Origin: Methanolinea sp.
Lineage (GTDB): Archaea; Halobacteriota; Methanomicrobia; Methanomicrobiales; Methanospirillaceae
Direction: 5' to 3'
DNA length: 33,994 nt
Assembly (NCBI GenBank): GCA_030019395.1
Contig: JASEES010000003.1
Coordinates: 33,103-67,096 of the forward strand
A program made the position numbers and the translations under genes. The notes beneath the pieces are model-generated. The model saw only the letters and a list, made by a program, of their open reading frames with translations. It did not search any database and had not been told where the DNA came from. Below are positions 1 through 33,994 of this stretch, one piece after another. How positions within the stretch are numbered: the stretch's first letter is position 1; each line of letters begins with the position of its first letter.

Positions 1-175
1 TGCTGTCCTCTCGCTCGCTTTCCGGCATAAAAGAGTTGATCTCGCGGCCCAGCATCTCTTCGGGGGTGTACCCGAGGAGCGATGCCATCCGGGGGTTGAC
101 GTAGGTCGTCCGGAAGTTCTCGTCCATGTCCCAGATCCCCTCGTGGGCCGTCTCCACGATCCGGCGGAACTTCTC
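1..175 (-). repeat. PAS-encoding direct repeat, copy 2 (offset 480 bp from copy at 481-655)
   Basis: Bases 1-170 match 481-650 with only about five differences (near 55-56, 128 and 145-146), roughly 97% identity, and the match fades after 170. The offset of 480 bp is exactly 160 codons, so both copies are in frame. Both encode a PAS core containing TTYVNPRMASLLGYTP. The repeat runs off the left edge, so its true length is unknown. Confidence 0.9.
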
Positions 176-1855
176 CTCGCTCTTCGCGAGGTTCTCCTGG
201 TACTCCTGGAGTTCCTCGAGCATACCGCGCAGTTCCTCTTCTGTTGCCGCGATCTGCTCGTATGCAGCAAGAAGTTCCAGGTGCTCTTTCTGGAAATTAT
301 CCGCAAGTTGCTTTTTCTCCGTGATATCGGTAAGCATGGCAAAGGATCCCCGGAATGTGCCTTTGCTGTCAAGGATCGGTGTTACCGAGACGTGCATGAT
401 GCGGACTGACCCGTCCCTGTGGAGGAACCTGCGCTCGTATTCCCCGGGTTTTCCCGCTATCCGGTCCCGGAATTTTTCGCTGCTGTCCTCTCGCTCGCTT
501 TCCGGCATAAAAGAGTTGATCTCGCGGCCCAGCATTCCTTCGGGGGTGTACCCGAGGAGCGATGCCATCCGGGGGTTGACGTAGGTCGTCCGGAAGTTCT
601 CGTCCATCTCCCAGATCCCCTCGTTCGCCGTCTCCACGATCCGGCGGAACTGCTCTTCCCGTTTCCTGATCTCCTCCTCGGCTTTCAGGCGTTCGGAAAG
701 GTCGGTTGCAACGGAGATCATCGCCGGCCTACCGGACCAGCTGGCGAGTTTCACGGTCACGTGGAGGGGGATAGTCCCCCCGCCCTTCGTCCTGTGGGTG
801 ACGGTAAAGGACCCCTCCCCGTCCCGCATGATCTCCTGCATGCGGGGCGCGATGAGTGCCGCACTCTCGGGAGCGTCTATGTCCTGGAGCCTCATCCTCA
901 TGAACTCGTCGCGGGTGTATCCGTGGATCTCGAAAGTTTTCTGGTTCGCATACAGGAAGGTGCCCCCGGTGTCGTGGATGGTGATCGATGCCGGGGCGAT
1001 ATCGAGGACCTGGGCGAGGATGCGGGACTGTTCCTCGGCCCGGACCCTGTCCGTGATGTCCCTGATCGACTCAATCGCGCCTGCCGGTTCCCCGTTCTCG
1101 TCGTAGAGCCGGCTGGCTTTCCCCCAGTAATGGTGGACGGTTCCGTTTTTCCGTTGAAGGATGGTCTCGGCGGTGAGGGTCGTCCCTTCGCGGCGGGTGA
1201 ACAGGTATTTCTCCCTCTCGAAGTCTTCCCGGGGGGAAAGCACGAGGTCGATGAGCATCGGGCGCGGTTCGCCATAGAAGGCAAGCCCGTGCCTGTAGTC
1301 CCCCATGCCGAGGACTTCAGTGGCCGAAACGCCGGTCATCTCCTCCATGGCCCTGTTCCATGCGATCACCTTTCCCTCCCTGTCGATGGCAAACGTTGCG
1401 TCGGGCAGAAAATCGATGAGGTCGGCGAGGCGTTTTTGGGACTCGGCAACCATCATCTCGGCCCGCCGCCTGGTCACAGCCTGGCGGACCTTGTGGGCGA
1501 GTTCCACGAACTGGGTCTTCGGTTCCCCCCCCTTCTGGAGGTAGAAGTCCGCGCCCGCGTTCAGCGCCTCGATGACGACTTCCTCCCTCCCCCGGCCTGT
1601 GAAGATGATGAAGGGAATGCCGTCTCCCTTTGCCCGGATGGCCTTGAGGAGGTCGAGCCCCGTCATGGACGGCATCTGGTAGTCCGAGATCACCGCATCG
1701 AATTTCTTTTCGGCGAGGAGAGCAAGGCCTTCCTTTGCCGAACCGGTCACCTCGACGGAAAAGTCTCCCATGCGTTCGAGGAATGCCTTTCCCAGGAAGA
1801 GGAGGTCCCTGTCATCGTCGATGTAGAGGACAGAATAGGGCTTGGAATGAGGCAT
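1..1855 (-). CDS. Response-regulator/multi-PAS signalling protein (probable sensor histidine kinase), C-terminus cut by window edge
   Basis: The reverse strand is open from an ATG at 1855 to the window edge, giving 618 codons without a stop. Residues 1-125 are a receiver domain: the acidic cluster D13-D15, a likely phospho-acceptor D58 in SDYQMP, and a K near the end of the domain in YLQKG. After it come at least three complete PAS segments of about 120-130 residues joined by short helical linkers, then the start of another PAS copy that leaves the window. The linker before the last copy is Glu/Leu-rich and probably coiled coil. No membrane segment is visible, so the protein is likely cytoplasmic. 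In Methanomicrobiales this order usually ends in a HisKA/HATPase kinase, but that part lies outside the window, so kinase activity is inferred. Two PAS copies are almost identical at DNA level (separate entry). The ATG lies about 25-30 bp after a TATA box at 1881-1890. Confidence 0.9.
   Translation of the reverse strand, partial: MPHSKPYSVLYIDDDRDLLFLGKAFLERMGDFSVEVTGSAKEGLALLAEKKFDAVISDYQMPSMTGLDLLKAIRAKGDGIPFIIFTGRGREEVVIEALNAGADFYLQKGGEPKTQFVELAHKVRQAVTRRRAEMMVAESQKRLADLIDFLPDATFAIDREGKVIAWNRAMEEMTGVSATEVLGMGDYRHGLAFYGEPRPMLIDLVLSPREDFEREKYLFTRREGTTLTAETILQRKNGTVHHYWGKASRLYDENGEPAGAIESIRDITDRVRAEEQSRILAQVLDIAPASITIHDTGGTFLYANQKTFEIHGYTRDEFMRMRLQDIDAPESAALIAPRMQEIMRDGEGSFTVTHRTKGGGTIPLHVTVKLASWSGRPAMISVATDLSERLKAEEEIRKREEQFRRIVETANEGIWEMDENFRTTYVNPRMASLLGYTPEGMLGREINSFMPESEREDSSEKFRDRIAGKPGEYERRFLHRDGSVRIMHVSVTPILDSKGTFRGSFAMLTDITEKKQLADNFQKEHLELLAAYEQIAATEEELRGMLEELQEYQENLAKSEEKFRRIVETAHEGIWDMDENFRTTYVNPRMASLLGYTPEEMLGREINSFMPESEREDS
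481..655 (-). repeat. PAS-encoding direct repeat, copy 1
   Basis: This is the partner of the repeat at 1-175. It encodes about residues 400-458 of the signalling protein. Compared with the second copy it has N for H and E for D near the start of the PAS core, and G for E in the later GYTPEGM/GYTPEEM stretch. Such high identity inside one gene, next to PAS segments that are otherwise divergent, indicates recent duplication or gene conversion. Confidence 0.9.
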
Positions 1856-1880
1856 CTCTGGTGACAAGTAAACACTCAGG

Positions 1881-1891
1881 AATTATAAAGC
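1881..1891 (-). promoter_or_regulatory. TATA box for the REC-PAS protein
   Basis: On the reverse strand the sequence reads ctttataatt, a good archaeal TATA element. It lies about 30 bp from the ATG at 1855, which predicts a leaderless or very short-leader transcript. No Shine-Dalgarno motif is seen, which fits. Confidence 0.55.
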
Positions 1892-1953
1892 GTTCCCTGT
1901 TCCCCATGCCATTCCCCGGTCAGCATAGCTGTTCCATTTTCCCGTAAAGTCAG

Positions 1954-1961
1954 GTTTATCA
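1954..1961 (+). promoter_or_regulatory. TATA-like element for the small ORF at 1986
   Basis: The bases gtttatca sit about 28 bp before the ATG at 1986. This spacing favours 1986 over the upstream in-frame ATG at 1968, which would lie before the expected transcription start. Confidence 0.4.
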
Positions 1962-1985
1962 GGGAAGATGACCGAGCTTGGACCC

Positions 1986-2300
1986 ATGCCTGATGCATCG
2001 CACATTATCAGGGCGGCGGGGCTTATGGACTGGGTGCTCCCCGGGAGGGAGTACCCCGGCGTCCTGCCGGAAGGGGTCCGCGACTATTACTGCTACACGC
2101 GGGACGGCGGCCACTCGCTCCTCGTCGTGCTCGAGAACGAGTACCGGCACGGCGCTCCCCCGGAGAGGTTCGTTGTCCCTGCTCCCGTGAAGATGGTCCT
2201 CCGCGAGGGATACCGGTTGTGGGACGGCTACCTCTGGGCAAATCTGCCCTATACAAAGGATATCGGTCTTGCCGTCAGGGACGAGGACATCGAGTACTAG
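1986..2300 (+). CDS. Hypothetical protein, about 104 aa
   Basis: I do not recognise the family. The product is small, acidic and rich in aromatic residues (DWVLPGREYPG, RDYYCYTRDGG, YRLWDGYLWANLPY), with a regular mix of short hydrophobic strands, which suggests a compact beta-rich cytoplasmic domain. There is no signal peptide, membrane segment or cysteine motif. The composition is protein-like and the codon use matches neighbouring genes, whereas the opposite strand gives a Pro/Arg/Val-rich shadow frame. It is divergent from the REC-PAS gene with about 130 bp between them. The start is uncertain: ATG at 1986 fits the TATA position, while ATG at 1968 would add six residues. Neither has a strong ribosome-binding site. 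Confidence 0.6.
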   Translation: MPDASHIIRAAGLMDWVLPGREYPGVLPEGVRDYYCYTRDGGHSLLVVLENEYRHGAPPERFVVPAPVKMVLREGYRLWDGYLWANLPYTKDIGLAVRDEDIEY

Positions 2301-2718
2301 GAAAAGGGGCAGGGCCTGCCGGTGAACCGGCCGGGGCAGGGGGGCAGGACCCCGGACATTCCGGCAGTCTGTGCCGGGCTTGGGAGGCGATTCGTGTCCA
2401 TTTTTCATTTAGTCATTGCAAGCAGGAGAGATACAGGGAGAAAAACCCGCCGTATCGTTGATCCTGGTATTCGTGCATATGGTCCCTATGAATGGAGATG
2501 GGCATTTCTCCGGGAATAAGCACGAGGGGATTCTTTTTTCCTTTTTCATAGAAAAAGTGTTTTAAACGTGGGAAAAATGATTACCTGTTGGGTTTATATT
2601 CATCAGCCCGATCCCCGGTTTCTCATGATGGGAGTATGAACACCTCTCAAATAGAAGATAGAATAAAGATGGGGATTCCTGTTGGATCATCGTTTATAAA
2701 AAACATATGAGGTATTAT
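2301..2718. other. Intergenic stretch with no convincing gene; base composition shifts
   Basis: The first 100 bases are GC-rich and contain a possible stem (ccgg-tgaa-ccgg inside a larger gcc/ggc-rich fold) that may end transcription of the upstream ORF. From about 2520 the DNA becomes clearly AT-rich. It contains TATA-like motifs (tttatatt near 2592) and a 24-codon reading frame at 2636-2710 with a ggag motif just before its ATG. That frame is too short to support as a gene. Confidence 0.5.
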
Positions 2719-3618
2719 TTATCTGGCAAAATCACAGGTAACTGTATAATAATAAGCTGAAAATCCGTCGATGCTTATCTTGATACTCCTAGAGATACCT
2801 ACCCCGATGAGACTGACATTATCAGATAGCATTACGGAACGATGTTCACACGAATTGTCCCAGGAATCTGAAAAATTTTTTAATGGTGTATTAATTCCCC
2901 AACAGAAATTAACGATCTCTCCTGCGTAGTGAAGACCTGTGTTGCTTTCAACTCTGGCCTGGGGAGAGTCTTCTCCCGGCGCCTGATGGGGATCGGTTGA
3001 ACAATCAGACCATCCCGAACATGATGTATGATCAACCCATCCTTCATTTCCCCACTGATGGTTCATCAATTGGGCATGTTGCCGTGCAACATCCCGGAGA
3101 CCCCCGTGCATCGTAACCGGGGCTTTGTTGTACCAGCCGCGAATCTCGTTAATCATGTTGAGGAGCAGGTTTTCCAGTTCTTCCAGCGGTCTCGTATCGA
3201 CATCCGGGGGGTCGGAATAAGTTGGTGGGGCGATTACTCTAAGTCCATTTGGAGGATCCGGATAAATATTGCTATAGCCTTCTCCAGTGACTCTTACCAG
3301 AACTGAGAGTCTGCTGAATTCATGGACTTGCCCTCCAGCAACTGTTGTTCTTTCATCCTCTGTAAGAAGGCATGTTGTGGGTAAATTAAAACGCAGCGAT
3401 CTTGGACTCCCCACAGTAGCATTTCCAATTGATGTTCCAGGATAATCAGACCAACTGCCGCAATCCCCAAATCCGGTTGAAGGAGTGTAACAGGAAGTGA
3501 ATAAATAATGGAGAAAAACTTCTGTTTGTCCGTCCACGAAATTATCCCCGTAAATTATAACTTCGGCTCCCTGGGGGATGATTTCCCGGCATATTTTTGT
3601 AATCACCGGCCGGGGCAT
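2719..3618 (-). CDS. CAP-superfamily (SCP/YkwD-like) domain protein with N-terminal IPT/TIG-like segment
   Basis: The product is 299 aa. Residues 1-35 resemble the start of an IPT/TIG immunoglobulin-like fold (PVITKI, then IPQGAEVIIYGDNF). The C-terminal half, from about residue 145, has the CAP pattern: an N-x-I-R helix, a helix with ARQHAQLM, then VDHTS, AGEIV and W-x-x-S-x-x-HR (SWDNSCEHR), then IGVGIS and a final YYYTV-x-x-FAR strand. The His and Glu of VDHTS/AGEIV and the Glu-His of CEHR could form the CAP tetrad. Several Cys residues suggest disulfides and a life outside the cell, yet no signal peptide is present from any in-frame start. ATG 3618 is preferred over the TTG at 3657; it follows a gggggа-like purine run and comes 2 nt after the stop of a small upstream ORF. 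The gene is AT-richer than its surroundings, which suggests transfer. CAP assignment is from motifs only; the function in archaea is unknown. Confidence 0.72.
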   Translation of the reverse strand: MPRPVITKICREIIPQGAEVIIYGDNFVDGQTEVFLHYLFTSCYTPSTGFGDCGSWSDYPGTSIGNATVGSPRSLRFNLPTTCLLTEDERTTVAGGQVHEFSRLSVLVRVTGEGYSNIYPDPPNGLRVIAPPTYSDPPDVDTRPLEELENLLLNMINEIRGWYNKAPVTMHGGLRDVARQHAQLMNHQWGNEGWVDHTSCSGWSDCSTDPHQAPGEDSPQARVESNTGLHYAGEIVNFCWGINTPLKNFSDSWDNSCEHRSVMLSDNVSLIGVGISRSIKISIDGFSAYYYTVTCDFAR

Positions 3619-3620
3619 AT

Positions 3621-3821
3621 TTATCGGGTTCCCCCTTTGAGTAATTCGAAGAAACAATTTCCAATTGCGATCTTCATGTCTTTCTCATTTTTGACCTTTT
3701 TTTCTCTTTCGGCCAGGAAACTATAGTAATCCCATCGTGGGAGTTTTTCTAATAATGGTTTTTGAGGACCACGGATCAGTGTATGGCTCTCAATTACCCG
3801 GTTGAAATAGTTTTTTCGCAT
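3621..3821 (-). CDS. Small hypothetical ORF (66 aa) directly upstream of the CAP gene
   Basis: This frame starts at ATG 3821 and its TAA ends 2 nt before the CAP-gene ATG, so translation of the two could be coupled. The product is basic (many Lys/Arg) with a charged central segment (AEREKKVKNEKDMK) and no signal peptide or known motif. A strong ggagg lies about 17 nt upstream of the ATG, which is farther than usual. It could be a real short gene, a remnant of a longer N-terminal region of the CAP protein, or chance in AT-rich DNA. I cannot assign a function. Confidence 0.35.
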   Translation of the reverse strand: MRKNYFNRVIESHTLIRGPQKPLLEKLPRWDYYSFLAEREKKVKNEKDMKIAIGNCFFELLKGGTR

Positions 3822-4431
3822 TTCAATTACACTTCTTTCCTCCTTTTTTTTTCATAGTCTCCTCTCCCTTTGATAAGTGCCCTGGAATAAAGGAATACGA
3901 ATTACTGATAGTCAAAGAGAGGCGCTAATGGCATTTTTTTACAAGTCATTGTTCGAGGTTCCCGATTCCAGGATACCAGATAACAATTTTCATTGTTATC
4001 TTAAAATACGTATAAATTAACTAATATATTTATATTTTTTGATCTTATAAATACATATCATCCAACAAGGATCTGCCCTACACCGGTTTATTAAGAATAA
4101 GAACGTCTCCCGAGACGACGAAAGGTCCCTCTTAGAAGGATAATAATGCGTCAGTTTGTTTATTAACCCGATAAAAGGCAGAACCAAACCCTTTCATGGC
4201 AAAAACACCTCTCAATGCGTTTCAAATACTTTCCTAATTGGAGAATGGACATGTCCTCAATCCCCTTGTACGCGTCGGACCGCGATTTCGAGTAGTATCC
4301 CTGTATTAATACTAATAATAAGGTTCCATGAAGAAAATATCCCGATATGGGAATATTCCCCTTCAAATACTCTAAAGACGTAAAACCGTAACCCTTTTTT
4401 TTCTCCCCGAAAAAAAGAACGGGACAAAGGA
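3822..4431. other. AT-rich 610-bp gap with promoter-like and palindromic elements
   Basis: No supportable gene is seen on either strand. The segment 3985-4060 is extremely AT-rich with several TATA-like motifs in both orientations. A small hairpin lies at 4104-4117 (cgtct, loop cccg, agacg). A perfect 12-bp palindrome, gggaatattccc, lies at 4349-4360, about 85 bp before the sensor lipoprotein start, and a T9-like run follows near 4393-4402. The gap could hold regulatory sites or a small RNA, but nothing proves either. Confidence 0.45.
4349..4360. promoter_or_regulatory. Perfect palindrome gggaatattccc, possible operator
   Basis: This 12-bp palindrome lies upstream of the sensor lipoprotein gene. 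It could bind a dimeric regulator. Evidence is the symmetry and position only. Confidence 0.25.
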
Positions 4432-4443
4432 ATGAGGATAAGC

Positions 4444-5928
4444 ATGCGATCTCTTTGTGGACTTGCCATTCCCCTGGTTGCCTGCGCACTGCTCGGCATT
4501 TTCGTGCTGGCCCCGGGATGCATGGAACAGCAGACTCCGGGGCAGAAGGTGGTATCCGGGTGCCCGGAGGGAGAACTCCTCCTCCTGACCGAGGAGATAT
4601 ACCCGTATTCCACCGTGGACAGTGCAGGGATGCCCGGGGGAACATCCGTTGCCGTCGTCCGGGAAATGGTGCGGCGCAGCGGGTGCAGCGCCCGCATCGA
4701 GGTCCATCCCTGGAACACGTCCTACGAAAAAGCACTCCGGACACCCGGTGCCGCCCTCTTCCCCACCGCCCGGACGCCTGATCGGGAACCGCTCTTCCTC
4801 TGGGCCGGGCCGATCGGGACGTTTGAATACGTGCTCTATGCGAGGAGCGATTCGGGTATCCGCCTCGAGAGCCTCGAAGCAGCCCGGGCTGCCGGCACGA
4901 TCGCCGTCGTGGAGGGAGACGCCCGGCACACGTTCCTCCTCGCGAACCGGTTCACCGATGTGAAAACGTACCCGACCGATGCAGAGTGCCTGGCGGCACT
5001 GCAGAACCGGTCCGTTTCCCTCTGGCTCGGCTCCTCCGCGGCAGCACCCGGAATCATGGCAGAAACCGGGGTTGCGGAGGGGACGGTCATCCCCGTCTAT
5101 ACCTTCCACAGGGTGGACCTGTACCTCGCGTTCCAGAACACGACGAGCCCCGCAACCGCAAAGAAGTTCCAGGAGGTCCTCGATGCCATGAAGGCCGACG
5201 GGACGTATGCCCGGCTCACGGGGGCGGGAGAGGGCAAAGGAGAGATTCCCGCGACTGCTGCGCAGGGCGGTGTCCCGGCAAAAACCCTGCTCTCCGCCCT
5301 CTCGTCCCTCGTCGGCACCCGCATGCACGGGATATCTGCTGCCCTCGAAGCGCTCGCCCTCACGTCGGACGTCCGGTCCGGAGACTGGGAGAGGGTCCGG
5401 CCCCTCCTCGTGCGCCTCGAGTCGGACCATCCGGAAGCCCGGTTCTGGTATGCCCGCCCGGACGGCTCGTACTACACGACCGTGGATAACCTGACCAGCG
5501 CAAACATCCGCGACCGTCCCTACTTCCCGGTCGTCCTTGGAGGAAAGACCTCGATCGGGACGGTCGTCCTGTCCAGAACGACCGGGAAGGACACGGCGAT
5601 CATCGCCGTCCCCGTCACGGCGGGCGGACAAGTCACGCAGATCCTCGGGACATCGGTGTACTGCGACAGCCTCGGGGATGCACTTGCCCGGTCCCTGCCC
5701 CTCCCGGACGGGTACTATTTCTTTATCCTCGACAGCAGCGGGAACACCGTGCTCGATTCGCTTCAGGACAGGACATTTTCCCTTGCAGGCGATCCGGCAG
5801 CCCTCGCGGCTCTCCAGGCCCGCGATGAGGGCGAGGTCTCGTACCGCTTCGAGGGCGCGTCCCACCGGGCAGTTTTCACGACGGAAGGAGTGACCGGCTG
5901 GAAAGTCGCAATCGGCTGGAGGGAGTGA
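4444..5928 (+). CDS. Sensor-like lipoprotein: periplasmic solute-binding (SBP_bac_3-like) domain fused to a Cache-like domain
   Basis: The 494-aa product begins with a lipoprotein signal peptide, hydrophobic to about residue 22 and ending in the lipobox LAPGC with C26. Residues 40-265 follow the amino-acid-binding protein pattern (LLLTEEIYPYSTVD at the start, then a family-typical YEKAL and FLWAGPIGTFEYVLYAR segment). Residues 275-494 look like a double Cache sensor domain (ARFWYARPDGSYYTTVDN, IRDRPYFPVVLGGKTSIG, GYYFFILDSSGNTVLDS, GWKVAIGW). There is no C-terminal membrane helix, kinase or methyl-accepting domain, so it is an anchored extracellular binding protein that probably passes its signal to a partner. 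The ATG at 4444 has gagg six bases upstream; an ATG at 4432 is in frame but has no usable ribosome-binding site. The gene stands alone. The ligand is unknown. Confidence 0.8.
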   Translation: MRSLCGLAIPLVACALLGIFVLAPGCMEQQTPGQKVVSGCPEGELLLLTEEIYPYSTVDSAGMPGGTSVAVVREMVRRSGCSARIEVHPWNTSYEKALRTPGAALFPTARTPDREPLFLWAGPIGTFEYVLYARSDSGIRLESLEAARAAGTIAVVEGDARHTFLLANRFTDVKTYPTDAECLAALQNRSVSLWLGSSAAAPGIMAETGVAEGTVIPVYTFHRVDLYLAFQNTTSPATAKKFQEVLDAMKADGTYARLTGAGEGKGEIPATAAQGGVPAKTLLSALSSLVGTRMHGISAALEALALTSDVRSGDWERVRPLLVRLESDHPEARFWYARPDGSYYTTVDNLTSANIRDRPYFPVVLGGKTSIGTVVLSRTTGKDTAIIAVPVTAGGQVTQILGTSVYCDSLGDALARSLPLPDGYYFFILDSSGNTVLDSLQDRTFSLAGDPAALAALQARDEGEVSYRFEGASHRAVFTTEGVTGWKVAIGWRE

Positions 5929-6193
5929 CACAGCCGGGAGGAGACATCCCCCGACAGAAATAGCCCGGCTGGAGGGGGAAAATCCCCCCGGCAGCCACCC
6001 CTCTTTCCGGCACTTTTTCCCTGCAGGAGAGGTACAGGAAAAAAAGGGTGGGGCATCTCTCAGGCGGTATGGCGCCGGAGACAAGGGAGCCCTGCACGTG
6101 CAGCGGTATCCCGGAATACCGGGTGGCTGCGGCCCTGGAAACAGGATGGTTCCGCGCCCCCGGCGGGAATCCATCCCGGGGCAGGAAAGGTTG
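5929..6193. terminator. Structured region between convergent genes, candidate two-way terminator
   Basis: Directly after the sensor gene stop, cagccggg (5931-5938) can pair with cccggctg (5964-5971), a perfect 8-bp stem. A second hairpin, ggggga/tccccc (5974-5979 with 5983-5988), can extend outward through ggctg/cagcc (5967-5971 with 5992-5996). The two structures compete for 5967-5971. The stretch lies between a forward and a reverse gene end, so a transcription-end role is the simplest reading. No T-run follows the first stem. Confidence 0.4.
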
Positions 6194-6682
6194 TTACGCC
6201 GGCCCGCCGTCGCCGAGTGCCTCCCTGCTCCGCATCTGGTAGAGAACCATCGGGTCCATCTCCTGGAATGTTTCGGGGCCGGTCCGCATGATGACCGTTT
6301 TGATCCCGCTGTTCACGATCATCTTGGAGCAGAGGAAACAGGGCCAGATCCGGGTCAGTTCACCGGTATCGACCTCGAACCCGGCGAGGTAGAGCGTGCA
6401 GTTGCGGGCGAGCTTTCCTGCCTGCAGGAGGGCGTTCATTTCGGCGTGGACGCTCCGGCACCGCTCGTAGTGCGACCCGGACGGGATGTTGTGATCCTTT
6501 CTCCAGCAGCGCCCGAGCTCCGTGCAGTCCATCTGTTTCCGCGGTGCCCCCGTGTATCCTGTCGAGACGATGGTGTGGAACTCGTCCACGATGATCGCCC
6601 CGAAGTTGCGGCGCAGGCACGTGCCCTGGTGGGCGCACCGGAGTGCAAGGTCGAGGAAGTACTGGTGACGGTTGGTCCGCAT
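6194..6682 (-). CDS. Deoxycytidylate (dCMP) deaminase family protein
   Basis: The 162-aa product is a zinc-dependent deaminase of the CMP/dCMP family. It has the catalytic H79-A-E81 and the zinc ligands in PCFLC (C115 and C118), separated as expected, and the substrate-side stretch STGYTGAPR at 40-48 typical of dCMP deaminases. Extra cysteines (C53, C59, C75) lie in the insertion where dCMP deaminases often bind a second metal. It should convert dCMP to dUMP for dTMP synthesis in the cytoplasm. A TATA-like gtttaag at about 6708-6716 lies 29 bp before the ATG, suggesting a near-leaderless transcript. ComE-type competence deaminases share the fold, but nothing here supports that role. The window also has a dCTP deaminase at 18686. 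Confidence 0.88.
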   Translation of the reverse strand: MRTNRHQYFLDLALRCAHQGTCLRRNFGAIIVDEFHTIVSTGYTGAPRKQMDCTELGRCWRKDHNIPSGSHYERCRSVHAEMNALLQAGKLARNCTLYLAGFEVDTGELTRIWPCFLCSKMIVNSGIKTVIMRTGPETFQEMDPMVLYQMRSREALGDGGPA

Positions 6683-6872
6683 GCTGGATCAGTATATCGG
6701 GGATGGGCCTCTTAAACCCCGTGGAAATGCCGGGACCGGTTGTCCGGTCAGTGATCTTTCTCCGGGTGATCCCCGTCACCGGTGACCAGAAAGGCACTGC
6801 ACCGCGTGGAAAACGTGCAGAAGGGCAGGGTGGCGTGATTCTCCGTGGCAGGTTACCGGGCCACCCCGTCCT

Positions 6873-7190
6873 TCACATGTCCCCCACAAACCGGGACAGG
6901 AACTCCTGCGAGACCCGTCCCTTCTTCCCGATGACCGCTTTGTGAAAGACCCATGCCGCATGTGCCGGGAGGAGGTAACTCTCCCTGACGATATCGAGTC
7001 CACCCCTGCAAAAGTCCATGGGGGCGAGGGGGACTGACGGCGTGTCGCGGGAAGGAGTGCACGAGACGGGGATGACCCGGAGCCTCTCCCCCTCCCCGCC
7101 AACGACAAGGGCAGGGCGCACCTTCTCCGGGCCGGCACCCCCTATCCGGAGTGGCACGAGGACCACGTCTCCCCTGACGAACCGGGACAT
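6873..7190 (-). CDS. PemK/MazF-like protein
   Basis: The 105-aa product has the PemK/MazF start pattern: RGDVVLVPL at 6-14, then EKVRPALVVGG at 22-32 and VIPVSCTPS. The rest, with ESYLLPAH and VIGKKGRVS, matches the later strands and the DNA/RNA-binding surface of that fold. Known family members are ribosome-independent mRNA interferases in toxin-antitoxin pairs, but single-copy archaeal relatives are poorly studied. The ATG at 7190 has a strong aggagagg ribosome-binding site four to five bases upstream, which decides against longer in-frame starts. No antitoxin-like ORF is adjacent: upstream is the pilin-like gene end and downstream the dCMP deaminase. It is either an orphan toxin-like protein or has another role. 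Confidence 0.72.
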   Translation of the reverse strand: MSRFVRGDVVLVPLRIGGAGPEKVRPALVVGGEGERLRVIPVSCTPSRDTPSVPLAPMDFCRGGLDIVRESYLLPAHAAWVFHKAVIGKKGRVSQEFLSRFVGDM

Positions 7191-7293
7191 ACCTCTCCTG
7201 TGCCCAAAGATCGGCGGGATGGGGAATAATACCTGCCGGTCGGGCGGGTGCTCTCTGAAAGTATCTCCGGAAAATGAAAGGGGGGAGGGGTTT

Positions 7294-8550
7294 TCAGGCT
7301 CTGTACGTCTGGTAGTTCTCCTGTATCTCGGCATCCGTTAAGCCCCTGTTATAGAGGGCGAAAGAGCCGATCGAGCCCTTGTAGTAGAAGGGGTAACTGG
7401 TTGACGCCTGTTTTCCCATCGTCATCGGGTGGTCGTTGTCCTTGAGCCGGACTTCCGGGATCTGCGACGGGTTCGTGATGGGGTTATTGCCCGGCACGTT
7501 TGACTGGTAATAGGTGAAAGGCTGCGACACGCCGTTTACGTACATTTTCGGCTTCCCCCCATCCACGATCAGGTTTACGTACTGCCACGAACCGCCGGTC
7601 ACGGCAGGTGCATTGGTCATGACATGGTAATGCGTCCCGGTCACCCTGTCGTCCCACTCGAAGTAAACCTTGCCATTGATGAGGTAGAGGTCGTAGTTCT
7701 TGTCTTCCTTGTTCGTACTGATCTGGAGCCCCTTGCCGATCACCTGCTTCCAGCTCGTGACATCCTGCGGCTTTAACCAGATCGAGATGGTGAGGTCACC
7801 CGTGAATGTGAGCGTGGGGTCGTCGGCATACGCGATCCAGTCGTCTCCATCGAACGAGAGGTAGCTCATGTTCATGGGGGCTCCCGTATTGCCCCGCACG
7901 GGGTTCCCGTTGATGCTGGAGGCAAGCGGTGTGCAGTCCGTCCTGTAGACCCCGTTCCCCGGTGTTCCGCCCGCAACGGGGTAGGCGGTCGTTCCCTTCG
8001 TGATCCTGGCCCTGTCATCGCTCGAGATGAGGAGGTTTGCCTCCGGGTCGATGAGCTGGATCACCCATGTCCCGGTCACAAACGGCTTGAGCCGCCCGGC
8101 CGGTGCCGTATCGGAGACGATGTAGTCGCAGTAGGACGAAAACCCGGTCGAGTTCGGGAAGATGTAGAGCGTCTTTCCCTCGAGGTTCCCCCCGGAGATG
8201 AAGGGCGTCGGGTAGATCGTACGCCCGTCCGGCGTGACCACCTTGATCAGCACCTCCTTGCCGGCGACCGGGGGGTTCTGCCCTGCGAAATGGAACGGTT
8301 CGGCTTCCCTGATGGTGAAGGCAACGACCTCCATCGGGAGCCCGCCGGGCTGGACGATCTCTTCTGCTTTGGCCTCGCTCGCGATGTACACGGTATGGTG
8401 GAGGATGGATGGATACCCCATGAAAACCGACCAGAGGACGAGTGCAATCCCGATGACGAGGACGACCATCAGGATCACGCTCACCGTCGCAGAAATCCCC
8501 TCTTCTCGTTTCAAACCCCTGTTTTCCATCAGGACACCTGGCATTTCCAT
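7294..8550 (-). CDS. Archaeal pilin-like secreted protein with C-terminal LamG (concanavalin-like) domain
   Basis: The 418-aa product begins with a short basic leader ending in KREEG (residues 14-18), followed by a hydrophobic helix (about 22-42, ISATVSVILMVVLVIGIAL). This is the archaeal type IV pilin signal, cut by a prepilin peptidase next to the EEG. The middle, about 50-200, is beta-rich (GTWVIQLIDPEANL). Residues 205-418 are a LamG/concanavalin fold: YLSFDGDDWIAYADDP, then LTISIWLKPQD, IGKGLQI, WQYVNLIVDGGKPKMYVNG and a final GSIGSFALYNRGLTDAEI strand, all hallmark features. It is probably a surface or pilus-tip adhesin that binds a sugar polymer. ATG 8550 has aggag six bases upstream, but the same bases form a TATA box placing ATG 8529 at a leaderless start; either leaves the pilin signal intact. 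No pilus assembly genes are nearby. Confidence 0.82.
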   Translation of the reverse strand: MEMPGVLMENRGLKREEGISATVSVILMVVLVIGIALVLWSVFMGYPSILHHTVYIASEAKAEEIVQPGGLPMEVVAFTIREAEPFHFAGQNPPVAGKEVLIKVVTPDGRTIYPTPFISGGNLEGKTLYIFPNSTGFSSYCDYIVSDTAPAGRLKPFVTGTWVIQLIDPEANLLISSDDRARITKGTTAYPVAGGTPGNGVYRTDCTPLASSINGNPVRGNTGAPMNMSYLSFDGDDWIAYADDPTLTFTGDLTISIWLKPQDVTSWKQVIGKGLQISTNKEDKNYDLYLINGKVYFEWDDRVTGTHYHVMTNAPAVTGGSWQYVNLIVDGGKPKMYVNGVSQPFTYYQSNVPGNNPITNPSQIPEVRLKDNDHPMTMGKQASTSYPFYYKGSIGSFALYNRGLTDAEIQENYQTYRA

Positions 8551-8556
8551 TTTATA
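8549..8556. promoter_or_regulatory. TATA-like element shared by divergent genes
   Basis: The bases ttttatac read as a TATA box forward (ATG at 8588 about 35 bp away) and as gtataaaa in reverse (ATG at 8529 about 24 bp away). Only 37 bp separate the start at 8550 from the one at 8588, so both promoters must overlap here or lie inside the opposite gene. Confidence 0.45.
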
Positions 8557-8587
8557 CTCCTGTGCACAAAAAGAATGATGATCTGAT

Positions 8588-8926
8588 ATGCGCAATCCAG
8601 GGTCTTTTGTCCTGCAGGCCGGGCGACAGGGAAGGGCCGTCCTGTCCCTTGCCCTGCTCGTCCTCGCCCTGAACGCGGCGGTCGCGGGTGTCTCTGCAGT
8701 CGTGCCACCCGGTGCCCCCGATATCGTCGAACCCCAGCCTACGCAGGCCTCCTTCACGCAGCCGGCTCCTGCACACGGTTATTCCGTCGTCGGGGACTCG
8801 TTTTCCGTGCCCCTGCCTGCATGGACGGTCATCGGGCTTGTCATGATCGGGGCAGTGGTTGTCGCCTTTTTCCTCCTCCGGCGCCCGGATGAGTACGTCC
8901 CCCGTTCAAAGCGCCTCCGCAAATGA
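8588..8926 (+). CDS. Small membrane protein with two hydrophobic segments
   Basis: The 112-aa product has a basic N-terminus, a hydrophobic stretch at about 17-40 (signal peptide or anchor), a Pro/Gln/Thr-rich middle likely outside the cell, a second helix at about 78-98 (WTVIGLVMIGAVVVAFFLL) and a short basic tail RRPDEYVPRSKRLRK inside. I do not recognise the family. Its stop overlaps the start of the asparagine-synthase-like gene as ATGA, so the two are translationally coupled, which is the best evidence that it is real. It may anchor or regulate the downstream enzyme, but that is inference from order only. Confidence 0.68.
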   Translation: MRNPGSFVLQAGRQGRAVLSLALLVLALNAAVAGVSAVVPPGAPDIVEPQPTQASFTQPAPAHGYSVVGDSFSVPLPAWTVIGLVMIGAVVVAFFLLRRPDEYVPRSKRLRK

Positions 8927-9915
8927 GGGACGACAGCCCCGGACCGGCCGGATGGGTCGAGGAGGACGGGGTGGTCCTCCCGCCCGGAGAGGTCCGTGCC
9001 CGCCTCCTGCAGGACCCCCTCGCCGCCTCGTCGTTTGGCGGTGAGTTCTTCCTTTCGTGGGACGGGTACCGGGCACGGGACGCACTCGGCATCGTGCCGG
9101 GGCCCATTCCTCCCGGGACGATCCTTGACGGGGACCGCGTCATCGGGAAGGTCTGCCCCCGGTTCCGGAAGACCGGTCTTGCAGAGGCCATCGTGACTGC
9201 TGTCCAGCTCCGGAGCGACCGGGGGGTCGTTGCCCTCTCAGGCGGCGTCGACTCGGCCCTCGTTGCCGCGATCGCCCGCCGGCCCTGCATCGTGGCGGGG
9301 ATGGAGGGAAGTTTTGACCTTGCGGGAGGCAGGCAGGCCGCCCGGGAGCTCCGCCTTGACTGTACAGAGGTCACCGTGACGCCTGCTGACGTGGAAGACG
9401 CGGTACCCGGGGTGCTCTCCCTCATCCCGGAGAAAAACCCCCTCGACCTCTCGATTGCGCTGTGCTGGCACTTCATCGCGCGGTCCGCACGGGACGCAGG
9501 GCATGACCGCGTCCTCTCCGGCCAGGGGGCAGACGAGCTCTTCGGGGGATACAGCCGGTACCTGGCCGACGGGGACACCGATGCCCTCCTCGCGGCCGAT
9601 TTCGCACGCCTGCCGGGGCAGATCGCACGGGACCAGGCGGTCGCCGCCGCAGAGGGCGTGCTCATCTCGTACCCGTACCTGGACGCACGGGTCATCGCCG
9701 CGGCACGGGCCATTCCCGCGGGGGAGAAGGTCTCCGGGGGCATCAGGAAACGTGCCCTCCGGAAGGTTGCGGCAGAGTTCCTCCCACCCGGCATTGCGTG
9801 GAAGGAGAAGAAGGCCATGCAGTACGGGAGCGGGATCTGGCGGGAACTGCAGAGGCTCGCGAGGAAGAGGGGCTGCCGCACGGTGGGAGAATACCTCGCG
9901 CGGGTACCCGGATGA
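8923..9915 (+). CDS. Asparagine synthase-like ATP-dependent amidotransferase without a functional glutaminase domain
   Basis: The 330-aa product has the asparagine synthase C-terminal domain. The PP-loop SGGVDS is at 106-111 and the second family motif SGQGADELFGGYSRY at about 199-213, followed by the helical YPYLD and PPGIAWKEKKAMQYGSG segments typical of AsnB. Normal AsnB is over 500 aa with a Cys2 glutaminase domain; here the first 100 residues lack that Cys and keep only what looks like its last strands (FFLSWDGYRARDALGI, IPPGTILDG). It should bind ATP and adenylate an acid, using ammonia or an amide from another protein. Free Asn synthesis is possible but so is a different amidation. It overlaps the membrane protein gene by 4 bp and lies just before gatCAB. 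A T5/A5 palindrome follows it. Confidence 0.8.
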   Translation: MRDDSPGPAGWVEEDGVVLPPGEVRARLLQDPLAASSFGGEFFLSWDGYRARDALGIVPGPIPPGTILDGDRVIGKVCPRFRKTGLAEAIVTAVQLRSDRGVVALSGGVDSALVAAIARRPCIVAGMEGSFDLAGGRQAARELRLDCTEVTVTPADVEDAVPGVLSLIPEKNPLDLSIALCWHFIARSARDAGHDRVLSGQGADELFGGYSRYLADGDTDALLAADFARLPGQIARDQAVAAAEGVLISYPYLDARVIAAARAIPAGEKVSGGIRKRALRKVAAEFLPPGIAWKEKKAMQYGSGIWRELQRLARKRGCRTVGEYLARVPG

Positions 9916-9947
9916 GCGGGCTGTGCAGGGAAAGGAATCTGGAGACC

Positions 9948-9962
9948 TATTTTTCAAAAATA
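9948..9962 (+). terminator. Terminator-like T-run palindrome after the asparagine-synthase-like gene
   Basis: The bases tatttttcaaaaata form a 15-bp palindrome about 33 bp after the stop. The run of five T is typical of archaeal transcription ends, though the hairpin itself is weak. Confidence 0.35.
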
Positions 9963-10049
9963 CGTGAGCATTGGAAAAATTCCGGGCAGGCTGAAACGTT
10001 TCCCCCGGCTCCACGTGTCCCCTCCCCGCCCGGTATCCCGGCACAATGG

Positions 10050-10057
10050 TTATAAAA
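10050..10057 (+). promoter_or_regulatory. TATA box of the gatCAB-topA-GGGPS operon
   Basis: The bases ttataaaa are a near-ideal archaeal TATA element, 70 bp before the gatC ATG. Transcription would begin near 10080, leaving a leader of about 40 bases. No comparable promoter is seen inside the following five genes. Confidence 0.6.
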
Positions 10058-10119
10058 GGCAGAGGGGAGGGTACTTATTCTCATACGCATCGGGACACTC
10101 CCGGAAGGATGGGGAAGGG

Positions 10120-10389
10120 ATGATCACAGAAAAAGACGTGGAACATATCGGGATGCTTGCCGATATCGCGATACTCCGCGGGGAGCTCGAAGAGTTCACG
10201 GCGAGTTTCAACAGGATCCTCGAATACTTCGACATCCTTGACCAGGTCACCGGGGAGGAGAAGGACGGGGGAGCCGCAGTCAACGTCTTGCGCGAGGACG
10301 AGGTCGTCCCCTCCCTTTCGCCACAAGACGTCCTCTCGAACGCAAAGGAGACCGAAGACGGGTTCTTCAGGGCACCCCGGGTGATGTGA
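10120..10389 (+). CDS. gatC: Aspartyl/glutamyl-tRNA amidotransferase subunit C
   Basis: The 89-aa product has the GatC pattern: EKDVEHIGMLADI at the start, an amphipathic helix with EFTASFNRILEYFDILDQV, then the extended tail LREDEVVPSLSPQDVLSNA and the closing DGFFRAPRVM, where GatC normally ends FFRVPRV(L/I). GatC is a scaffold that clamps GatA and GatB together; it has no catalysis itself. The ATG at 10120 is preceded by a ggaaggg purine run with tight spacing. It is followed by gatA with overlapping stop and start, and is first in the operon from the TATA box at 10050. Confidence 0.93.
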   Translation: MITEKDVEHIGMLADIAILRGELEEFTASFNRILEYFDILDQVTGEEKDGGAAVNVLREDEVVPSLSPQDVLSNAKETEDGFFRAPRVM

Positions 10390-11693
10390 TGGCCGAAGGG
10401 ATGCTCACCTTTTCCCCGGACGACCGGTACAACGCGTTCCTCCGGACGGTCTCCCCGGCCCGGTACGGGGAGGGCCGGCTCCGTGGCATCCCGGTCGCGA
10501 TCAAGGATAACATCTCGACGGCAGGGATCGAGACCACGTGCGGCTCCCGCATCCTCTCGGGCTACGTCCCCCCCTACGATGCAACGGTCGTCTCCCTCCT
10601 CAAAAAGGAGGGGGCTGCCATCGTCGGCAAGACCAACATGGACGAGTTCGGCATGGGGAGCACGACGGAGAACTCGGCGTTCGGCCCGACGAAGAACCCC
10701 CGGGATGAGACACGGGTCCCGGGCGGGTCATCGGGCGGGAGCGCCGCGGCAGTCGCTGCAGGGCTCGTCCCGCTCGCGCTCGGGACGGATACCGGCGGGT
10801 CGATCCGCTGCCCTGCGGCATTCTGCGGGATCGTCGGGCTCAAGCCCACCTACGGGCGGGTATCCCGGTACGGGCTCGTCGCCTATGCCAATTCCCTCGA
10901 GCAGATCGGGCCGATGGCAGCAGACGTTGCGCACGCAAACCTCCTGATGAGCGTCATTGCCGGGCACGACCCGAAAGACTCGACGTCCCTTGACGCACCC
11001 TATTCCCACACACCCTCGATGGAGATCAGGGGGACGCGGATCGGTATCCCCGAGGAGTTCTTCGGCGAGGGAGTCGACCCCCGCGTCGCGTCCGTTGTCT
11101 GGGACGCAATCTCCCTCCTCGAGCGGAAGGGTGCAGAGATCATCACCTGCAGGATGCCGTCGATGGCGTACGCGCTTGCAGCCTACTACGTGACGTGCAT
11201 GAGCGAGGCGAGTTCCAACCTCGCCCGGTACGACGGTGTCCGGTACGGTCCCCCGGCAGACGTCCGGAAACCATGGCACGAGGCGTTCCAGGAACGGCGC
11301 CGCGAGGGTTTCGGCCTCGAAGTCCGCCGGAGGATCATGATCGGGACGTTTGCCCTCTCCTCCGGGTACTACGGGAAGTACTACGCGAAGGCACAGGCCG
11401 CCCGGAGAAACGTGCGGGAGGACTTTGGCCGCCTCTTTGCGGAAGTCGACGTCATTGCCGGGCCGACCATGCCGACCGTGGCGTTCCGGTTCGGGGAAAA
11501 GAGCGACCCCCTCGCGATGTACCTCTCCGACATCCTCACCGTCCCGGCAAACCTCGCCGGTGTACCGGCAATCTCTGTTCCGTGCGGGAAGGTCGAAGGT
11601 CTCCCCGTCGGCCTGCAGATCATGGGACGGTGGATGGAGGACGAGCGGGTCATCGATGTCGCCTACGCGTACGAGCAGGGGGCGAACCCATGA
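10389..11693 (+). CDS. gatA: Aspartyl/glutamyl-tRNA amidotransferase subunit A
   Basis: The 434-aa product is an amidase-signature enzyme that hydrolyses glutamine and supplies ammonia to GatB. The catalytic Lys-Ser-Ser is seen as K39 (PVAIKDN), S114 in the Gly/Ser-rich [10 protein letters not shown] and S138 in GTDTGGSIR; the spacing of 75 and 24 residues is that of the family. The whole of the expected fold is present up to [18 protein letters not shown] near the end. It is slightly shorter than bacterial GatA (about 480), as in many archaea. ATG 10389 overlaps the gatC stop; a GTG three bases earlier is also possible. It should act in transamidation of misacylated Asp-tRNA(Asn) and possibly Glu-tRNA(Gln), the latter normally done by GatDE in archaea. 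Confidence 0.95.
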
Positions 11694-13123
11694 ACGTCAT
11701 CGTGGGGCTCGAGATCCACTGCCAGCTCGACACGAAGACCAAGCTCTTCTGCGGGTGCTCGACAGACTACCGCACCGATGGCCCGAACACGCACGTCTGC
11801 CCCGTCTGCCTCGGCCTGCCCGGCTCTCTCCCCGTCCTGAACCGGAAGGCCGTGGAATACGCACTCCGGGTTGCAAAAGCCCTCCACTGCACCGTGCCGG
11901 AGGAGTCGGTCTTTTCCCGGAAGAACTACTTTTACCCGGACCTGAACAAGGGGTTCCAGATAACCCAGTACGACAAGCCCCTCGCCGTGTCCGGGTACCT
12001 GGACATCGAGGGCGACGAGGGGGAAAAGAGGGTCCGCATCACGAGGGTCCACATGGAGGAGGACCCGGGGCGCCTCGTGCACAAGGGAGGGGCGGACCGG
12101 CCGCGGTATTCCCTCGTGGACTATAACCGTGCCGGGATTCCCCTGATCGAGATCGTCACCGAGCCCGACCTCCGGTCCCCCAGAGAAGCCCGCAGGTTCC
12201 TCAACAAGCTGCGTGCGACGCTCGAGTACCTCGGGGTCTTTGACAGCGAGAAGGAGGGGTCGCTCCGCGTCGATGCCAACATCTCGATCGAGGGGAGCGA
12301 ACGCGTGGAGATCAAGAACATCACGTCGTACAAGGGCGTCGAAAAAGCCCTCACCTTCGAGGTGACCCGCCAGAAGAATGCGCTCCGCCGCGGCCAGAAG
12401 ATCGTGCGCGAGACCCGCCACTTCGTCGAGGCGCGGGGGGTCACCACGTCGGCACGGAGCAAGGAGATGGAACAGGACTACCGGTACTTCCCCGAACCGG
12501 ACCTCTGCCCCCTGAGGGTCGCGGACTGGGTCGACGGGATCGTCCTGCCCGAGCTCCCGGACGCCCGCCGCCAGCGGTTCATGGACCAGTACGGCTTATC
12601 CCTCATCCATGCCCGGACGCTGACAGGCGACCTCCGCCTCGCGGAGTTCTACGAGAAGGTCGCCGGGACCGACCCGGCACTCGCTGCCACGTGGGTGGCG
12701 GACACGCTCCTCGGGGAGCTCAATTACCGGGACATGTCGATCTCGTCCGTTCCCCCGGACGTCTTTTCCGGGCTCCTCTCCCTCGTCCGGGCACGGGTGA
12801 TCACGGACCGGAACGGCGTCGACGTCCTGCGTGTCCTCCTCGACGAGCTGAAGGAGAAGGGGACCTGCGAGTCGCCGGAAGCGTGCGCTGAGCGGCTCGG
12901 CCTGCGTGCACTCCCTGCCGACAGTGCCGGGGGTGACGACCCGGTGACAAAAGCTGCCCGCGAGGCGCTGGCAGAGAACCCGCGTGCCGTCGAGGATTAC
13001 CGGAACGGCAGGAAAGAAGCCCTCAATTTCCTCGTCGGGCAGGTCATGAGGAAGACACGGGGATGCGCAAAGCCTGCAGACGTCAACCGGGTGCTCGCCA
13101 GCCTCCTCGGAGAGGGTGCGTGA
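11690..13123 (+). CDS. gatB: Aspartyl/glutamyl-tRNA amidotransferase subunit B
   Basis: The 477-aa product begins [21 protein letters not shown], the classic GatB start. The zinc site follows (C20/C22 and the VCPVCLG pair), then LPGSLPVLN, the kinase-like core with KNYFYPDLNKGFQITQYD, RVHMEEDPGRLVH and DYNRAGIPLIEIVTEPD, and SLRVDANISI. The helical tail domain with LNFLVGQVMRKTRG binds tRNA. GatB phosphorylates the misacylated residue on the tRNA and amidates it with ammonia from GatA. The ATG overlaps the gatA stop as ATGA, so the three subunits are translationally coupled. Length and motifs are normal. Confidence 0.96.
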   Translation: MNVIVGLEIHCQLDTKTKLFCGCSTDYRTDGPNTHVCPVCLGLPGSLPVLNRKAVEYALRVAKALHCTVPEESVFSRKNYFYPDLNKGFQITQYDKPLAVSGYLDIEGDEGEKRVRITRVHMEEDPGRLVHKGGADRPRYSLVDYNRAGIPLIEIVTEPDLRSPREARRFLNKLRATLEYLGVFDSEKEGSLRVDANISIEGSERVEIKNITSYKGVEKALTFEVTRQKNALRRGQKIVRETRHFVEARGVTTSARSKEMEQDYRYFPEPDLCPLRVADWVDGIVLPELPDARRQRFMDQYGLSLIHARTLTGDLRLAEFYEKVAGTDPALAATWVADTLLGELNYRDMSISSVPPDVFSGLLSLVRARVITDRNGVDVLRVLLDELKEKGTCESPEACAERLGLRALPADSAGGDDPVTKAAREALAENPRAVEDYRNGRKEALNFLVGQVMRKTRGCAKPADVNRVLASLLGEGA

Positions 13124-13131
13124 TCCCGTCC

Positions 13132-15972
13132 ATGCACCTCATCGTTGCCGAAAAGAACATCTCCGCGCGGAGGATTGCATCCATCCTCGCCGGGGAAAAG
13201 AATGTCCGGGAATTAAAAGACGGCGGGATATCCAGTTACAGTTTCAACGGGACCACTGTCGTCGGCCTCCGGGGACACGTCGTCGAGGTCGATTTCGTGG
13301 AAGGCTACTCGAACTGGAGGAGCGAGTCCAAGACGCCCCGGAGCCTCATCGACGCCCCGACGATCAAGGTCCCGACAGAGAAAAAGATCGTCGCCCTCCT
13401 CCAGAAACTCGCAAAGAAGGCGACGAGGGTGACGATCGCGACCGATTTCGACACGGAGGGGGAACTCATCGGGAAGGAGGCCTACGAACTCGTCCGGGCC
13501 GTCAACCCGTCCGTCCCGGTCGACAGGGTCAGGTTCTCGGCGATCACGCCCGGCGAGATCCGGCACGCGTTCGCATCGCCGACGGAAATCGACTTTGCCC
13601 TCGCATCGGCAGGCGAGGCCCGCCAGGTCATCGACCTGATGTGGGGTGCGTCTTTGACGCGGTTCCTCTCGCTCGCGGCAAAACGGGGGGGAGCAAACAT
13701 CCTCTCGGTCGGGAGGGTGCAGAGCCCGACCCTCGCCATGATCGTCGACCGGGAACGGGAGATCGAGGCTTTCAAGCCGGAGAAGTACTGGCAGCTGCGC
13801 CTCCTCACGGGCAAGGGGGGCGAGGATATCGAGGCCCGGCACACGACATCGCGGTTCCATACCTTCCAAGAGGCCCTCGCCGCAAAGGAGAGGAGTGTCC
13901 CGCCCCTCGTCGTGACGAGCGTCGTGGAGGGGACGAAGGTCGACCGTGCCCCCTCTCCCTTCGATACGACCTCGTTCATCGTTGCCGCTGCCCGCCTCGG
14001 GTATTCCGCGGCAAACGCGATGCGCATTGCCGAGGAACTCTACATGAACGGGTACATCTCCTACCCGAGGACCGACAACACCGTCTATCCCGCAACGCTC
14101 GACCTTGGATCCGTCCTCTCCGCGATCCGGCCCACGGTTTTCCGGCCCGACGTGGAATGGGTGATGGCAAACCAAAGACCCGTGCCCACCCGCGGACAGA
14201 AGGTGAGCACCGACCACCCCCCCATCCACCCGACCGGGCCGGCCGGGCGGGAGGAACTCGGGGAGGAGAGGTGGAAGCTGTACGAACTGGTCGTCCGGCG
14301 GTTCCTCGCAACGCTCTCGCCCGATGCACGCTGGCGCACGATGAAAGTGATGCTCTCGGCGGGAGGGGAGCCCTACACCGTCACCGGAGGCCAGATCCTC
14401 GAGCCGGGGTGGCGGAAGGTGTACCCCTACAGCGCGGCAACCGAGTACGTCCTGCCCGGGCTGAAGGAAGGGGAAGTCCTCCCGCTCCGCGAGGTGCGGA
14501 TGGAGGAGAAGGAGACCCAGCCCCCGCCGCGGTTCACCCAGAGCAGGCTCATCCAGAGGATGGAGGAGCTCGGCCTTGGCACGAAGAGCACGCGGCACGA
14601 GGTGATCCAGAAACTCGTCTCGCGGAAGTACGTCGAGGGCAACCCCCTCCGCCCCACACTCGTCGGGAGGGCGGTGATCGAGAGCCTCGAGAACCATGCC
14701 GACACGATCACGCGCCCGGAGATGACCCAGACGCTCGAGAGCCACATGCAGCAGATCAAGGAACGGGCCCGGAAGAGCGACGACGTGGTCCAGGAGTCCC
14801 GGGGAATGCTGCACCAGGTCTTTGACCAGCTCGAGGCGCACGAGCAGGAGATCGGGGACGAGATCCGGGAACAGACCGCAGAGGAACTGAGGCTGGGACC
14901 GTGCCCGGTCTGCGGTCACGACCTTCGGATCCACCACGTCCGGAACCAGACCCAGTTCATCGGGTGCACGCATTACCCCGAATGCACCTTCAACATCGGG
15001 CTCCCGGCAACGATGTGGGGGTACGCGCTCCGGACGGACAGGACGTGCCCGGAACACGGGCTCTACCACGTCCGCCTCGTGCGCAAAGGGTCGCGGCCGT
15101 GGGAGATCGGGTGCCCCCTCTGCCACCAGATCGCGTCGCTGCGCGAGACGCTCGCCCTCCTCCCCTCGGCAGGTGCGGATCTCGCGGAAAAGATGGTCGC
15201 GGCCCGGCTCTACTCGGTGCAGGACATCATCGGGACGCCGGACGAAAAACTCGCGGAAATCCCCGGCATCACCCCCGAACGTGCCCGGCAAATCCGGAAG
15301 GAGGCCGAAGAAGCCCTCGACCTCCTCCGGCGGCGGTCCGACTGCCGGAAGTTCGTCCGTTCCCGCATTGCCCCCCGGAAAGGCAGGAGCCCGGGCACCA
15401 TCGTGAAGAAACTCGCCCAGGCAGGCATCAACGGGATAGACGACCTCGGGAAGGCCGACCCGGCCGTTCTCAGGGAGGCGGGGCTTTCGCAGAAGGAGAT
15501 CGACGCCCTCCAGGCCGGGGCACGCCGCGAGGTCGGCGAGCGTACCCTCAGGACGATCGGGATACCTCCGGCAAGCCTCAAAAAGTACCTCGATGCCGGG
15601 TTCGTCACACCCGAATCACTCCTCACGATCCACCCGCTTGCCATCGCGGAAAAGACCGGGATATCCCCGGACACGGTCTTCCGGCACGTGGAAACGGTTG
15701 CACGCCACCTGGGAAAACCCGTGCCGGAGAAAGTGACTGCCGCGAAGTTCCGGCGGGGCAGGGAAGACCTCCTCTCCGTGCCCGGGATGACGCCGCAGGT
15801 CTACAGCCAGCTCCTCTCTGCGGGGGTCTTTGACAGGGAAACCCTGCACGGGCTCGACGAATCGCTGATTTCGGTCAGGTCCGGCCTGCCCCGCCAGAAG
15901 ATTGCCGCACTCCGGAAGGCTGCTCCCCTCACAAAGAAGAAAAGGTCAGGGGAAGACATCATAGTGATCTAA
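13132..15972 (+). CDS. topA: DNA topoisomerase I (type IA) with C-terminal helix-hairpin-helix extension
   Basis: The 946-aa product relaxes negatively supercoiled DNA. The TOPRIM domain starts MHLIVAEKN with E7, and has the metal triad D105-F-D107-T-E109. The core carries SVGRVQSPTLAMI, and the catalytic Y311 lies in GYISYPRTD. A C4 zinc-finger segment follows (C591 and C594, then GCTHYPEC), and a second Cys-rich segment with CPEHG and CPLC. From about 680 to 940 come several helix-hairpin-helix-like repeats (LAEIPGITPERARQI, VKKLAQAGINGIDDL, LLSVPGMTPQVYSQLL), ending in a basic tail. Many family members end after the zinc fingers, so this long DNA-binding tail is notable. ATG 13132 gives the conserved start; a GTG at 13120 overlaps the gatB stop and would add four residues. 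It sits between gatB and GGGP synthase in one run. Confidence 0.95.
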   Translation: MHLIVAEKNISARRIASILAGEKNVRELKDGGISSYSFNGTTVVGLRGHVVEVDFVEGYSNWRSESKTPRSLIDAPTIKVPTEKKIVALLQKLAKKATRVTIATDFDTEGELIGKEAYELVRAVNPSVPVDRVRFSAITPGEIRHAFASPTEIDFALASAGEARQVIDLMWGASLTRFLSLAAKRGGANILSVGRVQSPTLAMIVDREREIEAFKPEKYWQLRLLTGKGGEDIEARHTTSRFHTFQEALAAKERSVPPLVVTSVVEGTKVDRAPSPFDTTSFIVAAARLGYSAANAMRIAEELYMNGYISYPRTDNTVYPATLDLGSVLSAIRPTVFRPDVEWVMANQRPVPTRGQKVSTDHPPIHPTGPAGREELGEERWKLYELVVRRFLATLSPDARWRTMKVMLSAGGEPYTVTGGQILEPGWRKVYPYSAATEYVLPGLKEGEVLPLREVRMEEKETQPPPRFTQSRLIQRMEELGLGTKSTRHEVIQKLVSRKYVEGNPLRPTLVGRAVIESLENHADTITRPEMTQTLESHMQQIKERARKSDDVVQESRGMLHQVFDQLEAHEQEIGDEIREQTAEELRLGPCPVCGHDLRIHHVRNQTQFIGCTHYPECTFNIGLPATMWGYALRTDRTCPEHGLYHVRLVRKGSRPWEIGCPLCHQIASLRETLALLPSAGADLAEKMVAARLYSVQDIIGTPDEKLAEIPGITPERARQIRKEAEEALDLLRRRSDCRKFVRSRIAPRKGRSPGTIVKKLAQAGINGIDDLGKADPAVLREAGLSQKEIDALQAGARREVGERTLRTIGIPPASLKKYLDAGFVTPESLLTIHPLAIAEKTGISPDTVFRHVETVARHLGKPVPEKVTAAKFRRGREDLLSVPGMTPQVYSQLLSAGVFDRETLHGLDESLISVRSGLPRQKIAALRKAAPLTKKKRSGEDIIVI

Positions 15973-15986
15973 CAAGGAGCCCGTCC

Positions 15987-16673
15987 ATGCATATCAACTG
16001 GAAGAGCTGGACCCACGTGACCAAGCTTGACCCCGACAGGCAGCTGACACCCGAGCAGATACAGGGGGTGGTCACCAGCGGGACCGATGCCCTGATGCTC
16101 TCGGGGACGCTGAACGTGACCAGGAAGAATATGCAGGAACTCCTGCGACAGGTCGCCGCGTACGGCCTGCCCCTCGTCGTCGAACCGGCCGGTCCCGAGG
16201 CGGTCATCAGCGAGGGTGCCGACCTCCTCTTCGTCCCGAGCGTCCTGAACACGAAGAACGTCGAATGGATCGTGGGGAAGCACACCCAGTGGGTGCTGCA
16301 GCAGGAGATCGACTGGGAACGCGTCGTCCCGGAAGCGTACATCGTCCTCAACCCCAACTCTTCCGTGGGGAAGGTCACGGCCGCCAACTGCGCCCTCTCG
16401 CCAAAGGAAGCCGCCGCGTTCGCGACGGTCGCGGACCGCTACTTCCACTTCCCCATCGTGTACATCGAGTACTCGGGGATGTACGGTGACCCGGCGGTCG
16501 TCAGGGCGGTGTCCGGGGCGCTCGAATCCTCGGTCCTCTACTACGGCGGCGGTATCGATTCGCCCGAAAAGGCCGCCGAGATGGCACAGTACGCCGATAC
16601 CATCGTGGTCGGCAACGCCGTCTACGAGAAGGGGATCGATGCCCTGCGGGCAACGGTCAGGGCCGTGATCTGA
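15987..16673 (+). CDS. Geranylgeranylglyceryl phosphate synthase
   Basis: The 228-aa product is a TIM-barrel prenyltransferase that joins sn-glycerol-1-phosphate to geranylgeranyl diphosphate, the first committed step of archaeal ether lipids. Visible family motifs are VTKLDP at 11-16, SGTLNVT at 39-45, FVPSVLNTKN near 82-91, YIEYSGMYGDP at 159-169, YYGGGIDSPEKA at 185-196 and the phosphate-binding VVGNAVYE at 207-214. The size fits the short group I enzymes of methanogens and haloarchaea, and the enzyme works at the membrane face. The ATG has aaggag eight bases upstream and lies 14 bp after topA, so it ends the same operon. The heptaprenyl-transferring bacterial PcrB is related but unlikely here. 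Confidence 0.94.
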   Translation: MHINWKSWTHVTKLDPDRQLTPEQIQGVVTSGTDALMLSGTLNVTRKNMQELLRQVAAYGLPLVVEPAGPEAVISEGADLLFVPSVLNTKNVEWIVGKHTQWVLQQEIDWERVVPEAYIVLNPNSSVGKVTAANCALSPKEAAAFATVADRYFHFPIVYIEYSGMYGDPAVVRAVSGALESSVLYYGGGIDSPEKAAEMAQYADTIVVGNAVYEKGIDALRATVRAVI

Positions 16674-16675
16674 AA

Positions 16676-16695
16676 AAAAGGCGGGCGGGCCTTTT
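16676..16695 (+). terminator. Terminator-like hairpin after GGGP synthase
   Basis: The bases aaaaggc (16676-16682) pair with gcctttt (16689-16695) around a six-base loop, starting 3 nt after the stop. Its T-rich right arm suits transcription termination and separates the operon from the methyltransferase gene. Confidence 0.5.
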
Positions 16696-16754
16696 CCCCC
16701 CGTGGCCGGAACCATTGGAAGCGCTGCCGGATTTTCCCGGAGGAACCGATCCGA

Positions 16755-17501
16755 ATGCCTGAGATCCGTTTTGTCCTCGTTGAGCCGCTCTACGAGGGAA
16801 ACGTCGGGTTTGCAGCCCGGGCAATCAAGAACTTCGGGTTCTCCCGGCTCGTGCTCGTGGACCCCTGCCCGCTCGGGGACGACGCCCTCGCCCGGGCTGC
16901 GCACGCATCCGACGTCCTGAAGGCAGCCCGGGTCTGTTCCCTCGAAGAAGTCTTTTCTGAAAGCGACATCACCGTTGCAACCACCGGCGAGGTCGGAAAG
17001 ACGATCTGCCACCCGATGAGGATGCCCTACTGTTCCCCCAGGGAGCTCCGGGAGATGATCGGGGACGTTGCCGGGACCGTCTCCATCCTCTTCGGGCGGG
17101 AGAACTGGGGGTTGAACAACGAGGAGATGCGGCGGTCCGACATCGTGTGCACGATCCCGACGTCGCCGGACTACCCCATCCTGAACCTCTCGCATGCCGT
17201 TGCCATCATCGCGTACGAGCTTGCCAGCCTTCCCCGGGGCGAGTACCTGCTCGCCGGGAGGGAACAGATGGAACACCTCTACCGGCACATCGACCAGTAC
17301 CTGACCCTCATCAACCACCCGGCCTTCAAGCGGGAGGGAACCATGCTCATGATGAGGAGGATATTCGGGCGGGCACGGCTCACCGCACGCGAGGCATCGA
17401 CCCTCCACGGGCTGATGCGGCGGTCCGAGTGGCATATCAGGCACGACGTGCGCACGGAAAGTCCCCCCGGCGAAGACGATTCCGGGGACGCGGACGAGTG
17501 A
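16755..17501 (+). CDS. trmJ: tRNA (cytidine/uridine-2'-O-)-methyltransferase, TrmJ/SpoU family
   Basis: The 248-aa product is a SPOUT-class RNA 2'-O-methyltransferase. It has the family motif 1 VEPLYEGNVGFAARAIKNFG at 9-28, motif 2 LFGRENWGLNNEEM at 112-125 and motif 3 IPTSPDYPILNLSHAVAI at 134-151, which together build the knotted SAM pocket. The C-terminal helices (EHLYRHIDQYL, RIFGRARLTAREASTLHGL) are those of TrmJ. TrmJ methylates position 32 of tRNA anticodon loops; archaeal TrmJ acts mainly on cytidine, and that substrate is inferred from the family. A ggagg lies 11 bases before the ATG. The last 25 residues are acidic and probably disordered. It is likely transcribed alone after the hairpin at 16676. 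Confidence 0.9.
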   Translation: MPEIRFVLVEPLYEGNVGFAARAIKNFGFSRLVLVDPCPLGDDALARAAHASDVLKAARVCSLEEVFSESDITVATTGEVGKTICHPMRMPYCSPRELREMIGDVAGTVSILFGRENWGLNNEEMRRSDIVCTIPTSPDYPILNLSHAVAIIAYELASLPRGEYLLAGREQMEHLYRHIDQYLTLINHPAFKREGTMLMMRRIFGRARLTAREASTLHGLMRRSEWHIRHDVRTESPPGEDDSGDADE

Positions 17502-17594
17502 TCGCCTGCGGTACCGGGAGACCCCCTACCGGGACATGGTCCGGGCAGGAGAAGAACCGGATCATTATTGGGGACGGGGGCTGACAGGATTACC

Positions 17595-18563
17595 ATGAAG
17601 AGAGCGCTGGTACCGGGACTTGCCTGCCTCCTGCTCGTCGCTGTCCTGTCGTTTTCGGGCTGCAGCACGACCGGGCCTGCGGGTGCAGCCCCCGATGTGC
17701 GGACACAGGCTGACCTTGCCGGGTTCGTTTCGCATGCTGCACACTACGCAGAATCCTCCGGGAGAGACGCGGCCCTTGCCACCTTCTCCCAAAAGACCGG
17801 GCCGTTTTCCCGCGTTGACCTTTATATCTATGCCTACGACTCTAACGGGACGCTCCTTGTGGACCCCTCGCAGCCGGAGGCCGTCGGGACGAACAGGCTC
17901 GACCGGACCGACGTCCGCGGTCTTCCCGTCATCCGGATCGGGGCTCACGTGGCATCCGGAGGCGGCGGGTTCATCGCGTACCTCGATCCGGCACCGGCGT
18001 CCGGCGCACTAAACGAGTCGCACGGGGAAAGCTCCGTACCGAAGATCGGGTACGTCTGCCCGGCAGGCAGTGACATGTGGATCGGGTCAGGCCTCTCCCT
18101 CTCCGACCTCGCGGATACGGGGCCGCGGGGAATGCCTCCGGCCATCGGAAACATGACGGACCTCGTCCGGAGAGGGGCAGAATACGGCTGGACGCACGGA
18201 GACGAGGCTGCCTTTGCCGCGATATCGGACGCATCGGGGATATTCGTGGATGGGGAGGGACACTACCTGTACGCGTACGATTACAACGGGACGCTCCTTG
18301 CACACCCCCACCTCAGGGGAGCGGTCGGGACGAACCTGATCGGGCTTGCGGACCCGTTTGGCATGGAAACCATCCGTGCACTTGCTGACACGGCCCGATC
18401 GGGAGGAGGGTTCATCGTCTTCGTCTGGCCCAACCCCGGACGGGAAAACAGGGAGGAACTGAAGATCGGGTACGTCCTCCCCGTCAACGAACGCTGGTGG
18501 GTGGGCTCCGGCGTGTACCTGAGCGAAATCACGGGCGTGGACACGTCGTTTACTCCACCCTGA
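17595..18563 (+). CDS. Lipoprotein with two tandem Cache-like sensor domains
   Basis: The 322-aa product has a lipoprotein signal peptide with lipobox FSGC and C23. The rest is an internal duplication of about 140 residues. The first copy contains VDLYIYAYDSNGTLLVDP, then AVGTNR and KIGYVCPAGSDMWIGSGL; the second contains YLYAYDYNGTLLAHP, AVGTNL and KIGYVLPVNERWWVGSGVY. These are the features of single Cache-type (sCache) domains, which bind small ligands outside the cell. There is no output domain, so a partner must relay any signal, or it is a ligand-binding protein. ATG 17595 has an agg six bases upstream and is preferred over an in-frame start 27 bp earlier. It stands between trmJ and dcd without clear operon links. 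Confidence 0.8.
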   Translation: MKRALVPGLACLLLVAVLSFSGCSTTGPAGAAPDVRTQADLAGFVSHAAHYAESSGRDAALATFSQKTGPFSRVDLYIYAYDSNGTLLVDPSQPEAVGTNRLDRTDVRGLPVIRIGAHVASGGGGFIAYLDPAPASGALNESHGESSVPKIGYVCPAGSDMWIGSGLSLSDLADTGPRGMPPAIGNMTDLVRRGAEYGWTHGDEAAFAAISDASGIFVDGEGHYLYAYDYNGTLLAHPHLRGAVGTNLIGLADPFGMETIRALADTARSGGGFIVFVWPNPGRENREELKIGYVLPVNERWWVGSGVYLSEITGVDTSFTPP

Positions 18564-18685
18564 AGCGGACAGTGCCGGTTTCCCCCGGGGCAGGAACAGT
18601 GTGCCCATGGCGGGACGCCTGCCGGGAGGGGCAGGGGGAGTGACGGGGGAAGCCCTAATACGCTTCCCCGTTCCACTTTTTTCCC

Positions 18686-19243
18686 ATGATTCTCGTGGAC
18701 TGGCAGATCGTGGACAGGATCAGGAGGGGTTTTATCTCCGTCGAGCCCTTCGACCCCGGCCTCGTCCAGCCGAACTCCCTCGATATACGCCTCGGAAACC
18801 ACTTCGTGTGGTACGAGGCAGGGGACGCCGTGATCGACCCCTACGTGGCAGAGACCATTGTGGAAGGCACACGCGAAACGGTCGCGGACTCGATCGTGCT
18901 TGCCCCCGGCCAATTCATGCTCGCCGAGACCCTGGAGGTCATCGGTCTCCCGGACAACATCGTCGCGAGCATCGAAGGCAAGAGCAGCATCGCCCGGCTC
19001 GGCGTCGAACTTCACCAGACCGGGGGGTGGATCGATGCAGGGTTCCGGGGGTCGATTACGCTGGAGATGTGCAACGTGAACGCCCGGCCCGTCCGCATAT
19101 ACGCCGGGATGCCGATCGGGCAGCTCGTGTTCTATACCACGGAAAAGGCGCTTTCCCCCTACAACCTCAGGAAGGATGCCAAGTACATGGACCAGCGGCA
19201 GGCGACCCTCTCGCGGTACCACCAGAATATCCGGGATATCTGA
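18686..19243 (+). CDS. dcd: dCTP deaminase
   Basis: The 185-aa product belongs to the trimeric dUTPase/dCTP-deaminase fold. It shows [15 protein letters not shown] near 27-40, [10 protein letters not shown] at 97-106 and the active-site stretch [18 protein letters not shown] with the likely catalytic E127, followed by the PIGQLVFY strand. It converts dCTP to dUTP in pyrimidine deoxynucleotide synthesis. Some methanogen homologues also hydrolyse dUTP to dUMP; I cannot tell from sequence which form this is. No ribosome-binding site precedes the ATG, but a TATA-like ctaatacg lies about 30 bp upstream, which suggests a leaderless transcript. The start and length are normal for the family. Confidence 0.93.
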
Positions 19244-19245
19244 AT

Positions 19246-19258
19246 CGGTATTATACCG
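19246..19258. promoter_or_regulatory. Inverted repeat overlapping the thrS TATA box
   Basis: The bases cggtat-t-ataccg form a perfect 6+1+6 inverted repeat that contains the TATA-like tattata. It lies 51 bp before the thrS ATG. A protein binding this symmetric site would block the general transcription factor, so it is a plausible operator, though chance symmetry around a TATA is possible. Confidence 0.35.
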
Positions 19259-19308
19259 GATGACATCAGATAAGGTAGGGATGAATCCGAGAGGGATGGA
19301 GCGAAAGT

Positions 19309-21138
19309 ATGCGACTTCTCCTGATACATTCTGATTTTATCGAGTTTGAAGCAAAGCAGAAGACCGGCATGGCTGAGGAGGACCAGCCGCTGAAGGGGTT
19401 TGCCGAGGATGCCCTGACGGTCTTCTGCGCCGTGGAGTCCGGCGACGAGGACGATATGGCAGGCGTCGTGGAGCAGGCCGGGGCAGAGATATCGAAGACG
19501 GCCGACCAGCTCTCCGTCGAAAACATCGTCCTCTACCCGTACGCGCACCTCTCGAGCGACCTCGCGAGGCCCGACGCGGCAGTGGAGGCCCTCAAAATGC
19601 TCGAGCACCTCCTCGTCGACATCGGTTTCGAGGTCAAAAGGGCGCCGTTCGGGTGGTACAAGTCGTTCCGCCTCTCCTGCAAGGGCCACCCCCTCTCCGA
19701 GCTCTCCCGCACCATCCTTCCCCCCGAGGGAGGGGCAAAGAAGGAGAAGAAGGAGGTGACCCACGAGTTCTTCGTCCTGACACCCGACGGGAAGCGACAC
19801 GACGCGAAGGCGTTCATGGACAACTCTGCCTTCGGCTGCCTCGTCCGGAAAGAACTGGGCGAGCCGTCGGAAGGCGGCGGGGAGCCTGCCCACGTCGAGC
19901 TGATGCGGGGAAAGGAACTCGTCGATTACGAGCCGGTATCGGACGTGGGACACCTCCGGTGGCTCCCGAAGGGAAAGCTTGTCCGCGACCTTCTTGCCGA
20001 CTATGTCCTCTCGCGGCTCCTGCCCTACGGGGCGTCCCCGGTCGAGACCCCGGTCATGTACGACCTTGCCGACCGGGCGATCTACGAGCATGCCGACAAG
20101 TTCGGGGAACGCCAGTACCGGTTCAGGAGCGGGACGCGGAACATGATGCTCCGGTTCGCCGCATGCTTCGGGATGTTCTCCATCATGCGGGACATGCACA
20201 TCTCCCCCAACACCCTGCCGATGAAGATGTACGAGCTCTCGACCTACTCGTTCCGTCACGAGCAGAAGGGAGAGGTCATCGGGCTGAAACGGCTGCGTGC
20301 GTTCACGATGCCGGACATGCACACCCTCTGCCTCGACATGCCGCAGGCGCTCCGGTGCTTCGAGGAGCAGCTCCTGATGGGATGGGAGACGGGCAGGGAC
20401 TTTGGGACCGAACTCGTGGGTGTCATCCGGTGCACGCGGGACTTCTATAACGAGTACAGCGACTGGGTCACGAAGATGGTGCAGGTATCGGGGCAGCCCC
20501 TCCTCATCGAGATCCTCTCGGAGAGGGTCCACTACTGGGTGGCGAAGGTGGACCTTGCCGCCATCGACGGACAGGGCCGGCCCATCGAGAACCCGACGGT
20601 CCAGATCGACGTGGAGAGCTCGCAGCGGTTCGACATCAAATACCACCTCGACGGAAAGGAAGTCCATCCCCCGATCCTCCACTGTTCCCCGACAGGATCG
20701 GTCGAGCGGGTCATCTGTGCGATCCTCGAGAGCTGTGCGAAGCAGGACGTGCCCCGGCTCCCGACGTGGCTCTCCCCGACACAGGTCAGGGTCATTCCCG
20801 TTGCCGAGCGGCACCTCGAGTATGCAACGACAGTGGCACGCGAACTGAACGCAGCCCGCATCCGGGCGGACCTCGACGACCGGGACGAGAGCGTGTCAAA
20901 GAAGGTCAGGGAAGCAGCCGTCGACTGGGTCCCGTTCGTGGTCGTTGTCGGCGATTCCGAAGTGGAGAGCGGCAGGCTGACCGTGACGATCCGGTCCCGG
21001 TCGGAACCCCAAAAACCGTTCAAGGAGACCTTCACCCTCCCCGAACTCGCTGCTGCCGTCCGGGAAGAGGTTGGGGACAAACCGTTCCGCCCCCTCTACA
21101 CCCCGGTGCACCTCTCGAAGAAGCCGCGGTACATCTGA
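19309..21138 (+). CDS. thrS: Threonyl-tRNA synthetase, archaeal type
   Basis: The 609-aa product charges tRNA(Thr). Residues 1-145 are the archaeal editing domain related to D-aminoacyl-tRNA deacylase ([16 protein letters not shown], then [10 protein letters not shown], and [21 protein letters not shown]), which removes mischarged Ser. From about 220 to 500 is the class II core, with the motif 1 region [23 protein letters not shown] carrying the probable zinc Cys, [10 protein letters not shown] of motif 2, and the late [17 protein letters not shown] of motif 3. Residues 510-609 are the anticodon-binding domain ([32 protein letters not shown]). The length matches archaeal ThrRS. The ATG has ggag eight bases before it, and a T6 run at 21155-21160 ends transcription. 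Confidence 0.96.
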
Positions 21139-21154
21139 GAAACCCGGTAAAAAC

Positions 21155-21160
21155 TTTTTT
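21155..21160 (+). terminator. T-run terminator after thrS
   Basis: Six T residues lie 17 bp after the thrS stop without a strong hairpin. Archaeal RNA polymerase commonly ends at such T-runs. Confidence 0.4.
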
Positions 21161-21329
21161 CCCTCTCATGGCAACGGAGAGAGGAATAGTCGTTTCTCCC
21201 TGGTCTCCCGCAGTATCGTGACCCTCTGGTTGCGAGGAGGGGGTCTTCTTTTCTCAGGGGCCGATCTTAAAAAACGATCGCCGGTCTTCCGGGGACGCCA
21301 TGCCGCCCTTCACCCGGGTACAGGGACGC

Positions 21330-21344
21330 ACCGTTTATGACGGT
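21330..21344. promoter_or_regulatory. Inverted repeat around a TATA-like element before the YkgJ-like gene
   Basis: The bases accgt-ttatg-acggt have 5-bp arms flanking the TATA-like ttatg, about 30 bp before the ATG at 21369. It could be an operator; the arms are short. Confidence 0.25.
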
Positions 21345-21368
21345 TTCCCGCCATAATTGGAAGGTACG

Positions 21369-21761
21369 ATGGAACAGGTCTGCCGCCAGTGCGGGCGCTG
21401 CTGCGAGCGGTGGGGATGGGGCCAGCCGGGTACAGTCACGGACCTCGTCCCCTGGGTCCGGGCAGGGAGGGAGGACATCCTCCGGCATGTCTCGGTCCGG
21501 CTTTCCGGCGGCCGGTGGGTATCGGGCGATTCCCTCCGGGAAGGCGACCTTTCGTCCGTTGTCGCAGTCCGGTACTGGCAGGACACGGGGGGCCGTCCCC
21601 TCCGGTACTGCCCGTTTTTGGGGAGGCGGGATGACGGGCTTGCGTACTATGCAATCCACGCCGTACGCCCTGCCGTCTGCCGCGAATACGCGCCCTGGAA
21701 CTGTGCCGACGGCGACTACCTGCAGGTGAAGTGCCCGGCGTGCCGGGACCGGGTGCCCTGA
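21369..21761 (+). CDS. YkgJ-family cysteine cluster protein
   Basis: The 130-aa product has the YkgJ signature CRQCGRCCERWGWG with C5, C8, C11 and C12, then CPFL in the middle and the HAVRPAVCREYAPW segment with another Cys. Such proteins bind zinc or an iron-sulfur centre; the biochemical role of the family is not settled. The ending ends in a CPACRDRVP pair of cysteines. ATG 21369 has ggaagg four bases upstream, which rules out the in-frame TTG 12 bp earlier. It is a single gene after the thrS T-run. Confidence 0.82.
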   Translation: MEQVCRQCGRCCERWGWGQPGTVTDLVPWVRAGREDILRHVSVRLSGGRWVSGDSLREGDLSSVVAVRYWQDTGGRPLRYCPFLGRRDDGLAYYAIHAVRPAVCREYAPWNCADGDYLQVKCPACRDRVP

Positions 21762-22181
21762 AGGGGAGCAAAAAGGGAGAGGGAGGGGAGGTTTTTCGTC
21801 GGCTGCGTATTCGAGGTCCGGGGGATGCATATGGAAAAAGGAGAGGAGGAATGCTGATAGAGGGTGTGACAGGTCAGGACCGTAACCTGTCCGGCGACCT
21901 TTCCGCGTGAGGTAAAGGGCGGGCAGGGATCGATTTTACCTTTTCGCATCGCTGTCATGCCCGGGGCTCTCCATGATTACTTCATGTGCAGGAGTGGTAA
22001 AAAGCCGGTGCAGGACCATCACGCGGGAAGGAGCAGGGCATTTCCTTAAATGGAAGAGAGGGAGGCAGACAGCCCCCCGGCATTCTTTTGCTTGTCAGAC
22101 TGATTGGATTGCCGCTGACACCACTATTCCCTTCATCTTTTCCGCCCGGTTGTTTGGTTCCCCGGCTGTTCTCCGGGTGCC
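21762..22181. other. 420-bp gap with two inverted repeats, candidate structured RNA
   Basis: I see no gene. Two hairpins lie close together: gacaggt/acctgtc (21868-21874 with 21885-21891, 10-base loop) and aggtaaa/tttacct (21910-21916 with 21935-21941, followed by further T residues). The second is a plausible terminator-like stem. Nothing downstream on the forward strand is close, so this is not an obvious riboswitch. A small RNA between 21830 and 21945 is possible. Confidence 0.35.
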
Positions 22182-22508
22182 CTATCCTCTTGCCCGGAGT
22201 TCCTTTTCCGCTGCTGCGAGCGCTGCTGCTGCCTGCTCGTCTGTCCTCTCAGGGTCCCTGAACCGGAAAAACCGCTCGCAGACTAGTTCGGGACATTTCC
22301 CGCAGCGGGGAAGTTTCTTCAGGGTCGTGCAGCATTCATAAACCGGGCACTGGTCGATATTCACGAATGCTGTCCAGAATGGTCTTCCCCTTACCTTTTC
22401 ACAGCCGGGACAGTCCTTCTCATGGTGGTCGCAGTCGCTGCACGAAAACCCGCATACTGTTTCGATCTTTTTCTTTACTATATCCACCTGTCTTTGTTGC
22501 ACTCCCAT
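22182..22508 (-). CDS. DUF3795-like cysteine-rich protein
   Basis: The 108-aa product has the cysteine spacing of DUF3795 proteins: CGFSCSDCDHH (C19, C23, C26), CPGC (C33, C36), DQCPVYECC (C54, C59, C60) and CGKCPELVC (C69, C72, C77). These likely bind metal ions or iron-sulfur clusters. The function of the family is unknown. The tail from about 90 is Ala/Glu-rich helix. ATG 22508 is the natural start, since the frame upstream of it is Pro/Ser-rich and unlike protein. No ribosome-binding site is visible. It is divergent from the methyltransferase gene, with about 240 bp between. Confidence 0.72.
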   Translation of the reverse strand: MGVQQRQVDIVKKKIETVCGFSCSDCDHHEKDCPGCEKVRGRPFWTAFVNIDQCPVYECCTTLKKLPRCGKCPELVCERFFRFRDPERTDEQAAAALAAAEKELRARG

Positions 22509-22751
22509 AAAAATGCGGCATACGCGGGGTGAAAATGGAAAAAGCGAAAAGGACCCGGCTAAGGCAGGAGAAAATGAGCGGGTGGAGTTCTGCGGCTGTT
22601 TCCATTCCGGATGTGAACCTGTTTGGTCAGCACCAGTCCGGATTTCAGGCAGCCGGCCCGCGTGAAGCCCGCACTCCAAAAGCGCCTTCCTGGATAAGGG
22701 GTTCTTCTGACCACAAAGCACTCAATACACCCTGCAAAACAACTATGCATC

Positions 22752-23507
22752 ATGTCATTACCCCCATTACCCCCGCTATTTTACCAGATCTTCGAATCCC
22801 TCCCCCGGCAGGGGCCCGGCTGCCCTGAAGCGACGCGGAAGGTTTTTTCCCTGGTCCCGCCACTTCCGGGCGATGCACGGATCCTCGATATCGGATGCGG
22901 GAGCGGTGCTCAGACCCGGGACCTTGCTGCCCTCACCACCGGCACTATCACGGCGGTCGATAACCACCAGCCGTTCCTGGATGCGATCGATGCATGGGCA
23001 GAAAAAGCCGGCACGGCACAACGGGTGAAAACCGTCTGCGCCTCCATGAACGCCCTGCCGTTTGAGCAGGAATCTTTTGACCTCGTCTGGTCCGAGGGTG
23101 CCATCTTCATTGTCGGGTTCGGGGAGGGCCTCAACCTCTGGAAACCGCTCCTGAAAAAAGGTGGATACATGGTCGTGTCCGATGCCGACTGGTTCGAGCC
23201 GGATCCTCCTGCCGAGCTCGTGAAATGGTGGGAGAGCGAGGGATATATCCCCGTCACCGAAGAGGAGATGAAGGAACGAGTGAAGCGTGCCGGGCTCCGG
23301 CTCGTTGCAACGTACCGGCTGCCGGAAGCCGGGTGGTGGGATAACTATTATGTCCCGCTGCTGGCCCGGATTGCGGCGCTCCGGAAGACCCACGGATCGG
23401 ATCCCGGCAATGCCGCCCTTCTCGATGCTCTTATGCACGAAGCGGACATGTACCGGAAATACAAGCGGTGGTACGGGTACACGTTTTTCGTGATGCAGAA
23501 AACATGA
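22752..23507 (+). CDS. Class I SAM-dependent methyltransferase
   Basis: The 251-aa product has the Rossmann methyltransferase motif I ILDIGCGSGAQTRDLA at 44-59, the acidic end of strand 2 at D70 (TAVDNHQPF), motif II with SFDLVWSEGAIFIVGF, and GGYMVVSDADWF for strand 5. The substrate is not clear; the pattern resembles small-molecule methyltransferases of the UbiE/MenG-type superfamily. The C-terminal helices are rich in Trp and Tyr (WWDNYY, YKRWYGYTFF) and probably form the substrate lid. No ribosome-binding site is seen before the ATG. It is not in an operon with a recognised gene, so context gives no hint of the substrate. Confidence 0.88.
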   Translation: MSLPPLPPLFYQIFESLPRQGPGCPEATRKVFSLVPPLPGDARILDIGCGSGAQTRDLAALTTGTITAVDNHQPFLDAIDAWAEKAGTAQRVKTVCASMNALPFEQESFDLVWSEGAIFIVGFGEGLNLWKPLLKKGGYMVVSDADWFEPDPPAELVKWWESEGYIPVTEEEMKERVKRAGLRLVATYRLPEAGWWDNYYVPLLARIAALRKTHGSDPGNAALLDALMHEADMYRKYKRWYGYTFFVMQKT

Positions 23508-23736
23508 GATACGCCATCAGTGGCGCCGGCTCATCCGGGTGCGACGGGATGGCGCAACAAAAGCTCGTTTTCAATCCCCGGTTTGCATCCTTCGAACCAG
23601 ATGTGCTGGCTTTTGAAGGAAAAGCCCGCGAGGCGGAAGTACGGTTCCCGGCCCGGTGAAAGGAGGGAGAATGCCCCTCCTCATGCGCCCGGCGGGCGTC
23701 CCGCACAATGGATGCGGCACGACAGTATCCCGATGG

Positions 23737-24705
23737 CTACCTGATGTGGGGGAGCACGTCTTTCCAGAAATTCAGGCTCTCTTCCATTCCGATGGAGGGA
23801 CGGTGTTCCTTCGGGAGTGCCATGAACTGGTCTGCGATGGCAAGATGGGTGTATCCCATCCGCCCCATCTCCTCGATCCTCCTGATGCAGTCGTCTGCCG
23901 AGTGGAAGACAGTGATCATCCGGCTTGCAAATGCCTTTGACATCGCACCCCCCTGGATGGTTCCTGCATCGTGCTGGATGTAGTCGGGGTTGACCTCGCC
24001 CTTCGGGTCGTAGATGTACGAGAAATGGCCGACGCGTTCCATTTTTCCGGGGTCCTTTCCTGCCGCCCGGGCACCTGCCTCGAATGCGGGCCAGAGCTCG
24101 TCCCTGATGTACCGGGGATTGTTGGCAATGCTGATGATGTGGTCTCCCAGCCGCCCTGCCAGATCTGCTGCCCGGGGCCCGATGGCGCTGACATACACGG
24201 GGACCCTGGCCTTTGCCTTCGTCAGCAGGACAGCCTTATTGAGCGTGTAGTACTTTCCGGAAAAACTGATGGGCGTATCGCTCGTCCACAGCTTCCTGAT
24301 GACCGTGAGCGCCTCCTCGAGCATCTCGAGCCGGGTGGCATTGGACGGCCACTGGCCGCCGTACACCGCCATCTCGTTCGGCGGCTCTCCCGTCCCCACC
24401 CCGAGTCCCACGCGGCCGGGGTACATCGAACCCATCGTGGCAAAAGCCTGGGCAACGATGGCCGGGTGGTACCGCATGATGGGAGCGGTCACGCCGGTAA
24501 TGAAGGGGACCTTGTTCGTTGCCTGGAGTGCGGAACTCATGACTGTCCAGGCGAAGCTGCATTCTTCCCCGCCCGGCATGGCGATCAGGTGGTCTTCGAC
24601 CCAGAGAGAGTCAAAACCGATCTTTTCGGCGAGTTTTGAATATTTCAGGCATTCGGCAGGTGAAAAGGCATCACCGATGGAAAAGAACCCGATTTTAATT
24701 CCCAT
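23737..24705 (-). CDS. LLM-class F420-dependent oxidoreductase
   Basis: The 322-aa product is a luciferase-like TIM-barrel flavin/F420 enzyme, related to F420-dependent glucose-6-phosphate dehydrogenase and to methylene-H4MPT reductase. Motifs are IGFDSLWVEDHL near 28-39, PFITGVTAPIMRYHPAIVAQAFATM, PGRVGLGVGTGEPPNEMAVYG with the cofactor-binding Gly run, PVYVSAIGPRAADLAGRLGD, and a C-terminal helix. It is not the core Mer, whose N-terminus differs. Its substrate is unknown. ATG 24705 has gagg seven bases upstream. The gene is divergent from the acetoacetate-decarboxylase-like gene, with 169 bp between. Confidence 0.88.
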   Translation of the reverse strand: MGIKIGFFSIGDAFSPAECLKYSKLAEKIGFDSLWVEDHLIAMPGGEECSFAWTVMSSALQATNKVPFITGVTAPIMRYHPAIVAQAFATMGSMYPGRVGLGVGTGEPPNEMAVYGGQWPSNATRLEMLEEALTVIRKLWTSDTPISFSGKYYTLNKAVLLTKAKARVPVYVSAIGPRAADLAGRLGDHIISIANNPRYIRDELWPAFEAGARAAGKDPGKMERVGHFSYIYDPKGEVNPDYIQHDAGTIQGGAMSKAFASRMITVFHSADDCIRRIEEMGRMGYTHLAIADQFMALPKEHRPSIGMEESLNFWKDVLPHIR

Positions 24706-24836
24706 TTTATGACCTCGTCGCATTTTTTAACATTCTTTGGTGGTTTGTTAAACAGTGAGGCACGGGTTCATAAGAATGTTTTCCCGCCGTCAGGGACAAA
24801 AGAAGAAGACCGTGCCGGAAACAACAATGGATCAGA

Positions 24837-24848
24837 CTTTTATATTTT
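24837..24848 (+). promoter_or_regulatory. TATA box of the ADC-family gene
   Basis: The bases cttttatatttt lie about 33 bp before the ATG at 24875, supporting that start over longer in-frame ones at 24755 and 24827, which would precede the transcription start. Confidence 0.5.
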
Positions 24849-24874
24849 CACGGAAAAAGTTGCGGGATAAAAAA

Positions 24875-25669
24875 ATGTTTCGATTGGACAAGAACTCCAC
24901 CTACATGATGCCGGCCCACTTCGGGGGCGGTGCATTCGATCCCACCTACAAGGCCACGATGCAGGCAGTCCTGCTGAACATGGCCTTCGAGACAGACCGG
25001 GCCGCACTCGAACAGTATATCCCGGAGGAACTCGAACTCCTGTCCCCGGAAGTGCAGATATCGCTGAACCAGCTGACGGAGATCAACTGGCTTTCCGGCG
25101 GGCATTACAACCTGGTGGGCGTCTCTTCTCCCGTCAGGTTCAACGGGAAAAAGGACCACGTCGATGCCTCGTATCCGCTCGTCATGTGGGAGAACCAGAC
25201 CGCCCCCATCCTCACGGGCAGGGAACAGACCGGAGTCCCGAAGATTTTTGCCGATATCGAGAACCTGCATATCCTCAAGCCGTACTATGCCTCGTCCGTC
25301 AGTTACGAGGGAAACACCTTCCTGACCATGAATTTCGAAGCCGGAGGAGAGATCACAGGAAAGGACTTCGAACGCGTGAAATCACAGATGAAGGTCCTCG
25401 ATCTGATCGGCTGGCGGTTTATTCCCAAGGTCGGCGCTCCGGGGGCAGACCTCTCGCAGTTCATCTATTTCCCGCAATGGATGGAGGTCAGGGAAGCGTG
25501 GACCGGGACAGGGACCTTCCGCTGGACGGAACTCACACCGATGCAGAACCCGCGGCAGTACCACATCATCAGTGCGCTTGCCTCCCTCCCGGTGAAAAAG
25601 ATGACCCGGGCAATCCTCGCCGAGGGCGAGGTCGTCATCGACACACTCCATTCCCGGGTACTGGAATAA
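24875..25669 (+). CDS. Acetoacetate decarboxylase-family protein
   Basis: The 264-aa product matches the acetoacetate decarboxylase fold. LTGREQTGVPKIFAD (113-127) aligns with the segment that in the clostridial enzyme carries the Schiff-base Lys; K123 is the likely counterpart, but the neighbouring Lys that lowers its pKa is Ile here. A later VREAWTGTGTF and the ending LPVKKMTRAILAEGEVVIDTL also match the family. It may therefore be a decarboxylase, an aldolase-type or another Schiff-base enzyme. The start at 24875 follows from the TATA box; the upstream in-frame stretch is Lys-rich and not family-like. The F420-type oxidoreductase on the other strand may act on the same pathway. Confidence 0.8.
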   Translation: MFRLDKNSTYMMPAHFGGGAFDPTYKATMQAVLLNMAFETDRAALEQYIPEELELLSPEVQISLNQLTEINWLSGGHYNLVGVSSPVRFNGKKDHVDASYPLVMWENQTAPILTGREQTGVPKIFADIENLHILKPYYASSVSYEGNTFLTMNFEAGGEITGKDFERVKSQMKVLDLIGWRFIPKVGAPGADLSQFIYFPQWMEVREAWTGTGTFRWTELTPMQNPRQYHIISALASLPVKKMTRAILAEGEVVIDTLHSRVLE

Positions 25670-25933
25670 CCATCTCCTCCCTATCCCCCCAAAGGCGTTC
25701 CCGGGACGGTTTTTTGGGAAAAGCCGCCCGGACCGCCGGACAGGTCACGGGGCCGTCCCCCTTTTGGTCTGCAAAGGGGAAAGTGGGGAGGCGGAGACCG
25801 GAAAAATTTTCCCCCTTTTTCCGCCTGTCCGGAAATGGAGATTTCCTGCACGTATATGCCGATGGCTGCGATATTTTTCGCAGTTTACGCCAGATTGATG
25901 TCGTCGTCTCCCCATACTGCGTAAAGGGAGATC
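25670..25933. other. Gap with terminator-like stems and a possible folded leader
   Basis: A T6 run lies near 25706 and a stem cccc-ttt/aaa-gggg at 25758-25764 with 25773-25779, both fit to end the upstream gene. Nearer the next gene, ctgcga/tcgcag (25866-25871 with 25878-25883) and tttacgc/gcgtaaa (25884-25890 with 25919-25925) could fold the leader. A TATA-like gtatatgc is near 25852. Confidence 0.4.
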
Positions 25934-28048
25934 ATGATGCACCGTTTCCACCCCGCCATCCTCTGTTCCTGCCTTATCCTCGCAGGCGTGCTTGGTGCAG
26001 CATGCCTGAGCATCCCTGCGACAACGGCCCCGGTATCCCCGGAGATCAGGAAGTTCAACTCGACTGCCGAGATAGAACAGTATCTCAGGGATTCGATGGA
26101 AACATCCCGGGATACACTGTATCGCACGATGGTCCCCACCATTGCTGCAACGGCCCCCCTCCCGAAGGAGTCCACCGGGTCAGAGCAGGCATCTGCCATC
26201 CCGGTCCCGTATTCGACCACCGGTTTTTCCGGGGGCCGTGACTACTCGAAGACCAACGTCCAGGTTGCAGCAGTCGACGAGCCTGACATCGTCAAGAACG
26301 ACGACCGGTACATCTACACCATCTCGGGGCAGAACCTCGTGATCATCGATGCGTACCCGGCAGAACGGGCCTCGATCGTGTCCACGACAGAGATTTCCGA
26401 TACACCACGGAACATCTTTGTCAGGGGAGACCGCCTCGTCCTCTTTTCGACGGGAACGGACCGTTTGGATCGCACAACCGGGGAGGATGGGACTGAAGGA
26501 AAGGTCATGCCGATGCCACCCTATTGGCGCTTTCCCTCTTTCGTGACTCATGCCACCATCTACGATATCCGAGACCGGGCAAACCCGGTAGTCCTCAAAG
26601 ACTACTCTGTCGATGGCAATTACCTCGATGCCCGGATGATCGGGTCGCTCGTGTACCTGGTCACCCAGCAGCAGATCAACCCGTACCGCGATGCGCCGGT
26701 GATCGTCCCCGTCCTCCGCGAGGGGACAAGGACGGTCATCCAGCCGGACGTCTGGTACTTCGATAACCCCGAGCCCCAGTACATCTTCACCACGATCACG
26801 TCCCTCGATATCGCGACCGGGAAGGAGAGGGATGCCCAGACGTACCTGCTTGGAACCGGGAACACCCTCTACGTCTCAAAAGACGCACTATACGTGAGCT
26901 ACCCGCGCTACAGCCCCGTGATCTACCGGGCGCCCGGGGATCTCCCGCTCCGGTCCGGTGCTGCCGTTGATTCTTCCGGCAGCTCGTCCGTTATTCCGGC
27001 CGACTTCAACACGCTTCCTGCAGGAGAACGGGAGTCCATCCTCGAAAGTCTCCGGAAGGGCGAAGAGGACGCAGTCCTCCGGCAGGAAGCAGACCAGACC
27101 ACCACCGTCATCCATAAAATCGGCATCGAAAACGGTGCCATCACCTACAGGGCAAAGGGTGAAGTGCCCGGGGCCCTCCACAACCAGTTCTCGATGGACG
27201 AGTACGGCGACAACCTCCGGGTCGCGACAACATCGAGCGTCTCCAGCCGCCGCTTCGGCCAGTATACCTACAACAACGTCTTTGTCCTGGACAGGAACTT
27301 AAAGACGGTGGGCGAACTGACCCGCATCGCCGAACAGGAGACGATCTACGCGACCCGGTTCATCGGGGACAAGCTCTACATGGTCACGTTCAGGCGTATC
27401 GATCCGTTCTTCGTCATCGATCTCTCGGACCCGGAGAAGCCGAGGGTCCTTGGGAAACTCAAAATCCCGGGATACTCCGATTACCTGCACCCCTACGATG
27501 CGACGCATATCATCGGGATAGGCAGGGAAACGGAGACAAACGACTGGGGTGGTGTCTCCACGAGCGGGGTCAAGATTGCCCTCTTCGATGTCTCGGACGT
27601 CGAATCCCCCCGGCTCCTCGACAAGGTGCAGATCGGGGATGCAGGGTCCGACTCGGCCGCTCTCCAGGATCACCATGCCTTCCTCTTTGACAGGGCAAAG
27701 AACCTGCTCGTGATCCCCATCCGGGCCGTCACGGCTGAACCGGTTGGCAGGGATGGCTCTATCTCCCCGCGTCCGCAGGTATGGTACGGTGCATACGTGT
27801 TTGGCCTGAATCCGGAGACCGGTTTTACACTCCGCGGCACTGTCCGGCACGGCAGCAGTGATACCGGTTATTCTTACTACGGGAGCCCGGCATCCGAGGT
27901 GAAGCGGTCCCTGTACATCGACAACGTGCTCTACACCCTGTCTGCAAAACAGGTGAAGGCAAACCCGCTCGATGACCTTGCCACAACACTCGCAACGATT
28001 CCTCTCCCCCCGGCAGGGGATATCTATTACCCGGATGTCATGGAGTGA
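25934..28048 (+). CDS. Secreted beta-propeller domain protein
   Basis: The 704-aa product has an N-terminal signal sequence (hydrophobic to about residue 24, with C-x-x lipoprotein-like GAACLS), then a Thr/Pro-rich linker. From about 95 to the end it follows the archaeal secreted beta-propeller family: NVQVAAVDEPDIVKNDDRYIYTISGQNLVIIDAYP, DTPRNIFVRGDRLVLFS, YDIRDRANPVVLKDYSVDGNY, and later HNQFSMDEYGDNLRVATTSS, FIGDKLYMVTFRRIDPFFVIDLSDP and GWGGVST-type strands. Function is unknown; the fold suggests binding on the cell surface. ATG 25934 and ATG 25937 are both possible, since ggggag lies three and six bases upstream respectively. A T8 run at 28066-28073 follows the stop. Confidence 0.88.
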   Translation: MMHRFHPAILCSCLILAGVLGAACLSIPATTAPVSPEIRKFNSTAEIEQYLRDSMETSRDTLYRTMVPTIAATAPLPKESTGSEQASAIPVPYSTTGFSGGRDYSKTNVQVAAVDEPDIVKNDDRYIYTISGQNLVIIDAYPAERASIVSTTEISDTPRNIFVRGDRLVLFSTGTDRLDRTTGEDGTEGKVMPMPPYWRFPSFVTHATIYDIRDRANPVVLKDYSVDGNYLDARMIGSLVYLVTQQQINPYRDAPVIVPVLREGTRTVIQPDVWYFDNPEPQYIFTTITSLDIATGKERDAQTYLLGTGNTLYVSKDALYVSYPRYSPVIYRAPGDLPLRSGAAVDSSGSSSVIPADFNTLPAGERESILESLRKGEEDAVLRQEADQTTTVIHKIGIENGAITYRAKGEVPGALHNQFSMDEYGDNLRVATTSSVSSRRFGQYTYNNVFVLDRNLKTVGELTRIAEQETIYATRFIGDKLYMVTFRRIDPFFVIDLSDPEKPRVLGKLKIPGYSDYLHPYDATHIIGIGRETETNDWGGVSTSGVKIALFDVSDVESPRLLDKVQIGDAGSDSAALQDHHAFLFDRAKNLLVIPIRAVTAEPVGRDGSISPRPQVWYGAYVFGLNPETGFTLRGTVRHGSSDTGYSYYGSPASEVKRSLYIDNVLYTLSAKQVKANPLDDLATTLATIPLPPAGDIYYPDVME

Positions 28049-28413
28049 CGGGGAGGAAAGGAGAATTTTTTTTGGAGTGGGGTGCGATACTCATTTTTGT
28101 TGAAAAAAAAAGTTTTGAATCCGGCTTAATGGCCATTTTAAGAACATCCTGGAACTCTCATCAGAACAATTGGTGCGTGAATGCATTTGTTCCAGGGGGA
28201 ATGGTGCCTTTTCTCCCCCTGGATCACACAGGCCCCCATGGGGGAGCCATGCCGGACCAAAAGGCGTGATGCTCATCGTTACGTGGCAGGCATTGCAGAA
28301 CGAAAGCGGGGGCACTCCGGCGCGAGTCGGTCCGCGGATCCGGCAAGGGGATCCAGGGGATGGTCGTCATCGCGATCGACGATGAACAAGACCTCACGAT
28401 TTCCCAGGGAGGG
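28049..28413. other. 365-bp gap between convergent genes with strong inverted repeats
   Basis: No gene is supportable. tccaggggga (28191-28200) and tccccctgga (28214-28223) form a perfect 10-bp stem with a 13-base loop. A self-complementary cccccatggggg lies at 28233-28244. The first could end transcription of the exporter on the reverse strand, though T-runs are missing. Confidence 0.4.
28066..28073 (+). terminator. T8 terminator after the beta-propeller gene
   Basis: Eight T residues begin 18 bp after the stop, typical of archaeal transcription ends. Confidence 0.5.
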
Positions 28414-30627
28414 TTACGTTCTCTCCTGCCTCCCGACGAGCGCGAGGACAGCCGGCATGATAACGGATGCACTGAGCAGGGAGAAAATGACAAGGATGAC
28501 CGTGGACAGTCCGAACCCGGAGAGGATCGGGAACGATGACAGCATGAGGGCGGAGAACCCGGCGGCGGTCACGAGACCTGAGACGACAACGGCTGACCCT
28601 ATCTTCCTGACTGCCTCCTGGATAGCCCTGATCTTGTCGCCGGTCTTCCGCTGCTCCTCGAGGTAGCGCTCCATGACGAGAATGGTGTACTCGGACCCGA
28701 CGCCGATTGTCATCGAACCGAGCACAGCGGTGAGGATGCTGTAGTCCTGGCCGAGTGCTATCATACCCAGCGTGTTCCACCCGATAACGCAGATAATCGG
28801 GACGAGAGGGGTCAGCGCGACGGCCTTCCGGTAAATCAGGAGGAGCAGGACGGAGATCAGGATGAAACCCAGCATTGTCATGCGGTCCTTGTTCTTCACG
28901 ACCTGTTCTGTCAGGATCACGTAAAGGGAAAAATCACCTGTCGGGACGACTTCCGCCCCGGGAGGGGGCTCGAGCCACTTGATTTCCGCGGCCACGTTGT
29001 CCGAGAACGCCCGCTGCTCGTTGATTGTCATCGACCCGATGCTGATGATGACGATCGATGTCGTGGCATCAATCTGGTAGAGACTGCGTTCCTGTGCAGG
29101 TATGGCTGCGAGGACCCGGTCGAGCCCGGCCTGGCTGACAGGGAGAACCCCGGAATTGTACGACCTGACGAGCGAGGCGATGCTCTCGATACGGGTAATC
29201 TTTGGGTATTTATCGGCCAGTTCAGTCCCCAGCCGGTCTATCCACCATATCCCGTCCACGGAGGAGGGATCGATCCCCCGGACGTACAGCGGGAGCGGCG
29301 TGAGCGACCCGCTCACCGACTGGACCTTGTCGGCAACGAGCTGTGCCGGGAGGTCCGGGGGAACCATTGACTTCTGCGATGCATCGACAGGGATCCCGCT
29401 GTCGAGGGCAATGCCCGCCGCGGCTATGACGACCGCGACCAGTACCACCGGTCCGGCGATCTTCACAACCACGGAAACGACTGTCGAGAGCACCCTCTCG
29501 TACGCGGCATTGAGCCGGTACGTAAAACCCCTGCCGGGGGGTTTCGGCTCATAGGAGACCAGGTGGACGATTGCCCCGAATCCCAGAACCGAGGTCAGGT
29601 AACAGCAGGATATCCCTATGATCGACACCGTGGCAAAGGTCTGGATCATGGGGATGGGGGTGATGAACATCGCGGCAAATCCAAGCGATGTGGAGGCGAG
29701 TGCGATCAGGACAGAGGGACCGGTATGCTTCAGGGTCTCTGCGAGTGCAGGAGAGATCTCCTTTTGGCGGCGTTCATCGTCAAAGCGCATGTGGAACTGG
29801 ACGGCATAGTCTATGCCGAGGCCGAGCAGTATGGGGAACGCCGCGATGGCCCCGTCGTTTGCCGGGATGCCGAACGCCCCCATGATCCCGAACGTATAGA
29901 AGAGGCCGAAGATCAGGAGAACGATGGGGAGTATCCAGAACCGGATCTTCGAGTACAGGATGTACATGACGACGAGCATGAAGATGATGCACGCAATGAT
30001 GAGCACGCCGAAATCAGCCATCATGGCGCCCTCGAACTGGAGCGTGTAGGGAGTGTTCCCGGTGATCTCGATCGATACTCCCGGGGGAAGCGTCGCCTGC
30101 CCGACGGTATTCACGACGAAAGGCTCGATGTTCTGGGATGCGTCCGTGGACACTCCCTGCTCGATAAGGACATAGCCAAGCGCTGTCTGCCGGTCAGGCA
30201 CGAACTTTTTCTGGATATCCGGGGGCAGCCGGTCAATGATTGCCCACACTTCGGCGCTCGTGCCGGGGATCGTCCCTCCATGGTACTGTGCAACGATGTC
30301 CGCGACGGAGTGGACGGAATCGACGTGGCTGATGCGGCTCAGCTGCTTTTCAAGGACGAGGAGCTGGTTCAGCAGTACGGGGTCCCCGGGGTCAGGGGTC
30401 TTGATCAGGAGGATGTAGGTGTCCTGCCCGTAGCGGTTGTTATACAGGTCGTAAATGATCCCTGCGGGGGACTGCTTGTCCATGTACTCGTCGGAGAGTG
30501 CCTGGGTGGGGATATGCCCTGCGAAAAAGAGGGAGATTGCGGCAAGAACGAGCATCACGACGAAGATCTCCTTCGGGTGGCGGTTTACGAAGACCGCAAT
30601 CCCCCCAAACACGTCTTCCGTCTTCAT
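28414..30627 (-). CDS. RND-superfamily (MMPL/HAE3-type) exporter
   Basis: The 737-aa product has the two-fold RND layout: helix 1 at about 20-37, a large outer loop to about 205, five helices (about 206-375), then a repeat of helix, outer loop and five helices to the end. The helix-4 region has GLGIDYAVQFHMRFDDE with D273, and the second half has TIGVGSEYTILVMERYLEE with a matching acid, both candidate proton-relay residues. It lacks the long tail of bacterial AcrB-type pumps and is closest to the hydrophobe/HAE3 exporters common in archaea. Likely substrates are lipids or other hydrophobic molecules; none is proved. A TATA attataaatc at about 30669-30678 lies 45 bp before the ATG. It is divergent from two anchored envelope proteins. 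Confidence 0.9.
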   Translation of the reverse strand: MKTEDVFGGIAVFVNRHPKEIFVVMLVLAAISLFFAGHIPTQALSDEYMDKQSPAGIIYDLYNNRYGQDTYILLIKTPDPGDPVLLNQLLVLEKQLSRISHVDSVHSVADIVAQYHGGTIPGTSAEVWAIIDRLPPDIQKKFVPDRQTALGYVLIEQGVSTDASQNIEPFVVNTVGQATLPPGVSIEITGNTPYTLQFEGAMMADFGVLIIACIIFMLVVMYILYSKIRFWILPIVLLIFGLFYTFGIMGAFGIPANDGAIAAFPILLGLGIDYAVQFHMRFDDERRQKEISPALAETLKHTGPSVLIALASTSLGFAAMFITPIPMIQTFATVSIIGISCCYLTSVLGFGAIVHLVSYEPKPPGRGFTYRLNAAYERVLSTVVSVVVKIAGPVVLVAVVIAAAGIALDSGIPVDASQKSMVPPDLPAQLVADKVQSVSGSLTPLPLYVRGIDPSSVDGIWWIDRLGTELADKYPKITRIESIASLVRSYNSGVLPVSQAGLDRVLAAIPAQERSLYQIDATTSIVIISIGSMTINEQRAFSDNVAAEIKWLEPPPGAEVVPTGDFSLYVILTEQVVKNKDRMTMLGFILISVLLLLIYRKAVALTPLVPIICVIGWNTLGMIALGQDYSILTAVLGSMTIGVGSEYTILVMERYLEEQRKTGDKIRAIQEAVRKIGSAVVVSGLVTAAGFSALMLSSFPILSGFGLSTVILVIFSLLSASVIMPAVLALVGRQERT

Positions 30628-30668
30628 GCAGGGACCAACCTTTCCTTACCGTAGAAATGGAGAAATGA

Positions 30669-30678
30669 TTTATAATGA
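30669..30678 (-). promoter_or_regulatory. TATA box of the exporter gene
   Basis: The reverse strand reads attataaatc here, about 45 bp from the ATG at 30627. The predicted leader is about 20 bases. Confidence 0.45.
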
Positions 30679-30790
30679 GGATTGCGATTAATCTCCATCC
30701 GGGACCACATCCCCCAACGGGTTGCGCCATGCTTCGTTACCTTAATCTTTTTTTCAATCTTAACAAAACTGTGAAGGAGACAGATGTCCT

Positions 30791-32092
30791 ATGCGTTGTT
30801 TCTGCCTGCACCGCATTTTATTCATTTTCCTGGTTTTCCTGGCCGCCCTTGCGTTCTGTACCGGTCCGTGCTCGGCGGGGTATAAGTACTACTCGGGAGG
30901 GCCCGAACTGTCCGTTTCTCTTGCCGGAAACGATGAGATGATCCCCGGGACGACTGCAGACCTTCCGCTTGTCATCGAGAACAAGGGGATCCTCACGATG
31001 CAGTTTTATAATGCATATACCCTCGAACCCCAGTACCTCCCGACGACGGCGAAGTTCGCAAGGGTCAGACTCGTGCCCGGTGATGCCCCCGTCAGGGTAA
31101 AATCCGATTCCCAGAACGTGGGTGATATACCGTCCGGGGTCGTTATCCCTGTCCATTTCGTGGTGGAGGTTCCGGAGGATGCAAAGGCCGGCAACTACAC
31201 GATGCAGGCAGTCATCTCCTACAGTTACGTGCCCCAGGTGGAACAGTCAGGCACCGATACCCTCGAATACTCCTTCAGGAACGTCGAGGTCTCGCTGCCT
31301 GTCCCCATCGTGATCAGGAAGGTTGTGGTCCTGTCCGTGGAGGACGTATCTGTCAGCGACCTCCATGCCGGTGGCGAGGGTTACATAACGTTTGTGATCA
31401 GGAACACGGGGCAGGATACAGGGGACAGGACATCCATTTACCTCGTGCCTGAAGGTGCAAGCCCGATCGTGCCGTTCTCGAACGGGGTATACGTGGGGAC
31501 GCTTCCCCCGGGCGGCACCGTGCAGCCCCGTTTCAAGGTTTCCGTCTCGCGTGATGCTGACCCGGCGCAGCCTGCTCCCGTCATGCTCTACGCTGTCTAC
31601 AGGGATTTCGAGGGGAACATGGTCCGTTCGCCCATGGCAAGCGCGGGGGTGTCCTTTTCTGAAAAGGTCAGGTTCGAGGTTACCAGCCCGCCCCCGGTGA
31701 TCCACGCCGGTGAGACGAATACCATGAGCGTGACGTACAGGAACGCCGGCAACTCGACGGTATACAGTGCGCAGGCCCGGATCAGCGTTATCGATCCTTT
31801 CACGAGTGAGGACGACACGGCATACCTTGGTGACCTCAAGCCGGGCGAGTCCGCAACCGCAACGTTTGCCATCAAGACGGGGGCAGATGCCACCATCAAG
31901 ACGTACTCCCTCGACTCGGATGTCAGGTACCTCGATGCTTCCCAGACCTCCTTTACCTCGGACAATATACCCGTCGTGGTTGAGGTACGGGAGGGCGGGT
32001 CCGTCCTGCCCATCGCAATCGTCCTCATCATCGTGGTTGCCGGAGGGGGAGCGTACCTGTGGTACCGGAAGAAATCGGCTGCTGCGAAGTGA
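30791..32092 (+). CDS. Membrane-anchored envelope protein with repeated CARDB/S-layer-like beta domains (first paralogue)
   Basis: The 433-aa product has a signal peptide at 1-28, an outer region and a C-terminal helix at about 408-426 with a KKSAAAK tail inside. The outer part has three or more beta-sandwich repeats with the pattern I-x-N-x-G: LPLVIENKGILTMQ, ITFVIRNTGQDTGD and MSVTYRNAGNSTVYSAQ, followed by LPPGGT/LKPGESATATF turns. These are typical of COG1361/CARDB-type surface proteins of methanogens. There is no enzyme motif. A gaaggag lies about 11 bases before the ATG. It is followed 8 bp later by a related gene and is divergent from the RND exporter, suggesting a shared envelope function. 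Confidence 0.8.
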   Translation: MRCFCLHRILFIFLVFLAALAFCTGPCSAGYKYYSGGPELSVSLAGNDEMIPGTTADLPLVIENKGILTMQFYNAYTLEPQYLPTTAKFARVRLVPGDAPVRVKSDSQNVGDIPSGVVIPVHFVVEVPEDAKAGNYTMQAVISYSYVPQVEQSGTDTLEYSFRNVEVSLPVPIVIRKVVVLSVEDVSVSDLHAGGEGYITFVIRNTGQDTGDRTSIYLVPEGASPIVPFSNGVYVGTLPPGGTVQPRFKVSVSRDADPAQPAPVMLYAVYRDFEGNMVRSPMASAGVSFSEKVRFEVTSPPPVIHAGETNTMSVTYRNAGNSTVYSAQARISVIDPFTSEDDTAYLGDLKPGESATATFAIKTGADATIKTYSLDSDVRYLDASQTSFTSDNIPVVVEVREGGSVLPIAIVLIIVVAGGGAYLWYRKKSAAAK

Positions 32093-32100
32093 GAGAGTCC

Positions 32101-33447
32101 ATGGTCCATCGTTCTGCGGGGAAAGGATCATCCCGCTCCCCTGCCGCCATCTCCGTTCTCATGGGGCTCTTCCTCATCCTCGCCCTCTTGTGCCCCCCGT
32201 TGTCTGCACTGGGGTTCATCTACCTTGATACAGGTGCCCAGCCGGACCTCGTCGCCCATGCGGAAGGCGTTACCGAGTATTACCCCGGCGATGCATTCGC
32301 GATGACGGTTGTCCTGACCAACAAGGGCAGGGACACCGCCGTCCAGATTGCCCCGCGGCTTTCTCCCGGGGCATACGATCCGAGCACTGCCATCGGTGTT
32401 ACTGTCTGGCCGCAGGCGGGAGACGCTCCCGTGACTATCAAAAGCCTCCCGGTTATGGCCGGGGATATCGGGTCCTGGGGCAAGGCGCGTCTGACAGTCA
32501 GTGGCACCGTGTTCCAGAACGCGACTCCCGGTTTCCACACGATTCCCCTTGTCGTGAAGTACAGATATGTCTATGCCATCCCCATGGTCGGCGATCAATT
32601 CAGCACCATCGACCTGCTGTACCGCGATAAGGAGCAGGTGCTTCCTGTTACCTTTCGGGTCAGGGGGGATGTCAGGCCGGCGATCAGGAACGTCAGCTGC
32701 GAGAACATGGTGCCCGGCTCGCAGGGGTACCTGACCGCCCTGGTCGAAAACACCGGGTATGCGACAGGGAATTCCGTTATGCTCCGGGTCGTCCCGGCCG
32801 ACAACACGACGTTCCGGATGGTGGACGACAGCGTATTCATCGGGAAGTTTGCGCCCGGAGACGTGGTGCCCCTGCGGGTGCGGATAGCTGTCAGGGAGCA
32901 TACCGCTGCCGGGTCATACCCCGCCGTCCTGATTGGCGAATACAAAGACGATGCGGGTATGATCCGGGCTACCCGTGAAGTCCCCCTCGGGATCGAGGTC
33001 TTGCGGGGAGCGGTCTTCGAGGTGGTGAACCAGGACGTGGTGATTACTCCCGGCCGGGACAGGGCAATTACCGTCGGGTTCAGGAATGCCGGGGATACCC
33101 CTGCCTACGATGCCCGGGCCCGGATCATCGGGAGCCACGTCCTCGTTCCATCGGTCGACTCGGTGGATCTCGGGACTATCGGTCCCGGTGAGACCGTGAC
33201 AGCCCGGTTTGTCATCTCTGCTGATGCGGCAATCCCCGGGAAACGCTATGTCATTGATTCCGAGATCAAGTACCGCGACGAGCTGGGCGCCCTCATGCTC
33301 TCGGACCCGATGAGCTTTGGGATCGGGATCCGGGAACCGGAGGGTCTCGATGCGATCACCTCGAACCCGGTTGCCCTCATCGTTATTGCAGGAGCGATCG
33401 TGCTCATCGCGGATGCGGTATGGAGACTCCGGAGGAGGAAGAGATAG
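32101..33447 (+). CDS. Membrane-anchored envelope protein with CARDB/S-layer-like domains (second paralogue)
   Basis: The 448-aa product has the same plan as the upstream gene: an N-terminal hydrophobic segment at about 18-38, outer beta repeats with AMTVVLTNKGRDTAVQ, LTALVENTGYATGNS and ITVGFRNAGDTPAYDAR, the IGPGETVTARF turn, and a C-terminal helix ending in RLRRRKR. The two proteins appear to be diverged copies of one ancestor. ATG 32101 is preferred because it follows the previous stop by 8 bp and opens with a basic segment before the helix; in-frame starts further up overlap the first gene. It is likely cotranscribed with it. A nested stem and T6 run follow the stop. Confidence 0.8.
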   Translation: MVHRSAGKGSSRSPAAISVLMGLFLILALLCPPLSALGFIYLDTGAQPDLVAHAEGVTEYYPGDAFAMTVVLTNKGRDTAVQIAPRLSPGAYDPSTAIGVTVWPQAGDAPVTIKSLPVMAGDIGSWGKARLTVSGTVFQNATPGFHTIPLVVKYRYVYAIPMVGDQFSTIDLLYRDKEQVLPVTFRVRGDVRPAIRNVSCENMVPGSQGYLTALVENTGYATGNSVMLRVVPADNTTFRMVDDSVFIGKFAPGDVVPLRVRIAVREHTAAGSYPAVLIGEYKDDAGMIRATREVPLGIEVLRGAVFEVVNQDVVITPGRDRAITVGFRNAGDTPAYDARARIIGSHVLVPSVDSVDLGTIGPGETVTARFVISADAAIPGKRYVIDSEIKYRDELGALMLSDPMSFGIGIREPEGLDAITSNPVALIVIAGAIVLIADAVWRLRRRKR

Positions 33448-33484
33448 GGGTGGGGGTTCTTCCAGCCAGAACTCCGGCTTTTTT
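33429..33484 (+). terminator. Terminator after the second envelope-protein gene
   Basis: The arms ccggag (33429-33434) and ctccgg (33472-33477) enclose ggaaga (33437-33442) and tcttcc (33458-33463); the structure spans the stop codon and is followed by T6 at 33479-33484. Confidence 0.5.
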
Positions 33485-33826
33485 CTTTTCCCTCCGGACA
33501 CAGGGCATTTGATATCAATTCTCTCCTTTAAACTAAAAATCGGTCATCTCCAGCCGGGAATGCAGTCAGTTTCATTCCAGCACCCGCCTGACAGGTTTTC
33601 ACCACGGGGAGGCAGGAGGGAGCAGACCGGAGAACGGGGCGGTTGATTATTGTATGCCCCCTCCCTCGTAGTGAGATCCTGTTGTTTGGTCCGGAGAGGG
33701 AGGAGATTTACGGGATAATTGTTTTTTGAGATGAGTGAGTGACTGAATCCGGAGCAGCATCCGGATGGCCCCGTAAGACATTCTGGTATGCTTTTTTCCT
33801 GTTATCCTATTGCCATGTTTCATGCA
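33448..33826. other. Intergenic, no gene seen
   Basis: After the terminator at 33429-33484 I find no supportable ORF, RNA or repeat. The stretch is AT-richer than the genes, with T-runs near 33720. Confidence 0.4.

Positions 33827-33994: not shown

Follow-up and report, generated by a model that had tools for sequence, protein, structure and literature searches.

A HAE3-type RND exporter in a methanogen is linked to two paralogous, membrane-anchored COG1361-type proteins

The stretch of DNA analysed here (the window; 33,994 nucleotides of Methanolinea sp., G000:C45:33103-67096 in a methanogen assembly of 1.8 Mb) encodes an HAE3-type RND exporter and, next to it, two paralogous surface proteins, CA and CB. 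Conserved linkage, matching presence and absence, and linkage that is kept through rearrangement give good support to a functional partnership of exporter and CA/CB. By analogy with solved MmpS-MmpL complexes, we propose that the locus encodes an HAE3/MmpL-like exporter, driven by protons, together with a cognate pair of single-pass adaptors that face outward, a reading to which we give a probability of roughly 55%. The original prediction, made from the sequence, had envisaged both a partnership and an undescribed system. The first part stands, but the second does not, because a pair of the same kind has already been described for HVO_A0467/HVO_A0466 (PMC11349517).

The exporter gene (28414..30627, minus strand) encodes a protein of 737 amino acids with two MMPL halves. 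The protein scores 440.9 bits against TIGR00921 (HAE3), for which the curated cut-off is 351.9, and Pfam MMPL is matched over two stretches (E 2e-45). Its AlphaFold2 model (pLDDT 86.8, pTM 0.83) consists of two halves and contains approximately 12 long membrane helices, as counted from the DSSP string. D273 (in the motif GIDY) and E646 (in GSEY) are the relay acids, one per half. Both are invariant in 28 of 28 homologues from Methanomicrobiales, and in a wider set of homologues the two positions are near-invariant, with D/E exchange occurring. Conservation and the predicted fold together establish that the protein is an RND pump built of two halves and equipped with a D/E relay, in line with the original claim of two halves that each carry an acidic relay residue. 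In score, architecture and relay the exporter resembles HAE3 (TC 2.A.6.7) in general, but within HAE3 it belongs to a Methanomicrobiales sub-clade that is tied to a COG1361 pair, whereas a further HAE3 clade of this order is not.

CA (30791..32092, plus strand) is separated from the divergent exporter gene by an intergenic region of 163 bp (30628..30790). Reading by eye, we noted a candidate TATA-like element, ATTATAAAT, on the minus strand of this region near 30668-30676, and a candidate GGAG approximately 11 bases ahead of the CA start. CB (32101..33447, plus strand) follows; its open reading frame can be extended to a GTG at 32059, but the ATG at 32101, 8 bp past the CA stop, is the likelier start. 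The outer coordinates originally proposed for the locus, 28414 and 33447, agree exactly with the open reading frames.

A search with CA finds CB at E 4e-42, and the two proteins are therefore paralogues. NPCBM_assoc and CARDB are matched above the Pfam cut-offs in both, and N-x-G motifs recur at positions 64, 205 and 318 of CA and 74, 217 and 329 of CB. CA, a COG1361-type protein of 433 amino acids, is modelled by AlphaFold2 (pLDDT 87.8) with a signal helix (residues 2-24), three beta-sandwich regions of the Ig-like, NEW3/CARDB kind (31-175, 181-297 and 303-400) and a C-terminal membrane helix (406-432). The same plan of signal peptide, repeated Ig-like domains and C-terminal transmembrane segment is supported for CB by its sequence and Pfam matches. 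These results bear out the earlier description of two adjacent paralogues built alike. Because each protein combines a signal peptide with a C-terminal membrane helix, the beta domains should face the outside of the cell. Sequons occur in both proteins and mark at most candidate sites of surface glycosylation. Sequence and fold searches offer little further guidance: the CA/CB profile A3 matches zero PDB chains at E 0.01, and a structure search with the partner returned only generic Ig-like proteins with low TM-scores (cilia proteins, integrins and complement/macroglobulin), which we judged uninformative as a clue to function. The same genome encodes further COG1361 proteins of this plan at G000:C47:44876-46123 and G000:C24:7915-9189, neither beside an exporter; the former is transcribed divergently from the gene of a TrmB-like regulator and clusters in the COG1361 tree with partners of M1b pumps. 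Large repeated-CARDB proteins are encoded elsewhere, at G000:C50:51193-56067 (open frames of 1469 and 597 amino acids).

In a tree of HAE3 proteins the window's exporter groups with other Methanomicrobiales loci, including those of Methanogenium marinum and Methanomicrobium mobile. At most loci of this clade the exporter is divergent from a CA-CB pair, with the two partners on the opposite strand, and convergent versions are found at L062/L172, L063, L064, L173 and L174. The divergent orientation is thus local, with relatives showing a convergent or single-strand arrangement. In the COG1361 tree the first partner genes and the second partner genes fall into distinct orthologous branches, both of which track the branching of the exporters. 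Orthologues of the exporter (at least 48% identity) and of CA (at least 372 bits; the next match scores 355) are present in the identical nine of 61 relative genomes. The sole unlinked case among the nine, G019, has its CA-CB pair intact on a different contig (CA 65% and CB 63% identical). G036, where neither a close exporter nor a close CA is present, has a CB-like fragment with two in-frame stops at G036:C388:8467-9186; this resembles joint loss of the trio, although one draft genome makes it no more than suggestive. When the flanking genes of the clade loci were compared, only the exporter, CA and CB were conserved, and no further gene, whether for biosynthesis or for regulation, recurred across these loci to hint at a substrate. 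One flanking gene of the window, at 25934-28048, encodes a PF09826 beta-propeller protein that adjoins the locus; a relative with 37% identity lies beside an HAE3 gene in L041, and the gene is not conserved across the window's clade.

For a wider view, we took 60 stretches that surround HAE3 hits in relatives, with a further 40 drawn from across the phylum, and searched them with a profile made from CA/CB homologues. Among genes encoding at least 200 amino acids, those of COG1361 type make up 83 of 346 within 2 kb of an HAE3 gene and 3 of 435 at greater distances (odds ratio 45; Fisher p 2e-28, which overstates independence because the sampled loci are related). The original prediction had proposed counting how often HAE3 exporters sit beside COG1361/CARDB-type genes: in the phylum sample a partner of this type lies no more than 2 kb from 64 of 105 exporters, and in a named set that overlaps with this sample the count is 50 of 80. 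The linkage is far beyond chance, and the pairing is not peculiar to this one genome, since the same neighbours recur in relatives and across the phylum. Distances between exporters correlate with those between their partners (Pearson 0.83 for 26 Methanomicrobiales pairs), a value that partly reflects shared species history. Gene order and partner size vary: at f9 loci the partner is found upstream of the pump and on its strand, as is a single partner at many f1 and f6 loci; f8 loci usually have two partners downstream, several of them overlapping the pump stop codon by four bases. Partner lengths range from approximately 350 to 640 amino acids across the sampled loci, and no fusion of pump and partner was found in the named set of 80 exporters. 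We conclude that the gene partnership is old and widespread in archaea.

These data also bear on whether the genes are mere neighbours that stay adjacent through common regulation or chance, without any physical partnership. Because the genes are divergent in the window, a shared regulatory region could explain their linkage here. Elsewhere, however, adjacency persists through divergent, convergent and same-strand orders with the partner on the 5' or the 3' side, the exporter and CA co-occur in the same nine genomes, and the CA-CB pair is retained in G019 even though it is unlinked. This explanation is already disfavoured, and we regard it as highly improbable.

The pairing does not extend to all HAE3 pumps. 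In M2, a second large HAE3 clade of Methanomicrobiales (35 rows), most pumps have no COG1361 neighbour, and the partner is therefore dispensable for some HAE3 pumps. Instead, the pumps of M2, one of which is the second HAE3 protein of the window's genome (on C9), often have a TrmB-like regulator and a small protein as neighbours, and a universal rule linking HAE3 to COG1361 is accordingly rejected. At M2 loci such as L045, L047, L055 and L056 the divergent TrmB-like regulator is conserved, and a cytosolic protein of approximately 140 amino acids overlaps the pump start. Two loci branching just outside the window's clade (L068 and L069) likewise have no partner. In L082 and L085, from Methanolinea-related genomes, the genes of a TrmB-like regulator and an M2-type exporter lie back to back with an operon of an M1b exporter and a COG1361 gene; a single partner gene is thereby flanked by two different HAE3 pumps.

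The closest described system is found in Haloferax volcanii, where the RND permease HVO_A0467 is induced 44-fold in iron starvation and forms an operon with HVO_A0466, an RND-T-associated, glycosylated protein of Ig-fold repeats with a C-terminal transmembrane segment (PMC11349517). The same 2024 study reported the pairing of RND and Ig-fold/COG1361 genes in 21 haloarchaeal genomes (PMC11349517). We judged homology of the partner to HVO_A0466 through a homologue in Haloferax alexandrinus, whose locus has the same arrangement, including the diagnostic one-base overlap. Its partner scores 223-241 bits against the CA/CB profile A3 (E of approximately 1e-65 or better) and its pump 407 bits against the HAE3 profile, which makes the locus in the window a methanogen example of the described kind, with two partners in place of one. 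Loci in Haloarcula and Halorubrum agree with the Haloferax pairing. In both systems an RND gene adjoins that of a secreted Ig-fold-repeat protein with a C-terminal transmembrane segment, but they differ in detail. HVO_A0466 lies on the same strand as its pump gene and overlaps it from upstream, whereas the genes of the methanogen are divergent. HVO_A0466 is a single partner with four Ig domains, whereas the window has two diverged partners, with three domains in the CA model; length varies within the family, and we do not take domain number as defining.

The haloarchaeal homologues raise the possibility that CA and CB are structural or anchoring proteins, linked to the S-layer, that fix the exporter beneath it and are unneeded for transport. 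Homologues in Haloarcula and Haloferax carry the name 'COG1361 S-layer family protein', and the Haloferax member is a glycoprotein with a predicted fibre-like shape (PMC11349517). The name is an annotation only, however, and the pairing is specific to exporter clades, tracking one pump clade across genomes, which is not what a general structural role predicts. We consider such a role improbable.

Our preferred reading, in which CA and CB are adaptors, draws on the folds nearest to the exporter. A structure search with the exporter model found MmpL5/MmpS5, MmpL4, MmpL3 and HpnN as its nearest folds in the PDB, with TM-scores of approximately 0.72-0.78 for MmpL3, MmpL4 and MmpL5 (including the MmpS5/MmpL5 and MmpS4-MmpL4 complexes). 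MmpS5 has one transmembrane segment and an 8-strand beta domain, and touches MmpL5 in both the membrane and the outer regions of a 3:3 complex (PMC12346298); MmpS4 and MmpL4 form a hexameric complex (PMC12803245). Like CA and CB, MmpS4 and MmpS5 are single-pass proteins whose genes adjoin that of the pump and whose beta structure faces outward. The likeness ends there: MmpS has an N-terminal transmembrane segment and one beta domain, whereas CA has a C-terminal anchor and three, and the long coiled-coil hairpin of MmpL5 is missing from the window exporter model. Profile A3 gives no match to MmpS in the PDB, where MmpS complexes are present. Pumps of the AcrAB-TolC type also combine an RND pump with a dedicated extracytoplasmic partner, but theirs is an HlyD-type adaptor, and a Pfam scan of the genes neighbouring the window exporter found no HlyD/MFP adaptor domain. 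Archaea of this group also lack an outer membrane.

Since what CA/CB and MmpS have in common is the outline (anchored, beta-structured, outward-facing), and not sequence, domain number or the position of the transmembrane segment, CA and CB may work like MmpS without being MmpS. An MmpS-like role, by analogy and not by homology, appears to be the best explanation of the data. We hypothesize that CA and CB would bind the outer domain of the exporter and its membrane edge, that they would stabilise its working oligomer, and that they would extend the path of the substrate across the space beneath the S-layer, in the manner of MmpS5 with MmpL5. Against an adaptor role, the PDB search found no sequence relation of CA/CB to any solved adaptor, the M2 pumps are mostly partnerless, and some COG1361 genes, two of them in this genome, lie away from exporters. 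More tentatively still, we speculate that COG1361/NEW3 proteins may be RND adaptors across archaea, which would have reached the MmpS solution independently, and that the two-copy version, present here and in f8 (probably Methanosarcinaceae), might be an obligate mixed assembly around one pump.

It is plausible that, once exported, the substrate would be taken over or directed by CA and CB on the outside of the cell. Alternatively, they could act apart from the pump itself, as substrate acceptors or chaperones that pass an exported lipid or amphiphile to the envelope. The linkage evidence applies equally to such proteins, partners with three beta domains are larger than a minimal adaptor requires, and the two diverged copies, which arose separately in f8 and in the window's clade, could mean different cargo or acceptor sites. 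Neither Pfam nor the PDB sequence search, however, places CA or CB in a known lipid- or ligand-binding family, and the fold matches are generic Ig-like domains; we hold this alternative to be unlikely, though worth weighing. The exported compound is probably a small molecule of hydrophobic or amphiphilic character, and a lipid in particular has no direct support. A siderophore is the sole published idea that we found for the substrate of an archaeal member, based on induction and docking, and deletion of HVO_A0467 gave no clear growth phenotype under iron scarcity (PMC11349517).

A dedicated, anchored partner thus follows HAE3 pumps across the sampled archaeal phylum, in varied gene orders and including two-copy versions, and the 2024 haloarchaeal finding is thereby widened to methanogens. 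The pairing makes it testable whether RND export in monoderm archaea with an S-layer uses adaptors, as it does in diderm bacteria, and the genetically tractable Haloferax carries the same kind of gene pair.
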